DNA of 64,000 nucleotides, from NCBI GenBank assembly GCA_029240245.1, contig JARBTJ010000007.1:1-64000 (forward strand). The letters are read 5' to 3'. Position numbers and translations under genes: made by a program. The notes below the pieces were generated by a model. It made no database searches, was not told the DNA's origin, and saw only the letters and a program-made list of their open reading frames with translations. The DNA comes from Herbinix sp. Its GTDB lineage: Bacteria > Bacillota > Clostridia > Lachnospirales > Lachnospiraceae. This document shows positions 1-64,000 of this stretch, in pieces (the first letter of the stretch is position 1; every line of letters begins with the position of its first letter).

Positions 1-1
1 A

Positions 2-223
2 ATTCATCAGATAGTAATGGAAATGAAATATAACAGTTACAATACAAGTGAATACGATGTTCATCATATACATAATACCTTTGATAATAGGTATAAAAGA
101 ATGATTGCATTGACTAAGTCTGATCATCGTAAGATACATGCAAGTGAAAAAAAAGAGGGTATTAGTAGAAAGGATTTACTTAATGTTGATTCAATTCATA
201 AATTAGTTGAAGTGTTAAGATAG
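2..223 (+). CDS. HNH endonuclease-like protein, C-terminal part (5' end outside window)
   Basis: The reading frame is open from the window edge with no stop, so the gene starts upstream; the ATG at 17 is probably internal. The visible part has the pattern VHHIHNTFDN, then MIALTKSDHRKIHA, which matches the His-His, Asn and His spacing of HNH nuclease cores (metal-dependent DNA cutting). HNH proteins of this size are common in phages and integrative elements. The first half of the motif, including any zinc-binding cysteines, cannot be seen. The family call rests on the motif alone; specificity and partners are unknown. Confidence 0.5.
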   Translation: MHQIVMEMKYNSYNTSEYDVHHIHNTFDNRYKRMIALTKSDHRKIHASEKKEGISRKDLLNVDSIHKLVEVLR

Positions 224-326
224 TACCTACTTATAAGATTGATGTTATATATATATGGAAACGAAAATCCCATGTATCATCAGTCTTTTCACAAGTACAC
301 TTATGAAGAAAGCGAGGAAATAGCAT

Positions 327-986
327 ATGGAAGAGATCACAGATTATCCTGTATGTGCAGAATATTTAAAGAAGCTGTACTGGATTTTAAATGACAAGTA
401 CTTTGAGGGTAAGCTTACTGACATAATAATTACCATTCAAGATAAAGCAGGTACGTTTGGTCACTTCAGTCTCGGCAAAGTATGGAAAATTGAGAATGTA
501 GGAGAGCGGCATGAAATTAATATTTGTTCTACACATCTCAATAGGCCAATTAAGGGTGTCATCAGCACACTGCTTCATGAAATGACTCACTACTACGACT
601 TTTTGAATGGCATTAAAGATGTGAGTGCAAACGGAGTATACCATAATAAGGAATTCAAGACAGCTGCAGAAGCTAGAGGACTCTTGATAAGTAAACACCC
701 TCGGTACGGTTGGACAATAACAGAGCCTTCTCCGGAACTGATTGCATGGATTGAACAGATGGGCTTTGTAGATGTAGCTTTATACCGTAAGGGAGCTGAT
801 GCTGGTAGTGGTGGTGGAATTGGCGGTACTGGTGGTGGAGAAGAGGGCGGTATTCCTGGGGGAGAGGGTAAGAAAAAATCCAGTACCCGAAAGTACAGAT
901 GTCCATGCGGTGTTGGCATACGTGCTACTAAGGATGTTTTAGTGATCTGTGGATGCTGTGGGGGTATATTTGAAAAGGTAGACTAA
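327..986 (+). CDS. SprT-like zinc metalloprotease domain protein
   Basis: This 219-residue protein has the HExxH zinc site HEMTHYYD at about residues 84-91, inside a domain resembling SprT/Spartan-type metalloproteases. A glycine-rich linker follows (about 157-180), then a C-terminal zinc-ribbon-like segment with CPCG near 192 and CGCC near 210. SprT-like proteins with a C-terminal zinc ribbon are frequent on conjugative elements and phages, where their substrates are mostly unknown; Spartan relatives act on DNA-bound proteins. The ATG at 327 follows a GAGGAAA ribosome site. It is followed by a clear terminator, so it is probably transcribed alone. Confidence 0.75.
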   Translation: MEEITDYPVCAEYLKKLYWILNDKYFEGKLTDIIITIQDKAGTFGHFSLGKVWKIENVGERHEINICSTHLNRPIKGVISTLLHEMTHYYDFLNGIKDVSANGVYHNKEFKTAAEARGLLISKHPRYGWTITEPSPELIAWIEQMGFVDVALYRKGADAGSGGGIGGTGGGEEGGIPGGEGKKKSSTRKYRCPCGVGIRATKDVLVICGCCGGIFEKVD

Positions 987-1034
987 AAAATTGAGCTGGT
1001 GGGATCAGTTACCCTGTCCGGCTCAATTTTTTTG
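985..1034 (+). terminator. Intrinsic terminator after the SprT-like gene
   Basis: Inverted repeat with arms AAATTGAGC and GCTCAATTT, extended by CTGG/CCGG, followed by a run of seven T. It starts at the stop codon of the SprT-like gene. Confidence 0.8.
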
Positions 1035-1161
1035 CGACAAACTCTACAAAATATTAAGCCTATATTCTTGCAGTCACACCACAGTCAGAATGTAGCATAA
1101 GCGTTAGAATAAGAGTGTAAATAGCAAGGAGTTATTCATTATAATTGAAAGGATGAAAAAT

Positions 1162-1860
1162 ATGACTAAAAAAGAGAAGTTATTGCAGGAAGTTAAGAAA
1201 ATGGCTACAAGGGAAGAAACAAGCGATATGAATGAGACAGAAAGTAACGATACGAAAAGCAACCTGACGGTAAATGATACCGTAGCGGAGGAAGTAGGTA
1301 CAGCGGAGGATACGGTAGTGAAGCAAGATGGTAAAACAGCTGATAAGGCAGAGGATAAGAAAGAGCATAAGGAGATGGGGACGACAACTTCGGAAACGGC
1401 TGATTTTGAAATTAATATCAAGTTGACGGAAGAAAGTAGCACAGATCGCAAGCAAACAGCAGGAGAAATGCAATTCAGCAGTACCTCGCAGGAGATTAGA
1501 AAGCGTATTGAAGAACTGCTGAAGAATGGAGAAAGTTACAGCAAGAAGCTTATAACGGAGCATCTGAATATGACTGTCACAGGAGGTTATAGTGAAGCGT
1601 GTCTGATTAATGTATTAAGGAACATGGTTGCCGATGGCTCTCTGATGCAGATAGAGAGAGGAAGTTATATGCAGGGCACAGGATACTTCCGATCAAGGCT
1701 ATACAAGTATATGTCAGCTACCAGAAGTGGAATGAAGAAAGCATGCACCTTAAATGCTTCCGAGATGGAAGAAGCTGATTTTGAAATTATAGTGCATATC
1801 AAGGCAATTGAGAAGAACATGGATTTGTTAATGGAAGTCCTGGAGCGTGCAGGAGCATAG
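1162..1860 (+). CDS. Unknown protein with acidic N-terminus and winged-helix-like domain
   Basis: About 232 residues from the ATG at 1162, which lies 9 bases after GAAAGG; an upstream in-frame ATG at 1153 touches that site and is less likely. Residues 1-110 are low-complexity and rich in Glu, Asp, Thr and Lys, probably disordered. Residues about 112-175 look like a winged helix (IRKRIEELLKNG, then LITEHLNMTVTGGYSE, then LRNMVADGSLMQIERG). The tail has a short amphipathic helix (AIEKNMDLLMEVLERAG) that could mediate oligomerization. The phrase ADFEI occurs both before and after the winged helix. I do not recognise a named family; DNA binding is an inference. It sits between mobile-element accessory genes. 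Confidence 0.6.
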   Translation: MTKKEKLLQEVKKMATREETSDMNETESNDTKSNLTVNDTVAEEVGTAEDTVVKQDGKTADKAEDKKEHKEMGTTTSETADFEINIKLTEESSTDRKQTAGEMQFSSTSQEIRKRIEELLKNGESYSKKLITEHLNMTVTGGYSEACLINVLRNMVADGSLMQIERGSYMQGTGYFRSRLYKYMSATRSGMKKACTLNASEMEEADFEIIVHIKAIEKNMDLLMEVLERAGA

Positions 1861-1890
1861 ATAAATAAGCATATGGATATTATTAACTGA

Positions 1891-1914
1891 GGTCATCGGC
1901 ATTAGTCGGTGACC
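1891..1914 (+). other. Short stem-loop upstream of the DUF5688 gene
   Basis: Arms GGTCATCG and CGGTGACC pair over eight bases with one G-T pair and an 8-base loop. It lies 30 bases after the previous stop and just before the next ribosome site. There is no clear T run, so it may be a weak terminator or a leader hairpin. Confidence 0.35.
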
Positions 1915-1944
1915 TTCCACATTTTAACGGAGGATAATGATAGT

Positions 1945-2934
1945 ATGGATAGAGATATGAATAAACTGGAGTTTGCTGAAGCAGTATGTATTATAATACA
2001 AGAAATAATAGGAGATCAATATAAGGTGCGATATGCTGATCTCTTAAAGAATAACAACATAAGGAAGATAGGCATTGACATTCTGTTTCCTAATGAGGTT
2101 ATCGCACCGCTCTTATATATTGAGGATTATTATGAAAGTTATATCAATGGATGTGATCTTTTGGATATTGCATATCAGATATTAAAGCAATATACAGAGC
2201 AAGAGGGTAGGTCAGCAATACATCATATCGTATTGGAAAATCAGATGGATATAGCCGGCATGATATCAGATACGGATAAGCTTAAAGATCGTATCAGAAG
2301 CCATGTAACAATCCGTTTGGTGAACCGGGAGAAAAATAGTAAGCTTCTTGAAACGATACCCCATCGGTCATGGTTGGATATGGCGGTTATCTATCTGATT
2401 ATCTTAATAAGTGATGATAAGGAGATGGGTAGCATAAGAGTAACTCATGAATTGCTAAAGAGAATAGGTATGGAAGTAGAGGAATTACATCAACTAGCAA
2501 TGAGGAATACTCCGGTTCTGTTACCGGAAACGTTGCGAAACATGGGAGAGGTTTTAAAGGCAGGATTAAAGGATCAATTTGATATACCTGATTTGATAGA
2601 CATGGATAATATACTAGATGCGATGTTGACAGAAAGAAGTTTAGAAAATGAGATGTATGTATTATCGAATAAGAATGGCACAAATGGAGCTAGTGTAATT
2701 TATTACGATGGCATACTGGAAAGGGTATCAGACTATTTTCAGACTGGTTTTTTTATACTACCGAGCAGTATTCATGAGTGTATCATAGTACCCGAGAGAA
2801 AGATTAGCTTTTCTCCGGAGGCTCTAAAGAAGATGGTAAAGGAAGTAAATGCGGAACAGGTACAGGAAGAAGAGATATTGAGCAATAATGTTTATTATTA
2901 TAGCAGTAGTGAAAAGAAAATAAGTATTAGTTAG
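1945..2934 (+). CDS. DUF5688 family protein
   Basis: This 329-residue protein matches the pattern of the DUF5688 family, which is often present in several copies in gut Firmicutes and on their mobile elements: an N-terminal helical part, a central segment like LDMAVIYLIILISDDKEMGS, then LAMRNTPVLLPETLRNM, and a C-terminal stretch like MYVLSNKNGTNGASVIYYDG followed by FILPSSIHECIIVP. No catalytic residues are established and the function is unknown. The start was moved to ATG 1945, which follows CGGAGG at 1928-1933; the longer frame from GTG 1909 lacks a ribosome site. No signal peptide or membrane segment is visible. Confidence 0.7.
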   Translation: MDRDMNKLEFAEAVCIIIQEIIGDQYKVRYADLLKNNNIRKIGIDILFPNEVIAPLLYIEDYYESYINGCDLLDIAYQILKQYTEQEGRSAIHHIVLENQMDIAGMISDTDKLKDRIRSHVTIRLVNREKNSKLLETIPHRSWLDMAVIYLIILISDDKEMGSIRVTHELLKRIGMEVEELHQLAMRNTPVLLPETLRNMGEVLKAGLKDQFDIPDLIDMDNILDAMLTERSLENEMYVLSNKNGTNGASVIYYDGILERVSDYFQTGFFILPSSIHECIIVPERKISFSPEALKKMVKEVNAEQVQEEEILSNNVYYYSSSEKKISIS

Positions 2935-3003
2935 AAACATAAAAGTAATACATCATGATACAGACAAAAAGAAGCAGGATTCACTTTGATGTGGTTCCTG
3001 CTT

Positions 3004-3204
3004 CTAATCTTCTGATATTAGTACAATATCCTGTATTTGACAATGTAATGTAAGGCATAAGCGTTCAAGTGTCTGAAGTGTTACATTTTGATTATGTTTG
3101 AGCTTATGGACGATTTTAGGGTCAATATTATGTTTATGTATAAGGGTGTAAGTGGTTTCATCTTTAATTTTTAAAGTATGCCATAGTGGCGAATAAGAAA
3201 TCAT
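3004..3204 (-). CDS. Small XRE/Cro-type helix-turn-helix regulator
   Basis: A 66-residue protein consisting of a single Cro/C1-type DNA-binding domain: MISYSPLWHTLKIKDETTYT, then HNIDPKIVHKLKHNQNVTLQ, then TLERLCLTLHCQIQDIV. This layout (PLW.TL, THxLI, L..L..N..., L..LC..L.C...DI) is typical of small YozG-like regulators that hold integrative elements or toxin-antitoxin genes in check. The start at 3204 follows a strong GGAGGAGT site on the minus strand; the longer frame upstream has none. It is divergent from the large secreted protein at 3348, whose promoter it could control (inference). Confidence 0.75.
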   Translation of the reverse strand: MISYSPLWHTLKIKDETTYTLIHKHNIDPKIVHKLKHNQNVTLQTLERLCLTLHCQIQDIVLISED

Positions 3205-3347
3205 AATAGTACTCCTCCATACAAGTATTATATGGAAGGTAGTCATGAATGAATATACTGACGATAGACACTATATTTATTGCAGTAAATTATAAAATAT
3301 GGTAAAATTGTGAAATAAATACCAAAGCTAATAAGGAGATAGGGAAA

Positions 3348-5528
3348 ATGCATAAAGCAGAAGAATTTATAAAGAGAGGCTTAATCATAGGCTTAGCTGT
3401 ACTGACATTGGGTGGGATATTTGCACCTGCAATGCCAGCAACTACAGTTTATGCTGAAACGATCACATCACAGATGGCGAGGTACTCGGTATCTGATTTC
3501 CATTTCAAAGGGAACGTTGATGGACATACCACAGGCATTGAAATAAAGAATGAAAAGGATTGGGAGTATATAACCTCAGATGATATAATCACATCACTGT
3601 CACTGCCAATGGGGTACGCTAATCCAGGGTATGTAAAAGGCTCAGAAGATGCTGCAAAGGCTGTAAATAACTATTATTATATAGGAACAATAATATATAA
3701 TGATACGTTAAGTGCAGGTAATAATGGTACTTATAACACCTCAAGTCTATCAGACAGCAGTAAAGCTGATTGTGATACATTATATAAATTATATAATGAT
3801 AACTATGGTGAGTACCAAGACTGTGGCTATTCAGTTAAAGACAGCAAAGAATATGCAGAAACAGCTATGGTAAAACAAGGTTGTAAGCAGAACATGAAAG
3901 ACCTGCCGCTGATATATGCAATAATAACAGGGAAACAGTTTGACTATAAAGCATGGGTTAATAGCGGTGTATCTAGTGCTAAAAATTACTCCACATATAA
4001 AATGCCATCCGCAACAACAACTCCAGCAGTTAAGCAAGGTAAGCTAAGTAATTATGCAACCAAAGTATCTGCAACCTCTTCCAATACAGGGGTAGCTACT
4101 ACTTATGCAACGATAGTAAACGGTGAGGCTAGAGTTTATGTTAAGGGAACAGCTAGAGGAAATTCTGATATCACCGTAAAGACCACATTAAATGATGGAC
4201 AAACAATATCCTATAAAACAAAAGTTACGATAACCACTGCGGGGTCTCCAATATCCTATGAAACCTCAGTCAATCCATTATCTTATGCAGGTTACTGTAT
4301 CCAGAAAGACACCGCTAATTGGTTGGGTTACTTATCTAAGTTTGGCAACTACTACTCAAATAGTCAGTTCATAGGTGACTCTACTATATACAACCAAACT
4401 GGTACAGTAGATGTCCTCTCTGTAGACCCCCACCCATCAGCAGACCCAAATGCTGGATACTATAATGGTTCAGTTGACTTCTATAAATTCAATTATGCAG
4501 ATACTTCAGAGTTCATGTATAATTTCTTAGACTCAAAAGGAATATTCGCAATGGCAGCCTCTGGTCAATATACACAATACCATGTTTACTCCACTGCATT
4601 ACAAGCAATACTAGAGCAGGATGATTATAACATTGATAACGGATTAAGACCAGAAAAAAATGAACCATCTGACCATTACACACTAGAGGGCATGTTAAAT
4701 GGTAGGAACATGGACTGTGGTGATGAAGCTGCAATCGCCGCAGGGGTAGCTAAGCTATTAGGTATTCCGTACTACACAACATCAATATCAAACGACGTTA
4801 AATGTATGGTTGTGTTAGATGGAAAAATATATAATGCATCTGCAGATATTATACATGAAAATAACCAGAGATATAACACACCAATTAGAATATTATCAAA
4901 TTACAATGTATTAAACAATGCATCCTTAAAAGATTTAGCTTCTGGCAAGTACAAGTTAACCATTAAGGCAGACTCATCCAATGGTAACATTGGAGCATTC
5001 TACAAAGTAACTGACACTTACGAAGCAGGTCGTTTCCAATATGGTATAGACGCATCCTCAATTAAAGTAGATACCAGCTATGGGTTATTAAAATCTGGTA
5101 TAGGTGACACGAGAATGATAACGTTCCATTCGGGCATTAGTCCACAATGGCAGAACAATATAAACAATGCTATAACATTCCGTTATAGTGTGCCATACAT
5201 GGAAAAGACATTCTTCGGTTCTCTGAAGTTGAAGTCCACAACACAATTAAATCTGGTTAACTCAGATTGGAGCGATTGGACAATTAAGACTTCATCCTCT
5301 AAGATAGCCGCAGTAACAACTACTGGTAAAATTACAGTGACAGGTAAAGGAACAGCCACTATAACCTTGACACATAAAACAATAAAAGGTTTATCCATCA
5401 AGGTAATGGTATCCACATCCTCAGTATCCGCATCTACAGCCAAGTCAAAGACCGGTACATTCTATACTGGAAATGATGGAGTTTATGGAGAAGGACAGCA
5501 AGTATTAGATGGCAATTATAAGAGATAA
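3348..5528 (+). CDS. Large secreted protein with Ig-like segments and a degenerate transglutaminase-like core
   Basis: 726 residues. The N-terminus is a Sec signal (RGLIIGLAVLTLGGIFAPAM, probable cleavage after VYA). Two stretches resemble bacterial Ig-like (Big2) folds: about residues 225-300 (SNTGVATTYATIVNG, then TVKTTLNDGQTISYKTKV) and about 625-705 (SSKIAAVTTTGKITVTGKGT). Between them, NMDCGDEAAIAAGVAKLLGI has the Cys457 and hydrophobic pattern of transglutaminase-like cysteine domains, but the His expected before the following strand is Lys485 (KCMVVLDGKIYNASADI). The enzyme may therefore be inactive or only a fold. It is probably a cell-surface or secreted accessory protein of the mobile element. 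The ribosome site AAGGAGA precedes ATG 3348, and a terminator follows. Confidence 0.65.
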   Translation: MHKAEEFIKRGLIIGLAVLTLGGIFAPAMPATTVYAETITSQMARYSVSDFHFKGNVDGHTTGIEIKNEKDWEYITSDDIITSLSLPMGYANPGYVKGSEDAAKAVNNYYYIGTIIYNDTLSAGNNGTYNTSSLSDSSKADCDTLYKLYNDNYGEYQDCGYSVKDSKEYAETAMVKQGCKQNMKDLPLIYAIITGKQFDYKAWVNSGVSSAKNYSTYKMPSATTTPAVKQGKLSNYATKVSATSSNTGVATTYATIVNGEARVYVKGTARGNSDITVKTTLNDGQTISYKTKVTITTAGSPISYETSVNPLSYAGYCIQKDTANWLGYLSKFGNYYSNSQFIGDSTIYNQTGTVDVLSVDPHPSADPNAGYYNGSVDFYKFNYADTSEFMYNFLDSKGIFAMAASGQYTQYHVYSTALQAILEQDDYNIDNGLRPEKNEPSDHYTLEGMLNGRNMDCGDEAAIAAGVAKLLGIPYYTTSISNDVKCMVVLDGKIYNASADIIHENNQRYNTPIRILSNYNVLNNASLKDLASGKYKLTIKADSSNGNIGAFYKVTDTYEAGRFQYGIDASSIKVDTSYGLLKSGIGDTRMITFHSGISPQWQNNINNAITFRYSVPYMEKTFFGSLKLKSTTQLNLVNSDWSDWTIKTSSSKIAAVTTTGKITVTGKGTATITLTHKTIKGLSIKVMVSTSSVSASTAKSKTGTFYTGNDGVYGEGQQVLDGNYKR

Positions 5529-5533
5529 TTCCA

Positions 5534-5575
5534 ATAGGAGTGCATAGTTTAACAGCTAGGTACTCCTATATTTTT
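5534..5575 (+). terminator. Intrinsic terminator after the secreted protein gene
   Basis: Perfect arms ATAGGAGT (5534-5541) and ACTCCTAT (5562-5569), followed by A and TTTTT. Confidence 0.8.
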
Positions 5576-6728
5576 ATGGTCTGAACTATAATAAGAGCAT
5601 GATCTACAATCATTATTATGTTGGGTTAATAGATATGCTTTAACTGAGAATAAGGCATAAAGAAGGAACTATCTGAAGTGAGCGGATATAGCAAACATAT
5701 TGAGTCATACAGTAGAAAAATAAGGTCTGATGCGTAAGCAAAGATGAAGAAATGAACAGATGGATAGATTGGTTCACTACATGAATTAATATCGATACTG
5801 ATGCTAACTCATATTGAAAGATGGATAGTTTGAAAGATTAACAGATAACAGGCTGATGGAACTAGTAAGTAGTATCAATTGACTGGATAGCAGTTAATAA
5901 CAACAGAACGGAATAATACAGATGGACTATCATATGATTTGGATGATATAAGATAATGATTACATTTGCGTATGGAAATAGAAAATTGGAACAGGGTGGA
6001 ATTTATAGTATGAGCAGATGGAAAGATGGATTGATAGAGTATAAATGATATATGTTTGATAGAAGAAGAGGTAGTACAGTAGAATTATTAATTATGCCAT
6101 TATGTTAAACTTATGAGCAGCTTACAAGATTGGGATTTTTAAATAAACAGTAAGATGGAAAAGTACGGCTGTTAGCATTTTTACATGGGCTTAAAATATA
6201 AGTTTCCTGCTCTCTTAATAATTTATAAGCATTTAGAAAAATAATAAACAGAAATACAAAATTCTCAAATTCTCATAAATTTTGCTAATTACATCCTATC
6301 ATTTCTCAGTACTGTTTTATTTTCCTAACCTCCTCCTACCGATTAATTTTGTGATTAATTATTAATTTAATAGACATATTAGAGGCTAAATATACTGTGT
6401 GTGAAAATTCTCAAATTCTCACAGTTTTTAATATTTACATCATACATTTCTTCGTTTCTGTTACATTTTCCTCTCCCCCCTTCTCTGTTGATTTAGAGAG
6501 TTAGCTTTTGGATGGGTACTGTAGGAAACTATAATATGCTTTCATTATAATAACCTACTTGTAGATTGTCAATCATGATGAAAGGCTGTCTTTTAGTACT
6601 TGGTCAGCTTTACAGTGTGCCATACTGGAACAATGGGAGGGTAGAGAGAATATGAAAGTTGATAAAAGTCATTATTTAATTAAAAAAAAAACAGCGGAAT
6701 CAGCTAGTCAGCATTCGTGTTATTAAGC
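5576..6728. other. Long gene-free stretch in the mobile element
   Basis: No frame of convincing length or codon pattern was found on either strand. The left two thirds are purine-rich, with the words AGATGGA and TGGATAG recurring at irregular spacing, which may be decayed coding DNA. The right third (from about 6200) is very AT-rich and holds an imperfect direct repeat listed separately. This may be a degraded replication or transfer region belonging to the broken Rep gene that follows. Confidence 0.5.
6258..6490. repeat. Imperfect direct repeat, two copies about 150 bp apart
   Basis: Copy one runs about 6258-6341 and copy two about 6412-6490. Both contain AAATTCTCAAATTCTCA, then a TTTT stretch, ATTACATC or TTTACATC, ATTTCT, and CTGTT followed by TTTTCCT. 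The repeated core has itself two copies of AAATTCTCA. The position, just downstream of a broken Rep gene, makes an origin or regulatory role possible but unproven. Confidence 0.5.
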
Positions 6729-7549
6729 TTATTGAAACGGAAGTTCAAAGTCAGGCTTTTTGGATCGAACCGGCTTTGTTAAGGTTGCAACTGGCTTGAG
6801 GGGAAAGAATGTTTCATTGCATACATGGAAATGATCAAATCGTATGTGACCACAGTGCTCGGTTTTAACCCGTTTGCTATAACTTGGAACAGTGTAATGA
6901 AGACGATTCATAACAGCATAATAAGCAGCTTGATGTGTTGAATCCCATTCCTTTAAAAAGATTGATCTATTTAAGTGTAAGGATTTAAAGTGAACGGAGT
7001 AATACTGGGGAGCTTAACCGTAGAGAAGGCTACTTTTAAGTTCTTTCTAAAGTGGTTTGCAATGCCGTAAACATGACAAGTGCGTTTGACTTTCATTAAA
7101 CCATGATGCCACCATTCTCTTAAGTACATTAGGGAATCGGGAGGCAGATTAGCGATGAAGTGATAATGTACAGTATCACGTTTTTGAATAGCTACTACAC
7201 CGACATATGCAAAATCAACATAATGGACTTTAATGATTGATAAGAATTTCGTCAGCAGGTTCCTACATTCTTTTAAGTCCGTCCTATTAGAGTCAGCAAA
7301 AGTCAGCGTGACATATAAGGAATTGAATGAATTATTAATGACTAGGTTGCAGACTTCATTACATATCCTTTTTTTCTGAGCAGACAGGTTCTGTGACCGA
7401 TATACAGGATTATTGGGAGTGGTACTGGGGTGATATCCTCCTTTATTCATTGTAGAAATGTGGTAAGGTGGGATAAGATACAGTGGTTTTTCAAAGGTTG
7501 CATGTTGACTGTTATTGATGTTGAGTGTTAATTTGCCATATTCGCTCAT
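6729..7549 (-). pseudogene. Rolling-circle (HUH) replication initiator, broken by frameshift and stop
   Basis: From ATG 7549 (strong AAGGAGGT site) the protein carries the two classic Rep motifs: YVTLTF (motif 1) and HYHFIANLP (motif 2, the HUH metal site), then WWHHGLMKVKR. Family members continue into a tyrosine/lysine motif and a tail. Here the frame ends early at 6971 with unrelated residues. In another frame, downstream sequence reads PQYYSVHFKSLHLNRSIFLK and runs on to 6729, which fits the expected tail. The two parts are separated by a frame change near 7040-7055 and an in-frame TAA at 7014-7016. So the gene is very likely dead. It suggests the element or an ancestor could replicate by rolling circle. 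Confidence 0.65.
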
Positions 7550-7828
7550 ATAGGTATTACCTCCTTTTGATGTTTCCGTTATACAAACAGAAACATAGTG
7601 TTTACCTATAAAGAGACACTGCATATGTCATAAGACGCTTGCGAAATTAGAGATGCATCTTCCATAACCTATATAGTATCTGAACCGTTGACAGCTCCCA
7701 AATAAATTACGGAGTCTCATTTACTGAAGTATTTCTTGAAATATATTAAGTGCATTTAAGTTGGTGCATGAAAATAAGCAGTAATAAGAGTATAAGGTAT
7801 AATTTTTAAAAGAAGGAGGAATGAAGAT

Positions 7829-8023
7829 ATGATTGAAATGAAGCATTTACAACTCGCTGGGAGTATTAGGTGCAATGAACTGGTAGAAAATGCGACCGAG
7901 TTAGTGGCCTACAATCTGGAGATCGAAGCAAAAGGAAAGTTTAAACTAACAAATAATGACATTAAGAAAATTTTAGAAGCACTGACCGTCACTGTATTAA
8001 AAGCCGCAATTGGCTGTGATTGA
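7829..8023 (+). CDS. Small protein of unknown function (64 aa)
   Basis: A 64-residue protein preceded by a strong AAGGAGGAATG ribosome site. It has no signal peptide and no recognised motif; the second half is predicted helical (LTNNDIKKILEALTVTVLKA). It lies 22 bases upstream of another small gene with its own good ribosome site, so the two probably form an operon. A shared role in the mobile element (regulation or transfer) is only a guess. Confidence 0.55.
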   Translation: MIEMKHLQLAGSIRCNELVENATELVAYNLEIEAKGKFKLTNNDIKKILEALTVTVLKAAIGCD

Positions 8024-8045
8024 AAAATGAAAGGAGATAAAGAAC

Positions 8046-8252
8046 ATGGCTAGTGCAAAAATGAAGCTGATTGATATCAGACAGGACAGTAGTCGCAACA
8101 ACATCCAGATAGTTACATTTTTACCTACGAATACAATACTTGGAGAATTTTTTCTATCCAATAAGGCGAGTAGTACAAAGAATGCAGAACTAGTGAAAAA
8201 GATAGGTTTAGACTTCGAAAATTATCTTTTAGATATAATGAAACAGGGATAG
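8046..8252 (+). CDS. Small protein of unknown function (68 aa)
   Basis: A 68-residue protein beginning after AAAGGAGA. The sequence suggests a short beta-rich part (NNIQIVTFLPTNTILGEFFL) followed by a helix (NAELVKKIGLDFENYLLDIM). No family is recognised. It is the second gene of a two-gene unit with the 64-residue protein at 7829 and is followed by a strong terminator. Confidence 0.55.
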   Translation: MASAKMKLIDIRQDSSRNNIQIVTFLPTNTILGEFFLSNKASSTKNAELVKKIGLDFENYLLDIMKQG

Positions 8253-8262
8253 AATTCGATTA

Positions 8263-8312
8263 AGTGAAGCAGGGCAGGGTGTGAAAGCATTACTGCCCTG
8301 TTTCATTTGTAG
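8263..8312 (+). terminator. Intrinsic terminator after the two small genes
   Basis: Arms GAAGCAGGGCAG and CTGCCCTGTTTC form a long stem with one mismatch-like G-T pair, followed by ATTTG. The T run is short but the stem is strong. Confidence 0.65.
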
Positions 8313-8647
8313 GGAGAAAATAATAGGGATGATTGGATAATGGATGTAGATAAAAAAATAAAATGTCAGAAAATGAAAATGATTATGATACAAGGTTTTG
8401 AACATATCGGAGAGCAACGGTAATGTTTTATGTGATTATTAAGATTTGGATTGAATTTGAGTGTGATTAGCGAGTTTACGAGGGATTGAGAGAGTGTGTG
8501 GGATATGTGGATTGAGGTTGTATATAGAATTTACTAAGTGTACTTTATATGAAAAGAGATTGATATTCCTGGTGACTTATCTTAAACTAGTGATAAGAAA
8601 ATATAACATAATACAAAAGATAATGGGGCATAGGAGATGGTGGAAGC
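8313..8647. other. Gene-free stretch before the LRR gene
   Basis: AT-rich DNA with GTG-rich runs near 8450-8520. No ORF, repeat or clear promoter could be supported. Confidence 0.4.
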
Positions 8648-9345
8648 ATGAAGCAACAATATGACAGAGCAAAGAAGGCAATTGCTAAAGCGGATATGCT
8701 AGGGCTACCCATAGACTATAAGTTAGCACCCAATAATGAAGTAGTATTGATTGGAACGGCTGATACCAGCATAACGGAATATGCCATACCAAACTTTATA
8801 ACACGGATCGATAAGGAAGCCTTTCGAGAATGCAGGAATTTGAAGAGTATTGAGGTACCTGATTCTGTGAGAGAGATACAAAGCTGTGCCTTTGAAGAAT
8901 GCCATAGTCTTGAAAGAGTAAGTTTACCGAACGGCTTAAAGAAGATAGGATACAAGGTGTTTTATGGATGCTGTGCATTGAACGAGATTAGGATCCGGAT
9001 ACGGTGAAGAAGCTAGGTAGCTATACCTTTGCAAATTGCAGTATGCTAGAATACATAATACTACCTGACTCGCTGAAGGAGCTGTCGGATGGGATATTTT
9101 ATCGGTGCACAAAATTGAAATACTTTCCGAAAGTTTCTCAATTAAAAGTAATAGGCGATAAGGCATTTGCATATACATCTGTAATCACAGTGGAATTGCA
9201 GGAAACAATAGAAGTACTCTATGGTGAAGTATTTAAAGGATGTTATAAATTAAAGAGTATTTCCATAAAGGAAACCACAAGAGCCAATATTAAGGGGTTC
9301 TATTACTTGCGGTTGAATAATGTAAAAATAGAGTATAGACCTTAG
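8648..9345 (+). pseudogene. BspA-type leucine-rich-repeat protein, split by a one-base frameshift
   Basis: The first part (8648-9007, 119 aa) and second part (9004-9345, 113 aa) are one gene. Each has LRR_5/BspA repeats such as IDKEAFRECRNLKSIEVPDS, FEECHSLERVSLPNGLKKIG and FANCSMLEYIILPDSLKEL. The first part ends with LNEIRIRIR, where the repeat expects LNEIRIPDTVKKLGSYTF. Adding one C at the CC at 8995-8996 restores exactly that reading (ATC CCG GAT ACG GTG AAG). The repaired product would be about 232 residues, without a signal peptide. BspA-type repeats usually mediate protein binding. The frameshift could be a real mutation or a base-calling error. Confidence 0.8.
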
Positions 9346-9363
9346 TGATATGGAAAAGAGATG

Positions 9364-9397
9364 AAGCGGCAGGAGCAAATTCCGGCTGCTTTTTTTG
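9364..9397 (+). terminator. Intrinsic terminator after the LRR gene
   Basis: Arms AAGCGGCAGGA and TCCGGCTGCTT pair with one mismatch and one G-T, with a 6-base loop, followed by a T run to 9396. Confidence 0.75.
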
Positions 9398-9818
9398 TGC
9401 ACAGTTACAGATGGTAAGGAAACATGATAAGTGCACTTAAGGGTTATATATGAGAAGAATTGCATTGGAGCAGATGTTAAGTGCAGAGAAAGAGGATTTA
9501 TTTTAAAAAGGGAAAAAGAAATTGAAATAAGCCGTGCTTCTCCTGTGTCTGGTGATAAGAAAATGAATCAGTCTAAGTAAGCCTAACGGCAGGAATAAAC
9601 TCATAGTTAAGGTCTGATTTGAATTTAATAAAACCCAATAGACATAAAAGTATGTAAGTTTGAGTGTGTGGAGATGTTGGAGTATGAAAAACTAACGGTT
9701 TTTAGAAAAATATATACAAAGGATATAGCGAAATATTGTGCAAAAGGTAGAAAATAGAAAAAAAGGCAGTGAAATATTTAAACAACAGGTAAATAATGGG
9801 CATTATGTTGAGGGAAAT
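9398..9818. other. Gene-free stretch before the iteron array
   Basis: AT-rich and purine-rich DNA without a supported gene, RNA or repeat. It leads into the regularly spaced repeats at 9819. Confidence 0.4.
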
Positions 9819-9930
9819 GGGGTGCTGTCCTAATAAAAAAGGTACTGTCCTTGTGTATGGATACTATTCCTTTAGCAGATGTACTATTCCTGCTTAAAAG
9901 GTGCTGTATAAGTGCCTTGGTGCTGTCTAG
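9819..9930. repeat. Iteron-like array, six copies of GTRCTRT at 19-20 bp
   Basis: The core TRCTRT occurs at 9823, 9843, 9862, 9882, 9902 and 9921, so the spacing is 20, 19, 20, 20 and 19 bp, close to two helical turns. Several copies extend to GGTRCTGTCC or ATACTATTCC. The array ends about 140 bp before the excisionase gene. Such phased repeats are typical binding sites for a replication initiator, a repressor or an integrase/excisionase arm. No ribosome site or ORF explains them. Confidence 0.65.
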
Positions 9931-10005
9931 AAAAGAGGAGCGACTAGAAAAGCATCTGTCTTGGTGTACCAAGTGTTAATACATATTTTAATTTGGAGGT
10001 ACATC

Positions 10006-10089
10006 ATGAAAAAGAAGAAAGCGCACGAATTGGTGCAGGAAATGACAGTAATAAGGAGGAGAAGCAATGAGAGCTATGACACAGACTGA
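10006..10089 (+). CDS. Possible 27-residue leader peptide overlapping the excisionase start
   Basis: ATG 10006 follows a good TTGGAGGTACATC site and reads MKKKKAHELVQEMTVIRRRS and seven more residues to the TGA at 10087. It contains the excisionase ribosome site and overlaps its start by 23 bases. It could couple translation of xis to the leader, or simply be a chance frame. Confidence 0.35.
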   Translation: MKKKKAHELVQEMTVIRRRSNESYDTD

Positions 10090-10270
10090 TAAAGTCGAAA
10101 TATATAACAAGCTAACAGTGACTACAGAAGAATTGCAGGCTCTTCTTTCCCTAGGTAGGCAGAGTGCGGTTGAGATTGGCATGAAGGCAGAGGCGAGGGT
10201 TCCAATCAATAAGAAATTGCTCTGGAATGTCAAGAAGATACGCGACTATTTAGACAAAATCTCTGAGTAA
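10067..10270 (+). CDS. xis: Excisionase-like DNA-binding protein
   Basis: A 67-residue protein with the layout of small excisionases from Tn916-like elements: LTVTTEELQALLSLGRQSAV forms the helix-turn-helix part, and PINKKLLWNVKKIRDYL the wing and final helix. It begins after AAGGAGGAGAAGC and sits 79 bases before the integrase gene, the usual xis-int order. It would bend DNA at the element ends and turn integrase towards excision. The family call is from the pattern and position. Confidence 0.8.
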   Translation: MRAMTQTDKVEIYNKLTVTTEELQALLSLGRQSAVEIGMKAEARVPINKKLLWNVKKIRDYLDKISE

Positions 10271-10293
10271 ATAACTGCATTATCACTAATGAC

Positions 10294-10327
10294 GATTTGT
10301 GGTATTGGCGGTACAATACCACAAATC
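10294..10327 (+). promoter_or_regulatory. Perfect 13-bp inverted repeat in the integrase leader
   Basis: GATTTGTGGTATT (10294-10306) and AATACCACAAATC (10315-10327) are exact reverse complements with an 8-base loop. The hairpin ends 4 bases before the AGAAAGGA site of int. With no T run it is not a standard terminator; it could be a repressor or excisionase site, or a leader hairpin that limits integrase translation. Confidence 0.55.
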
Positions 10328-10349
10328 TATAAGAAAGGATGAATTCATT

Positions 10350-11549
10350 ATGAAGAAGGAAAATGAGAAAAAGATAAAAAGAATTAGACCACATGTGCGT
10401 GGAGGGTACATAGGAAGGTATACTTACTTGGGAAAAACTCATAGCGTATATGGTAAAACAGAACGAGAGACCGAGCGTAAATTGAATGATTTGATTTATG
10501 AGCTGAACCACGGCATTATGGCAAAGAATGTTGATAATATTACCGTGGATACATGGCATGAACATTGGATAAAGGAATATAAAGAAACAAAAAATAAGCC
10601 GGGAACAGTTGTGATATATAAAGGGCATTATCGGTTATATATCAAGGAGGATATTGGAAGAATGAAGTTGAAAGCAGTACGACCAGAGCATATTAAGCAA
10701 ATCTATAATAAATTAAGTAGAAATGGCTACTCAACCAACACAATTGAGTTGGTATCAATCATACTGTCTGGTATGTTTAAGGAGGCAGTTAATAATGAAA
10801 AAATCCCCAAAAATCCTGTATCAAAAGTCGAAATACCTAGAGCAGAGGAAACGAAAGAAATAAGGGTGTTGACGGTAGAAGAACAGGAAAACTTCATGAA
10901 ATATGCAAAGAATAGTAAATGCTATGAATTGATATTTACGGCACTCACAAGCGGCATGCGTAGTGGCGAGTTGAGAGGGCTTTTGTGGTCTGAAGTCGAC
11001 CTTGATAATTGTTGGATAAGTGTTAAAAAGACCTTGAATTATAGAGATCACACATATGTTAGGGATAATCCAAAGACGAAAGATAGTGTCAGAGATATAC
11101 CAATCATGGAGCCATTATACAAGGTGCTTAAGGAATACAAGGAGAAGCAGGATGAGCAGAGGTTACTCCTAGGTTCCGAGTGGAAGGCTAGGGCAGGATT
11201 GGAAAATCTAGTCTTCCCATCGGACAACGGAAGTCCTATGAATCGGGATGTACTCAAGGTTGCAATTAATAAAATTGTGGAAAGCATGAATAAAGAAGGA
11301 ATTTTAATGGAACATGTGACACCTCATTGCTTTCGGCATACTTTTGCAACTCGAAGTATCGAAGATGGAATGGATATGAATGATTTAAAGGTGCTTCTAG
11401 GGCACAGTACATTAAGTCAAACCATGGACTTATATGTTCATGTGCTTCCGACAACAAAGAAGCGTGCAATAAAGAAAGTAGAGATGCGATACCATAAGCA
11501 TGTTCAATGTGAAAGCGAAGACATTCCAGAGAGTGATTCAAATGTATAA
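10350..11549 (+). CDS. int: Tyrosine recombinase/integrase of the mobile element
   Basis: 399 residues from ATG 10350, which follows AGAAAGGA; the frame upstream to 10299 runs through a hairpin and lacks a ribosome site. The N-terminus (KKIKRIRPHVRGGYIGRYTY) resembles the arm-binding domain of Tn916-like integrases, followed by a SAM-like core-binding domain (about 60-150). The catalytic domain has Arg204 (SGMRSGELRG), His326 and Arg329 (HCFRHTF), the GHST motif near 351, and the nucleophile Tyr362 (MDLYVHV). All key residues are intact, so integrase is probably functional. It is the last gene of the element, reading towards the chromosome junction. Confidence 0.93.
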   Translation: MKKENEKKIKRIRPHVRGGYIGRYTYLGKTHSVYGKTERETERKLNDLIYELNHGIMAKNVDNITVDTWHEHWIKEYKETKNKPGTVVIYKGHYRLYIKEDIGRMKLKAVRPEHIKQIYNKLSRNGYSTNTIELVSIILSGMFKEAVNNEKIPKNPVSKVEIPRAEETKEIRVLTVEEQENFMKYAKNSKCYELIFTALTSGMRSGELRGLLWSEVDLDNCWISVKKTLNYRDHTYVRDNPKTKDSVRDIPIMEPLYKVLKEYKEKQDEQRLLLGSEWKARAGLENLVFPSDNGSPMNRDVLKVAINKIVESMNKEGILMEHVTPHCFRHTFATRSIEDGMDMNDLKVLLGHSTLSQTMDLYVHVLPTTKKRAIKKVEMRYHKHVQCESEDIPESDSNV

Positions 11550-11665
11550 AATATAGAGTGCGTGTAAATTGCGTGAAAATGATTTTTATGTAATATTTTA
11601 GCTTATTAAAATTACTAAGGTAAAGCCATGGAAGCATTTAAAACAGGGTATCCCAGCTCACAAGC

Positions 11666-11698
11666 AAAACCCCCATGACACCATTGTCATGGGGGTTT
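11666..11698. terminator. Strong bidirectional terminator downstream of int
   Basis: AAACCCCCATGAC (11667-11679) and GTCATGGGGGTTT (11686-11698) pair perfectly over 13 bases with a 6-base loop. It lies 117 bp after int and may be at or near the right junction of the element; the att core itself cannot be fixed without the left end. Confidence 0.75.
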
Positions 11699-11740
11699 CA
11701 CTAAAAAGGGGAGGATAAGTATTTAACTTTTCTTTGGTGA

Positions 11741-11817
11741 TCATAATTGGAGGGGGAATCCAATTATGGAAGAGCATACGCATTTACATCTAACATGGAA
11801 CGCCTTTGCTCCACATT
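11741..11817 (+). other. Short hairpin and possible 17-residue ORF
   Basis: ATAATTGGA and TCCAATTAT form a 9-base inverted repeat around a GGAGGGGG site, directly before an ATG that opens a 17-codon frame (MEEHTHLHLTWNAFAPH). It may be a leader or the remnant of a gene cut by the element. Support is weak. Confidence 0.25.
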
Positions 11818-11948
11818 AAGATATTACTATTATGATACATAATTTCAAAGTTTATACATATTGATAAATAAATTTTCTTATTGGAAAATAAATTGAAACA
11901 TGATATTATAAGCAAAGGAAAAAATAAGTATCAGGAAGGATGAAAACC

Positions 11949-12455
11949 ATGGGATTATTACAGGAATGGAGAGATTATGCTTATGCATATGATATGCAGG
12001 AGCGCTCCGGACAATTATTCTGGGCTAACTATTTTAATATTGAGAAGGAAATATATAAGAAGCTACTGGCAGATGCAGATAAAGTTTGGGAAGGCAGTGT
12101 GGCTGAACTTACGAAGGAATTTGATACAGAATTAAAATATTTCGCTGGCTTTTTAGATGGAATTAACGATAGCCTTGTTACACCGAATCCGATTGATGAA
12201 ATGGATCAGGATACCAAGGTGAGCTTAATATTTGATAGGGAAAAGCTGTACTATAATATGGTGGCGGCAAATGCTGATTGGCTGTATGAATTAGAAGAGT
12301 GGGAACCTCTACTTAGTGAAGATCGTAGAAAAGAATTATATAAAGAGCAAAGAAATTCAGGAACGATCGTGAAGGCTAAGAAAGTCGGAAGAAATGATTT
12401 ATGTCCTTGCGGAAGTGGTAAGAAATATAAAAAGTGCTGTGGGGTTAATCAATAG
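11949..12455 (+). CDS. SEC-C motif protein of unknown function
   Basis: 168 residues from ATG 11949, 9 bases after AGGAAGG; an ATG at 11940 abuts that site. Residues 1-145 are mainly helical and acidic. The C-terminus is a complete SEC-C zinc motif, [19 protein letters not shown], as found at the end of SecA and in many small proteins that bind nucleic acid or other proteins through zinc. The role of the rest is unknown. It is a single gene with its own terminator and is the first chromosomal-looking gene after the mobile element. Confidence 0.8.
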
Positions 12456-12475
12456 TATAGTAATAAACATAAAGC

Positions 12476-12514
12476 AACCAGAATCTCAGGGTTTCCTGCA
12501 GTATTCTGGTTTTT
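12476..12514 (+). terminator. Intrinsic terminator after the SEC-C gene
   Basis: Arms AACCAGAAT and ATTCTGGTT, with an inner CAGG/CCTG pairing, followed by TTTT. Confidence 0.85.
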
Positions 12515-12657
12515 ATTTGCGCAAAGATCAAATTGTAGGATTGTAAAATGAAAATAATACCAATTTTAACAATTATTTAACCATTTCATGATAGTGGATT
12601 TTAAACAGGATTGTTTATATTAATATTGTAGCGATCAACGAAAAAATAAAATGAAAT

Positions 12658-12714
12658 GAGGAGGTTAATCCTCCTTAAAACCACTAAATATTTTATTTTT
12701 ATTAAGGAGGATTA
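12658..12714 (+). promoter_or_regulatory. Ribosome-site-trapping hairpin with competing alternative stem
   Basis: TAATCCTCCTTAA (12666-12678) is the exact reverse complement of TTAAGGAGGATTA (12702-12714), which contains the ribosome site of the next gene. Upstream, GAGGAGG (12658-12664) can pair with the same CCTCCTT. The leader therefore has anti-anti-SD, anti-SD and SD segments, the layout of a translational switch. No known riboswitch aptamer is recognised. Confidence 0.6.
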
Positions 12715-12716
12715 TC

Positions 12717-12935
12717 ATGAAAAAGTATTTGAAAAGAGTAATCACGTTTATCATGGTCTTTGCAATGTTAATGCCGGCGGCCTTTGCCTATTACAATAAT
12801 ACCGGCAGTGCTCAGGCATCACAAAAGTATACTGGCCCGGGATATGCAATCGGTAACGGTGAAGAATTATTCGAGGGTTATTATGATAATACCGACATCT
12901 ATTCTAAATTGGCAGAAATAACAAATATTGAGTAA
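12717..12935 (+). CDS. Small secreted peptide of unknown function
   Basis: 72 residues. The N-terminus is a clear Sec signal (MKKYLKRVITFIMVFAMLMP, cleavage likely after AAFA), leaving a mature part of about 46 residues that is acidic and Tyr/Asn-rich (YYNNTGSAQASQKYTGPGYA, later FEGYYDNTDIY). No cysteines, no membrane anchor, no recognised family. It starts 3 bases after AAGGAGGATT, a ribosome site enclosed in a perfect 13-bp hairpin, so translation may be controlled. The next gene remnant encodes part of a membrane protein (YibE/F); a link between them is not shown. Confidence 0.6.
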   Translation: MKKYLKRVITFIMVFAMLMPAAFAYYNNTGSAQASQKYTGPGYAIGNGEELFEGYYDNTDIYSKLAEITNIE

Positions 12936-12999
12936 TACTCTTTTTCGGAGATGGGGGTTTTCGAATATTGCATGCAGATATCAAGGATTTGATGTTTGC

Positions 13000-13553
13000 A
13001 TGCATATCTTTTATTTGGAAGGTTTTGATTCCCGCATATTAAATGGTCATAATCCGATCATTATGGGTTTTTTGATTACAATCGTATTAATAATAATTAT
13101 TATCACCTTGATCTATGGTATGGATGGAAGAGCTTTATCGCTGCCTCCGGCGCAGTAATGGATTTAGCCGTGGATATTACCTCCTCCGTTCATGAGGTGA
13201 TAGGGAAAAAACCGGATATTTCCTGGCGGGAGGCTACCTTATCTGGCATGAGAGTAGGCAGGGCTTCCGTAGGGACTATGACGACTACATTGCTCCTTGC
13301 ATATTCCGGTGGATATGTGTCGTTGCTTATGGTATTTATGGCTCAGGGTACACCGATCTATAATATTCTGAATTATAAATATGTGTCAGCTGAGATATTA
13401 AATACAATGGTAGGAAGTATAGGATTAGTTACTGTAGCTCCGTTTACTGCGCTATCGAGCGGATTCTTATTAACAAATAGAAAAAAAGATATAAAAAAAG
13501 ATAGAAAAAAAGATAGAAAAAAAGATAGAAAAAAAGATAGAATGAAAGGATAA
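13000..13553 (+). pseudogene. YibE/F family membrane protein, internally deleted remnant
   Basis: YibE/F proteins are multi-pass membrane proteins. One frame (from about 13000 to 13158) has LNGHNPIIMGFLITIVLIII and the start of the next loop; another frame (to 13553) has GAVMDLAVDITSSVHEV, ISWREATLSGMRVGR, TMTTTLLLAYSGG and the family's last helices. The segment of roughly 100 residues normally between them is missing and the frame changes near 13100-13150, so the gene is dead. The end is unusual: after FLLTNRKKD it reads RKKD five times, from a 12-bp repeat expansion. A strong hairpin follows. Confidence 0.75.
13479..13540 (+). repeat. 12-bp tandem repeat (AGAAAAAAAGAT), about five copies
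   Basis: Units of AGAAAAAAAGAT run from about 13479 to 13540, one copy with ATA in place of AGA. They extend the reading frame of the YibE/F remnant with a Lys/Arg/Asp tail, consistent with slippage in a non-selected sequence. Confidence 0.8.
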
Positions 13554-13576
13554 CGGTTCCCCGTTATCCTTTCATT
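13541..13576. terminator. Long hairpin at the end of the YibE/F remnant
   Basis: AATGAAAGGATAACGG (13541-13556) and CCGTTATCCTTTCATT (13561-13576) pair perfectly over 16 bases with a TTCC loop. There is no T run, but the stem would stop transcription from either side poorly or well depending on context. Confidence 0.55.
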
Positions 13577-13604
13577 GGTGCGACTGGCAGGCGTACGTTT
13601 CATG

Positions 13605-13634
13605 CCGAATGAATTGGCGAGCCAATTCATTCGG
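13605..13634. terminator. Perfect 14-bp palindrome between convergent genes
   Basis: CCGAATGAATTGGC and GCCAATTCATTCGG with a 2-base loop, flanked by TTTA. It lies 22 bp after the end of the minus-strand XRE gene and could terminate it. Confidence 0.55.
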
Positions 13635-13655
13635 TTTATTTCGGTAGGTTGCAAT

Positions 13656-13997
13656 CTATTTCGAATGCTCCTGCTTATAAAGCAGATATTTAATATAATC
13701 CCTTATATCTGCAGTACTTTCCGGTGTCAGCTGCTGGTATAAATCAAAAAATTCAACAATATCTTTGTCGAGAACTTCTCCGCCGATCGGCAGGTAGGAA
13801 TCAGTCACACCTAATAGATAATCGCAGGATACATCAAAATACTTGGACAATGCAATTAATTTATCGAAGGAGGGCTCATTTCTTTCTGATTCGTAGTTTG
13901 AGATGGCAGTCGGTTTTAAACCTAAAATATCAGCTAATTCGCTTTGTGTCAGATTGTTTTTCTGTCTGAGTTGTTTCAATCGAATATTAAAATTCAT
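13656..13997 (-). CDS. XRE-family transcriptional regulator
   Basis: 113 residues from an ATG preceded by GGAGGTCTT; the frame upstream lacks a ribosome site. Residues 4-60 are a textbook Cro/C1 helix-turn-helix (IRLKQLRQKNNLTQSELADI, then KPTAISNYESERNEPSFDKL, ending CDYLLGVTD). The C-terminal 45 residues (DIVEFFDLYQQLTPESTADI) look like a short helical dimerization part. It is divergent from the sensor kinase gene across a 370-bp spacer and may regulate itself or that unit (inference). Confidence 0.88.
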   Translation of the reverse strand: MNFNIRLKQLRQKNNLTQSELADILGLKPTAISNYESERNEPSFDKLIALSKYFDVSCDYLLGVTDSYLPIGGEVLDKDIVEFFDLYQQLTPESTADIRDYIKYLLYKQEHSK

Positions 13998-14243
13998 AAG
14001 ACCTCCAAAGATTGTCAAAATGAGCTTCACACATTTGGGGTTACCATATATTAATATGCAAGCAAGTTACAAAAGAATTATAGTGTAGCTGGAAAATATC
14101 GAATTGCTTTTGCTACTTTTATCAGGATTTCAACTATACGTTTTGTGTATTTTGGCAAAAGTTATTATATAACGAAAAAAAACAAGGTGTCAATATGTTA
14201 AATTTACGAATTATTTTATAATATTTGTATATCAAAATATGAA

Positions 14244-14272
14244 TTGACAAATTATGAAAAGATAAATATCAT
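14244..14272 (+). promoter_or_regulatory. Probable sigma-A promoter of the kinase/HD-GYP unit
   Basis: TTGACA (14244-14249), 17-base spacer, TATCAT (14267-14272), about 98 bases upstream of the kinase start. The rest of the 14031-14369 spacer is AT-rich with no other supported feature. Confidence 0.55.
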
Positions 14273-14369
14273 AGAATTGGTAAAACCCATATTTTACTAG
14301 CTGTTAATATGGGACATGTGAACTTAATAATGATAAGAGTTTATTTGATGAATGAAAGAGGAGTTTCCA

Positions 14370-15926
14370 ATGATGAAGCTAGATTTGTTACAAACCAGCC
14401 TGAAGTACCGGCTAATAACAGATTACAGTCAGGAAATCATTATATTCTTTAATCGTTTCGGCAAAATTGTCGAATGCAACCAGCTAGCGATTGATTTATT
14501 AGGGTATGGTGAAGATATTTATAAGATATCGATTTCAGATATTTTTCGGAAAGCAGTGAAAACTGTTAACAATGAACTGGTTATTAACAATAAATACCGC
14601 GATAAATTAGGCGAAACAGTAGCATATCGGAAGAATCAAACCTGTTTTGCAGTGAAATTACGCATTACTGTTAATAGTGATAAGAAAAATTACCTCGGAG
14701 CATGCCTCGGCATTGATATGACGAGTAAAAGCGCAATCATTCATGAATTAAGACAAACCAAAAACGAATTGAAGCTTTCCAATCAAATGAAAAATCAATT
14801 TGTCGCAAATATTTCACATGAGCTTAGAACACCGGTGAATGGAATTAAAGGGCTGGTTGAAAATCTTATGGAAACCGAGCTAACACCGAAACAGCTCGAA
14901 ACAGTTAATATTATACATAGATGCTGTGCCAATATGAATTCCATCATTAATGATTTACTGGATTATACGAAAATTGCGAATCATAAACTAAATTTAGAGC
15001 AGAGAACCTTCAATTTACGAAAATGTATTGAGAATATCGTTGCCATCAATATTATTAAGATAAGTGAAAAAGGTTTAAAGCTTTTTGTCAATATAGCGGA
15101 CGACATACCGCATAGCGTAATCGGTGACGAGCTTCGCTTAACTCAGATAATAAATAATTTATTCTCCAATGCAATTAAATTCACATCCATCGGTCATATC
15201 GTTCTGGAGGTTGTTAAGACTGAACAGACGGAACGTGAAATAGAATTATTTTTTATGTTTATGGATACAGGGATTGGTATCAGTCTGGAGGATAAGGATA
15301 AGCTTTTTCAAAGCTTTTCACAGGTTGATGGTTCGATCACAAGAAGGTTTGGCGGAACCGGTCTGGGCCTTTCCATCAGCAAACTGCTCGTAGAGGCTAT
15401 GCAGGGAACGATTAAAGTGGAGAGTGAAAAGAACAAAGGAAGCAACTTTTCTTTTACAGTGCGGCTCCGGCTTCCAAAATCATCGGAAATAGAAGCAGCT
15501 TTATTGAATACAACGAATACGGAGCAAGTTATTATAGACGAAATACTCAATATGAAAACCACAGAGGAACCGACTGAAATAGACTATGTCGGCAGAATTT
15601 TAGAAAGTGCAAATGTATCACCTGTGGTAGACAGAAGTTATTTTATTAATACAGAGCCTGAGAACCAACATACTTCAGAAAAAATGGTGAAAGAAATCAA
15701 TAATGTGCTGGATCGACTGATGATTTGCATTGAAATGGGTAGCTGGATGAAAGCAGATGAATTTACCTCATTTATTAGAAAGATTCTGCCTGAAGATATG
15801 AAAGAATTAAAGAATAAAGCAATGCGATTAGTTTTGTCCGTTCGGAAAGAGGATCATGATCATTCTCTGATGCTCTTGGAGGAGATGAGAGGCATGATCA
15901 ATGAGGTAACAATATGGAAAATGTAA
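14370..15926 (+). CDS. PAS-domain sensor histidine kinase
   Basis: 518 residues from ATG 14370, 6 bases after AAGAGGAG (the ATG at 14352 lies before that site). No membrane segment, so probably cytoplasmic. The order is PAS (about 10-120), HisKA with phospho-acceptor His150 in ISHELRTPVNG, and a HATPase domain with the N box (LFSNAIKFTS), G1 (DTGIGIS), F box (LFQSFSQVD) and G2 (RRFGGTGLGLS). The last 85 residues (KEINNVLDRLMICIEMGSWM) are helical and may be a regulatory or Hpt-like extension, but no clear Hpt His motif is seen. The 3' end overlaps the next gene by 13 bases, so the two are translationally coupled partners. Confidence 0.9.
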   Translation: MMKLDLLQTSLKYRLITDYSQEIIIFFNRFGKIVECNQLAIDLLGYGEDIYKISISDIFRKAVKTVNNELVINNKYRDKLGETVAYRKNQTCFAVKLRITVNSDKKNYLGACLGIDMTSKSAIIHELRQTKNELKLSNQMKNQFVANISHELRTPVNGIKGLVENLMETELTPKQLETVNIIHRCCANMNSIINDLLDYTKIANHKLNLEQRTFNLRKCIENIVAINIIKISEKGLKLFVNIADDIPHSVIGDELRLTQIINNLFSNAIKFTSIGHIVLEVVKTEQTEREIELFFMFMDTGIGISLEDKDKLFQSFSQVDGSITRRFGGTGLGLSISKLLVEAMQGTIKVESEKNKGSNFSFTVRLRLPKSSEIEAALLNTTNTEQVIIDEILNMKTTEEPTEIDYVGRILESANVSPVVDRSYFINTEPENQHTSEKMVKEINNVLDRLMICIEMGSWMKADEFTSFIRKILPEDMKELKNKAMRLVLSVRKEDHDHSLMLLEEMRGMINEVTIWKM

Positions 15927-16984
15927 CCTATAATACCCCCAATATTTTAATCGTTGACGATATCAATGCAAATCTTTTAGTATTGGCTGAAATGATACGA
16001 AACTCCGGATACATTGCAAGACCCGTCACGAGCGTGCGACAGGCTATGAGTGCAATCGAAGTTCTGACGCCACATTTAATATTGCTTGATATCACGATGC
16101 CTGAAATCGATGGCTTTGAATTTTGTTCCATTTTAAAGAAAAATGCGAATACTAAGGAAATACCGATTATATTCATTTCTGCACTCAATTCAACCTCAGA
16201 TAAGATCAGAGGCTATCAAATGGGGGCGGTAGACTACATATCGAAACCCTTTGAAGTAGAGGAAGTAACACTTCGAATTAATACCCACTTAAAATATTAC
16301 CGCATGCAACAGGAATTAGAGGTTTATAATAAAAAGCTGTATAAAATAATCAACGACCAAATCCGCAAACTGTATGAAGAGCAGAAAAATGTACTTTATG
16401 CGTTAACAAGGCTCACCGCACAGAGGGATATCGCAGAGGAAGTACATTTGGAGCGAGTCGGAAAGAACAGTAGATTATTGGCATTATGTATGCAGCTGTT
16501 TCCTCAATATGAGAATGAAATTACCAACAGCTTTATTGAAACGATTGAATTAACGGCCCCCCTGCACGACATTGGAATGATTGCCATCAGTGATGACATA
16601 TGGCATCGCGCCTGGAACTTAAACCCCGAAGAACAGGATATATTAAAGACGCATTGTGAAATAGGTGCTAATACATTAAAAGATATTTACTTAAATAATG
16701 AAAACAATGAATTCATACGTATGGCTATCAATATAGCAAGCTTTCACCATGAAAATTGGGACGGAACAGGTTATCCCAAGGGCTTAGCCGGAAATGAAAT
16801 TCCGATGTGTGCTAGAATTGTTTCTATTATCAATGATTACGATATTTTAATCAGTGAAAGAAGCTATAAGAATGCATTTACCCATGATGATAGTGTAAAA
16901 TTAATTAATGATAATGCGGGGATGAAATATGACCCGGAAATCGTTCATGTATTTAATAAAATACAATTACAATTAAAAAGGTAA
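15914..16984 (+). CDS. Response regulator with HD-GYP output domain
   Basis: 356 residues. The receiver domain (about 10-125) has acidic pair DD15-16, phospho-acceptor Asp59 (LLDITMPEIDG) and Lys near 112 (YISKPFEV). A coiled linker follows (about 130-175), then an HD-GYP domain with HD at about 218-219 (PLHDIGMIA), HHENWDGTGYPKGL and a final SERSYKNAF helix. The HD-GYP family hydrolyses cyclic-di-GMP; the metal-binding residues look complete. It would translate the signal of the overlapping kinase into lower c-di-GMP. The start is ATG 15914, inside the kinase's last codons, behind GAGGTAAC. Confidence 0.92.
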   Translation: MENVTYNTPNILIVDDINANLLVLAEMIRNSGYIARPVTSVRQAMSAIEVLTPHLILLDITMPEIDGFEFCSILKKNANTKEIPIIFISALNSTSDKIRGYQMGAVDYISKPFEVEEVTLRINTHLKYYRMQQELEVYNKKLYKIINDQIRKLYEEQKNVLYALTRLTAQRDIAEEVHLERVGKNSRLLALCMQLFPQYENEITNSFIETIELTAPLHDIGMIAISDDIWHRAWNLNPEEQDILKTHCEIGANTLKDIYLNNENNEFIRMAINIASFHHENWDGTGYPKGLAGNEIPMCARIVSIINDYDILISERSYKNAFTHDDSVKLINDNAGMKYDPEIVHVFNKIQLQLKR

Positions 16985-17088
16985 TTAACATTCTTTATTT
17001 ACATGGTATGGTTTCGCTGTTTATGAAGACAATAAAATACATATACCAGAGAATTAAGCGTCGATTTTCCAAAAATGGAGTATTAGGC

Positions 17089-17367
17089 ATGATAAGAAAA
17101 CGGGATATGTATATCAATTATGAGCGCTCTTATAAAAGGCGGCGAAGACGAAAAGGAAGCTTTACCTTACAAATAGCATTGATCATAATAATTGCCTTGT
17201 GTATTGGTGGAATGACCTTATATTTTGTTGAAAACCCTTTCATAAACCGTCCGGGTGGTAAATCAGAGGCAGAGGATATCCTTCCGGAGATACCAGAACA
17301 GGACCCGATTGTTGATCATGCAGATGAGCAGATGAATGATCAGTCTACCATATCAGATAGTAAGTAA
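17089..17367 (+). CDS. Small single-pass membrane protein, unknown
   Basis: 92 residues if it starts at ATG 17089, 8 bases after GGAG; the frame is open back to 17008 but no ribosome site is seen there. It has a very basic N-terminal part (SYKRRRRRKGSF), one membrane helix (LQIALIIIIALCIGGMTLYF) and an acidic, Pro-rich external tail (EDILPEIPEQDP). The topology is therefore inside-to-outside. No family is recognised. It lies 105 bases after the HD-GYP gene and could be co-transcribed. Confidence 0.5.
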   Translation: MIRKRDMYINYERSYKRRRRRKGSFTLQIALIIIIALCIGGMTLYFVENPFINRPGGKSEAEDILPEIPEQDPIVDHADEQMNDQSTISDSK

Positions 17368-17478
17368 GGTGTTATACGGAGGACTTGCAGACGGAGTAGG
17401 TAACATGTCTTTAAAATGTATGAATAAATTTCGTGGTGACATAATATATATCTAGTATAAATGACATGGAGGGATCCT

Positions 17479-17853
17479 ATGGAAAAGGCAGTCCATCAGA
17501 ATACTAAGATATTTATTTTATTGAAAGGACTTTTGTTTTCTTATATTGTCACAGCATTTATTATTTTAATTCTTTCCTTCCTGATGTTAAAGCTTGATTT
17601 ATCCAGTTTGGTAATCAGCGGTGGGATAAACTTTGTGTACATTATTTCGGCATTTGTCGGAGGATTTTTTGTTGGGAAGAAAACAGAACAAAAGAAGTTC
17701 CTATGGGGACTTATCATGGGAGTATTTTATTTTATCGTAGTGATGTTAATATCCCTGTTCTTAAACCGGGTTACTCCATTATCCTTAGGCAGTTATTTCA
17801 CCGTATTTATCATCAGTAGCTTAAGTGGAATGCTGGGCGGTATGATTAGTTAA
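17479..17853 (+). CDS. TIGR04086-type four-helix membrane protein
   Basis: 124 residues from ATG 17479, after GGAGGG. Four hydrophobic helices are visible (LKGLLFSYIVTAFIILILSF; INFVYIISAFVGGFFVG; LWGLIMGVFYFIVVMLISLF; YFTVFIISSLSGMLGGMI), with the GGFFVGKKT motif after helix two. The pattern fits the YrzE/TIGR04086 family of small membrane proteins common in clostridia and bacilli; the function is unknown. A palindromic repeat element begins about 15 bp after the stop. Confidence 0.7.
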   Translation: MEKAVHQNTKIFILLKGLLFSYIVTAFIILILSFLMLKLDLSSLVISGGINFVYIISAFVGGFFVGKKTEQKKFLWGLIMGVFYFIVVMLISLFLNRVTPLSLGSYFTVFIISSLSGMLGGMIS

Positions 17854-17867
17854 AGTGAGTAGGTACT

Positions 17868-18075
17868 GGGGCAGTCGCAAAATAAAAATATATCTTTCGG
17901 GGAAGTAATATTATGTCCCTTGCGAGATTTCCTTGGATGTAGGTGCAGGTGCAACTATAGTAATTTATATTACATAGTAGTATGGTCGCACATACGACAT
18001 GAAACGGGAAAATCTCGAAGGGGTGATAATGTTCCTTCCCCGAACTATTAAAAATAGCCTTTGTGACAGCCCTTA
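17868..18075. mobile_element. Palindromic MITE-like element with about 60-bp inverted arms
   Basis: The left arm (17868-17932) and the reverse complement of the right arm (about 18006-18073) match over about 60 bases. Shared blocks are TTCGGGGAAG, ATTAT, CCCTT or CCCCTT, CGAGATTT and an outer GGGC.GTC.CAAA. The core between them is about 70 bp and shows no ORF. It could be a non-autonomous transposable element or a very long stem-loop. No clear target duplication was seen. Confidence 0.55.
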
Positions 18076-18118
18076 ATATGGTTCGATAACAAGTGGATAA
18101 CAAGTGCGACAAAAAAGA

Positions 18119-18147
18119 TTGTATTTTAAGATGCAATTGTTTATACT
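18119..18147 (+). promoter_or_regulatory. Probable promoter of the rhamnose operon
   Basis: TTGTAT (18119-18124), 17-base spacer, TATACT (18142-18147), 55 bases before rfbA. Confidence 0.55.
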
Positions 18148-18202
18148 ATAGGTAAAATGCAAACGATTCCGTGTAATACGAAGGGAAGGCTGGAAAGTTT
18201 AT

Positions 18203-19072
18203 ATGAAGGGTATCATATTAGCAGGTGGTCATGGGACAAGACTGTATCCGATTACAAAAGCTCTTTCAAAGCAAATACTTCCGGTGTATGATAAGCCGAT
18301 GATATACTATCCGATGTCTGTACTTATGCTTGCAGGTATCAGGGAAATATTGATAATTTCTACACCAAGAGATATTGTTTTGTTCCGTGAACTGTTCGGA
18401 AATGGCAGTCATCTGGGACTGAATATAGAATATAAGATTCAGACGGAACCAAAGGGTTTGGCAGAAGCATTTATTATAGGAGAGAATTTTATCGGAAATG
18501 ACAAGGTAACTCTGGTACTCGGTGATAATATCTTTTACGGTAAGGGCTTTACGGAAGTGTTGCAACATGCTGCAGAGAGGGAAACCGGAGCCACGATATT
18601 CGGCTATTACGTCAAAGATCCGAAGGCTTATGGTGTTGTATCCTTTGATGAACATGGTACAGCAACCTTAATCGAAGAAAAACCGGAGGTACCCAAATCC
18701 AACTATGCGGTTCCTGGGCTTTATTTTTACGACAATGAAGTAATCGAAATAGCCAAAAACATCAAGCCCTCTGCGCGTGGCGAGCTTGAGATCACTGAGG
18801 TCAACAACAGATATTTACAAAAGGGAGCTTTGAAGGTGGAACTCTTGGGCCGGGGTATGGCATGGCTGGATACGGGAAATCATGATTCTCTTCTGGATGC
18901 CTCTAATTATGTAGCCTCCGTCCAAAAACGCCAGGGTCTTTACATTTCCTGTATAGAAGAGATTGCTTATAAAAAGGGTTTTATCAACAGAGAGCAACTG
19001 ATTTCTTTGGCGGAGTCCATGAAAATGACCGAATACGGTAAATATTTATTCGATATTGCGAATGGTTTGTAA
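18203..19072 (+). CDS. rfbA: Glucose-1-phosphate thymidylyltransferase
   Basis: RmlA joins dTTP and glucose-1-phosphate to make dTDP-glucose, the first step of dTDP-L-rhamnose synthesis, in the cytoplasm. The 289 residues match the family length. The N-terminal nucleotidyltransferase signature [20 protein letters not shown] is complete, with [11 protein letters not shown] and the later [10 protein letters not shown] metal/substrate motif and [10 protein letters not shown]. It is the first of four genes rfbA-C-D-B in one direction, preceded by a promoter-like sequence. Rhamnose probably feeds a cell wall polysaccharide or S-layer glycan; no glycosyltransferases are present here. Confidence 0.97.
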
Positions 19073-19083
19073 GGAGACTCTAA

Positions 19084-19650
19084 ATGAGTAATTATGTATT
19101 CGATAAATGTGAGATAGAAGGGCTTTATTTAATCGAGCCTAAACTATATGGGGATCAACGGGGCTACTTTCTGGAAACCTATCAATATGAAGCTTTTAAG
19201 GAAGCAGGTCTTGATATGGTCTTTGTTCAGGACAACCAGTCCTTATCTAAGAGGGGAGTTCTGCGCGGCCTGCATTATCAAAAAACATTTCCACAGGGGA
19301 AGCTGGTGCGGGCGATAAAAGGAACTGTTTATGATGTGGCTGTGGATTTGAGGCGAAATTCAAAAACCTATGGGAAATGGCAGGGTGTTCTCCTTTCTGA
19401 GGAAAACAGGAGGATGTTTTATGTTCCCGAGGGCTTTGCTCATGGCTTTCTTGTTCTTTCGGAGGAGGCTTTGTTTACTTATAAATGTACTCAAGTCTAT
19501 CATCCCGAAGATGAGGGAGGCATTCAATGGAATGATCCGGATATCGGTATCGAATGGCCGATTGATGATGCTATGCAGCTTGTTTTTTCGGATAAGGATA
19601 AAAAGCTGCCGTCTTTTAAGGATAATCAATTTGCATTTGACGTGGACTAA
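19084..19650 (+). CDS. rfbC: dTDP-4-dehydrorhamnose 3,5-epimerase
   Basis: RmlC epimerises dTDP-4-keto-6-deoxyglucose at C3 and C5, the third step of the rhamnose pathway. The 188-residue cupin has DQRGYFLETYQ, the active-site segment VLRGLHYQ (catalytic His), VDLRRNSKTYGKW and YVPEGFAHGFLVLSE with the family Tyr/Gly pattern. It begins 11 bases after rfbA behind AAGGAGA, so they are one operon. It is followed by a short tandem-repeat spacer before rfbD. Confidence 0.97.
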   Translation: MSNYVFDKCEIEGLYLIEPKLYGDQRGYFLETYQYEAFKEAGLDMVFVQDNQSLSKRGVLRGLHYQKTFPQGKLVRAIKGTVYDVAVDLRRNSKTYGKWQGVLLSEENRRMFYVPEGFAHGFLVLSEEALFTYKCTQVYHPEDEGGIQWNDPDIGIEWPIDDAMQLVFSDKDKKLPSFKDNQFAFDVD

Positions 19651-19667
19651 AAATGACTTAATGGCAA

Positions 19668-19794
19668 CAGAAATAAAGTGATTTGTTCTATTATAGTAAT
19701 AATTAACAAACAGAAATAAAGTGATTCGTTTTATTAAAGTAATAATTAACCGATAGAAATAAAGTGATTTGTTCTATAAAGTAATAATTAAAAG
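19668..19794 (+). repeat. Three tandem copies of a 43-bp repeat
   Basis: Units start at 19668, 19711 and 19754, with the shared words AGAAATAAAGTGATTYGTT and AAGTAATAATTAA. They fill the gap between rfbC and rfbD and contain no ORF or hairpin of note. Confidence 0.85.
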
Positions 19795-19852
19795 TTATAT
19801 ATAACGTTATGCTAATATATATGGAAGATAGAGTTAATCAAGGGAGCAGGGA

Positions 19853-20737
19853 ATGGAACGAGTTTTGATAACCGGAGCTTCGGGGCAGCTGGGCTTAACC
19901 CTAAATCAGCTGTTAACAGACAATAAGGATTATGAGCTTTACCTGACGAAGACCAGGGCTTTGGCTGACGGTATGATCAAAGGCCTTGATCTTACGGATA
20001 GGGATGCAATTTATGCTCTGGTGGAAGAGATAAAACCGGACATCATTATAAATTGTGCGGCTATGACGGCCGTGGATTTATGTGAGAGTGAACCGGATAA
20101 GGCGTATCAGATTAATGCGCTGGGACCGAAATATCTTGCAGAGGCAGCGAATCAATCAAAGGCAAAGTTAATCCACATTTCATCGGATTATGTTTTTGAT
20201 GGTGCAGCTACCGAACCTTTCACGGAAGATTCAAAAACGAATCCGATCAGTGTTTATGGAAAAACCAAACTTGCGGGAGATGAATTTATAACCCAAACTT
20301 GCAAGAGATATTTTATTCTCCGAACGGCCTGGGTGTATGGCGAAGGCAGGAATTTTGTAAAAACCATGCTTAAGCTTTCGGAGAGTGGAAATAAAATACG
20401 CGTAGTGGCGGATCAGATCGGCACGCCGACCAGTGCACTGGAGCTTGCCAGGGTGATTGTCAGGTTGATGAAGACGGATTGTTATGGTATCTATAATGCA
20501 TCCTGCGAGGGCAGTACCAGCTGGTATGAATTTGCCCGCACTATATTCCTGGAAACGGGTATAAAAGCAGAAGTGGAACCGATTCCGACTACAGAGTATC
20601 CGACACCTGCAAAGCGTCCGATGTATTCTGTTTTAGATAATAGGGCGCTCCGTGAAAAGCTGGGTTATTTTATGATGGACTGGAAGGAAGCATTGAAAGA
20701 ATATTTAAATTCTAATGGTAATAGAGAGGTGAGGTAA
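19853..20737 (+). CDS. rfbD: dTDP-4-dehydrorhamnose reductase
   Basis: RmlD reduces dTDP-4-keto-L-rhamnose with NAD(P)H to dTDP-L-rhamnose, the last pathway step. The 294 residues are a short-chain dehydrogenase fold with the nucleotide motif GASGQLG at the N-terminus, INCAAMTAVDLCESE, ISSDYVFDG, and the catalytic YGKTK (Tyr and Lys). The start follows AGGGAGCAGGG. The last codons contain the ribosome site of rfbB, 2 bases away, so those two are tightly coupled. Confidence 0.97.
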   Translation: MERVLITGASGQLGLTLNQLLTDNKDYELYLTKTRALADGMIKGLDLTDRDAIYALVEEIKPDIIINCAAMTAVDLCESEPDKAYQINALGPKYLAEAANQSKAKLIHISSDYVFDGAATEPFTEDSKTNPISVYGKTKLAGDEFITQTCKRYFILRTAWVYGEGRNFVKTMLKLSESGNKIRVVADQIGTPTSALELARVIVRLMKTDCYGIYNASCEGSTSWYEFARTIFLETGIKAEVEPIPTTEYPTPAKRPMYSVLDNRALREKLGYFMMDWKEALKEYLNSNGNREVR

Positions 20738-20739
20738 GA

Positions 20740-21819
20740 ATGAGAACATATCTTGTTACCGGTGGTGCCGGTTTTATAGGATCGAATTTTATATTATATA
20801 TGCTTGAAAAATACAAGCAGGAGATTAAAATCATTAATCTTGACAGCCTTACCTATGCAGGGAACTTAGAGAACTTAAAAAGTGTTGAGGGATTAAGTAA
20901 TTATCAGTTTGTCAAGGCTGACATTTGTGATAAGGAAGCGATAAATCAAATATTTGAAACCAATGCTATTGACAGGGTAATTCATTTTGCAGCAGAGAGC
21001 CATGTGGACCGCAGTATTCGTAATCCGGAGGTGTTTGTTAACACAAATGTGCTGGGTACCCTGAATCTGATCAATGTAGCAAAACAAGCTTGGGAGACGA
21101 AGGAAGGATATTTGCCGGACAAAAAATATGTTCAGGTATCCACCGACGAGGTATATGGTGCCCTGGAGGGTGATGAGGGCTATTTTTATGAAACAACTCC
21201 CATTGATCCCCACAGTCCCTACTCTGCCAGCAAGGCATCTGCTGATTTACTGGTTAAAGCCTATATGGATACTTACCATTTTCCCGCTAATATTACCCGA
21301 TGCTCCAATAATTACGGGCCGTATCAGTTTCCGGAGAAGTTGATTCCTTTGATGATCAATAATGCATTAAACGGAAAGAACCTGCCGGTGTATGGAACAG
21401 GTAAGAATGTCAGAGACTGGCTTTATGTGATGGATCATGCAAAAGCGATCGATCTGGTTGCAGAAAAAGGCAAAAGCGGTCAGGTTTATAATGTCGGCGG
21501 TCATAATGAAAAGAGAAATATTGAAATCGTGACCATGATTATTGATACGCTGCTCGAAACGCTTTCGAAATCGGACGAGCATCGGAGCAATATTTCACAT
21601 GATCTGATTACCTATGTGGAAGATCGCAAGGGCCATGATTTTCGATATGCAATTGCTCCGGATAAGATTAAAGCTGAACTTGGCTGGGAGCCGGAAACAC
21701 CGTTTTCTGAAGGCATTAAATTGACGATTGCCTGGTATTTAAAGAATCGGGAATGGATGGAGCGTGTAACAAAGGGCGATTATCAAAAATACTATGAGGA
21801 AATGTATCAAAACAAATAA
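20740..21819 (+). CDS. rfbB: dTDP-glucose 4,6-dehydratase
   Basis: RmlB converts dTDP-glucose to dTDP-4-keto-6-deoxyglucose using bound NAD, the second step. The 359-residue extended SDR has TGGAGFIGSNF, the FAAESHVDRSI segment, the catalytic YSASKAS and RCSNNYGPYQFPEKLIPLMI of the family. It starts 2 bases after rfbD with GAGGTGAGGTAAG as ribosome site. Together with rfbA, C and D it completes the pathway. Confidence 0.97.
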   Translation: MRTYLVTGGAGFIGSNFILYMLEKYKQEIKIINLDSLTYAGNLENLKSVEGLSNYQFVKADICDKEAINQIFETNAIDRVIHFAAESHVDRSIRNPEVFVNTNVLGTLNLINVAKQAWETKEGYLPDKKYVQVSTDEVYGALEGDEGYFYETTPIDPHSPYSASKASADLLVKAYMDTYHFPANITRCSNNYGPYQFPEKLIPLMINNALNGKNLPVYGTGKNVRDWLYVMDHAKAIDLVAEKGKSGQVYNVGGHNEKRNIEIVTMIIDTLLETLSKSDEHRSNISHDLITYVEDRKGHDFRYAIAPDKIKAELGWEPETPFSEGIKLTIAWYLKNREWMERVTKGDYQKYYEEMYQNK

Positions 21820-21858
21820 TATACGTATTACCATAAATAAGAAGGGCTTGGTGCAGCG

Positions 21859-22599
21859 ATGAGATATGAAGAATTTACGATAGAGGGCCGTAATGCGGTC
21901 ATGGAGGCATTTCGGGCGGGTAAAACCATTGACAGGTTATTCGTGCTGGATGGCTGCCAGGATGGGCCGGTTAAGTCCATTACAAGGGAGGCAAGAAAAA
22001 CAGACGCTATAATTACCTTTGTTAAAAAGGAACGGCTGGACCAGCTTTCGGAAACCGGAAAGCATCAGGGTGTAATCGCATATGCTGCGGCTTATGAATA
22101 TGCAGAAGTTGAAGATATTTTGAAAGCTGCTCAGGATAAGGGAGAAGCTCCCTTTGTAGTACTACTCGATAATATCGAGGACCCGCATAATCTTGGTGCA
22201 ATTATCCGTACGGCTCACCAGGCCGGAGCGCATGGAGTTATCATACCCAAAAGGCGTGCGGTTGGTCTGACTGCAACGGTTGCTAAAACCTCTGCCGGAG
22301 CCTTGAATTATCTTCCGGTTGCAAAAGTGACAAATTTATCGGTTACCATAGAAGAATTAAAGGAAAAGGGACTTTGGTTTGTCTGTGCCGATATGGAAGG
22401 TGAACTGATGTACAAGCTTGACTTAAAGGGACCGATTGGACTCGTTATTGGTAGTGAAGGCGAGGGAGTTGGTAAACTGGTAAAGGAAAAATGCGATTAT
22501 GTAGCTAAGATCCCGATGTACGGTAAGGTGGATTCACTGAACGCATCCGTAGCTATGGGTGTTATGGCATATGAAATTGTCAGACAGAGAATCGGTTAA
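21859..22599 (+). CDS. rlmB: 23S rRNA 2'-O-ribose methyltransferase, TrmH/RlmB family
   Basis: A SPOUT methyltransferase expected to methylate the ribose of a guanosine in 23S rRNA (G2251 in E. coli numbering) with S-adenosylmethionine. The 246 residues include an N-terminal L30e-like substrate-binding part (about 1-80, IEGRNAVMEAFRAGKTIDRL) and the knot: DNIEDPHNLGAIIRTAHQAG (motif 1, with the Asn and Arg), IGLVIGSEGEGVG (motif 2) and IPMYGKVDSLNASVAMGVM (motif 3). It commonly precedes sigH in clostridia, as here, 237 bp away. Confidence 0.93.
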   Translation: MRYEEFTIEGRNAVMEAFRAGKTIDRLFVLDGCQDGPVKSITREARKTDAIITFVKKERLDQLSETGKHQGVIAYAAAYEYAEVEDILKAAQDKGEAPFVVLLDNIEDPHNLGAIIRTAHQAGAHGVIIPKRRAVGLTATVAKTSAGALNYLPVAKVTNLSVTIEELKEKGLWFVCADMEGELMYKLDLKGPIGLVIGSEGEGVGKLVKEKCDYVAKIPMYGKVDSLNASVAMGVMAYEIVRQRIG

Positions 22600-22705
22600 T
22601 TAAATTGCACTTAGTGGCAAAAGATTGCCTGTTTTATAGGATAATGGATAAAATCAAGCGTAAACTGTGAACCAATCTTTCAATGGTTTCACGGTTAATG
22701 GCTAA

Positions 22706-22748
22706 GGATTATCAGATGGGTATTACAGACAGATGATAATCCTTGCGA
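22706..22748 (+). other. Stem-loop between rlmB and sigH
   Basis: AAGGATTATCA and TGATAATCCTT are exact reverse complements about 20 bases apart. No T run follows. It could end rlmB transcription weakly or shape the sigH leader. Confidence 0.4.
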
Positions 22749-22836
22749 GAAGCGCAACCCGAATGACAGCAGGACCTACGGGAGAAATAGAAGCTATTAT
22801 GGAAAAGGTGCGCTAGGGTGAATAAGGAGACCTTGT

Positions 22837-23469
22837 ATGAATACTGTAACCAAATATGATACATTATTGGATGAAGAGATTGTTAAAAGAGTTCAAATGG
22901 GAGATCAACCTGCGATTGACTACCTGATGGAAAAGTATAAGTATTTGGTTAGAAATAAAGCAAAGGCATTATTTCTAATCGGTGGAGACCGCGATGATTT
23001 AATTCAGGAGGGTATGATAGGACTATATAAGGCAATCAGAGACTTTCGTGAGGATAAGGACAATTCATTTTTTAACTTTGCCGATTTATGTGTCTCAAGG
23101 CAGATTTACAGTGCGATAAAAGCCTCTAATCGGAAAAAGAATATTCCGCTCAATACATATATTTCCTTATATACACCGGCTTATGGTGAGAATGGGGAAA
23201 GCGAAGAAAAAGAAGCTTTGGTTGACATAATATACCAGAAATATGTTTCAAATCCTGAAGAATTGGTTATTGACAAAGAGAATACCAGTATGATAGAATA
23301 TGAACTTGTAAGGCGCCTGAGCGACTTGGAGAAACAAGTTTTGAGCTTGTATATGCAGGATTTTAAGTATGTCCAGATTGCTGCGGTACTTGGTAAGGAA
23401 CCCAAGACAATCGATAATGCATTAACAAGAATCAAGATGAAGTTAAATCAGGTACTGAAGGAAATATAA
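22837..23469 (+). CDS. sigH: RNA polymerase sigma factor SigH (Spo0H type)
   Basis: A 210-residue sigma-70-family protein. Region 2 is clear (MGDQPAIDYLMEKYKYLVRN, then DRDDLIQEGMIGLYKAIRDF, then FFNFADLCVSRQIYSAIK with the promoter-melting aromatic residues), and region 4 has VQIAAVLGKEPKTIDNALTR. Length and motifs match SigH, which in Bacillus and clostridia switches on early sporulation and stationary-phase genes. The neighbour rlmB supports this; related short sigmas cannot be ruled out entirely. Confidence 0.88.
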   Translation: MNTVTKYDTLLDEEIVKRVQMGDQPAIDYLMEKYKYLVRNKAKALFLIGGDRDDLIQEGMIGLYKAIRDFREDKDNSFFNFADLCVSRQIYSAIKASNRKKNIPLNTYISLYTPAYGENGESEEKEALVDIIYQKYVSNPEELVIDKENTSMIEYELVRRLSDLEKQVLSLYMQDFKYVQIAAVLGKEPKTIDNALTRIKMKLNQVLKEI

Positions 23470-23599
23470 ACATACTTTATGATGTTATGTATTTTTACAC
23501 CTATGTGATATTATATCATCATCGTAATAAATATGAGAGCCTTTCGATAGATGAAAGACAAGGTAATAATTGTACGAACAATAAAAGACAATTAAATAT

Positions 23600-23672
23600 G
23601 CTGCTGTAGCTCAGTTGGTAGAGCACCTCATTGGTAATGAGGAGGTCAGCGGTTCAAGTCCGCCCAGCAGCT
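23600..23672 (+). tRNA. tRNA-Thr (anticodon GGT)
   Basis: A full cloverleaf: acceptor GCTGCTG/CAGCAGC, D stem GCTC/GAGC, anticodon arm CCTCA-TTGGTAA-TGAGG with anticodon GGT, and T arm with GGTTCAAGTCC. No CCA is encoded. It reads ACC and ACU. Confidence 0.95.
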
Positions 23673-23714
23673 TAAGTTCGATTGTGCTCTTTATTAAGAA
23701 AACAATTGAATTAT

Positions 23715-23789
23715 CGAGGTGTGGCTCAGCTTGGCTAGAGCGCTACGTTAGGGACGTAGAGGCCGCAGGTTCAAATCCTGTCACCTCGA
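23715..23789 (+). tRNA. tRNA-Pro (anticodon AGG)
   Basis: Cloverleaf: acceptor CGAGGTG/CACCTCG, D stem GCTC/GAGC, anticodon stem CTACG/CGTAG with loop TTAGGGA, giving anticodon AGG, and T arm GCAGG-TTCAAAT-CCTGT. The C1-G72 pair is characteristic of bacterial tRNA-Pro. An A at position 34 is unusual in bacteria. No CCA is encoded. Confidence 0.9.
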
Positions 23790-23822
23790 TTTATGTTTTT
23801 CTAAATACAGTATATATACAGA

Positions 23823-23864
23823 CTCGAGGGGTAGATTTGAATTTGTTCAAATCCTGTCACCTCG
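23823..23864 (+). pseudogene. tRNA-Pro 3'-end duplicate (possible relic attachment site)
   Basis: GTTCAAATCCTGTCACCTCG (23845-23864) repeats exactly the 3' end of the tRNA-Pro at 23769-23788. The preceding bases start with CGAGGGG, like a shortened acceptor, so this is either a collapsed tRNA copy or an attachment-site duplicate left by an integrated element that is now lost. Confidence 0.6.
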
Positions 23865-24098
23865 TTTTTATTTTGGCTCAGTCACAACAACTTGATGGTA
23901 AACATAACTTGTTAGTCATCTGTTTTTTGTTCATTGAGGCATAATTTTACGATTATGAAAATTGTTTAGTCATAGTTAAGCTTCTTCTATACATACTATT
24001 TATTTTATGGTAATATTTTCAATAATTTTTATCGGAGTATTTTCAATCACCTTGATCAGAGTTATAATATGTTTTAGAAAACATTAAGGGGGGTTATC

Positions 24099-24491
24099 AT
24101 GTTTCCAATGGAAAATAGTAGTTTTTCATTTATGTTCAGTGTTTTTCCTTTTATCTTTATGATCGTATTTGTTTTAATCATAGGTTTGATTGTATATGCG
24201 ATTGTATCGGGTGCAAGCAGGTATCATAAAAATAATCAATCACCGGTTCTTACGGTAGAGGCTACAGTGGTTTCAAAGAGAACGGATGTATCGCATCATC
24301 ATAATCATACAACTACAGGGACCATGGATCATATGAGTTCATCCTGGTATTACGTAACCTTCCAGGTAGAGAGCGGAGACCGCATGGAGTTGTCTGTCAG
24401 AGGAGAAGATTTTGGAATGCTGGCCGAAGGGGATGTTGGAAGATTAACCTTTCAGGGAACGAGATATTTGGGTTTCCAACGAAGGTTTTAA
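24099..24491 (+). CDS. DUF2500-type membrane protein
   Basis: 130 residues with one N-terminal membrane helix (FIFMIVFVLIIGLIVYAIVS) and a soluble part with VTVEATVVSKRT-like start (VLTVEATVVSKRTDV), a His-rich loop (HHHNHTTTG), WYYVTFQVESGDRMELSV and GEDFGMLAEGDVGRLTFQG. This matches the DUF2500 layout, whose function is unknown. The His-rich loop could bind metal, but it is also seen in other family members. It starts after AAGGGGGG. Confidence 0.8.
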   Translation: MFPMENSSFSFMFSVFPFIFMIVFVLIIGLIVYAIVSGASRYHKNNQSPVLTVEATVVSKRTDVSHHHNHTTTGTMDHMSSSWYYVTFQVESGDRMELSVRGEDFGMLAEGDVGRLTFQGTRYLGFQRRF

Positions 24492-24561
24492 ATTATAGGA
24501 ACGGAATCTGAAAGTATCAGAAGCGTATGAAAAATCTCGTAATAATAATGGAGTGGTCATC

Positions 24562-24993
24562 ATGAGTATAAGCTATGGTAACAGTTTTACCGTCGTAGAA
24601 TATAACAGTCTGCGCAGAGCAGTGGGCTGGAACGAAATTAATGAAAGACAGGCAGTTATAGGCCTTTCTAACAGCAAATATAAAGCTGCTGCATATGATG
24701 GGGAGAGGACGGTTGGGATGGCCCGACTGATTACGGACGGGGGATATGTAGCCTATATTGCCGATGTTGTCGTTCATCCGGATTATCAGAAATTGGGTAT
24801 AGGGCGAGCCCTATTACAAATGATTTTGACCTATATAGAAGATAATCTTGCAGAGGATGAATCGGTCTGTGTCATATTAATGGCTGCCAAGGATAAAGAA
24901 GTATTTTATAAATCATTTGGATTTAAAGAACGACCAACCGAAAATTTAGGAGCCGGAATGTCCCGATGGATTTCCGGAAAAGCACAGGAATAG
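24562..24993 (+). CDS. GNAT-family N-acetyltransferase
   Basis: 143 residues from ATG 24562, 8 bases after GGAG. The acetyl-CoA-binding motif is VVHPDYQKLGIGRALLQMIL (Q-x-x-G-I-G-x-A), with the preceding strand YVAYIADV and the later SFGFKERP, as in GNAT enzymes. The substrate is unknown; the small size and N-terminus resemble YhbS/ElaA-like members acting on small molecules or protein ends. It is 20 bases upstream of the DUF1848 gene, probably an operon. Confidence 0.85.
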   Translation: MSISYGNSFTVVEYNSLRRAVGWNEINERQAVIGLSNSKYKAAAYDGERTVGMARLITDGGYVAYIADVVVHPDYQKLGIGRALLQMILTYIEDNLAEDESVCVILMAAKDKEVFYKSFGFKERPTENLGAGMSRWISGKAQE

Positions 24994-25013
24994 ATGGAAG
25001 AGGGAAGGGTATC

Positions 25014-25940
25014 ATGATTATATCTGCATCTCGAAGAAGTGACATACCAGCCTATTATTCTGAATGGTTTTTAAACCGTCTTAAGGCAGGGTATGTTCTT
25101 ACGAGAAATCCTATGAATCATGCGCAAATCAGCAAAATTGAACTGTCACCCCAGGTGATCGACGGTATCGTATTCTGGTCGAAGGACCCTTTGAATCTCA
25201 TGGATCAGCTGCCGCTTATCGATTTGATGGGATACCGATATTATTTTCAGTTTACTCTGACTCCTTATGACAGGGAACTGGAGCCGTACGTAAGGAATAA
25301 ACAGGATTTGATAAAGACCTTTGGTAAGCTGTCGGAAATGCTTGGTAAGGACAGAGTGTTGTGGCGTTATGATCCGATTATTATGAATCATAAGATTACA
25401 CCGGATTATCATAAGAAAATGTTTGAGCAGTTCTGCAGGCAACTAAGAACATTTACGAATATCTGCACAATCAGCTTTGTTGATAAGTATACTAAGCTTA
25501 GCAAAGCAAGAGTCGGTAACTTAATCAGAGAGCTTACGTTACCGGAGATGTATCAGATGGCTGCTGCTTTTTCTGAAATAGCCGGGTGTTATGGAATTGA
25601 GCTTAGAGCTTGTTGTGAGCAGGTAGATCTATCCGAGTATGGTATCATACCGGCCAGTTGTATCGATCAACAAACCATTGAGAAGGTCTGCGGATATAAA
25701 ATTAATGTCAAACGTGATACGAATCAGCGTATCGGCTGCGGCTGCATTCAAAGTATTGATATCGGTGCTTATAATACCTGTAAGCATGGATGTATTTACT
25801 GTTACGCGAATTATAGTGATTCCTCCATTCATAATAACTGTAGGAAACATGATCCTTACTCAGATATTTTAATTGGTAGTATTGAAGCAGGTGAAATAAT
25901 AATCCCAAGAAAAATGGTATTATTAAAGAAGGACCAGTGA
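25014..25940 (+). CDS. DUF1848 family protein with cysteine cluster
   Basis: 308 residues from ATG 25014, after AGGGAAGGG. It begins with MIISASRRSDIPAYYSEWFL and has GIVFWSKDPLNLM, both hallmarks of DUF1848. The C-terminal part carries CGCIQSIDIGAYNTCKHGC and IYCYANY. The CxxxCxxC-like arrangement (CKHGCIYCYAN) resembles the cluster of radical-SAM proteins, so an iron-sulfur role is plausible. The function is not established. A minisatellite follows directly. Confidence 0.85.
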   Translation: MIISASRRSDIPAYYSEWFLNRLKAGYVLTRNPMNHAQISKIELSPQVIDGIVFWSKDPLNLMDQLPLIDLMGYRYYFQFTLTPYDRELEPYVRNKQDLIKTFGKLSEMLGKDRVLWRYDPIIMNHKITPDYHKKMFEQFCRQLRTFTNICTISFVDKYTKLSKARVGNLIRELTLPEMYQMAAAFSEIAGCYGIELRACCEQVDLSEYGIIPASCIDQQTIEKVCGYKINVKRDTNQRIGCGCIQSIDIGAYNTCKHGCIYCYANYSDSSIHNNCRKHDPYSDILIGSIEAGEIIIPRKMVLLKKDQ

Positions 25941-25989
25941 GACATTCTTATGCAAAGACTCGCAAAAGGCTGACAAGAAGGAAACTTGA

Positions 25990-26285
25990 AATTAATCAGA
26001 AATTTACAAGTCAGAAATAAATCAGTCGAGAATAAATCAGTCTGGCATAAATCAGTCAAAAATTAATCAGTCTGGAATAAATCAGTCAGAAATAAATCAG
26101 TCAGAAATAAATCAGTCTGGAATAAATCAGTCAGAAATAAATCAGTCTGGAATAAATCAGTCAGAAATAAATCAGTCTGGAGTAAATCAGTCAGAAATAA
26201 ATCAGTCTGGAATAAATCAGTCTGGAATAAATCAGTCAGGAATTAATCAGTCAGAAATTTACCAGTTAGAATTAATCAGTTAGAG
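25990..26285 (+). repeat. 15-bp minisatellite, about 19 units
   Basis: Units alternate between AAATAAATCAGTCAG and AATAAATCAGTCTGG. The period is a multiple of three, so one frame stays open and would read INQSE/INQSG repeatedly, but no start codon or ribosome site lies upstream in that frame. It is almost pure repeat, with decayed units at both ends. Confidence 0.9.
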
Positions 26286-26341
26286 TTAGAGTATGATTGT
26301 GTTATTGGTAATAATTGATAATAATTTTTTCGTAAAATAGA

Positions 26342-26370
26342 TTGACAAGAAAAAAAACATATATTATAAT
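26342..26370 (+). promoter_or_regulatory. Consensus sigma-A promoter upstream of the metNIQ leader
   Basis: TTGACA (26342-26347), exactly 17 bases, TATAAT (26365-26370). Transcription should begin near 26377, about 48 bases before the micro-ORF. Confidence 0.85.
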
Positions 26371-26424
26371 TGCGTCAATACATATAGAAATAATAGGAAT
26401 TGATAAAGAATGGGAGGTAAATCG

Positions 26425-26538
26425 ATGAGAACACTGAATGGTATCATGTGTAATATGTGCGGCATGTGTTGTATGCCAAAAAGACATATTTGCGATGATA
26501 GTGAATGTGGTGTTTTCATGATGCTTAAGAAGTCATAG
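26425..26538 (+). CDS. Met/Cys-rich micro-ORF, candidate leader peptide of metNIQ
   Basis: 37 codons after a strong GGGAGGTAAATCG site. The peptide starts MRTLNGIMCNMCGMCCMPKR and goes on to CDDSECGVFMMLKKS; it holds eight Met and six Cys. It lies directly behind a consensus promoter and before an intrinsic terminator, upstream of the methionine transporter. It may be a leader peptide whose translation senses Met or Cys supply, or a small metal- or sulfur-handling protein with CxxCxxCC-like cysteines. The strong ribosome site makes translation likely; the function is inferred from position. Confidence 0.65.
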   Translation: MRTLNGIMCNMCGMCCMPKRHICDDSECGVFMMLKKS

Positions 26539-26566
26539 TAACTTCTTTCCTCATATTATGAAAGAC

Positions 26567-26600
26567 AAACAGGAGGCTGTCGTAGCTATCCTGTTTTTTT
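26567..26600 (+). terminator. Intrinsic terminator between the micro-ORF and metN
   Basis: AAACAGGA and TCCTGTTT, extended inward by GGCT/AGCT with one mismatch, are followed by seven T in total. Readthrough would be needed for metN expression from the upstream promoter, so it may act as an attenuator. No S-box aptamer is visible. Confidence 0.75.
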
Positions 26601-26695
26601 ATTTCATAGAATTTCTTGACAGTATTTCAATAGGATATGAAAAAGCCGATAGGCAAAAAATAATATTGATTAATAATTTTATAGGAGGTGGCAAT

Positions 26696-27703
26696 TTGAC
26701 AGACAATAGACCGATGATAGAGCTGGTGGGAATGGGGAAAGAATTTGTTAGTAAATCGAGTACGGTAAGAGCACTCGATGATATCAATCTTACCATTCAT
26801 GAAGGAGAAATTTTTGGCATAATCGGACTAAGCGGCGCGGGTAAAAGTACATTGGTACGATGTATTAACTTTTTAGAAAAACCAACCTCCGGGGCTGTAT
26901 TGTTTGATGGAATTGATTTGGGAAGTATGAAGGAAAAGGACCTGCTTAAGGCCAGACAGTCCATGGGCATGATTTTTCAACAGTTTAATCTTCTGATGCA
27001 AAGAACAGCCCTACAAAATATTTGCTTTCCGATGGAAATCGCCGGATTTTCTAAGAAGGAGGCAAAGCAAAGAGCCAAGGAGCTTTTAGAGGTTGTTGGG
27101 CTTTCGGATAAGGCAAAAGCGTATCCGTCACAGCTTTCAGGAGGTCAGAAACAGCGAATTGCCATCGCTAGAGCATTGGCGACTAATCCTAAGGTGCTCC
27201 TTTGTGATGAAGCAACCAGTGCCCTCGACCCAACCACAACACGTTCCATATTGAGCTTATTGAAGGAGATCAATCAAAAGCTTGGCATCACCGTTATTGT
27301 TATTACGCATGAAATGAGTGTGATTGAAGAAATCTGCAACCGGGTTGCTATCATTGATCAAAGCCGAATTGCGGAGATCGGTGAAGTGGAAGAGGTTTTT
27401 GCCAGACCAAAATCAAAGATAGCGAAACAATTGGTCTTTTCGGGTGAAACCCATATTGATACCTTTGTAGGTGCTCACAAATGCAGAATTATATTTGACG
27501 GAAGGACCTCCTTTGAACCTGTTATCGCAAATATGATCTTAGAATGCAAGGCTCCGGTAAATATTCTCTTTGCGGATACCAAGGATATCGATGGTAAGGC
27601 CTTTGGACAAATGATCATACAGCTTCCCGATGAGGAGTCCAGCAGAAAGAAAATCTATAACTATTTAAATACAAATAAAATTACTTATGAGGAGGTGATG
27701 TAG
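26696..27703 (+). CDS. metN: Methionine ABC transporter ATPase
   Basis: 335 residues from TTG 26696, which follows AGGAGGTGGCAA; the longer frame upstream runs through the terminator. The ATPase has Walker A GLSGAGKST, Q loop MIFQQFNLL, signature LSGGQKQRIAIARAL and Walker B VLLCDEATSALDP. The C-terminal 75 residues (CRIIFDGRTSFEPVIANMIL to the end) are the NIL ligand-binding domain that lets methionine inhibit transport. It drives uptake of methionine with MetI and MetQ, which follow directly. Confidence 0.96.
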   Translation: MTDNRPMIELVGMGKEFVSKSSTVRALDDINLTIHEGEIFGIIGLSGAGKSTLVRCINFLEKPTSGAVLFDGIDLGSMKEKDLLKARQSMGMIFQQFNLLMQRTALQNICFPMEIAGFSKKEAKQRAKELLEVVGLSDKAKAYPSQLSGGQKQRIAIARALATNPKVLLCDEATSALDPTTTRSILSLLKEINQKLGITVIVITHEMSVIEEICNRVAIIDQSRIAEIGEVEEVFARPKSKIAKQLVFSGETHIDTFVGAHKCRIIFDGRTSFEPVIANMILECKAPVNILFADTKDIDGKAFGQMIIQLPDEESSRKKIYNYLNTNKITYEEVM

Positions 27704-27704
27704 T

Positions 27705-28367
27705 ATGTGGAGTGAAGCAACCGTCAAAATGATTAGTGTCGGAATTTTAGAATCATTTTATATGATATTTCTGTCATCATTCATCGCCTATATAATCGGA
27801 TTACCGTTAGGAGTCCTTCTGGTGGTGACGGATAAGGACGGAATAGCACCAAGAGTTTCACTAAATAAAGCATTAGGTGTTATCGTAAATCTAATTCGGT
27901 CAGTGCCATTCATTATTCTTTTAATTGCCGTGATGCCTTTTACTAGAGCAATCGTAGGAACATCCATCGGACCCAATGGAGTGGTCGTGCCGCTGATTAT
28001 AGCCTCAGCACCTTATATTGCTAGGCTGGTCGAATCCTCATTAAATGAAGTTGACCAGGGAGTAATCGAGGCTGCACAATCCATGGGGGCCTCCCCCATG
28101 CAGATTATATTTAAGGTATTGATCCCCGAAGCAAAACCCTCCCTAATCATCGGTGGAGCGATTGCAGTAACAACCATTTTAAGCTATTCAGCAATGGCCG
28201 GAATTGTAGGTGGCGGAGGCTTGGGTGATATCGCAATCCGTTACGGCTATCACCGATATGAAACGGAAATCATGTTTGTTACCGTAATTATCTTGGTCAT
28301 AATGGTTCAGGTGATTCAGGAGCTTGGGACCTTATGGTCGAAACGGTCGGACAAACGCATTCATTAA
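27705..28367 (+). CDS. metI: Methionine ABC transporter permease
   Basis: A 220-residue inner-membrane protein with five hydrophobic helices and the permease EAA loop (VIEAAQSMGASPMQIIFKVLIPEAKP), which docks on MetN. NLIRSVPFIILLIA and SYSAMAGIVGGGGLGDIAIR are typical MetI segments. It starts 2 bases after metN, with GAGGAGGTGATG inside the end of metN as ribosome site, so translation is coupled. Confidence 0.96.
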   Translation: MWSEATVKMISVGILESFYMIFLSSFIAYIIGLPLGVLLVVTDKDGIAPRVSLNKALGVIVNLIRSVPFIILLIAVMPFTRAIVGTSIGPNGVVVPLIIASAPYIARLVESSLNEVDQGVIEAAQSMGASPMQIIFKVLIPEAKPSLIIGGAIAVTTILSYSAMAGIVGGGGLGDIAIRYGYHRYETEIMFVTVIILVIMVQVIQELGTLWSKRSDKRIH

Positions 28368-28374
28368 TCGCCAG

Positions 28375-28470
28375 AAATAACACATTTATATAGCGCATTA
28401 ATATAACACTTTTATAAAACACATTAATATAGCGCTTTAATATAACACATTTATATATAACATTTACAAC
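28375..28470 (+). repeat. AT-rich degenerate tandem repeat between metI and metQ
   Basis: Words like AACACATTTATATA, AGCGCATTAATATA and AGCGCTTTAATATA recur at about 16 to 26 bp. The repeat fills the spacer between metI and metQ. Confidence 0.6.
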
Positions 28471-28502
28471 AATCAAAAATAAACATATTGGAGGATAAGA
28501 AA

Positions 28503-29312
28503 ATGAAGAAGATCACAGGAGCAATATTAATTTTAACGCTAATCACAGCAATCCTTAGCGGATGCTCAGCAAAATCAGATAAGAAAATTATCATCGGAGC
28601 AAGTACAACCCCACATGCAAAAATACTGGAACAGGTGAAACCTATTTTAGAAAAAGACGGCTTTGAACTCGAAATAAAGGAGTATGTTGATTATGTTCAA
28701 CCTAATCTAGCACTTGACAGTGGGGATTTGGATGCAAACTTCTTTCAACATAAACCTTACTTAGACTCGTTTAACAGTGAAAATGGCACTAAGCTTGTAT
28801 CCGTGGCAAAAATTCATTATGAACCCTTCGGATTATTCCCCGGTAAAACAGCTTCCCTTGAGGCATTAGCAGACGGAGCACTAATTGCGGTACCGAATGA
28901 TTCCACAAATGAAGCGAGAGCACTTCTTTTAATAGAAGAACAGGGCCTGATTAGGTTAAAAGATGGCGCAGGAATTAATGCAACCAAAAATGATATTGCA
29001 CAAAACCCTAAGAATATTGAAATAATTGAACTGGAAGCTGCCCAATTAGCGCGTTCCTTGCAGGATGTGGACGCTGCCGTTATTAATGGAAATGTTGCAA
29101 TAGCAGGTGGACTCAATGTAATCGCCGATGCGATTGCTGTGGAAGACAAGGATTCCGTTGCAGCCGACACCTATGCTAATATTATTGCAGTAAAAGAGGG
29201 AAATGAGAATAAGGAGAGCATTAAAGCGCTGATAAAAGCATTACAAAGTGCTGAAATTGAGAAGTATATTAATGATACCTTTGCCGGTGCTGTTGTACCG
29301 AAATTCGAATAA
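28503..29312 (+). CDS. metQ: Methionine-binding lipoprotein
   Basis: 269 residues from ATG 28503, 8 bases after GGAGG. The signal peptide ends in the lipobox LSGC, so the protein is anchored outside the membrane. KIIIGASTTPHAKILEQVKP, then VDYVQPNLALDSGDLDANFF and QHKPYLD are standard MetQ/NlpA motifs for methionine binding. The C-terminus ends in FAGAVVPKFE. It captures methionine for the MetNI pump. The spacer from metI is larger than within metNI and is repeat-rich, but the same strand and order indicate one operon. Confidence 0.96.
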   Translation: MKKITGAILILTLITAILSGCSAKSDKKIIIGASTTPHAKILEQVKPILEKDGFELEIKEYVDYVQPNLALDSGDLDANFFQHKPYLDSFNSENGTKLVSVAKIHYEPFGLFPGKTASLEALADGALIAVPNDSTNEARALLLIEEQGLIRLKDGAGINATKNDIAQNPKNIEIIELEAAQLARSLQDVDAAVINGNVAIAGGLNVIADAIAVEDKDSVAADTYANIIAVKEGNENKESIKALIKALQSAEIEKYINDTFAGAVVPKFE

Positions 29313-29345
29313 ACTAATCACAACATAATTTTATAATTAAAGCAT

Positions 29346-29440
29346 AAAAGAGCCTTCGGAGCTTTCCTGCTACAATATAATGCAATTGCATACTTGTATA
29401 TGAAAAGATTGTAGCAGGAAATGTGCGAGGCACCTTTTGA
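29346..29440. other. Long stem-loop downstream of metQ
   Basis: TTTCCTGCTACAAT (29363-29376) and ATTGTAGCAGGAAA (29408-29421) pair perfectly. The outer flanks AAAAGAGCC and GGCACCTTTT extend the stem imperfectly. It may be a terminator, a small RNA or a palindromic repeat. Confidence 0.5.
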
Positions 29441-29473
29441 CACCTTAATCATTTTATTTATCGTAAGCATGAG

Positions 29474-29512
29474 GATCATCTCACTGTAATTTCAGGAGAT
29501 GATCTTTTTTTT
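29474..29512 (+). terminator. Intrinsic terminator of the metNIQ region
   Basis: GATCATCTC and GAGATGATC pair perfectly, followed by eight T. Confidence 0.9.
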
Positions 29513-29732
29513 GATTTAAAAATTGGGGCATTCATCCGGGCAAGCTGTCTGCTGGCCTGCCTAGATGATAGAATTTATCCTGTATGCCTGCCAAAACTAT
29601 AATTTTTGGGCGTTTGCAATATTATGAATTATGTCAATTGGAAATGATTATCTGATGCTATAACTGTACAAATTGTTGCATCAAATTCTTATACATGATA
29701 CTATGAAAGAAGGTGAATAGCATTAGTGTATT

Positions 29733-29884
29733 AAGGCGTTTGCGAAACAATATAGTTTTTGCTATAGCACACACAACACATACTATTCCTCCGCTTAAGC
29801 GTTTCCTACGGGCTTAATTTCCGTTCCGGAGTAGTATATATTGTGTGCGCAAGTAATACAGATTATGAGTTTCGCAATTGCCTT
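29733..29884. mobile_element. 150-bp MITE-like element, copy 1
   Basis: Ends AAGGCGTTTGCGAAAC and GTTTCGCAATTGCCTT form terminal inverted repeats. The body (including CACACAACACATACTATTCC, GCGTTTCCTACGGGCTTAA and TCCGGAGTAGTATA) matches the reverse complement of the element at 59311-59460 almost base for base. Flanks ATTAGTGTATT and ATTCGTTTATT agree at 9 of 11 positions and may be an aged target duplication. No ORF is inside. Confidence 0.8.
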
Positions 29885-29913
29885 ATTCGTTTATTCATAC
29901 AGGGGGGACTCAG

Positions 29914-31026
29914 ATGAAGAAGATATTTAAGTATAAACGCATTTATATATTGGGGCTTCTCCCAATATCCTATCTTTTGATATTTTTGGCAAAGCACAGT
30001 GATTTTTTTGCTGAACAGGTATTTGCGCGCCATATCTATAAATGGGTTTCACAGATGGTATCTGTTATATTTGGATTAGTACCCTTTTCAGTGGCGGAAA
30101 TTTTAATTTATTCACTGCCCTTAGCTGGTCTGTTTCTTATCATCCGGTTTATTATTCTAATGATAAAGGATAAGGAAAACAGAAAAAACCGAGCAATCAA
30201 GGGTATTTTAAATCTATTCTGCATGATTAGCATCCTGTTATTTATATTTACAATCACTGCAGGGATAAATTATTACCGGTATCCGTTCAGTTATTATTCC
30301 GGGCTTGAAATAAAGGATTCCTCCGTTGAAGAACTGTATGCGCTTACACAAAACTTGGCCCTTCAGGCGAATGATTTAAGAGCGAAAACAACATCCGTTG
30401 ATGAGTCAGGGGTATTTAAACTTTCGGACGGTATCTATGAACTAGCGGATAAAGCAGATGAAGCAATGAAAGCCTTATCGGAACAATATTCTGTTTTGGG
30501 CGGCTTGTATGCTACCCCTAAGCCGGTATTGTTATCCTCAATGATGTCACGGACGGAAATCACCGGAATATTCTTCCCATTTACCATGGAGGCAAATGTG
30601 AATGTAGATATCTCGGATTTTTTCATACCGGTCACCATGCTTCATGAGCTCGCTCATTTACGGGGCTTTATGAGAGAAGATGAAGCAAACTATATTGCCT
30701 ATCTCGCAGGTATGGAGTCAGACAGTACAGACATTAAATACAGCAGTACGATGCTGGCTATGATAACCGCGGGGAATGCTTTATATGATAAAGAACCGGA
30801 GTTATACTTCACAATACGTGATCAATATAGTGAAGGAGTATTAAAGGATATCCGTGCAAATTCGCAGTACTGGCAGCAATACGAAGACACTGTAATCAGT
30901 ACCATATCCAACAAAATTAACGATACCTACTTAAAGGCGAATGCACAGGTGGATGGAGTTCAGAGCTATGGGCGGATGTTGGATCTTCTGCTGGCAAAAT
31001 TTCGGGAGGAGCAGAACGGGAATTAA
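29914..31026 (+). CDS. DUF3810 membrane protein with HExxH motif
   Basis: 370 residues from ATG 29914, after AGGGGGG. Three N-terminal membrane helices (YILGLLPISYLLIFL; EILIYSLPLAGLFLIIRFII; ILNLFCMISILLFIF) are followed by a large outside domain. At about residues 240-262 is MLHELAHLRGFMREDEANYI: the HELAH zinc-protease motif with a downstream Glu-Ala-Asn as in DUF3810. Family members are predicted membrane metalloproteases, but no substrate is known. It lies 30 bp after the MITE copy. Confidence 0.8.
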   Translation: MKKIFKYKRIYILGLLPISYLLIFLAKHSDFFAEQVFARHIYKWVSQMVSVIFGLVPFSVAEILIYSLPLAGLFLIIRFIILMIKDKENRKNRAIKGILNLFCMISILLFIFTITAGINYYRYPFSYYSGLEIKDSSVEELYALTQNLALQANDLRAKTTSVDESGVFKLSDGIYELADKADEAMKALSEQYSVLGGLYATPKPVLLSSMMSRTEITGIFFPFTMEANVNVDISDFFIPVTMLHELAHLRGFMREDEANYIAYLAGMESDSTDIKYSSTMLAMITAGNALYDKEPELYFTIRDQYSEGVLKDIRANSQYWQQYEDTVISTISNKINDTYLKANAQVDGVQSYGRMLDLLLAKFREEQNGN

Positions 31027-31082
31027 TAAATCAATTATTAAAGTAAATGTTAATAAATTATAAATAATAAAGATACCAAATA

Positions 31083-31128
31083 TATCCCCGGATGACGTGT
31101 AAACAACAGAATCTGGGGATTTTTTTAC
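31083..31128 (+). terminator. Intrinsic terminator after the DUF3810 gene
   Basis: ATCCCCGGAT and ATCTGGGGAT pair with one G-T, followed by seven T. The remaining spacer up to 31315 is AT-rich and probably holds the promoter of the next gene. Confidence 0.75.
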
Positions 31129-31315
31129 CTATAATATGGCAAATTGCATAAATTTGGACTGGATTTATTATTAAAAATATGAAAAATTATGATTTATTGG
31201 TAAGGAACTATAAAAACAGGGGTTGCTTTTTTAATCAGTTATGTTATAATTGTTAAGTAATTATTAACAGATTGTAATCTTTATTCCAAATATGTAACAT
31301 TTCAAGGAGAATATT

Positions 31316-32311
31316 ATGTTGACAACGAAAAGAATTCTGATTACATTTCTTGTTACGTTATTGCTTACATTAGCTTCTAAAGGAACAGCGTTTGCATCCG
31401 AATTAGATCCTTCTGCAATGGCACCGGGACAGGAAATGACTACAGAAGATGATATTGTTGCTTATAATACGGGTACTGAAGGAAATATAGACGATGCACA
31501 AGATGAATTGATTATTAGTAATACTGATAATACCGATACGGTTACGAACGACTTACAGGAACAGAGCGACGACCTGATGGAGGAGCAGATAACCCTACAG
31601 GAAGACGGAACCTACAAGGATGCTCAGGGTCAGTTATATGTAATTGATTATGTGGACGAGCAGGGACAGGTTAATTATAAGCTTGTATTGGAAACTGATT
31701 TTGAAGATTCGGAAATCGAACAGGAAGTAACCGACCAGGATGAAGTAGAAATAGAAGTAAAGGAAACAGAAGTAGAGGAAACAGAAGTAAAAGATACAGA
31801 AGTAAAAGTAGAGAAAAAGGAAGAGGTTAAGAAAGAAGAACCTGTAGCAAAGAAGCCTTCTTATTCAGAAAAAGAGTTGAGATTATTGGCAAGCCTTATT
31901 TATGCAGAAGCAGGCAACCAATCCTATAATGGCATGCTGGGAGTTGCAAATGTTGTTTTAAACAGAGTACATAGTGATATATACGGGCATGTTAATACGA
32001 TAGCGGAAGTAATTTATGATAAGAAATGGTCAGTACAATTCGCCGTAACCATCAAAAGTAAAAAAACAGGTGAAAGTGCATTGGGTAAAGCTTTAAAGTT
32101 TTATGATACCGTTAAAGCCGGTAAAAACAGCTCAGAGATAGAAAAAACCGCAATGCAAAAGGCAATAAAAGCTGCTAAGGCAGCGCTTGAAGGAAAAAAC
32201 AACATAGGAAGCTATTTGTGTTTCCAGAATGTCAGAAGTGCAAAAAGCATTAAGAAGAAATATTCCGATTATAAAATCATTGGTGATCATATATTCTATC
32301 GTACAAAATAA
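31316..32311 (+). CDS. Secreted SleB-type cell wall hydrolase
   Basis: 331 residues. A signal peptide (ILITFLVTLLLTLASKGTAF, cleavage likely after AFA) is followed by an acidic region with repeats of EVEETEVKDTEVK (about 140-180), probably a flexible linker. The C-terminal domain (about 185-331) matches hydrolase_2/SleB catalytic domains: LRLLASLIYAEAGNQSYNGM with the catalytic Glu, LGVANVVLNRVHSDI, and WSVQFAV. It should cleave peptidoglycan, either in growth or in spore germination. It starts after AAGGAGA and has its own terminator. The partner protein YpeB is not present here. Confidence 0.88.
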   Translation: MLTTKRILITFLVTLLLTLASKGTAFASELDPSAMAPGQEMTTEDDIVAYNTGTEGNIDDAQDELIISNTDNTDTVTNDLQEQSDDLMEEQITLQEDGTYKDAQGQLYVIDYVDEQGQVNYKLVLETDFEDSEIEQEVTDQDEVEIEVKETEVEETEVKDTEVKVEKKEEVKKEEPVAKKPSYSEKELRLLASLIYAEAGNQSYNGMLGVANVVLNRVHSDIYGHVNTIAEVIYDKKWSVQFAVTIKSKKTGESALGKALKFYDTVKAGKNSSEIEKTAMQKAIKAAKAALEGKNNIGSYLCFQNVRSAKSIKKKYSDYKIIGDHIFYRTK

Positions 32312-32327
32312 TAGTATTTCGAGAATG

Positions 32328-32382
32328 ATAAGGCTGTCATGAAACTCGTATCCATTCGGTACGGGTTCGGACAGCTTTTTTT
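32328..32382 (+). terminator. Intrinsic terminator after the cell wall hydrolase
   Basis: AAGGCTGTC and GACAGCTTTT with an inner CTCGTA/TACGGG pairing, followed by a T run. Confidence 0.85.
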
Positions 32383-32598
32383 GTGACTTTCCTAAATATG
32401 AGTACAAAACAGGACTTATGGACCTATATCCATCCATGATTTTTTCATTTTCAGACTTTTAAGTTAAGTTTAATTGTGGTATTATATAACATATGCAGAC
32501 GCCAAAAGGGAAATAATTACTGATATAGTTGGTTTTCATCATATTTTGTAACCTGCTGATCAGTTTGGTATAGAAAGTAATCATATTTGGAGGTAGTT

Positions 32599-34302
32599 AT
32601 GGAAAATAGCGATAGAAACGAGAAGCTAGATATGGAAGTGACAGAAAAAGAAACAGTATCCAAGAATTTTATTGAAATGATTATTGATAAAGACTTAGAA
32701 GAGGGTAAGATAAAAAATATCGTTACCAGATTTCCACCGGAACCGAACGGTTATCTTCATATTGGACATGCGAAATCCATCCTTTTAAATTATGGGCTCG
32801 CCCAAAAATACGGCGGTAAATTTAATCTTCGCTTTGACGATACCAATCCGACAAAGGAAAAGACAGAATTCGTTGACTCCATTATAGCAGATGTGAAATG
32901 GGTGGGAGGAGATTTTGAGGATCGTTTGTTCTTTGCTTCCGATTATTTTGAACAGATGTATGAGGCAGCAGTTAAGCTGATTAAAAAAGGAAAAGCATTC
33001 ATATGTGATCTTACGGCGGAGGAAATAAGAGAATATCGTGGTACCTTGACAGAGCCCGGTAAAAATAGCCCCTACAGGGACCGCAGTATCGAAGAAAATC
33101 TTCAGCTGTTTGAGGATATGAAAGATGGAAAATATCCGGATGGTTCAAAGGTGCTTCGTGCTAAGATCGATATGGCATCACCCAATATTAATATGAGAGA
33201 TCCTGTTATATACCGTGTAGCAAAGATTACACATCATAATACCGGCGATAAATGGTGCATTTATCCGATGTATGATTTTGCTCATCCGATTGAGGATGCA
33301 ATAGAAGGAATCACTCATTCTATATGTACTTTGGAATTTGAAGATCACCGTCCTTTATATGATTGGGTGGTAAGAGAATTGGAATACGAGAATCCGCCAA
33401 AGCAGATTGAGTTTGCTAAAATGTATTTAACCAATGTAATCACCGGTAAACGATATATTAAAAAATTGGTTGAGGATGGTATTGTAGATGGCTGGGATGA
33501 CCCTCGTTTGGTATCCATCAGTGCATTAAGACGAAGAGGCTTTACACCGGAGTCCATCCGGATGTTCATGGAGCTGTGCGGTGTATCCAAGAGCCATAGT
33601 TCAGTAGATTATGCTATGCTGGAATACTGTATCCGTGAGGATTTAAAATTAAAGGTACCGAGAGTAATGGCTGTTCTTGATCCGATAAAACTAGTGATTA
33701 CAAATTATCCGCAAGATCAGGTTGAATACCTTGAAGCACCGAATAATCAGGAAAATGAAGCCATGGGAGTACGTCAGGTACCATTTGGCAAGGTATTATA
33801 TATTGAGCGTGAGGATTTCATGATTGAGCCTCCGAAGAAATATTTTCGTTTATTCCCCGGTAATGAAGTACGACTAATGAATGCCTATTTTGTAACTTGT
33901 CAAAGCTATGTAACGGATAATGACGGAAAAGTTACCGAGGTTCATTGTACCTATGATCCTGAAACCAAGAGCGGTTCCGGCTTCAATGCAAGGAAAGTGA
34001 AAGGAACCATTCACTGGGTAGCAGCAGAGACTGCGGTGAAAGCTGAGGTTCGCTTATATGAGAATATCGTAGATGAAGAAAAGGGAGTTTACAATGAGGA
34101 TGGCAGTCTGAATTTGAATCCTAATTCCATCACCGTGTTAAAAGAATGCTTTATGGAACCCAGTGTAACAGGAGCAAATCCTCCTGCAAGCTTCCAGTTT
34201 TTAAGACAGGGCTTTTTCTGCCTGGATATTAAGGATTCCAGACCAAATCAACCTGTGTTTAACAGAATAGTTTCCTTAAAGAGTTCTTATAAGCCGGAGT
34301 AA
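32599..34302 (+). CDS. glnS: Glutaminyl-tRNA synthetase
   Basis: 567 residues from ATG 32599, after GGAGGTAGTT (a TTG upstream is in the ribosome site). It charges tRNA-Gln with glutamine. The class I HIGH motif is in [37 protein letters not shown] is a strong GlnRS marker. The second class I motif is atypical: where E. coli has VMSKRKL, this has [11 protein letters not shown]. GlnRS is absent from many Firmicutes that use the GatCAB route; its presence here fits Lachnospiraceae, where the gene is thought to be acquired. A terminator precedes it, so it has its own promoter. Confidence 0.96.
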
Positions 34303-34337
34303 GCGATACAAAATAGAAAAGTACGGAGGATAGGACA

Positions 34338-35177
34338 ATGGCAAATTTGTTCTCGGGATTAGACCAATTTGGACTCGGTAATCTGTCTGATATCAATGTT
34401 TATGATGAAAAAGAAAAGGAAGACGTAAAAAAAGCAGCATCAGAAGACAAACCCAGTTTTTGTGAGGAAGATATCATTTTTGATAAGACCTATAGCTGTC
34501 CTGTCTGTGATAAAGAATTTAAGTCAAAGATGGTGAAATCGGGTAAAATTAAGCTGCTTTCACTTGATATGGATTTGAGACCAAGATATCAATTTGCAGA
34601 CCCTTTAAAATACGATGCGATTGTATGTCCCCATTGCGGTTTTGCGGCATTGAGCAGATTTTTTACTTATGTGACTGCTATGCAGGCAGAGCTAATAAGG
34701 AAAAGTATATCCGCTTCCTTTCGTGGACTGAAACCTGCCAGTGAAGTGTTCAGCTATGATGACGCCATTGCAAGACATAAGCTTGCGTTAATCAATGCCA
34801 TAGTAAAGAAATCCAAGATTTCAGAACGTGCATATACCTGTTTAAAAACAGCTTGGGTAATCCGAGGAAAGGCAGAAAATCTTCCGTCTGATTCGCCTGA
34901 TTATAAAAATCAGATCAAAGAATTAGAAAGAGAAGAAATCGATTTTATCGCGAAAGCATATGATGGCTTCGAAGAAGCCTTTATTAAAGAAACCTTTCCG
35001 ATGTGCGGCATGGACGAAAATACAATTACACTGCTGGTTGCTGAACTGGCAAGAAAAATCGGCAAATTTGATGAGGCAGGTAGATGGATTTCGAAGGTCT
35101 TGATCGCCAGGGATGCGAATGAGCGTATTAAGGCAAAAGCGAGAGAAATCAAAGAATTGATTAAAGCAAATAAATAA
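34338..35177 (+). CDS. DUF2225 family protein with two CxxC pairs
   Basis: 279 residues after an ACGGAGGATAG site. Two zinc-ribbon-like pairs are visible: YSCPVCDKEFKSKMVKSGKI near residue 50 and VCPHCGFAAL near 95, consistent with DUF2225, a family of unknown function found in Firmicutes and Spirochaetes. The rest is helical with TPR-like character (YTCLKTAWVIRGKAENLP; ARKIGKFDEAGRWISKVL). It is 35 bases after glnS and probably in the same transcript. Confidence 0.85.
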   Translation: MANLFSGLDQFGLGNLSDINVYDEKEKEDVKKAASEDKPSFCEEDIIFDKTYSCPVCDKEFKSKMVKSGKIKLLSLDMDLRPRYQFADPLKYDAIVCPHCGFAALSRFFTYVTAMQAELIRKSISASFRGLKPASEVFSYDDAIARHKLALINAIVKKSKISERAYTCLKTAWVIRGKAENLPSDSPDYKNQIKELEREEIDFIAKAYDGFEEAFIKETFPMCGMDENTITLLVAELARKIGKFDEAGRWISKVLIARDANERIKAKAREIKELIKANK

Positions 35178-35341
35178 TAAATGTATCAATCATATGGATA
35201 CATTTACTATTGAATCAAGGGTCATAGGTTTGTATCTATTTAGCAAAGCTTAACCCTATTGGTTCTACAAAGAATTACAGCAAAGGAATTTGATTGTTAC
35301 CAAGTAACGTAACAAAAATAAAGGTAAGGTAGGATATAGTC

Positions 35342-36061
35342 TTGAAAGAGAAATTATATACAATACCCGTGAATGATGCATTTGATGCAGATTGTGAATG
35401 TCCGCTCTGTTTTATGAAGAAAGCGCTTGAAAAAGATGCGATTGATTTTACCATGGGACCAAGCTATATGGAGGATGATATTCGCGAGGCTACCTCACGA
35501 TTGGGCTTTTGTGAGAAGCATTTAGAGCTATTGTATCAAAACCAGAATCGCCTGGGACTTGCTTTGATTCTACAAACTCATATGGATAAGACCATGAAAG
35601 ATCTTGAGAAGCTGGCAAAAAGTAACTCTCAGATACCTTCCGTATCATTTTTTAAGAAGAAAGCCGAAGCCTCTGCTGTAGTTACCTATCTGAATCAACT
35701 AGAGGAAACCTGTTTTATCTGTGATAAGATAAACGCAACCTTTGACCGCTATATTGCAACAATCTTTCATCTCTATAGTACCTCCGAGGAGTTTGTGAAA
35801 AAGTTCAAGGTATCGAAGGGTTTTTGCACCGGACATTATAAAATCTTATATGAAGCGGCACCTCAGTATCTTGGTGGTGACAAGCTGAATGAATTTATTA
35901 AAACCTTGAATCAGCTGTATTTTGATAATATGAAACGTGTTCGGGATGACTTAGAATGGTTTATCAATAAATTTGATTATCGGTATGCCAATGAACCGTG
36001 GAAGAATTCAAAAGATGCACTACCAAGAGCCATGCAAAAAACAAACAGTGTGTTAAATTAG
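35342..36061 (+). CDS. DUF6062 family protein with cysteine pairs
   Basis: 239 residues from TTG 35342, behind AGGTAGGA. It has two copies of a Cys/His pattern: CECPLCFMKKALEKD with GFCEKHLELLY, and EETCFICDKINATFDRY with GFCTGHYKILYEAA. The repeated CxxC...CxxH layout suggests two metal-binding half-domains. This matches DUF6062, of unknown function. It may be in the same unit as DUF2225, although the 164-bp spacer allows its own promoter. Confidence 0.75.
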   Translation: MKEKLYTIPVNDAFDADCECPLCFMKKALEKDAIDFTMGPSYMEDDIREATSRLGFCEKHLELLYQNQNRLGLALILQTHMDKTMKDLEKLAKSNSQIPSVSFFKKKAEASAVVTYLNQLEETCFICDKINATFDRYIATIFHLYSTSEEFVKKFKVSKGFCTGHYKILYEAAPQYLGGDKLNEFIKTLNQLYFDNMKRVRDDLEWFINKFDYRYANEPWKNSKDALPRAMQKTNSVLN

Positions 36062-36125
36062 TAAATCTGGTGGTATATAATACCTGGGCAGGAATATACT
36101 ATAAATAGTATATGGAAGGGAAGGT

Positions 36126-36162
36126 TAAAAGTTATTGCCAATACGGTGATAACTTTTTCTTT
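36126..36162 (+). terminator. Intrinsic terminator after the DUF6062 gene
   Basis: AAAAGTTAT and ATAACTTTTT pair around a 13-base loop, ending in T and CTTTCT. Confidence 0.7.
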
Positions 36163-36347
36163 CTGCTTAAAAAACGAGCCGTTTGCTATGGCTAACTCAA
36201 ATTTGAAGATTTAAATTCTGTTAAGATATTTTTTTGTAGATATTCAAATACTTTTTTATAAAAATTAAAAAATTAAGAAAAAGTTAGATTTAAAGAGTAT
36301 TTATGAGATTTTACTAATTATTTTACTATTTTTAAAGAGAAGTGAAG

Positions 36348-36376
36348 TTGCATATTAAATGCAAATTTACTAATAT
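36348..36376 (+). promoter_or_regulatory. Probable groESL promoter
   Basis: TTGCAT (36348-36353), 17-base spacer, TAATAT (36371-36376), placing the start point inside or next to the CIRCE operator. Confidence 0.6.
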
Positions 36377-36388
36377 ATATGCTATCAG

Positions 36389-36415
36389 TTAGCACTCAAT
36401 CACAAAGAGTGCTAA
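36389..36415 (+). promoter_or_regulatory. CIRCE operator (HrcA binding site)
   Basis: A perfect TTAGCACTC, nine bases, GAGTGCTAA. It overlaps the predicted start point of groESL. HrcA repression through CIRCE is the standard heat-shock control of this operon in Firmicutes. Confidence 0.97.
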
Positions 36416-36543
36416 TAATTCTCTGAATAGGGATGGAACTACTTCTTATAAATGAATTTATGATGAGTGAATAAATTCATATGGAGGTATCGTAATTCAT
36501 CTTGTTAAAATTTTATACTAACATATTTAAGGAGGAATAAAAA

Positions 36544-36831
36544 ATGAAACTTGTGCCATTAGGAGATAAGGTAGTTTTAAAGCAATTAGTTGCAGAAGAA
36601 ACAACAAAATCAGGCATTGTTTTACCCGGCCAGGCAAAGGAAAAGCCTCAGCAGGCTGAAGTGATCGCAGTAGGACCCGGCGGAATGGTAGATGGGAAAG
36701 AAGTAACAATGCAGGTTAAAGTTGGCGATAAGGTTATTTACTCAAAATATGCCGGAACAGAAGTAAAATTAGAAGATGAAGAATTCATCATTGTGAAACA
36801 AAACGATATCGTAGCAGTCGTTGCAGAATAG
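36544..36831 (+). CDS. groS: Co-chaperonin GroES
   Basis: 95 residues, the usual length. It forms the seven-membered lid of the GroEL chamber. MKLVPLGDKVVLKQLVAEET, the mobile loop (TTKSGIVLPGQAKEKPQ) and VIAVGPGG are all present. It starts after AAGGAGGAATAAAA and is followed 18 bases later by groEL, with CIRCE upstream of both. Confidence 0.98.
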   Translation: MKLVPLGDKVVLKQLVAEETTKSGIVLPGQAKEKPQQAEVIAVGPGGMVDGKEVTMQVKVGDKVIYSKYAGTEVKLEDEEFIIVKQNDIVAVVAE

Positions 36832-36834
36832 TAA

Positions 36835-38472
<1,638 letters not shown>

Positions 38473-38503
38473 TCCGCTGTTAGAATAATATAATAATATA
38501 AAT

Positions 38504-38546
38504 AAACTGCCGTTTACCGGACGAAAGAAGGGTAAACGGCAGTTTT
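38504..38546. terminator. Bidirectional terminator between groEL and the thiamine operon
   Basis: AAACTGCCGTTTACC and GGTAAACGGCAGTTT pair perfectly over 15 bases with T/A tails on both sides, serving the convergent transcripts. Confidence 0.95.
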
Positions 38547-38558
38547 AGATTAAGGTAC

Positions 38559-39311
38559 TTATACCGCAGCTTCCTGCTCCAGTACTTTTAAGATCTGTTT
38601 CTTATATTCTACAAATTCCTTGCTAACGATAAAATCCTTATTCCGGGGTTTTGGCTCTTTTACCATAATTTCCTCCGTAATTCTACCCGGTTTCCCGGTC
38701 ATAATATAGATCCGGTCTGACAGATGAATCGCTTCATCGATATCGTGGGTGATGAATAAGGTGGAGAGTTTAATCTGTTCCATAACTTCCAAATACCAAT
38801 CATGCATATTCCCCTTTGTAATTGTATCCAAAGCGCTAAAGGGCTCGTCTAATAAGGCTACCTTATCCGAGAATAAGTATGTCCGAAGAAGAGCTGCACG
38901 CTGTCTCATACCACCGGACAACTGACTGGGATATTTTTTTTGTGTACCTTCAAGACCGAACTCTTTAAAATATTTTGTGGCAGTTTCTCTTGCAATACGC
39001 TTCTTCATACCTCTAATAATGAGCGGGAGGGATACGTTATCCAGGATGGTTTTAAAGGGTAATAGCAGGTCTTTTTGAAGCATATAACTGACCTTTCCGG
39101 CCTTTCCGGTAATGACTTCGGAATCCAGTTCCACAGTTCCGTTATCCGGTGTCAACAGACCGGAAATTACATTAAACAGGGTTGTTTTACCTGCACCGCT
39201 TACGCCAAGAAGACATACAATTTCACCTTTATTTAATTCAATTGAGATATTATCAATGATTTTCACACCGTCAAAGCTTACGGTAATATCTCTGGCTGTT
39301 AGATTTTCCAT
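38559..39311 (-). CDS. thiZ: Thiamine-precursor ABC transporter ATPase (ThiZ-like)
   Basis: 250 residues; last gene of a four-gene minus-strand operon behind a TPP riboswitch. Walker A GVSGAGKTT, Q loop MLQKDLLLP, signature LSGGMRQRAAL and Walker B VALLDEPFSALD are intact. It resembles the SsuB/TauB/ThiZ branch that powers uptake of small organic ions; the riboswitch and ThiY partner point to a thiamine precursor such as hydroxymethylpyrimidine. It starts after GGGAGGATATC. Confidence 0.88.
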   Translation of the reverse strand: MENLTARDITVSFDGVKIIDNISIELNKGEIVCLLGVSGAGKTTLFNVISGLLTPDNGTVELDSEVITGKAGKVSYMLQKDLLLPFKTILDNVSLPLIIRGMKKRIARETATKYFKEFGLEGTQKKYPSQLSGGMRQRAALLRTYLFSDKVALLDEPFSALDTITKGNMHDWYLEVMEQIKLSTLFITHDIDEAIHLSDRIYIMTGKPGRITEEIMVKEPKPRNKDFIVSKEFVEYKKQILKVLEQEAAV

Positions 39312-39337
39312 AAATGATATCCTCCCGGGAGCATGTA

Positions 39338-40399
39338 CTATTTACTTAAAAAATCATTGGTAAAGCCGGTACCGGAGGGGATTTCTTTTTCGATTAGCGC
39401 ATTTTCATATAACCAGGCATAAAAGGCATCCCATCTTGCCGGATCTATATATCCCCATTGCTCCACTTCGGCCTTGTACTGACCAGCTAACCATTTCTGG
39501 CTTTCTGTTACCAGTGTCTGATCTAACTCAGGAACCGCTTCCAACAAGATATTAGCGGCATCCTCAGGACGATCAATTGCATATTCATAACCCTTGCGGA
39601 CAGCATCGAGAAATTTTTTCACAGTCTCGGGATTCTGACTCAGATAATCATTATTTGCAATAATCACAGGACTGTAATAATCCAGCTCCATGCCGTAATC
39701 GGCAAAGTTTAAATAATTGGTTTCAAGGCCTGCAACCTGTGTCGCAATACCGTCCCATGCATAAAAGACCCAGACGGATTCAATATCGGTTTGAAGTGCA
39801 GATACAACATCAGTTACGGTATTCGGGATTAAATTTACTTCGTCATACTTACCGCCGTTATCCTCAACAATCTTTTTGATAATAGCAAGCTCAATAGGAG
39901 AATCCCAGGTAGCATAACTGTGTCCGGATAATTTCGCTGGTGAATCAATACCTTTATCCTTCAAGGAAATGATACCGGAGGTATTATGCTGAATAATAGC
40001 AGCTACAGCAGTAATCGGCATTGGACTGTCAGAGGCGAAGGTTGGTGCGATCGTATCCTGAAAACTGATACCAAATTCAGCACCGCCGGCCCCGACAAGC
40101 GCTGTTGTGCTGCCTTCCGGGGGTTGCATGATTTCAACTTCAAGACCGGCTTCTGCAAAATAACCGTTTGATTGGGCTACATATAAACCGGTATGATTGG
40201 TGTTCGGTGTCCAGTCAAGAACAATACGAACCTTTTCTGTCTTTGTCTGATTATTATCTGTGTCAGAAGAATCGGACGGAGAACCATTCTCCGGGGAATT
40301 GCTGTCAGGAGTCTGATCCTTATCTTTATCCGCGCAGGCGGTCAGTGTAGATATGGTAAATATCATTAACAAACATAATGCAAGTAAACGTTTTTTCAT
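39338..40399 (-). CDS. thiY: Thiamine-precursor-binding lipoprotein (ThiY/NMT1-THI5 family)
   Basis: 353 residues. The signal peptide ends in lipobox LTAC. After an Asp/Ser-rich linker comes the NMT1/THI5-like domain: VRIVLDWTPNTNHTGLYVAQ, GYFAEAGLEVEIMQPPEGST and GAEFGISFQDTIAP, which are typical of pyrimidine-precursor binders related to yeast THI5. It hands the precursor to the ThiX/ThiZ pump. The start overlaps the permease stop as ATGA, so translation is coupled. Confidence 0.9.
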   Translation of the reverse strand: MKKRLLALCLLMIFTISTLTACADKDKDQTPDSNSPENGSPSDSSDTDNNQTKTEKVRIVLDWTPNTNHTGLYVAQSNGYFAEAGLEVEIMQPPEGSTTALVGAGGAEFGISFQDTIAPTFASDSPMPITAVAAIIQHNTSGIISLKDKGIDSPAKLSGHSYATWDSPIELAIIKKIVEDNGGKYDEVNLIPNTVTDVVSALQTDIESVWVFYAWDGIATQVAGLETNYLNFADYGMELDYYSPVIIANNDYLSQNPETVKKFLDAVRKGYEYAIDRPEDAANILLEAVPELDQTLVTESQKWLAGQYKAEVEQWGYIDPARWDAFYAWLYENALIEKEIPSGTGFTNDFLSK

Positions 40400-41196
40400 T
40401 TCTTCTTACCTCTTCTTGAATTTTCTCTTTTTAATTTCTCCTTTTCCCAGGGCATTAAGACCCTTTGGAGCAAGGATACCAATAGCATTAATAATAAACT
40501 AATCATTGATATAAAGAATATTACAGCAAACATTTTATCAAAGGAAAAGGATTTGCGCACTCTCGTCATATACACGCCGAGACCGGAAAAGCCCCCAAGC
40601 CACTCTGCGACAACGGCTCCGATTATAGAATAGGAGGCGGATATGCGAAGGCCTGCAAAGAAATAACCTAAGGAGCTGGGAAGTTTAATATGAATGAATC
40701 TTTGGAAATTACTCGCTCCCATGGCTTTCATCAAATTAAGTGCATCCTGATCTGAGGACTTGAAACCATCCAATAAACCGATGGTAATCGGGAAAAAGGA
40801 AGTGATAACAATCAGTGTTATCTTGGGCGTTATCCCATACCCCTGCCAGAGCACCAATAGTGGTGCAATAGCAACGGTCGGAACCGTCTGGGTAATTACA
40901 AGTACCGGATAAATCGCCTTATATGCAATCTCATGACGATCCATTAGTACAGCAACCAAAAAGCCCAATAGGACACCCAGCGACAGTCCTAGAAAGGCTT
41001 CCATCAGAGTTGTACCGGCATGCTGCATCAGTAAGGTAAAGTCCTTTAGGAAGGCATTTACAACATCAATTGGAGATGGAAGCATAAATTTTGGTATAGA
41101 ACCGGTGGCGGATAGAGTCTGCCATAGGATTAAAATCATGGAAATGGCAAGGATGGGTGATATCCTATTGATGATGTTTTGTAACTTTTTGATCAA
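40396..41196 (-). CDS. thiX: Thiamine-precursor ABC transporter permease (ThiX-like)
   Basis: About 266 residues starting at TTG 41196, 11 bases after GGAGGGTGG; the open frame continues to GTG 41223, inside the upstream gene. Six membrane helices and the coupling loop (ALNLMKAMGASNFQRFIHIK) mark a SsuC/TauC-type permease; SPIDVVNAFLKDFTLLMQHA is typical of the branch. It overlaps the end of the thiamine-binding protein gene by about 32 bases. Confidence 0.85.
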   Translation of the reverse strand: MIKKLQNIINRISPILAISMILILWQTLSATGSIPKFMLPSPIDVVNAFLKDFTLLMQHAGTTLMEAFLGLSLGVLLGFLVAVLMDRHEIAYKAIYPVLVITQTVPTVAIAPLLVLWQGYGITPKITLIVITSFFPITIGLLDGFKSSDQDALNLMKAMGASNFQRFIHIKLPSSLGYFFAGLRISASYSIIGAVVAEWLGGFSGLGVYMTRVRKSFSFDKMFAVIFFISMISLLLMLLVSLLQRVLMPWEKEKLKRENSRRGKKK

Positions 41197-41461
41197 TCGT
41201 AAGTACACCACCCTCCGGTGCAAAGCTAATTTTTACATAAGCTGCTACTTTAGGACAGCCTGCTTTAATAGCAATAAGCTGACAGTTCTTTACAATTTCC
41301 ATTAACTGCTCATATTCTCCCTCGATAGCTGTCTCACAAGGTCCCACATAATATTTTAGACCTGTGCTTTTAATATAAGCGATTACCTCATCTACGATTC
41401 TGATTACTTCCTCATCGGTATTAACATGTGGTAAAACTTGAATGGCTACATTAGCGTTCAT
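41165..41461 (-). CDS. Thiamine-binding protein, MTH1187/YkoF-like
   Basis: 98 residues of the DUF77 family of small proteins that bind thiamine in the cytoplasm. NVAIQVLPHVNTDEEVIRIV and LKYYVGPCETAIEGEYEQLM are typical (the ferredoxin-like fold with conserved TAIEG loop). It is the first gene after the TPP riboswitch and overlaps the permease. It may buffer or sense thiamine or its precursor. Confidence 0.88.
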   Translation of the reverse strand: MNANVAIQVLPHVNTDEEVIRIVDEVIAYIKSTGLKYYVGPCETAIEGEYEQLMEIVKNCQLIAIKAGCPKVAAYVKISFAPEGGVLTIDQKVTKHHQ

Positions 41462-41532
41462 GGTTATTCCTCCTTATCTGTTATGTATTCTAATTAGGTA
41501 ATAACTCGGTAGTAGCTGTGAATAAAAACTGA

Positions 41533-41565
41533 GAAAAAAACCTCTCCGTATCCGGAGAGGTATGT
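41533..41565 (-). terminator. Riboswitch-controlled terminator
   Basis: On the minus strand ACCTCTCC and GGAGAGGT flank a 6-base loop and are followed by seven T. It lies between the TPP aptamer and the first gene, as expected for transcriptional control by thiamine pyrophosphate. Confidence 0.92.
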
Positions 41566-41607
41566 ATATTGAACTATTTATGATTTACTAAACAGCGAAT
41601 ATTATAC

Positions 41608-41711
41608 ATCCCTACGCCGGCATTATCCGGATCAGGTATGAAACAGATGATCTGCTTCAGGGTTTAAAACATTACACAGTTTTCTCTCAGCCTAATTCAT
41701 TAGGCACCCCT
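41608..41711 (-). promoter_or_regulatory. TPP riboswitch (THI element)
   Basis: The minus strand reads GGGGTGCCT, then GGCTGAGAG, then ACCCTGAAGC, and finally CCTGATCCGGATAATGCCGG CGTAGGGA. These are the conserved THI-box blocks for binding thiamine pyrophosphate. High TPP should favour the terminator downstream and turn the transporter operon off. Confidence 0.97.
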
Positions 41712-41905
41712 TGTTCGTTGAAAGTGTAGCACATTGGTAATTTACTGTCAAGGAGAAAATCGTATCCGATTGCAGCAGTCATAAGCCAAGGAAGTTGGGT
41801 TACTACATAATATAATCCGATTTCTATAGAAGTTTGATGAACATATAATTTCAAGTCCTTTTTCTGCATATGATAGGTAATAAAATACTTGCAAGGGGGA
41901 TTCAT

Positions 41906-42808
41906 TTGAAAAAAAGTAATTATTCGGGTGTCGCTCTTCTTATAGTCGGATTCTTATTCATTCTTATATTAAGTCAGGAACGAACAGAAAAAATGTCAAC
42001 CAAGGAGGAATCAGCTTATACATGGAAGGAAATCGACAGTACCGTACTGATGGCGGAACTGGAGAACAAAATGGCACAGGAGAGACAGGAGGAAGAAAAC
42101 AGTCAGACCAGTATGGATGAGGTGCCGGATTACACGAAAATGTTTCCGGATCTGTATACGGAATATCAAACTCCAAAAGAAATGGATAAAGATAAAAAAA
42201 TAGCTTATCTTACCTTTGATGACGGACCCAGTGAAAATACTTTTGAAATACTGGATATTTTAGAGGAAAGGGATATCAAGGCCACCTTCTTTATTGTAGG
42301 GAGTGCCATCAAAAATGATAGGGATGATTCCTTGAAAAGAATGATTTACGAGGGACACACGATAGGCATTCATACATATTCGCATCAGTGCAATGAGATT
42401 TATTGTTCTATTGAGCGTTTCCTTGAAGATTTTAACTTGGTTTACGAGCAAATTCATGAAATTACCGGTGAAAGGGTAAATATTTACCGGTTCCCCTGGG
42501 GAAGTAATAATGGCTACAGCAAGGGAATTAAAGATGCTTTGATGGAGGAAATGGAACGGAGAGGTTTTACCTGTTATGACTGGAATGTCAGTGCGGATGA
42601 TTCCATTGGTCATCCTACGGCTTATTCCATTCTTAACAATATAAAAAAGGATTTAAAGAGAAATGATTATCCGATTATATTAATGCATGATTCACCTGTT
42701 AATGATCTGACAGTCAAGACGCTGCCTGATATCATTGATATGCTGATTGAAAAGGGTTATAAATTTGAGACCCTGGATCTGAGAGAACCCTACCAGTTCC
42801 CCTGGTAA
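41906..42808 (+). CDS. Polysaccharide deacetylase (NodB domain), membrane-anchored
   Basis: 300 residues from TTG 41906, after AAGGGGG. One N-terminal helix (GVALLIVGFLFILILS) anchors it with the domain outside. The NodB motifs are complete: TFDDGPSENT (metal Asp pair), HTYSHQ (metal His), RFPWGSNN, and LMHDSP. It should remove acetyl groups from N-acetylglucosamine or muramic acid in peptidoglycan. In spore formers such enzymes often act on cortex or vegetative wall; the target is unknown here. The gene is divergent from the thiamine operon. Confidence 0.92.
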   Translation: MKKSNYSGVALLIVGFLFILILSQERTEKMSTKEESAYTWKEIDSTVLMAELENKMAQERQEEENSQTSMDEVPDYTKMFPDLYTEYQTPKEMDKDKKIAYLTFDDGPSENTFEILDILEERDIKATFFIVGSAIKNDRDDSLKRMIYEGHTIGIHTYSHQCNEIYCSIERFLEDFNLVYEQIHEITGERVNIYRFPWGSNNGYSKGIKDALMEEMERRGFTCYDWNVSADDSIGHPTAYSILNNIKKDLKRNDYPIILMHDSPVNDLTVKTLPDIIDMLIEKGYKFETLDLREPYQFPW

Positions 42809-42848
42809 TACGAATTAAGTAATATGGAATGCATAGGCATTCAAAATA

Positions 42849-42980
42849 TTTATGCGGGAGTATTGTCATCCTCATGAGAGTTATCGGCTGGGTTTCTGCC
42901 GGAAAACATCCTTTATTCAAAGGAAGTTCGGCACTAATCTAGCCGGGAACTACGTGTGGATAATTTACTCCCGCATAAAA
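42849..42980. other. Structured 130-bp element with 14-bp closing stem, possible RNA
   Basis: TTTATGCGGGAGTA (about 42850-42863) and TACTCCCGCATAAA (about 42966-42979) pair perfectly. Inside are hairpins CGGC/GCCG, TCCTTT/AAAGGA and GTTCGGC/GCCGGGAAC. The layout looks like a multi-branched RNA and is followed by seven A on the plus strand (seven T on the minus). It lies between convergent genes. No known RNA family was recognised. Confidence 0.5.
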
Positions 42981-43006
42981 AAATGAATTATTATGCACAT
43001 ACCATG

Positions 43007-44338
43007 CTATTCTGCAATTCTGGTAACGGCAACATAAATTCCTGAGATCCGGTACCAGGTTGGGAAGTCCACTATACCTGTGGACGGTAAATCAAAGGTT
43101 TGTTGGAATATTCTGACTGACTCTGCGGTCTGTTCATTATATTGACCATTCACGGCTACTTTCGGGATAACCGAATAGGTGTCGGAGATGGTATTTAATT
43201 GTTCCTGTATCATTCTTACGTTATTGCCCGATGCACCGATATTTAAATTGGCACCCGGCCAGGAAGCAGGTACTCCGGCAACCTGAGGTGCAGTGTTAAT
43301 ATAAATGGACTGTCCGTAGAAGTTACGTAAAATACCGATGGCATCAAAACCCTGATCACCTAAACTCTTAGACCCCCATTGAGTCATCCAATTTGGACAT
43401 TGTACCTTCTGACCGTCACAATATTGGGTAAGAATGGGCTGTTTTATATTTGGCCTTGATAGATAATTCACAAATATCTGGTCAACAATAAGTCCGATAT
43501 TACTGTAAATATTTCTGCCAGCAATCCATTTATGGTCAAATGCAGTAGACGAGGTAACATTAAAGGTATAACCCTGATTCCGGTACCATTCCGTAAAAAT
43601 CCGGTTTAGCGTAAAGGAAAGGATGGCAAGTGCATTAGCGGTTATGGTAGATTCCGGCCAGGTTGCATAGATTTCACTGGAGCATACATTCTTAATATAA
43701 TCACGGAATTTGACATAATGATTAGTTGCGGAGGTATCGGTCGGCGGTCCGTCATGGACAATCACAAACTCGGGAATCACTACCTGGTTCAATACAATCT
43801 CGCCGGTTTCCGCCTGCTCCTTCACTTCCGGTTCGGCAATCTTTGGCGGATAATCTCCATACAGAGTGTGCGGTGGAATTACATATAAATCTCCAGTACC
43901 CGCCGGGCCTTGTGTATTGAGGGTTGCATTCTGGAGGGAAGTTATCTCGGGGAATATTTCTGCATTTTGTACAGTTATAGGTACAAAATCCGGTGCTGTG
44001 ATGCGTATCGTATATTCAGAGTAAGGCTGTTCGGCGGAGGGTTCCTCGCTATAGTCAACGGGAGGAGCCGGTAACTCGATTTCCTCGGTCAGACCGGATG
44101 CATTGGTGGTAAATTCACCTACCGGGGAATCCGGAGTAGCGGAAGAAGAGATACTCACCGTTGCATTTTGAACCGGGACCATAGATCCGGTCGTGCATTG
44201 CACCTTCAATCTGCCGTAGTTCTGTGTACCCATCTGTGCCGGATAAACACGCATCGGATTTACGACTGGATTTTTCCTGACAGCCGAATTGGGTGGCCAA
44301 TTACTATAACCTTTCATAGGAGTATATATTTGATTCAT
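43007..44338 (-). CDS. SleC-like spore cortex-lytic protein, copy A
   Basis: 443 residues. An N-terminal Ig-like or beta-rich part (GRLKVQCTTGSMVPVQNATV) precedes a Pro-rich linker. The middle resembles the SleC/SpoIID-like domain: TNHYVKFRDYIKNVCSSEIY, ILSFTLNRIFTEWYRNQGY and YLSRPNIKQPILTQYCDG. The C-terminal 90 residues are a peptidoglycan-binding domain (VRMIQEQLNTISDTYSVIP; FDLPSTGIVDFPTWYRIS). SleC of Clostridium degrades spore cortex during germination. No signal peptide is seen, as expected for a protein made in the mother cell or forespore. It is a tandem paralog of the next gene. Confidence 0.78.
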   Translation of the reverse strand: MNQIYTPMKGYSNWPPNSAVRKNPVVNPMRVYPAQMGTQNYGRLKVQCTTGSMVPVQNATVSISSSATPDSPVGEFTTNASGLTEEIELPAPPVDYSEEPSAEQPYSEYTIRITAPDFVPITVQNAEIFPEITSLQNATLNTQGPAGTGDLYVIPPHTLYGDYPPKIAEPEVKEQAETGEIVLNQVVIPEFVIVHDGPPTDTSATNHYVKFRDYIKNVCSSEIYATWPESTITANALAILSFTLNRIFTEWYRNQGYTFNVTSSTAFDHKWIAGRNIYSNIGLIVDQIFVNYLSRPNIKQPILTQYCDGQKVQCPNWMTQWGSKSLGDQGFDAIGILRNFYGQSIYINTAPQVAGVPASWPGANLNIGASGNNVRMIQEQLNTISDTYSVIPKVAVNGQYNEQTAESVRIFQQTFDLPSTGIVDFPTWYRISGIYVAVTRIAE

Positions 44339-44389
44339 AAATAATACCTCGGGCTTTCACTATAATAGATAACAAAATTAATACGATAT

Positions 44390-45685
44390 TTACTGAGCTA
44401 TTCTTGTAACCGCTGTATAAATAAATGAAATTTTATACCAGGTCGGCATATCTATAATGCCTGTCGAGGGTAGGTTGAATATATTCTGAAATTCCCTAAC
44501 GGCCTGCTCTGTCATAGGTCCGAAGGCACCATCCACGGCAAGTCTCGGAATCGCAGGATAGTCTTGCGAAATGCGGTTTAGCTGTTCCTGAATGATTCGA
44601 ACATATTGATTACGAGCCCCTCTTTGTAAATTAAAGCCCGGCCAGGAAGAGGGAACACCGGCAACTTCTCTGGCTGTATTAATATAGATAGAATCGCCAT
44701 AATAGTTACGCAGAATATCGATGGCAGGATAACCCTGATCTCCTAATTGTTTGGAGCCCCATTGGGAGAGCCAGTTCGGACATTGAACCCGATTTCCGTC
44801 ACAGTATTGAGTAAAAATCGGCTGCCTCACATTTGGCCTGGATAAATAATTCACAAATACAGAATCAACAATCAACCCTATATTAGTATAAATATTTCTT
44901 CCATTAATCCATTTTTGGTCAAAAGCGGTATCAGAGGTAATCTGAAAAGTAAAACCCTGGCTTCGGTACCATTCAGTGTAAACTCTGTTTAGGGTAAAAG
45001 AAAGAATCGCAAATACATTCGCATAAATGGAGGATTCCGGCCAGGTTGCATAAATTTCGCTACTGGCTACATTTTTGATGTAATCACGAAAACGGACATA
45101 ATGATTGGTGGCATTGCTGGTTGGTGCACCGTTGTGAACAACAATAAATTCAGGGACAACAACCTCCGGCAATACGATCTCTCCGGTTTCTGTGGTTGGC
45201 TTAATCTCAGCCTCCGGAATCTTTGGCGGATATTCAAAATATAAAGTGTGAGGTTCTATGTCATAAACTATTACCTCTTCAGTGACATCGACTGGTAAGG
45301 GAGATAGGGAAGATGCCTGTTCGGAGATTACAATCGGCAAAACTTCAGCTCTGTTAACAATGACATCTTCATAGCCTTCTGCTCTAATACGAATATCGTA
45401 TATGGAATAAGGCCGCACGGTGGAAGGTTCTTCGCTGTATTCGATCGGCGGTGCAGGAAGGGCAATGGCCTCCGTGAGACCGAGCTCATTGGTAGTCATC
45501 TCTTCCAGTACGACATCCGGTTGTTCGGAAGACGCTACACTTATGGTTGCATTGGGGATCGGAGTCAGATTAGGAGTGGTACATCGCACTCGAAGCTGAC
45601 CTGTGGACTGGGTACCCATTTGAGCCGGGTAAACTCGTAGGTTTCTTTGGGGTGTTGGCTGATATGGATTCAAATTCATAGACAA
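44390..45685 (-). CDS. SleC-like spore cortex-lytic protein, copy B
   Basis: 431 residues with the same order as copy A (N-terminal beta part, SEIYATWPESS domain, C-terminal peptidoglycan-binding domain VRIIQEQLNRISQDYPAIP). Sequence identity is high in the catalytic and binding parts and lower in the linker, which shows an old duplication. The start is TTG 45685, 9 bases after GAGAGG; the ATG two codons on is an alternative. It lies 51 bases before copy A on the same strand, so both may be one sporulation transcript. Confidence 0.78.
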   Translation of the reverse strand: MSMNLNPYQPTPQRNLRVYPAQMGTQSTGQLRVRCTTPNLTPIPNATISVASSEQPDVVLEEMTTNELGLTEAIALPAPPIEYSEEPSTVRPYSIYDIRIRAEGYEDVIVNRAEVLPIVISEQASSLSPLPVDVTEEVIVYDIEPHTLYFEYPPKIPEAEIKPTTETGEIVLPEVVVPEFIVVHNGAPTSNATNHYVRFRDYIKNVASSEIYATWPESSIYANVFAILSFTLNRVYTEWYRSQGFTFQITSDTAFDQKWINGRNIYTNIGLIVDSVFVNYLSRPNVRQPIFTQYCDGNRVQCPNWLSQWGSKQLGDQGYPAIDILRNYYGDSIYINTAREVAGVPSSWPGFNLQRGARNQYVRIIQEQLNRISQDYPAIPRLAVDGAFGPMTEQAVREFQNIFNLPSTGIIDMPTWYKISFIYTAVTRIAQ

Positions 45686-45814
45686 GATTTCAATCCTCTC
45701 GTTTTATTAATAACTTATGTCTATTTATTAAAAATGTGAATGGCTTTCAGCCACTGCAAGACGAGAATCGGAATAAGGGAATGACAGGAACCAACAAATA
45801 TTTAAAGATACCAC

Positions 45815-45843
45815 TTGTATTTTTATATCAGATGTGGTATTAT
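45815..45843 (+). promoter_or_regulatory. Probable carAB promoter
   Basis: TTGTAT (45815-45820), 17-base spacer, TATTAT (45838-45843), about 150 bases upstream of carA. Confidence 0.55.
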
Positions 45844-45905
45844 CATAAAAATCGGTCATAATTATGAATAATTATGCAATAATATTAATAAAAATTTATT
45901 GGTAA

Positions 45906-45955
45906 GATATACGACGGAGTATATCCCCCAGTCTGGGGTTGTATTCTTTTTTTTT
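45906..45955 (+). promoter_or_regulatory. Candidate attenuator in the carAB leader
   Basis: GATATAC (45906-45912) pairs with GTATATC (45919-45925). An overlapping hairpin (CCCCA/TGGGG, extended by GTATA/TTGTAT) ends in a run of nine T. The two stems exclude each other, which is the layout of a transcription attenuator. No PyrR-type motif was recognised. Confidence 0.5.
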
Positions 45956-45993
45956 GCAATTTATTGCGAAATAAGAAAGGAAAAGGTGACAGA

Positions 45994-47076
45994 ATGAAAG
46001 CATTCTTAATTCTTGAAGACGGTAATGTATTTATTGGTGAAAGCATTGGAGCACAACGTGAGATCATTAGTGAGATTGTCTTTAACACCGGTATGACAGG
46101 TTATCTTGAAGTGCTGACGGACCCTTCGTACGCGGGGCAGAGTGTTGTAATGACATATCCGCTAATTGGAAATTATGGAATCTGCTATGAAGATATGGAA
46201 TCACATAAGGCATGGGCAGATGGTTTTATTGTTAGGGAATTATCGAGAATGCCTAGTAACTTTCGTAATGAAGAGAGCATTCAGAGTTTCTTACAACGAA
46301 GTGATATACCGGGAATTGCAGGTATCGATACCAGAGCATTGGTAAAACTGCTAAGGAATAAAGGAACTATGAACGGTATGATTACCACGAACGCAGACTT
46401 TAAATTAGAAGAAGTACTTCTGGAAATTCATAAATATAAAGTAGCTAAGGTGGTTGAGAAAACCTCCTGTAAAACAGTTACCGTAATCCCAGCCCAAGGA
46501 GCGAATAAATATAAAGTAGCTCTCCTTGACTATGGTATGAAAAATAACATACCAAGGTCCCTATCGAAAAGAGGCTGTGAAGTTACGATCTATCCATCCC
46601 ATACAAAAGCAGAAGAAATATTAAATAACAATCCAGACGGAATTATGCTTTCCAATGGTCCCGGAGATCCCAAAGAATGTGTGGAGATCATAAGCGAAGT
46701 GAAAAAGATGTTTGACAGTAAGGTTCCGATTTTTGCGATTTGTCTGGGCCATCAGCTTTTAGCTCTGGCAAACGGTGGAGATACGGAAAAGATGAGATAC
46801 GGACACAGAGGAGCTAATCATCCGGTGAAGGACTTGAAAACCGGAAGAGTATATATTTCCACACAAAATCATGGTTATATGGTAAAGGAGGACTCCATAC
46901 GTCCTGAGCTTGCCGAAATAAGTTATATCAACGTGAATGATCAGACGGTGGAGGGACTGCATTATCTCGGAAAGAATGTTTTTTCCGTGCAATTTCACCC
47001 CGAGGCCTGCGCGGGCCCTATGGACAGCGAATTCCTTTTTGACGAATTTATCAATATGATGGAGGTACAGGGATAA
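45994..47076 (+). CDS. carA: Carbamoyl phosphate synthase small subunit
   Basis: 360 residues from ATG 45994, after AAGGAAAAGGTGACAG. CarA splits glutamine and passes ammonia to Car[20 protein letters not shown] is the family N-terminus; the class I amidotransferase domain has the nucleophile Cys in [12 protein letters not shown] and QFHPEA at the end. It ends one base into carB. Confidence 0.96.
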
Positions 47077-50000
47077 TGCCGAAAATAGAGAGTATTAAGA
47101 AGGTTTTAGTGATCGGCTCCGGCCCTATTATCATAGGTCAGGCAGCAGAATTTGATTATGCGGGAACTCAGGCATGCCGTTCCCTAAAAGAGGAAGGCAT
47201 CTGTGTTGTGTTAGTCAACTCCAATCCAGCTACCATTATGACAGATAAGGAAATAGCGGATATTGTATACATTGAGCCCTTAACTGTGGATTTTGTAAAG
47301 AGGATCATAATAAAGGAAAGACCGGACAGCGTACTGCCGACTCTAGGAGGCCAGGCGGCATTAAACATCGCCATGGAGCTGGAGGAATCAAGATTTTTAA
47401 AGGAGAATAACGTAAAACTGATCGGTACGACAGCAGAGACAATAAAAAAAGCGGAAGACCGTTTGGAATTTAAAAACACAATGGAAAAAATCGGGGAGCC
47501 CTGTGCTCCCAGCCAAGTGGTTACCACAGTAGAGGATGCATGTTTATTCGCTAATACGATTGGATATCCCGTAGTAGTTCGACCGGCGTATACATTAGGC
47601 GGAAGCGGTGGCGGTATTGCTGCGGATAAAGAAGAACTGGTAAAAATCTGTACCAATGGGTTACGTCTAAGCCGAGTAGGACAATGCCTAATCGAACGTT
47701 GCATCGCCGGCTGGAAGGAAATCGAATATGAAGTAATGCGTGACAGCAAAGGTAATTGCATAACTGTATGTAATATGGAAAACCTTGATCCGGTCGGAGT
47801 CCACACCGGAGACAGCATCGTAGTGGCTCCTTCCCAAACCTTGGGTGATAAGGAATACCAGATGCTTCGTAGTGCGTCTCTTAACATTATTACGGAGCTA
47901 GGTATCACCGGCGGTTGTAATGTCCAGTATGCCCTACATCCGGATACCTTTGAATACTGCGTTATTGAGGTAAACCCGAGAGTAAGCCGGTCCTCCGCGC
48001 TTGCATCGAAGGCAACCGGTTATCCGATTGCAAAGGTTGCAGCAAAGATTGCCCTGGGTTATCATCTGGATGAAATCCAAAATGCAGTTACTAAAAAAAC
48101 ATATGCAAGCTTTGAACCTACACTGGATTATGTTGTGGTTAAGATACCAAAGTGGCCTTTTGATAAGTTCATTACTGCAAAAAGATCCCTTACCACGCAA
48201 ATGAAGGCAACCGGTGAGGTAATGTCCATCAGTACGAATTTTGAGTCAGCACTGATGAAGGCACTCAGATCCCTGGAGCAGAACATCTATAGCTTAAACT
48301 ACGGTAATTACAACGAAAAGACCGATGAGGAGGTTTATAATGAATTGCATCAGGTGGATGACAGAAGATTGTTTGTTATCGCTGAGGCACTTCGAAGAGG
48401 TATTTCCTATGAGGTAATCAATAATATAACCAAAATAGATTTATGGTTTATCGATAAGATAGCCATTCTTATAGAAATGGAGCAAAAACTGGCGGCAATT
48501 AAGAAAGAAGCAACCATCAATCCGGAACTGCTGGCAGAAGCAAAACGTCTGGGTTATCCTGACCGTGTCATTGCAAGCCTTACTGGATTACCCGCTGAGG
48601 AGATAAAGGCTTTAAGAAAGAAATCTGGTATTATAGCTGCCTATAAAATGGTGGATACCTGTGCCGCAGAGTTTGATGCCGCAACGCCTTATTATTATTC
48701 CTGCTACGGAAGCTTTAATGAGGTGGAGAAAACCACAGGAAGAAAGAAAATTATGGTCCTAGGTTCCGGACCGATCCGTATCGGTCAGGGTATTGAATTT
48801 GATTATTGCTCGGTTCACTGTGTCTGGGCATTAAGAAAATGTGGTTGTGAAACCATCATCGTAAATAACAATCCGGAAACAGTAAGTACGGACTTTGATA
48901 TTGCAGATAAGCTCTATTTTGAACCGCTGACACCGGAGGATGTGGAAAGCATCGTAGATATTGAGAAGCCTGATGGAGCTGTGGTACAATTCGGTGGTCA
49001 AACGGCGATAAAACTTACAGAGGCTCTGCTTAAAATGGGTGTTCCCATTCTTGGAACCTCAGCAGCCGATGTAGATGCGGCTGAAGACAGGGAGTTATTT
49101 GATAAGATACTGGAACAATGTCAGATACCCAGACCGGCAGGAAAGACAGTTTTCACCACAGAAGAAGCACTTAAGGCCGCGAATGATCTGGGTTATCCGG
49201 TTCTTGTCCGTCCCTCTTATGTACTTGGCGGACAGGGAATGCAGATTGCCATTTGTGATGAAGATATTACAGAATTTATGCGCATTATAAACTTGACAGT
49301 TCAGGAGCACCCTATTTTAGTAGATAAATATTTAATGGGCATGGAAGTGGAAGTAGATGCTGTATGTGACGGAGAAGATATTTTGATCCCCGGTATCATG
49401 GAGCATATCGAAAGAGCGGGAATTCATTCCGGAGACAGCATCTCGGTTTATCCGGCTCAGAGCATAAGTGACAAGGTAAAAGAGGACATAGTGGACTATA
49501 CCAAAAAGCTGGCTAATTCCCTCCATGTAGTTGGTTTAATCAATATTCAGTTTATTGTATATAACGAAAAGGTTTATGTAATCGAGGTAAATCCCCGTTC
49601 CAGCCGTACCGTGCCTTATATCAGCAAGGTAACGGACCTGCCGATTGTCGATATAGCCTCCAGAGTGATACTGGGTGATAAAATAAAAACCCTGGGATAT
49701 ACCCCTGGGTTATGGCCGGAATCCGATTATATTGCTATTAAAATGCCTGTATTCTCCTTTGAAAAATTAAGAGGAGCAGAGATCAGCTTAGGGCCCGAGA
49801 TGAAATCCACCGGTGAATGTCTTGGTATCGCAAAGACCTTCCATGAAGCACTTTATAAAGCGTTTATCGGTGCCGGAATCAATCTGCCAAAGCATAAAAA
49901 GATGATTTTGACGGTAAAGTCCTCCGATAAAGACGAGGCCATTGTAATCGGCAGAAGATTTAAAGCACTCGGCTATGAAATCTTCGCAACGGAAGGAACA

Positions 50001-50285
50001 GCAGAAGCATTAAATAATGAGGGAATACCTGCGACCAGCATAGGTAAAATTGAGCAGGACTCCCCCAATATAATAGATTTGATTTTAGGTCATGATATTG
50101 ATCTGGTAATTAATACACCGACACAGGGTCGGGACAAAACAAGGGATGGCTTCTTAATCAGGCGTATTTCAATAGAAACCGGCGTAACCTGTTTTACCTC
50201 CCTGGATACCGCAAGTGCATTGCTAACCAGTATGGAAAATGAAGATCTGGAAAACATAACCTTAGTTGATATTGCAAAGATTTAA
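47076..50285 (+). CDS. carB: Carbamoyl phosphate synthase large subunit
   Basis: 1069 residues, full length. It makes carbamoyl phosphate from ammonia, bicarbonate and two ATP for pyrimidine and arginine synthesis. Two homologous ATP-grasp halves are visible (N-terminal [20 protein letters not shown]; second half [20 protein letters not shown]), each with GGQ and EVNPR.SRS/T motifs, then a C-terminal MGS-like allosteric domain ([20 protein letters not shown]). It overlaps the stop of carA, so the two subunits are made together. Confidence 0.98.
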
Positions 50286-50291
50286 ACGAAA

Positions 50292-50660
50292 CTATCTAGA
50301 GGGAATGATTTCCAACCAATAGCCGTCCGGATCATGAATGAAGTAAATGCCCATGCCTGGATTTTCGTAGCAGATGCAGCCCATTTCTTTGTGTTTTTTA
50401 TAGGCAGCATCATAATCATCTGTTACAAATGCCAGATGGATTTCGTTATCACCCAGATTATAGGGAAGGTCACGTTCTTTTAGCCAAGTCAGCTCCAAAA
50501 GATGGTTCGAGGTTCCGTCCCCAAGATAAACAATGATAAAATCACCTGATTCAGGTGTAATGCGCTTGGTTTCTTTTAAACCAAGCGCTTTTTCATAAAA
50601 TTCCATAGATTTTGCCAGATCAAAAACATTCATATTGTTATGAGCAAATTTAAAATTCAT
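50292..50660 (-). CDS. Glyoxalase/VOC-superfamily protein (lactoylglutathione lyase-like)
   Basis: 122 residues from ATG 50660, near AGAAGGGTAGG; the longer frame upstream has no ribosome site. It has two beta-alpha-beta VOC modules: HNNMNVFDLAKSMEFYEKAL with GLKETKRI and IVYLGDGTSNHLLELT, then LAFVTDDYDAAYKKHKEMG and FIHDPDGYWLEII. Metal ligands (His, Glu, His, Glu) can be assigned, as in GloA. Glutathione is rare in clostridia, so the true thiol or substrate may differ. Confidence 0.82.
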   Translation of the reverse strand: MNFKFAHNNMNVFDLAKSMEFYEKALGLKETKRITPESGDFIIVYLGDGTSNHLLELTWLKERDLPYNLGDNEIHLAFVTDDYDAAYKKHKEMGCICYENPGMGIYFIHDPDGYWLEIIPSR

Positions 50661-50943
50661 AATAATGCCTACCCTTCTTTTATTGTATGGACTATATGCC
50701 TGCTTAACATTGTGAATTAAGTTATAGCACCACATGTGCTATTATATCAGAGAATAACTACAATTCAAGTGTGATTAGGGAAGAAATGTAAGAAAATACA
50801 AGGTGACTTAACATTTTTCATATGTTAAAATAAAATTCGTTGGGAGATAGATCACAATCCTAATCATACATAGTGAAGGCGATGCACTTACAAAATGCAG
50901 ATAGCGGAATAATAGGAATAATAGGAATAATAGAGCATATAAA

Positions 50944-50975
50944 AAAACACGCAGTCTATTCAACGTGCGTGTTTT
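50944..50975. terminator. Terminator between convergent VOC-side spacer and the Ig-like gene
   Basis: AAAACACGCA and TGCGTGTTTT pair perfectly with a 12-base loop; T runs on both strands. It ends the minus-strand Ig-like gene. The spacer 50661-50943 shows nothing else of note except a short GGAATAATA triple near 50913. Confidence 0.85.
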
Positions 50976-50990
50976 GGATTGATGTAGTTA

Positions 50991-51905
50991 TTATTTTGTC
51001 AAGTTCTCAGAGATTACTTCTGATTGATTTTGGGCTGCTTTGGCAAGAGCTTCTTCCCTTTCTATACGTTTTGCTTCAAGATCGAATTTTTTGCTTAAAA
51101 ATTGATTTAGAGCTTCCGTTAAAGAAGGCTTATCAGCCTGTGTTGCTTGGGTATCAGTCTGTGCTAAAGTCTTGTTAAAAAATTCTTCCAGTGCTATATT
51201 CAAATCTACTACCGATAACATATCCAATTCAGGATGTTCATTAAAATACGTCTCTAAAAGTGGAGCATCCTCCGGAGAGGTTACTATTATGGTACTGACA
51301 GCAAATTTACGCATTCCGTCACTGTTCGTGGCGTCTATTTCAGCAAAGAGGTAAGTGAAACCTACTTTTTTTGCTGTCACACGGCCGCCTGTGCTTATGG
51401 ATGCGATGTTTGGATCATAACTGGAGAAACGAGCATTCTCTGCGGTATTACTGGGTTTTAAAATTACTCTTAGTAAATCAGTTTTTTCTACACCTAAGAT
51501 TAATCTTGACTTAGTAAATTTAACGCTGAAGGCCGGAGGGCCTACGGTAACATCACAGGTTAAGCTGGTTGAATTAGTACCATCTTTAATGGTAGCCGTT
51601 ATAATGGTTACACCTACATGGTTTGCAGTAATTGTACCATCATCATTAACAGAAGCAATTTCCGAATCATCAGACTTAAAACTAACCTTTGCACTTTCAC
51701 TTAAATTATATGCTTTTAAGGTAAAGGACTTACCTTTTACCAATAGGATACTTTTTAAGTTTAGTCTGTAGTCGACAATTTTCTCCTTTCCGATTTCGCT
51801 TGCCTGTGCAGTCTTAGTTGGAAAAGACGTTATTGGGATAAGCAAGGAAAGAAAAAGAAGAAAGCCAAGGGTAATAAAGTATCGACGAAAATTCATCTTA
51901 TTCAT
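50991..51905 (-). CDS. Secreted protein with bacterial Ig-like (Big2) domains
   Basis: 304 residues from ATG 51905, after GGAGGATCAGCC. A signal peptide (YFITLGFLLFLSLLIPITSF) is followed by two Ig-like domains: about 40-120 (FKSDDSEIASVNDDGTITAN; GVTIITATIKDG) and about 125-215 (FSSYDPNIASISTGGRVTAK; GFTYLFAEIDA). The remaining 85 residues are helical and Gln/Lys/Glu-rich (AKRIEREEALAKAAQNQSEV). There is no sorting signal or anchor. It is probably a secreted or wall-associated adhesion or scaffold protein. Confidence 0.75.
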   Translation of the reverse strand: MNKMNFRRYFITLGFLLFLSLLIPITSFPTKTAQASEIGKEKIVDYRLNLKSILLVKGKSFTLKAYNLSESAKVSFKSDDSEIASVNDDGTITANHVGVTIITATIKDGTNSTSLTCDVTVGPPAFSVKFTKSRLILGVEKTDLLRVILKPSNTAENARFSSYDPNIASISTGGRVTAKKVGFTYLFAEIDATNSDGMRKFAVSTIIVTSPEDAPLLETYFNEHPELDMLSVVDLNIALEEFFNKTLAQTDTQATQADKPSLTEALNQFLSKKFDLEAKRIEREEALAKAAQNQSEVISENLTK

Positions 51906-52430
51906 GGCTGATCCTCCGAATGTGGAAATTCCTAATGTCACATCCTATCTATTCAAGAATACTTTAACATTTGTTTTTGTCAGAAAAGTGTCATAATGTA
52001 AAATTTTATATAATTTTGAACTGGTAATCTATTACGAAACTAAGGATTAAAAATTTACAAATATTAGATTTTGCAATATTTTACTTGTTTTTGACTTGTC
52101 TCATCATATATAATAGAATAAATAAATTTAAATATTACAAAAAAAGTTATTTCATTATCACAAAGGTAAAACCTGCTGTAACTGCTGGACGAATAGATAA
52201 GTTTCATGATGAATTATTGATTATAATATGATTAAGAGTTAATGGGCTGCGCACATTTCCGGCTTAAATATCTTGATATGCAAGGAATGGCAATGTAGTG
52301 TAGCTGGTAATCACCGAAGTCACTTTAATCATATTATAGAATTATCATGAAATTGTTTGAAATATGAAACATTTTAACAAATAAATTCGTCTAATAATAC
52401 GGGAAAAGAACTTTGAAAGGAGAAATGAAA
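51906..52430. other. Spacer before the two-component genes, with possible promoter and long-range stem
   Basis: TTGACT (52091-52096), 17 bases, TAGAAT (52114-52119) is a possible promoter. TATAATATGATTAA (52222-52235) and TTAATCATATTATA (52325-52338) are exact reverse complements enclosing about 90 bases, so the leader of the regulator gene may fold into a closed structure. No ORF was found. Confidence 0.45.
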
Positions 52431-53126
52431 ATGCAGCATATATTAATCGCGGATGATAACCGTGATATTACGGACATTTTATCAACATATTCCAGAATGG
52501 AGGGCTTTGAGCCTGTAGTAGCAGGTGATGGGGAAGAAGCAATTAAACTTTTCACTGAGTACGAGCCGGATGTTGTATTACTGGATGTGATGATGCCGAA
52601 GGAAGACGGATATGAGGTTTGCCGAAAGATCAGAAGCAAATCAAATGTACCGGTAATTCTGATAACGGCCCGCGGAGAAGATTTTGACAAAATAATGGGA
52701 CTTGATATAGGAGCAGATGATTATATAGTAAAGCCCTTCAGTCCGCGTGAGGTAATGGCCAGAGTAAGAGCAGTACTCAGGAGAATGGCTAAAACTTCTA
52801 AGGATGCTGCATCCGGTAATATTATCAGTATTGAAAATCTGGACATTAATTTGGATGAATATACACTACATATTGGTGGTACGAAGATAGCCCTTACAAA
52901 AAAGGAAATCGAAACCATGTGGACGCTTGCCACCAATCCGAATAAAGTCTTCACCAGGGATAATCTTTTAGACAGCTTATGGGGCTTTGATTACTTCGGG
53001 GACAGCAGAACCGTCGATTCTCATATCAAACGTCTGCGGTCAAAATTAGATGCCGAGGATCATCCGGCTTGGAACATAAAAACCATCTGGGGCGTGGGGT
53101 ATAAATTCGAAATTTCTGAAAAATAG
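52431..53126 (+). CDS. OmpR-family response regulator
   Basis: 231 residues from ATG 52431, 8 bases after AGGAG; two in-frame starts lie upstream inside the ribosome site. The receiver domain has Asp8-Asp9, phospho-acceptor Asp52 (LLDVMMPKEDG), Thr near 80 and Lys near 102 (YIVKPFSP). The C-terminal winged helix has LTKKEIETMWTLATNPNKVF and DSHIKRLRSKL. It should bind DNA when phosphorylated by the kinase 9 bp downstream. The regulon is unknown. Confidence 0.94.
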   Translation: MQHILIADDNRDITDILSTYSRMEGFEPVVAGDGEEAIKLFTEYEPDVVLLDVMMPKEDGYEVCRKIRSKSNVPVILITARGEDFDKIMGLDIGADDYIVKPFSPREVMARVRAVLRRMAKTSKDAASGNIISIENLDINLDEYTLHIGGTKIALTKKEIETMWTLATNPNKVFTRDNLLDSLWGFDYFGDSRTVDSHIKRLRSKLDAEDHPAWNIKTIWGVGYKFEISEK

Positions 53127-53135
53127 GGGATTACC

Positions 53136-54605
53136 ATGCATAAGGAAAATAGGGTACATGTTTTTAACCGGCTCTTTTTTAAATTGTATTTAAACTATGC
53201 AGTGATGCTTTTGGTCACAGCTGTCTTAATCGGTTTGATTTTTATGAAGCTGTACGAAGATACCACTATGAATGATAACTTAGATAAGATTAAAAGCCAG
53301 GCTGCCGGAATCTCAAAGCGTATGTCGGAATTCATCCAAGATGAAAAATATGATGAGGTAACAGATTATATAAAGGATTTGGAGGATATTAACGGCCTGG
53401 ATATATGGACGATCTCAAATCCGCTTGCAGTATTTCCGATGGATGAGGAAATGGAAACCAATGCCTATGCGGACCTTGAGGGAACGGATTATATATCCAT
53501 CATTGACAGCGCATTTCATAATATTCCGGATAAACGGACCACATATAAAGATGAACTATATGATGTGCCGACAATTACCGTATCCGAACCCATCTATGGT
53601 ATTAACAGAGAAGTGGCAGGTGCAGTTTTACTGGTGCTTGAGGTTGATGGTCTGAATAAGGTAATACAGAGCAGTCTTCAGCTGATTGTGATTAGTATTA
53701 TTGTTGCATTGGCAATTTCGTTTATTATTATCATAGTATTTGCGACGGAATTATCGCTTCCAATTTCCAGAATGCGAGGGACCGCACTCGAATTGGCATC
53801 AGGAAATTATCACAGCAAGACTGGGATTAAGCGAAATGATGAGCTGGGAGATTTGGCGAAAACAGTAGATATATTATCGGAAAAGCTTTTAGAAAATGAT
53901 ATCCAGCGGAAAAACCTTGATCAGATGAGACTGGATTTCTTTGCTAACGTATCACATGAGCTGCGGACACCGATTGCGGTTATACGCGCATATACCGAAA
54001 CTTTAGTAGATGGTGTTGTGAAGGAGACAGATAAGGTAAATCAGTATTATGACCGTATGTTGTCAGAGTGTAAAAGCATGGAACGTCTGGTTGGAGATCT
54101 GATGTTATTATCAAAAATGCAAAACCCGGATTTCAGTATTGAAAAAGAACCGGTCGATTTGATTCAGGTATTTCATAATATTATGCGGAGTGCAAGTGCA
54201 ATAGCAGAAAAGAAAAATATTACCATTCAGGTTATAAAGGATTCACCGGATTACTGGATGATTGGTGATTATGAGCGCCTCAGACAGATGTTTATGATTA
54301 TCCTGGATAATGCAATTAAGTTTTCCGATGAAAATAGAACCGTACACATAAATTTATCAAAATCGGACAAAATAGTAGTGACTATTCGAGATGAAGGCAT
54401 TGGAATTGAACAGGCCGATCTCGGTAATATCTTTGAAAAGTTTTACAAGTCTAATCTGCGTCAGAACGCAAGCGGAACCGGACTTGGCTTAGCCATCGCC
54501 AAACAGATTTCATTAAAGCACGGAGGAACCATTGAAGTGAAATCGACGCTTGGTGTAGGAACAGAATTTATATTTACCTTTCTTCCTTATCAAATGGAAT
54601 TCTAA
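53136..54605 (+). CDS. Membrane sensor histidine kinase
   Basis: 489 residues. Two membrane helices (LYLNYAVMLLVTAVLIGLIF; LIVISIIVALAISFIIIIVF) frame an outside sensor domain of about 140 residues. HAMP follows (LSLPISRMRGTALELASGNY), then HisKA with His274 (ANVSHELRTPIAVIRAYTE), and HATPase with IILDNAIKFSDENR, RDEGIGIEQADL and NASGTGLGLAIAKQ. It pairs with the OmpR regulator. The last codons lie inside the first unit of the following minisatellite. Confidence 0.94.
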   Translation: MHKENRVHVFNRLFFKLYLNYAVMLLVTAVLIGLIFMKLYEDTTMNDNLDKIKSQAAGISKRMSEFIQDEKYDEVTDYIKDLEDINGLDIWTISNPLAVFPMDEEMETNAYADLEGTDYISIIDSAFHNIPDKRTTYKDELYDVPTITVSEPIYGINREVAGAVLLVLEVDGLNKVIQSSLQLIVISIIVALAISFIIIIVFATELSLPISRMRGTALELASGNYHSKTGIKRNDELGDLAKTVDILSEKLLENDIQRKNLDQMRLDFFANVSHELRTPIAVIRAYTETLVDGVVKETDKVNQYYDRMLSECKSMERLVGDLMLLSKMQNPDFSIEKEPVDLIQVFHNIMRSASAIAEKKNITIQVIKDSPDYWMIGDYERLRQMFMIILDNAIKFSDENRTVHINLSKSDKIVVTIRDEGIGIEQADLGNIFEKFYKSNLRQNASGTGLGLAIAKQISLKHGGTIEVKSTLGVGTEFIFTFLPYQMEF

Positions 54606-54863
54606 GGACGAATTCCATATTGAATTCTAAGGACGAACTCCATACTGGATATAGGACGAACTCCATACTGAATTTAAGAACGAATTCCATACTGAATTCT
54701 AAGGACGAACTCCATACTGGATATAAGGACGAACTCCATACTGAATTTAAGAACGAATTCCATACAGAATTCTAGGACGAACTCCATACTGAATTCTAAG
54801 GACGAACTCCATACTGAATTTAAGAACGAATTCCATATTGAATTTAAGGACGAACTTCATGCA
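54597..54863 (+). repeat. 24-25-bp minisatellite with EcoRI-like GAATTC words, about 11 copies
   Basis: Units such as GAATTCTAAGGACGAACTCC plus ATACT repeat from the last codons of the kinase gene to about 54863, with length 23-25 bp and small changes. The array decays at the right end. There are no unique spacers, so it is not CRISPR. Confidence 0.88.
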
Positions 54864-54903
54864 GGAATTCCATGAATTTACAATCTAAAAAAAGATAAAT
54901 AAC

Positions 54904-54932
54904 TTGAAAAATAGGATTTCATCAGTTATAAT
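54904..54932 (+). promoter_or_regulatory. Promoter of 6S RNA
   Basis: TTGAAA (54904-54909), 17-base spacer, TATAAT (54927-54932), placing the start near 54939. Confidence 0.75.
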
Positions 54933-54939
54933 TACATTA

Positions 54940-55133
54940 TACAAATCAAGTATTCCTGGGATGTTCGATACTCCTGTCATTTTGAACCTACATGATATAA
55001 TACGGGATTCCTACATTCGTAAGTAGATGTCAGGCCGCCGTTTGCAGCGGAAGGCAGAAGCTTATGTGCGGTTACCCACCTAGCTTGGCTAGGAGTCAAA
55101 ATACAGGAACCGGCATTTTGGGTATAATACGAA
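54940..55133 (+). ncRNA. ssrS: 6S RNA
   Basis: The 5' part TCCTGGGATGTTCGAT and 3' part CAGGAACCGGCATTTTGGG match the conserved closing helix and flanks of 6S RNA (E. coli CTGAGATGTTCGC and CGGCGGCATCTCGGAG). The ends can pair through TATTCC.. and ..TTTTGGGTATA. The central part carries several hairpins (CCGCCGTTTGCAGCGG; CCTAGCTTGGCTAGG). 6S RNA binds the sigma-A RNA polymerase as an open-promoter mimic in stationary phase. A promoter precedes it and a terminator follows. Confidence 0.82.
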
Positions 55134-55136
55134 TGA

Positions 55137-55163
55137 TAAAAGCGGCCACGAGCCGCTTTTTTT
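55137..55163 (+). terminator. Intrinsic terminator of 6S RNA
   Basis: AAAGCGGC and GCCGCTTT pair around CACGA, followed by seven T. Confidence 0.92.
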
Positions 55164-55301
55164 AATGATAGTATAAAGGAATGGACTTAATTGATAGAAA
55201 GTTCTTCTTGTTTTTTTGGGACATAACTATATAATTAATATAGATATATGAGAGTATAACAATGAATGATAAAACGAAAAACTCACTTAAGGAGGCAGAC
55301 A

Positions 55302-57230
55302 ATGAAGCACGGTTTTCTTCGGGTTGCGGCCGCGACACCGGTAATCCGGGTAGCAGATTGCAGCTACAATGCCGATAAAATAATAGAATTCATTACGATT
55401 GCAGATAACAGGGAAATCAAATTAGTGGTATTTCCTGAACTTTGCATTACCGGATATACTTGTGGAGATTTATTTTTCCAGGATACCTTACTGAAGCAGG
55501 CGGGAAGAGAAGTAATAAGAATTGCAGATTCTACACTTGGTAAAGAGCTGGTAGCGATCGTCGGTTTTCCTTATCTGCTGAAGGGCAAACTCTATAATAC
55601 GGCTGCCGTTATTCATGGAGGAAGAGTTTTAGGTCTTGTTCCAAAAATGAGCATACCAAATTATTCGGAATTTTATGAAGCTAGACATTTTACGGAAGGG
55701 TTATTGGACCCGGTTGGCATAGATTTTTTTGGCGAGGAAGTTTATTTCGGTTCAAGAATTATCTTTAAAAGCGAGGATTTGCCTGAATTCATTCTCGGTG
55801 TAGAAATCTGTGAGGATCTTTGGATTCCCCAATCTCCAAGTATTAACCACTGCATTGCAGGTGCCACTGTAATTGCCAATCTGTCAGCCAGTGATGAATT
55901 AACCGGAAAGGATACCTACCGGAGGGAATTGGTGAAAAGCCAGTCCTCCAGACTTGTGTGTGCATATATTTATTCGGATGCAGGTGAGGGTGAATCCACA
56001 ACGGACCTTGTGTTTGCCGGTCACAATCTGATCGCTGAGAACGGAACACTCCTGTCGGAATCTAATACCTTTGAAAATGGTATGATATATACCGAGGTTG
56101 ACCTCGGTAAGCTGAAAAGTGAACGAAGAAGAATGCATACCTATTTAAGGCAGGGCACCTTTGATTATAAAGTAATTTCCTTTTCCTTTAAAGAAGGCGA
56201 ATATGAGCTGCCGGAGATTAAACTAAACCGATTTATAGATCCGGCTCCCTTTGTCCCTGCCCAAGCAGAGGACAGAGCAAAGCGCTGTAAGGATATTATT
56301 AATATTCAAGCCATGGGATTAAAAACCAGATTGGCCCATATCAACTGTAAATGTGCTGTCATCGGTCTATCCGGAGGGCTAGATTCCACCCTGGCTCTTC
56401 TAGTAACCAATAAAGCCTTTGAGCTGTTAAACCTTGATAAACAAGGGATTATCGCTGTCACTATGCCCTGCTTCGGTACAACGGACAGAACCTATCGTAA
56501 TGCAGTGGATCTCGCAGAAAGTCTTGGTGTTACCTTACTGGAGGTGCCGATCCGGGAGGCGGTGGAGCAGCATTTTCGGGATATAGGACATGATAAAAAT
56601 ATTCATGATCTCACCTTTGAGAATAGCCAGGCAAGAGAGCGCACGCAAGTACTGATGGACATTGCCGGAAAAAACAACGGTTTTGTTGTCGGAACCGGAG
56701 ATATGTCGGAACTTGCGCTGGGCTGGGCTACCTATAATGGTGATCATATGTCCATGTACGGAGTAAATGCTTCCGTTCCGAAGACGCTGGTACGTTTCTT
56801 GGTATCCTATTTTATTGACACTACAAATAATGAAAAATTAAAAGTCGTATTAGCCGATATCCTGGATACTCCGGTTAGTCCGGAGCTGCTTCCACCGAAG
56901 GATGGCAAAATAGCGCAGAGGACCGAGGATATTGTCGGACCCTATGAGTTGCATGATTTCTTCTTATATTATATTCTTCGTTTTGGTTATGAGCCGGCGA
57001 AGGTATACCGTCTGGCAAAAATTGCATTTGAGGGAAGATATCCGAAGGACGTTATATTAAAATGGCTTAAGGTCTTCTATAAGAGATTTTTTATGCAGCA
57101 GTATAAGCGTTCCTGCCTGCCGGATGGACCGAAGGTAGGTAGTGTATCCGTTTCACCGAGAGGTGATTTGAGAATGCCAAGCGATGCTTCCGCTGCCATC
57201 TGGATGCAGGAACTGGATCAACTATCCTAG
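55302..57230 (+). CDS. nadE: Glutamine-hydrolysing NAD+ synthetase
   Basis: 642 residues from ATG 55302, after AAGGAGGCAGAC. The N-terminal nitrilase-type domain takes ammonia from glutamine (Glu in VVFPELCITGY, Lys in GLVPKMSIPNY, Cys in GVEICEDLWIP). The C-terminal synthetase domain has the PP-loop VIGLSGGLDSTLALL and STA. It amidates deamido-NAD to NAD+. The gene follows 6S RNA, which has its own terminator, so a separate promoter is expected in the 140-bp spacer. Confidence 0.97.
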   Translation: MKHGFLRVAAATPVIRVADCSYNADKIIEFITIADNREIKLVVFPELCITGYTCGDLFFQDTLLKQAGREVIRIADSTLGKELVAIVGFPYLLKGKLYNTAAVIHGGRVLGLVPKMSIPNYSEFYEARHFTEGLLDPVGIDFFGEEVYFGSRIIFKSEDLPEFILGVEICEDLWIPQSPSINHCIAGATVIANLSASDELTGKDTYRRELVKSQSSRLVCAYIYSDAGEGESTTDLVFAGHNLIAENGTLLSESNTFENGMIYTEVDLGKLKSERRRMHTYLRQGTFDYKVISFSFKEGEYELPEIKLNRFIDPAPFVPAQAEDRAKRCKDIINIQAMGLKTRLAHINCKCAVIGLSGGLDSTLALLVTNKAFELLNLDKQGIIAVTMPCFGTTDRTYRNAVDLAESLGVTLLEVPIREAVEQHFRDIGHDKNIHDLTFENSQARERTQVLMDIAGKNNGFVVGTGDMSELALGWATYNGDHMSMYGVNASVPKTLVRFLVSYFIDTTNNEKLKVVLADILDTPVSPELLPPKDGKIAQRTEDIVGPYELHDFFLYYILRFGYEPAKVYRLAKIAFEGRYPKDVILKWLKVFYKRFFMQQYKRSCLPDGPKVGSVSVSPRGDLRMPSDASAAIWMQELDQLS

Positions 57231-57360
57231 GAGTGCTTAACCAATATGAATAGCAGTACGTTTCGTAATAAAACTTTTCGTAAATTCCATCAAATGACCC
57301 AGCATTACGTTACAATGATATAAATGAGATAAAAACATCAGAGTCTGCACACTCTGTTAC

Positions 57361-57570
57361 AATACAGGGAGGAGGAATCCTCCAAAAATACAGGGATGAG
57401 AAATCCTCCCAAAATACAGGGAGGAATACTCCAAAAATATAGGGAGGAGAAATCCTCACAAAAATACAGGGAGGAGGAATCCTCCAAAAATACAGGGAGG
57501 AGGAATCCTCCAAAAATACAGGGAGGAGGAATCCTCCAAAAATACAGGGAGGAGGAATCCTCCAAAGGAT
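57361..57570 (+). repeat. 26-bp minisatellite of GGAGG/CCTCC palindromes, about eight copies
   Basis: Units of TACAGGGAGGAGGAATCCTC plus C and A5 start near 57363, 57389, 57415, 57440, 57466, 57492, 57518 and 57544. Each unit contains a ribosome-site-like GGAGG and its complement CCTCC, so each can fold alone or pair with neighbours. The last part merges with the ribosome site of the DegV gene. Confidence 0.88.
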
Positions 57571-57583
57571 GGAGGATTAATAT

Positions 57584-58465
57584 ATGGCACTTAAGATTAT
57601 TACCGACTCCGCTTCCGATACACCGAAGTGGGTACAAGAAAAATATGGTCTGCATGTGATTCCGACCCCTGTGGTAATTGACGAACAGGATTATTTGGAT
57701 GGAAAGACGATCGTTCCGGAGGAATTTTATGATATCCTGCGAAGTGGAAAGGATGTAAAGACCTATCATATTAATACCCATATGTTTTATGAAAACTTTC
57801 TGCCCTATGCAAAAAACGGGGATGAAGTGATTTATATCTGCTTTTCTACAGGAATTGCAGGTACATATAACGCAGCGAATTTAGCGAAGACAGAACTAAT
57901 CGAACAATATCCTGGTTTTAACATAACCATCATCGATTCAAAATGTGCATCCTTAGGCTTTGGCCTTGCTACCTATTATGCATTAAAAATGCAGGAAAAC
58001 GGAGCCACCAAGCAGGAGATCATAGACGCCATCATCTGGCATTGTGAACATATGGAACATATTTTTACGGTAAATACCCTGGAATATCTCTTAAAGGGAG
58101 GACGACTGAGCAAGGCTTCTGCAATTGCAGGCGGACTCTTAGATATAAAACCAATCATTCAGGTGAATGATTCCGGAGCCTTGGAATCCATTGAAAAAGT
58201 AAGAGGAAGAAGCAAATCTTTAAAGCGTTTGATTGAGATTGTAGGCGAGCGAGGAAAAAATCTGGAGAAACAGACGATCGGAATTGTACATGGTGATGAT
58301 TCGAAAACCATGGAATTTATGAAGGAACAATTACAGGGTGCGTATGGCAGTAGATTTTTTATGGATAACTATGTGGGATGTGCAATCGGAGCTCATACCG
58401 GGCCGGGTATTATCGGCATTATCTTTTTAAATGAAGTATCGCCTTACGAGAAGTATTTCAAGTAG
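57584..58465 (+). CDS. DegV family lipid-binding protein
   Basis: 293 residues, typical length. DegV proteins bind a fatty acid and act as FakB-type partners of a fatty-acid kinase in Firmicutes. MALKIITDSASDTPKWV is the standard start; TYHINTHMFYENF, FSTGIAGTYNAANL, LLKGGRLSKASAIAGGLLDI and HTGPGIIGIIF are all family marks. It starts after GGATGGAGG, which follows a long array of GGAGG/CCTCC repeats, so translation could be sensitive to that array. Confidence 0.94.
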   Translation: MALKIITDSASDTPKWVQEKYGLHVIPTPVVIDEQDYLDGKTIVPEEFYDILRSGKDVKTYHINTHMFYENFLPYAKNGDEVIYICFSTGIAGTYNAANLAKTELIEQYPGFNITIIDSKCASLGFGLATYYALKMQENGATKQEIIDAIIWHCEHMEHIFTVNTLEYLLKGGRLSKASAIAGGLLDIKPIIQVNDSGALESIEKVRGRSKSLKRLIEIVGERGKNLEKQTIGIVHGDDSKTMEFMKEQLQGAYGSRFFMDNYVGCAIGAHTGPGIIGIIFLNEVSPYEKYFK

Positions 58466-58577
58466 TCAACGAGAAATCAAACGGTTATGTAAGCGGACAA
58501 TTTATACATAGAAAAAGCTTATTGATTGATATAAAACTTAGGATACCTATGGTAGATATATCAATATTCCCACAAAT

Positions 58578-58628
58578 AGAATGCTGTAAAGCTAATTACG
58601 GAGGTAGTAAGCTTTACAGCATTCCGGG
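58578..58628. terminator. Bidirectional stem-loop between convergent genes
   Basis: GAATGCTGTAAAGCT and AGCTTTACAGCATTC pair perfectly around a 16-base loop. It lies between the DegV gene and the minus-strand gene at 58650. Confidence 0.75.
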
Positions 58629-58649
58629 AATGGTGCTATGTAAGTATGG

Positions 58650-59093
58650 CTACGGTGTAGGCGTGGGTTTTGCTTTATCAAGCGCAAGCTTGATCGCTTC
58701 AATCAAAAGGGTCTGTGTGTATCTGCTGTCCTCCTTAATTTCCAGTTGATCAATGGGAACATCCATGTAAAGTTGGTCTGCGATTAATTCCAGGGAAGGC
58801 GCTACGAGAGGAAACATAGTAGTAATTGTTTCATCAATGTTGATGATTCTTACGGAATTGATGTGATCCTCATCTAATACTACCTCAAGATTAATCGCTG
58901 TGTCGTTCAGTGCGATGGAGGAGGTCCATTTGCCCGGTATATACAGGTTAGTGCTGGTTGAAGTGCCATTATCTTCTTTATCTGGCCAGAACATAAATAT
59001 TAGAAGAAGAATCAGCAGGATACCTAACGCTGCAAAAATCACCGTATATATAATTTCTTTTAACTGGATAACTACTATTTTTGTCTTTGCCAT
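58650..59093 (-). CDS. Single-pass membrane protein, unknown
   Basis: 147 residues from ATG 59093, after GGAGGATAGAG. One membrane helix near the start (IIYTVIFAALGILLILLLIF) and a short charged N-terminus put most of the protein outside. The outside part is beta-rich (TSSIALNDTAINLEVVLDED; VRIINIDETITTMFPL) and ends in PTPTP. No family is recognised. It is divergent from addB across 400 bp that include the MITE. Confidence 0.65.
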   Translation of the reverse strand: MAKTKIVVIQLKEIIYTVIFAALGILLILLLIFMFWPDKEDNGTSTSTNLYIPGKWTSSIALNDTAINLEVVLDEDHINSVRIINIDETITTMFPLVAPSLELIADQLYMDVPIDQLEIKEDSRYTQTLLIEAIKLALDKAKPTPTP

Positions 59094-59251
59094 CTCTATC
59101 CTCCGGAGCATCAGTGCTTCATTGTCTTAATCTTAATATATATTATTAAACAAGATAATAATTTATGCAATTAAACATTAATTTTATATCACTTATTCAC
59201 TTATTACAGAGTACGTAAAGGAAGTTTATCTCCGGACCGGTAGGAATCGAT

Positions 59252-59280
59252 TTGACTTCGGATTCATTAAGGAATACACT
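59252..59280 (+). promoter_or_regulatory. Possible addB promoter upstream of the MITE
   Basis: TTGACT (59252-59257), 17-base spacer, TACACT (59275-59280). The MITE begins 31 bp further on, so a transcript from here would include it. Confidence 0.4.
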
Positions 59281-59310
59281 TCGATATGCCAATTTGTAAT
59301 AACTTCATAT

Positions 59311-59460
59311 AGGCGTTTGCGAAACTCATATTCTGTATTAACTGCGCACACAACATATACTACTCCGGAGCGGAAGTTAAGCCCGTAGGAAACGCTTACG
59401 CGGAGGAATAGTATGTGTTGTGTGTGCAATATCAAAAACTATATCGTTTCGCAAACGCCT
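59311..59460. mobile_element. 150-bp MITE-like element, copy 2, in the addB leader
   Basis: Terminal inverted repeats AGGCGTTTGCGAAAC and GTTTCGCAAACGCCT. It is flanked on both sides by the 13-bp direct repeat AATAACTTCATAT (59298-59310 and 59461-59473), a clear target duplication. The body is the reverse complement of copy 1 at 29733. It sits 31 bp before the addB start. Confidence 0.9.
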
Positions 59461-59490
59461 AATAACTTCATATTGACGGAGGGATATGGT

Positions 59491-62400
59491 ATGTCCTTGC
59501 AACTCTTTCTCGGAAGTGCCGGTTCCGGTAAATCCTATCAGCTCTACCGCGAGGTTATTAATCAATCAAAATTATATATGGATACGAATTATCTGGTGAT
59601 AGTACCGGAGCAATTCACCCTGCAGACCCAGAAGGATATTGTCACCTTACACCCCGATCATGGTGTTATGAATGTAGATATCCTTAGTTTCCTGCGCTTT
59701 GCCTATCGTATTTTTGAAGAAGTCGGTGGAAATGATTACCCGGTGCTTGAGGATACGGGTAAAAGCATGATGTTACGTAAAGTGGTGGCAGAGAAGAAAA
59801 AGGATTTAATACTTTTTGGTTCTATGTTAAAAAAACCTGGCTTTATTAATGAGCTTAAATCCCTGTTGTCAGAATTTTATCAGTATAATATTCAACCCGA
59901 GGATTTTCGGCAGATGCAGGAAATATCATCAAAAAAGCCTTTGCTCAAAGCGAAGCTTAATGATATTTTTACCATTTATCAGGGCTTTCAGGCATTTATG
60001 AGGGACCGCTATATTACAGCAGAGGAAATTTATGTATTTCTTAATGAGGTTATCGATCAGTCGGACTGGCTGAAGGGCAGTGTAATCTGCCTGGATGGTT
60101 TCACCGGTTTTACTCCTCTGCAATATCAGCTCCTTGCGAAAATGATGAAATATGCTAAGAAGATTATGGTGACGGTTACGATTGATCCCAGAGAAGAGAC
60201 CGGTAAAGTAACATCGGAGCACCAATTATTTGATTTAAGTAAGAAAACGATACAAAAGCTTTATCAGTTGGCCAAGGAAACAGGAACAGCGGTGGAAGCT
60301 CCTGTTTATGCAGAACAATGCAATGATAACAGGGTACCCTACCGTTTTCTAAGTTCACCTGCCTTAGCTGCCCTTGAACATAATCTGTTCCGTTATCCTT
60401 ATCAGTACTATGAGAAGGAGCAGGAGGATATAACAATTCACTGTACCAAGGATGCAAAGGAGGAAATTGCTTTTGTAGCAAGAGAAATTAAGCGGTTAGT
60501 TAGGGAACAGGGCTACCGCTATCAGGATATTGCGGTAGTAACCGGAGCAATTGAAGAATATGGAAGAATTGCGAAGCGATATTTTACACAGAGTGGAATA
60601 CCCTGCTTTATTGATTATAAAAAGGATATCTTAAGTAACCCCTTTGCCTGTCTGCTTCGTTCCGCTATCGCTATAGTAAAGGAAGACTTTAGCTATGAAA
60701 GCGTATTCCGGTATTTGCGTACCGGCTTATCAGGTGTAGCGAATGAGGATATCGATATGCTGGAAAATTATGTACTAGCCATGGGTATCCGGGGCTGTAA
60801 CCGATGGAAAGAAGCATTTACCAGGGTGTACCGTAACAGGGAAACGGTTGACTTAAAGCGTATTAATGCTGCAAGGACTACGGTAACAGAAGAACTTCTT
60901 CCGTTTTATAACGTATTAAAGAGCAAAGAATTAACTCTGAAGGATTACACCCAGGCACTATACGAGTTAGGACTCCGGCTCTCGGTGGAACAGAAAATGG
61001 AGGCTTTTAGCAAAGAGTTTCAGGAAGCAAAGCTGCCAACAATTGCTAAGGAGTATGAACAGATTTACCGCATCGTAATGGAGCTCTTTGATCAAATGGT
61101 GCTGCTTCTCGGTTCCGAACATTGTACCGCAACAGAGTTCGGTGAGATTTTGGAGACCGGCCTTACGGAGGTCAAGGTGGGTCTCATTCCGCCGGGTGTG
61201 GATGAAGTCGTGGTCGGTGATACGGAGAGAACCAGACTAAAGGCGATCAAGGTTTTGTTTTTTGTCGGAGTGAATGAGGGAATTGTGCCTAAATCCATCG
61301 GAAGCGGTGGAATTCTTTCCGATATTGAACGGGAGTTGTTGATAAATCATGAAATTGAGCTGGCTCCGACCAAAAGGCAGCAGGCCTTTACCGAGCAGTT
61401 TTATATATACCTTAACATGACAAAACCAAAGGATAGGCTATATATAACCTATCATAAGGTTAATGAAGATGGGAAGTCAGCGAATCCATCCTTTTTAATC
61501 GGTAAATTACAGCAATTATTTAAGGCTATAAAGCTTTATCATGAAGATGATAAGGTTGAAGATATGGAACATGTTCTTAAGGATGACGGCCTTTCCTACT
61601 TAGCGGAGGGACTGCGGGACTATTCCTTAAAGGAAACATCCGGTCTTTGGAAGGAATTATTCTTATATTATCGAACTGACGAAGAGAAGAACCGGATTCT
61701 TGAGAAATTGATCCGGGGTGCATTCTTTATTAATAAGGAAGCCGGCATCTCAAAAGAAGCAGCTGAGCTTTTATATGGTATGGAATTACGCGGAAGTGTA
61801 ACGAGACTGGAGCGTTTTGCCGGCTGTGCCTTTGCACATTTTCTGTCTTATGGACTATTCTTAGAGGAGCGAAAAGAGTATAAGCTGGCCATACCGGATA
61901 TCGGGAATATTTTTCATAATGCCATTGATGAGTTTTCGAAACGGCTCGATGCCAGTGATTTTAACTGGCATACCATTCCCGAGGATGTTCGGGAGGAATG
62001 GGCGGTGCAAAGTGTAGGACACGCTGTGGAAGAATATGAAAATTCCTTCTTAAGAAGTACAAAACGTAATGAATACTTAATCAAACGGATGGAGCGTATA
62101 ACAGTTAGAACTCTATGGGCACTCTGCAACCAAATTAAACAAGGCTCCTTTGAACCGATTGGCTATGAGATGCCATTTCACCATATACCAGATTCACTGC
62201 TGACTCTGCAAGGCAGGATTGACCGTCTGGATCTTTATGAAAGTGAAGACAAGGTATATGTCAGGGTAATTGATTATAAATCCGGCAGCACCTTCTTTGA
62301 TATTAATCGTATCTATCATGGACTGCAGCAACAGCTGTCCGTCTACTTAAGTGCGGCGATGGACTATCTGAAAAATAGGAATAAGGAAAAGGAAATCGTA

Positions 62401-62889
62401 CCGGCGGGTATCTTTTATTATCATATAGATGACCCGATTGTAGCAAAATCCGAACAGGCAGAAGAAGAAATCTATAAAAGCTTGAAGATGAACGGTCTGG
62501 TAAATGAAGACAAAACGGTATTGGCATTAATGGATTCTAAGCTTGCCGGACCGGACGGTGCCCTTCGGTCCTCTGCGAAATCCGATATCATTCCGGTGGA
62601 AACCAATAAGGATGGGGAATTAACCAAGCGTTCGATCACAGCTGGTGAACACCAGATGAAGGCCTTAATTGATTTTGTGAATGGTAAATTGGCAGAGGAC
62701 AGTAAACAGATTCTAGAGGGTGATACGAAGTTAAACCCTTACCGGGCCAATGACAGAACTGCTTGTGATTATTGTGAGTTTCGTTCCGCTTGTGGATTTG
62801 ACATTCGAATTAGAGGACATGCTTACCGGAATCTGGCTAAGAAGTCTGCGGAGGAAATTAAGGAAGAGATCTGGGGCGAGAATAAATAG
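59491..62889 (+). CDS. addB: Helicase-exonuclease AddAB, subunit AddB
   Basis: 1132 residues from ATG 59491, after GGAGGGATATGGT; the open frame upstream comes from the MITE. AddB partners with AddA in repair of double-strand breaks through Chi-like sites. It has Walker A GSAGSGKSYQL at about 8-18, a helicase-like middle, the nuclease motif VIDYKSG near 925, and the four-Cys iron-sulfur cluster (one Cys in RFAGCAFAHF and three in CDYCEFRSAC near the end). addA follows after a short remnant. Confidence 0.96.
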   Translation: MSLQLFLGSAGSGKSYQLYREVINQSKLYMDTNYLVIVPEQFTLQTQKDIVTLHPDHGVMNVDILSFLRFAYRIFEEVGGNDYPVLEDTGKSMMLRKVVAEKKKDLILFGSMLKKPGFINELKSLLSEFYQYNIQPEDFRQMQEISSKKPLLKAKLNDIFTIYQGFQAFMRDRYITAEEIYVFLNEVIDQSDWLKGSVICLDGFTGFTPLQYQLLAKMMKYAKKIMVTVTIDPREETGKVTSEHQLFDLSKKTIQKLYQLAKETGTAVEAPVYAEQCNDNRVPYRFLSSPALAALEHNLFRYPYQYYEKEQEDITIHCTKDAKEEIAFVAREIKRLVREQGYRYQDIAVVTGAIEEYGRIAKRYFTQSGIPCFIDYKKDILSNPFACLLRSAIAIVKEDFSYESVFRYLRTGLSGVANEDIDMLENYVLAMGIRGCNRWKEAFTRVYRNRETVDLKRINAARTTVTEELLPFYNVLKSKELTLKDYTQALYELGLRLSVEQKMEAFSKEFQEAKLPTIAKEYEQIYRIVMELFDQMVLLLGSEHCTATEFGEILETGLTEVKVGLIPPGVDEVVVGDTERTRLKAIKVLFFVGVNEGIVPKSIGSGGILSDIERELLINHEIELAPTKRQQAFTEQFYIYLNMTKPKDRLYITYHKVNEDGKSANPSFLIGKLQQLFKAIKLYHEDDKVEDMEHVLKDDGLSYLAEGLRDYSLKETSGLWKELFLYYRTDEEKNRILEKLIRGAFFINKEAGISKEAAELLYGMELRGSVTRLERFAGCAFAHFLSYGLFLEERKEYKLAIPDIGNIFHNAIDEFSKRLDASDFNWHTIPEDVREEWAVQSVGHAVEEYENSFLRSTKRNEYLIKRMERITVRTLWALCNQIKQGSFEPIGYEMPFHHIPDSLLTLQGRIDRLDLYESEDKVYVRVIDYKSGSTFFDINRIYHGLQQQLSVYLSAAMDYLKNRNKEKEIVPAGIFYYHIDDPIVAKSEQAEEEIYKSLKMNGLVNEDKTVLALMDSKLAGPDGALRSSAKSDIIPVETNKDGELTKRSITAGEHQMKALIDFVNGKLAEDSKQILEGDTKLNPYRANDRTACDYCEFRSACGFDIRIRGHAYRNLAKKSAEEIKEEIWGENK

Positions 62890-62901
62890 GGGAGGTAATT
62901 T

Positions 62902-63037
62902 GTGTTTAAATTAAGCTACATAACCTTTCATGGAAATTGCAGGGAGACCGTTTGGTTTTACCGGGTCAGAAGGTAATCTAGATGGAAGTCTCATTGACCG
63001 ATATGGTATCTGCTGAATATTGGCTTCAAATGGATAA
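62902..63037 (+). pseudogene. PhnB-like VOC protein remnant between addB and addA
   Basis: GTG 62902, after GGGGAGGTAATTT, reads MFKLSYITFHGNCRETVWFY and stops after 24 codons. This is the start of PhnB-like glyoxalase-family proteins (GNCREAxxFY). In another frame, just before addA, GSLIDRYGIC, stop, ILASNG matches the end of the same family (DRYG.W..). About 90 middle residues are missing, so this is a deleted gene squeezed between addB and addA. Confidence 0.65.
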
Positions 63038-63060
63038 GAAAGAGATGGATGGGTGATCAT

Positions 63061-64000
63061 ATGGGCTGGACGCCGGCACAGCAAAAAGTAATTGATACAA
63101 GAAATAAGAATATATTGGTATCCGCAGCAGCAGGCTCCGGAAAAACAGCTGTATTAGTTGAGCGTATTATTACCATGATATCGGAGGGAGAGGCTCCTCT
63201 TGATATCGACCACCTTTTGGTGGTTACTTTTACAAATGCGGCAGCAGCAGAGATGCGAACCCGTATTGGTAAAGCAATTGATGAAAAGCTATTAAAAAAT
63301 CCGGAAAATCTTCATCTGCAGAAACAGATTTCCTTACTGCAAAGTGCTCAAATAACAACCATACACAGCTTTTGCCTGAATGTCATTCGTAATTATTTTC
63401 ATAGGATCGATTTAGATCCTTCCTTTAAAATTGCAGATGAGTCAGAAATTACACTGATGAAATCCGATGTCCTGGAGGAAATACTGGAGCGTTGGTATGA
63501 AAATGGCAGGGAGGATTTTCATGCATTTATCGAAAGTTATTCTCATTCGAAATCAGATGCACCCGTGGAGGACTTAATCCTTTTGCTATACAATTTTTCC
63601 ATGAGTGCACCATGGCCGAAGGCATGGCTAGCGGACAAGCAGAAGGCCTTTGAGATTAATACCTTAGAAGATATGAATATCTCGGATTGGATGAAGGAAC
63701 TTCTTCATTATGTGTGTGTTGTGCTTGGTGATCTGTTGGATAAGAATTCGGACGCCATGAATATCTGTAACGAGTCAGGTGGTCCCGGAGCGTATCTTAC
63801 GGCCCTAATATCAGACCGTGACCTTATCGAACAATTAATGAGGGTGGATTCCTATGAGGAATACTCCGTACTGTTTTCGGGTATCTCCTATGCCAGATTA
63901 TCCGGCAAAAAGGAAGAAGGGGTTTCACAGTTTAAGAAGGACCGGGTGAAGAGTTTACGGGAAGAAGTAAAGAAGGGTCTGAAAGATTTGGCAAATCAAT
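63061..64000 (+). CDS. addA: Helicase-exonuclease AddAB, subunit AddA (3' end outside window)
   Basis: The first 313 codons of AddA, cut off by the window end. This UvrD-like helicase/nuclease unwinds DNA ends with AddB. GWTPAQQKVIDTRNKNILVS, Walker A SAAAGSGKTAVLVER, VVTFTNAAAAEMRTRIG (motif Ia) and TTIHSFCLNVIRNYF are typical. The start at ATG 63061 has only a weak site (GGGTGATC); AddA proteins usually begin near WTPEQ. It probably forms an operon with addB. Confidence 0.95.
   Translation, partial: MGWTPAQQKVIDTRNKNILVSAAAGSGKTAVLVERIITMISEGEAPLDIDHLLVVTFTNAAAAEMRTRIGKAIDEKLLKNPENLHLQKQISLLQSAQITTIHSFCLNVIRNYFHRIDLDPSFKIADESEITLMKSDVLEEILERWYENGREDFHAFIESYSHSKSDAPVEDLILLLYNFSMSAPWPKAWLADKQKAFEINTLEDMNISDWMKELLHYVCVVLGDLLDKNSDAMNICNESGGPGAYLTALISDRDLIEQLMRVDSYEEYSVLFSGISYARLSGKKEEGVSQFKKDRVKSLREEVKKGLKDLANQ

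Follow-up and report, generated by a model that had tools for sequence, protein, structure and literature searches.

A candidate methionine leader-peptide attenuator upstream of metNIQ in Herbinix and related Clostridia

Results

The metNIQ locus of Herbinix sp.

The window analysed here is a stretch of 64,000 nt from Herbinix sp. (contig JARBTJ010000007.1), and the locus described lies on its + strand at 26342–27703, continuing into metI and metQ beyond. A promoter, a short open reading frame (ORF) with its own Shine-Dalgarno (SD) sequence and an intrinsic terminator precede the three genes of a MetNIQ transporter (Table 1). A preliminary description of this DNA had listed a perfect sigma-A promoter, a strongly initiated 37-codon ORF with eight Met and six Cys, an intrinsic terminator behind it and a metN gene with a good ribosome site of its own. 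The promoter, the terminator (a hairpin followed by a T-run) and the GGAGG ahead of the metN start were all confirmed, as were the length of the ORF, its GGGAGG and its six Cys, but the number of Met is seven. A simple terminator scan of the region reported none, probably owing to a bulge in the stem. MetN scored 355 bits against TIGR02314, under the curated cut-off of that model (499.7).

No Rfam family reached threshold in the locus stretch, and there was no match to RF00230 (T-box), RF00162 or any other SAM family. A known riboswitch or T-box at this metN is thereby ruled out, in keeping with the earlier statement that neither an S-box, a T-box nor another known sulfur riboswitch was visible. 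At E 1, neither Pfam nor NCBIfam yielded a family for the leader peptide, which likewise rules out a known small protein family.

Several other features lie nearby. A 15-base unit, AGTCAGAAATAAATC, is repeated approximately 18.5 times in 26009–26284, directly 5' of the promoter; by eye, the upstream sequences read for the congeneric leaders showed no such array. The upstream neighbour of the element encodes a DUF1848 protein whose C-terminal end is rich in Cys (24966–25940), and two tRNA matches (23600–23672 and 23715–23789) lie about 2.6 kb 5' of the promoter. A tRNA-Pro (agg) is found 5' of the leader in 11 of 11 congeneric loci (L069–L075 and L077–L080), accompanied by a tRNA-Thr (ggt) in 10 of them. 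A second TTGACA, for which no promoter-like partner was reported, is located at 26616–26621, between the terminator and metN. The window also carries a 6S RNA at 54950–55128.

Table 1. Features of the metNIQ locus and its leader, in window coordinates.
Feature	Position	Strand	Basis or remark
Sigma-A-type promoter, TTGACA-17-TATAAT	26342–26370	+	12/12 consensus matches
SD sequence of leader ORF, GGGAGG	26412–26417	+	7 nt ahead of ATG
Leader ORF, MRTLNGIMCNMCGMCCMPKRHICDDSECGVFMMLKKS*, 37 codons	26425–26538	+	7 Met and 6 Cys; Met-codon core 26425–26475
Segment 1, P1 5' strand, AUGAGAACACU	26425–26435	+	Holds leader start codon; pairs with 26509–26519; in minimum free energy (MFE) fold
Segment 2, GAUAGU..UGU..GUUUUCAU	26497–26519	+	P1 3' strand (26509–26519) and antiterminator 5' strand
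Small hairpin, AAGAAGU/ACUUCUU	26527–26547	+	Fold; around leader stop codon; similar in several congeners by eye
Segment 3, AUGAAAGAC..ACA..GCUGUC	26558–26581	+	Antiterminator 3' strand; overlaps terminator 5' arm
Intrinsic terminator, stem AAACAGGAGGC.. / ..GCUAUCCUGUUU and T-run	26567–26600	+	Fold, −13.5 kcal/mol
metN ribosome site, TATAGGAGGT	26680–26689	+	Read from sequence; GGAGG
metN, ATP-binding subunit with NIL domain	26696–27703	+	Start TTG; TIGR02314 (E 3.7e-106), ABC_tran, NIL
metI, permease	27705–28367	+	NF008049, 223 bits (cut-off 212)
metQ-type NlpA lipoprotein	28503–29312	+	Lipoprotein_9, E 2e-87; MetQ models match below cut-offs

Conservation of the leader within the genus

The genus, which takes in Herbinix and Mobilitalea (Lachnospiraceae), was represented by 34 genomes, our own included. 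A MetN search returned 30 matches in 29 of them, the other five having no match at E 1e-80. Twenty-eight matches, the window's own among them, were close metN orthologs, the others with at least 76% identity. For L076 nothing upstream is available, and in L060 the start of the contig cuts the leader, leaving 26 complete leaders. A search of the genus with the leader peptide found eight relatives in other genomes below E 0.01, and among the weaker matches two (L042 and L043) were real leaders and others were not; reading the sequence upstream of metN raised the leader-bearing orthologs to 27, window included. The element thus precedes every close ortholog with upstream sequence (27/27; 26 complete, one cut), so the attenuator order that the preliminary description had pointed out is real and kept, and not a chance arrangement. 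All 26 complete leaders have a terminator between the ORF and metN, as that description had proposed checking. By eye, promoters like TTGACA...TATACT precede many of the congeneric leaders, and SD-like sequences lie ahead of their start codons.

Conservation of Met and Cys codons in relatives had been proposed as a further check, and it holds for Met: four internal columns are Met in 26/26 leaders. Cys is common but replaceable, the three Cys columns being Cys in 25, 20 and 24 of the 26 leaders, with Tyr, Phe, Leu, Arg, Gly or Met in its place in some congeners. The remaining residues are mostly variable, and length changes occur by whole codons. Behind the Met core an RNA motif of the type GAUARRUGAAUGUGRUGUUUUCAU is kept, with variants, and its frame relative to the leader start is 1, 0 and 2 (mod 3) in 15, 8 and 3 leaders, respectively. 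Measured from the end of the GTTTTC motif, the leader stop ranges between 36 nt on the 5' side and 38 nt on the 3' side. With Met codons invariant, and with the frame drifting while the RNA motif is kept, the leader is conserved for its codons in the first half and for its RNA in the second.

In the leader of L063, which shares a contig with L033, a UGA stop stands right behind the Met core, and the downstream frame and RNA run on as in its relatives. A paralogous MetN (L082, 50% identical) has a different Met-rich leader, MATTNVKMTKDCIMCCDFMPMVEMMVYKLRN, followed by a terminator-like hairpin; upstream of another paralog (L083, 55% identical) no leader or hairpin was visible by eye.

Predicted mutually exclusive structures in the leader RNA

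P1, the antiterminator and the terminator are predicted to be mutually exclusive structures that the leader RNA can form. In the window, the MFE fold of 26425–26581 contains P1 and lacks the antiterminator, and 26497–26581 alone folds as the antiterminator (−22.1 kcal/mol). Across the 26 leaders, 95.8% of P1 cells were paired, compared with 33–65% when the strands were slid; covariation of the P1 columns was not above that of shuffles. The terminator, by contrast, is supported by its covariation score of 0.104 (0.070 in shuffles, 0/500 as high).

The antiterminator duplex was present in 26/26 leaders, at −12.9 to −22.7 kcal/mol. Cognate strands had a mean of −16.95 kcal/mol, compared with −14.2 in 5,000 permutations, none of which was as low, and with −8.2 when segment 2 was shuffled. 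Within the three clades the permutation fractions were 0.008, 0.075 and 0.19; much of the cognate advantage is therefore between clades, and specificity within clades is partly above chance. The search for compensatory changes in the antiterminator stem, which the preliminary description had proposed, gave a mixed picture. The automatic alignment gave no covariation above shuffles (75.2% of cells paired, and 75.5% in shuffles), partly because of length changes and bulges, but in a hand-placed outer helix four cells changed on both sides, compared with 1.07 in shuffles (fraction 0.0025). All four come from one clade and may represent one event. Five leaders have GUUAUC for GUUUUC. The facing strand reads GAUAAC in L057, and in the remaining four AUGAU and AAC with one additional base between them.

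Folding with a modelled ribosome

The mean antiterminator probability over the 26 leaders was 0.04 without a ribosome, 0.49 with a ribosome at the Met codons and 0.08 with the ribosome at the last modelled position. On a looser measure, in which the terminator arm could pair with any upstream sequence, the value rose by 0.28, from 0.27 ribosome-free to 0.55 Met-stalled, compared with a rise of 0.02 (0.44 to 0.46) when the segment between core and terminator was shuffled. The stalled value itself was moderately above that of the shuffled segments (0.55 v 0.46), so the difference lies mainly in how well the strand is hidden when no ribosome is present. The stalled value was stable at 0.54–0.55 for footprints of 10, 14 or 18 nt. 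In 4/26 leaders the majority of the 15 shuffles reached the real Met-stalled value, and the window's own leader, with 6/15 shuffles as high, was not clearly above its shuffles.

The ribosome-free model predicts termination in nearly all 26 leaders. The complete terminator was still favoured at equilibrium in most of them even with a stalled ribosome; a kinetic switch would therefore be required, with timing deciding the outcome. In two congeners (L063 and L069) the antiterminator was not blocked at the last position (value of at least 0.5).

Met-rich leaders outside the genus

A MetN match was present in 133 of 299 family genomes; of the 134 matches in all, 132 lay outside the genus, and upstream sequences were read for the best-scoring 108 of those 132. 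We counted as Met leaders SD-preceded ATG ORFs of up to 50 codons with at least 7 Met. Such ORFs, with 7–12 Met, precede metN in 25 of the 108, compared with one (7 Met) in 5,400 dinucleotide shuffles, and a terminator-like hairpin follows the core in 25/25, weakly in L103. Together the 25 leaders have 893 codons, of which 208 are non-start Met and 85 are Cys. Runs such as MMMCCC occur, and Cys falls to 1 in some leaders (also in the congener L065); leaders of other genera share little beyond Met and some Cys.

Below E 0.02, a search of the 299 genomes with the window peptide found only its own locus, and the weaker matches inspected were not leaders. A profile of 16 non-genus leaders gave 17 matches at E ≤ 0.02, namely its own 16 rows and one new leader (G149), and missed the window's leader and those of G000 and G254. 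All 17 lie on the same strand, 115–320 nt before the metN match (the G149 distance being estimated). Homologs far from metNIQ, named earlier as the finding that would speak against an attenuator, were not seen among these 17 matches, 16 of which are the rows of a profile that does not itself reach the window leader.

Folding of 31 other leaders gave a terminator in 30 (none in L129, a weak one in L103). For these 30, using real sequences only, the value with a ribosome at the Met codons was higher than the ribosome-free value in 24, equal in four and lower in two, and it was at least 0.5 at the last position (not blocked) in 11. At class level, Met-rich leaders were present in 3 of 28 loci examined: L212, which belongs to the same family, L223 and L224. 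Picked by eye, the leader segment CTCGAATGAAC of L224, from another family, is the exact complement of the terminator segment GTTCATTCGAG, and antiterminator-like duplexes were picked in Hungatella hathewayi (L283; 16 pairs, −15.4 kcal/mol) and Agathobaculum (L271 and L266; approximately −20 kcal/mol).

T-boxes and SAM riboswitches in relatives

Among 80 of the 108 family loci, all without a Met leader, Rfam found a T-box (RF00230) before metN in two, L092 and L111, and nothing else. In the alignment both show AUG after GAAC or GAAG, a position that we take to be that of the specifier codon. T-box-like motifs found by pattern at L104, L106 and L117 were not confirmed by Rfam. At class level, pattern matching alone gave T-box-like motifs in 7/28 loci (L222, L226–L230 and L235); L235, the one pattern-positive class locus put through Rfam, gave no match. 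For 20 class loci no regulatory RNA was listed at metN, a TPP match in L217 lying elsewhere. SAM-I riboswitches (RF00162) are present in 32/34 congeners, with one in our own genome on another contig.

Discussion

We read the element as a transcription attenuator of the leader-peptide (ribosome-mediated) type, which would sense charged methionyl-tRNA and govern methionine import by MetNIQ, and put the probability of this reading at about 0.82. Its parts are an SD-led, Met-enriched ORF, an intrinsic terminator, an antiterminator that excludes the terminator in silico, and a protector pairing, P1, that hides the antiterminator strand when no ribosome is present. This anatomy is conserved, and the exclusive structures depend in silico on the position of the modelled ribosome; we infer that the ORF is translated, that ribosomes stall at its Met codons and that the operon responds to methionine. 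With ample methionine, a ribosome would pass the Met codons to the stop, no antiterminator would form, and the terminator would halt RNA polymerase before metN. When methionine is scarce, the ribosome would wait on the Met codons and cover segment 1, so P1 could not form and segment 2 would be free for segment 3; with these two paired the terminator would not be made and metNIQ would be transcribed. Were there no translation at all, P1 would form and the terminator would win. The preliminary description had suggested that translation of Met or Cys codons controls a methionine transporter, and the alternative structures, together with Met in 26/26 leaders, support this, with Met as the probable common signal. 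Further support comes from the Met-rich ORFs before metN in 25 of the 108 family loci, from the two loci at which a T-box with AUG at the presumed specifier replaces the leader, and from an independent proposal of a Met leader before metNIQ in Streptomyces lividans.

Alternatively, the leader might sense cysteine, or Cys and Met jointly, through Cys-tRNA as well as Met-tRNA, so that runs like MCNMCGMCC would stall a ribosome when either is short. Cys makes up 6 of the 37 codons in the window, the Cys columns are widely kept in the genus, and the family leaders carry their 85 Cys partly in runs like MMMCCC. The available part of PMC1262725 predicts Cys-codon leaders in Actinobacteria, and the metL leader of Streptomyces lividans ends in CMCRRMCAF, Met alongside Cys, according to the available part of PMC8079986. 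Against this, Met is invariant where Cys gives way to other residues, non-start Met (208) far outnumber Cys in the family, in which some leaders have just one Cys, and two relatives' T-boxes show AUG at the presumed specifier; we consider a Cys signal possible but doubtful. Much less probable, in our judgement, is that the ribosome is arrested not by codons but by a specific nascent peptide, the Cys and Met side chains of which might bind a metal or a metabolite. Arrest peptides exist as a class, and several leaders show a C-x2/3-C-x2-C spacing by eye, but spacing and neighbouring residues vary, whole codons are gained and lost, and the leaders of other genera have little in common but Met and some Cys.

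A structured, riboswitch-like leader with an incidental ORF would fit the good folding of P1 and the inner hairpins, and the downstream RNA, which is better conserved than the peptide there; yet Rfam is without a match, the internal Met codons stay in frame although whole codons come and go, other genera repeatedly have Met-rich ORFs that lack, as judged by eye, this RNA motif, and the ribosome-free model predicts termination almost throughout, so that we rate it a little below even the arrest peptide. Least probable of all is a gene for a micro-protein rich in Cys and Met that stands alone and has its own terminator, much as the preliminary description had suggested as an alternative; metN would then be transcribed from another promoter after 26600. 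Although the ORF has a good promoter, ribosome site and terminator, and a TTGACA does follow, no promoter-like site was reported for 26616, the element adjoins metN in every ortholog with upstream sequence, and the antiterminator pairing would serve no purpose. Such a protein is also unlikely in view of its C-terminal half, in which no frame is maintained after the Met core.

Attenuation through leader peptides is classic for amino acids other than methionine. In the trp, his, leu, ilv, thr and phe attenuators, a leader rich in codons for the end product, mutually exclusive pairings and an intrinsic terminator control an operon for the same amino acid. The Herbinix leader, read as a methionine attenuator, differs from these in its amino acid, in serving a transporter operon, in a segment 1 that includes the leader start codon and in its Clostridia host. 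S-box, T-box and Met-box systems are generally held responsible for methionine control in Gram-positive bacteria. The T-boxes at L092 and L111 resemble the Herbinix element in operon, in transcription attenuation and in the presumed signal, uncharged tRNA-Met, but a T-box reads the tRNA directly, whereas the leader would use a translating ribosome. The SAM-I riboswitch is also a methionine-related RNA control, but it does not lie at metN and has no match in the window.

The nearest counterpart is metL of Streptomyces lividans TK24, which the accessible part of PMC8079986 proposes as a leader of 29 residues before metNIQ, MSTTSDRTPATEATTTPGARCMCRRMCAF, and calls an attenuator. Like the window leader, metL as described there is a short Met-containing ORF before metNIQ, with Met and Cys together; its three Met after the start are less dense. 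The same part of that source calls the metL transcript leaderless and termination unclear, a typical Rho-independent terminator being missing. Unlike metL as so described, the window leader comes with an SD sequence of its own, a clear terminator, P1 and an antiterminator; it also has comparative support and a Clostridia host. Within the literature searched, and for the portions of those sources that were accessible, a leader peptide counting Met codons has been proposed before only for this one streptomycete, without a clear terminator. The accessible portions of PMC6892785 and PMC12123629 contain no Met leader, and a search of full-text literature, outside which most subscription papers lie, found no methionine leader in Clostridia or Lachnospiraceae.

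Leaders of related kinds are on record, each known to us from excerpts of the source. PMC1262725 gives actinobacterial examples of classical leader attenuators and Cys-codon leader ORFs before sulfur genes of Actinobacteria, for which conserved terminator hairpins are missing, and notes no conserved RNA structure upstream of actinobacterial methionine operons. These Cys leaders, as excerpted, resemble the window leader as short ORFs with sulfur-amino-acid codons; the window leader differs in using Met and an intrinsic terminator. In bacilli, PMC2965389 describes a histidine leader peptide of Bacillus hisS/hisZ and also a T-box before a methionine transporter. The hisS/hisZ case, so far as excerpted, is again a Firmicutes leader peptide at a gene family that has a T-box in other species, but it concerns histidine, aminoacyl-tRNA synthetase genes and bacilli. 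For mycobacteria, PMC13236596 treats attenuation of ilvB1. Methionine starvation would lower initiator tRNA too, complicating a Met leader, and raises the question of how, when Met is short, a ribosome can initiate on the leader and yet stall inside it. Polycysteine leaderless ORFs have reportedly been found in mycobacteria.

If the attenuator reading is true, methionine would gain a firm place among the attenuator amino acids through a complete and conserved example. Met attenuation would then operate in Clostridia of the gut and of biomass degradation, Hungatella, Muricomes and Herbinix being examples, with Agathobaculum as a possible further case. For a broader proposal we see the odds as evenly balanced: that such leader attenuators, for Met or for Met and Cys jointly and complete with terminator and antiterminator, are widespread in Clostridia, perhaps evolved repeatedly, stand in place of the T-box of relatives and gauge sulfur amino acid supply from Met-tRNA and Cys-tRNA together even though Met also initiates, with Streptomyces metL as a distant counterpart. 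The 26 natural leader variants make the attenuator proposal directly testable.

Upstream of metN in Agathobaculum (Butyricicoccaceae; L266, L268, L270–L272, L278–L280, L285 and L290) there is a 22-codon leader of the type MLSIRMNMCMMCGFARFSAMQR. A CG(F/S)ARFSA stretch is kept in these leaders and overlaps a possible antiterminator strand.
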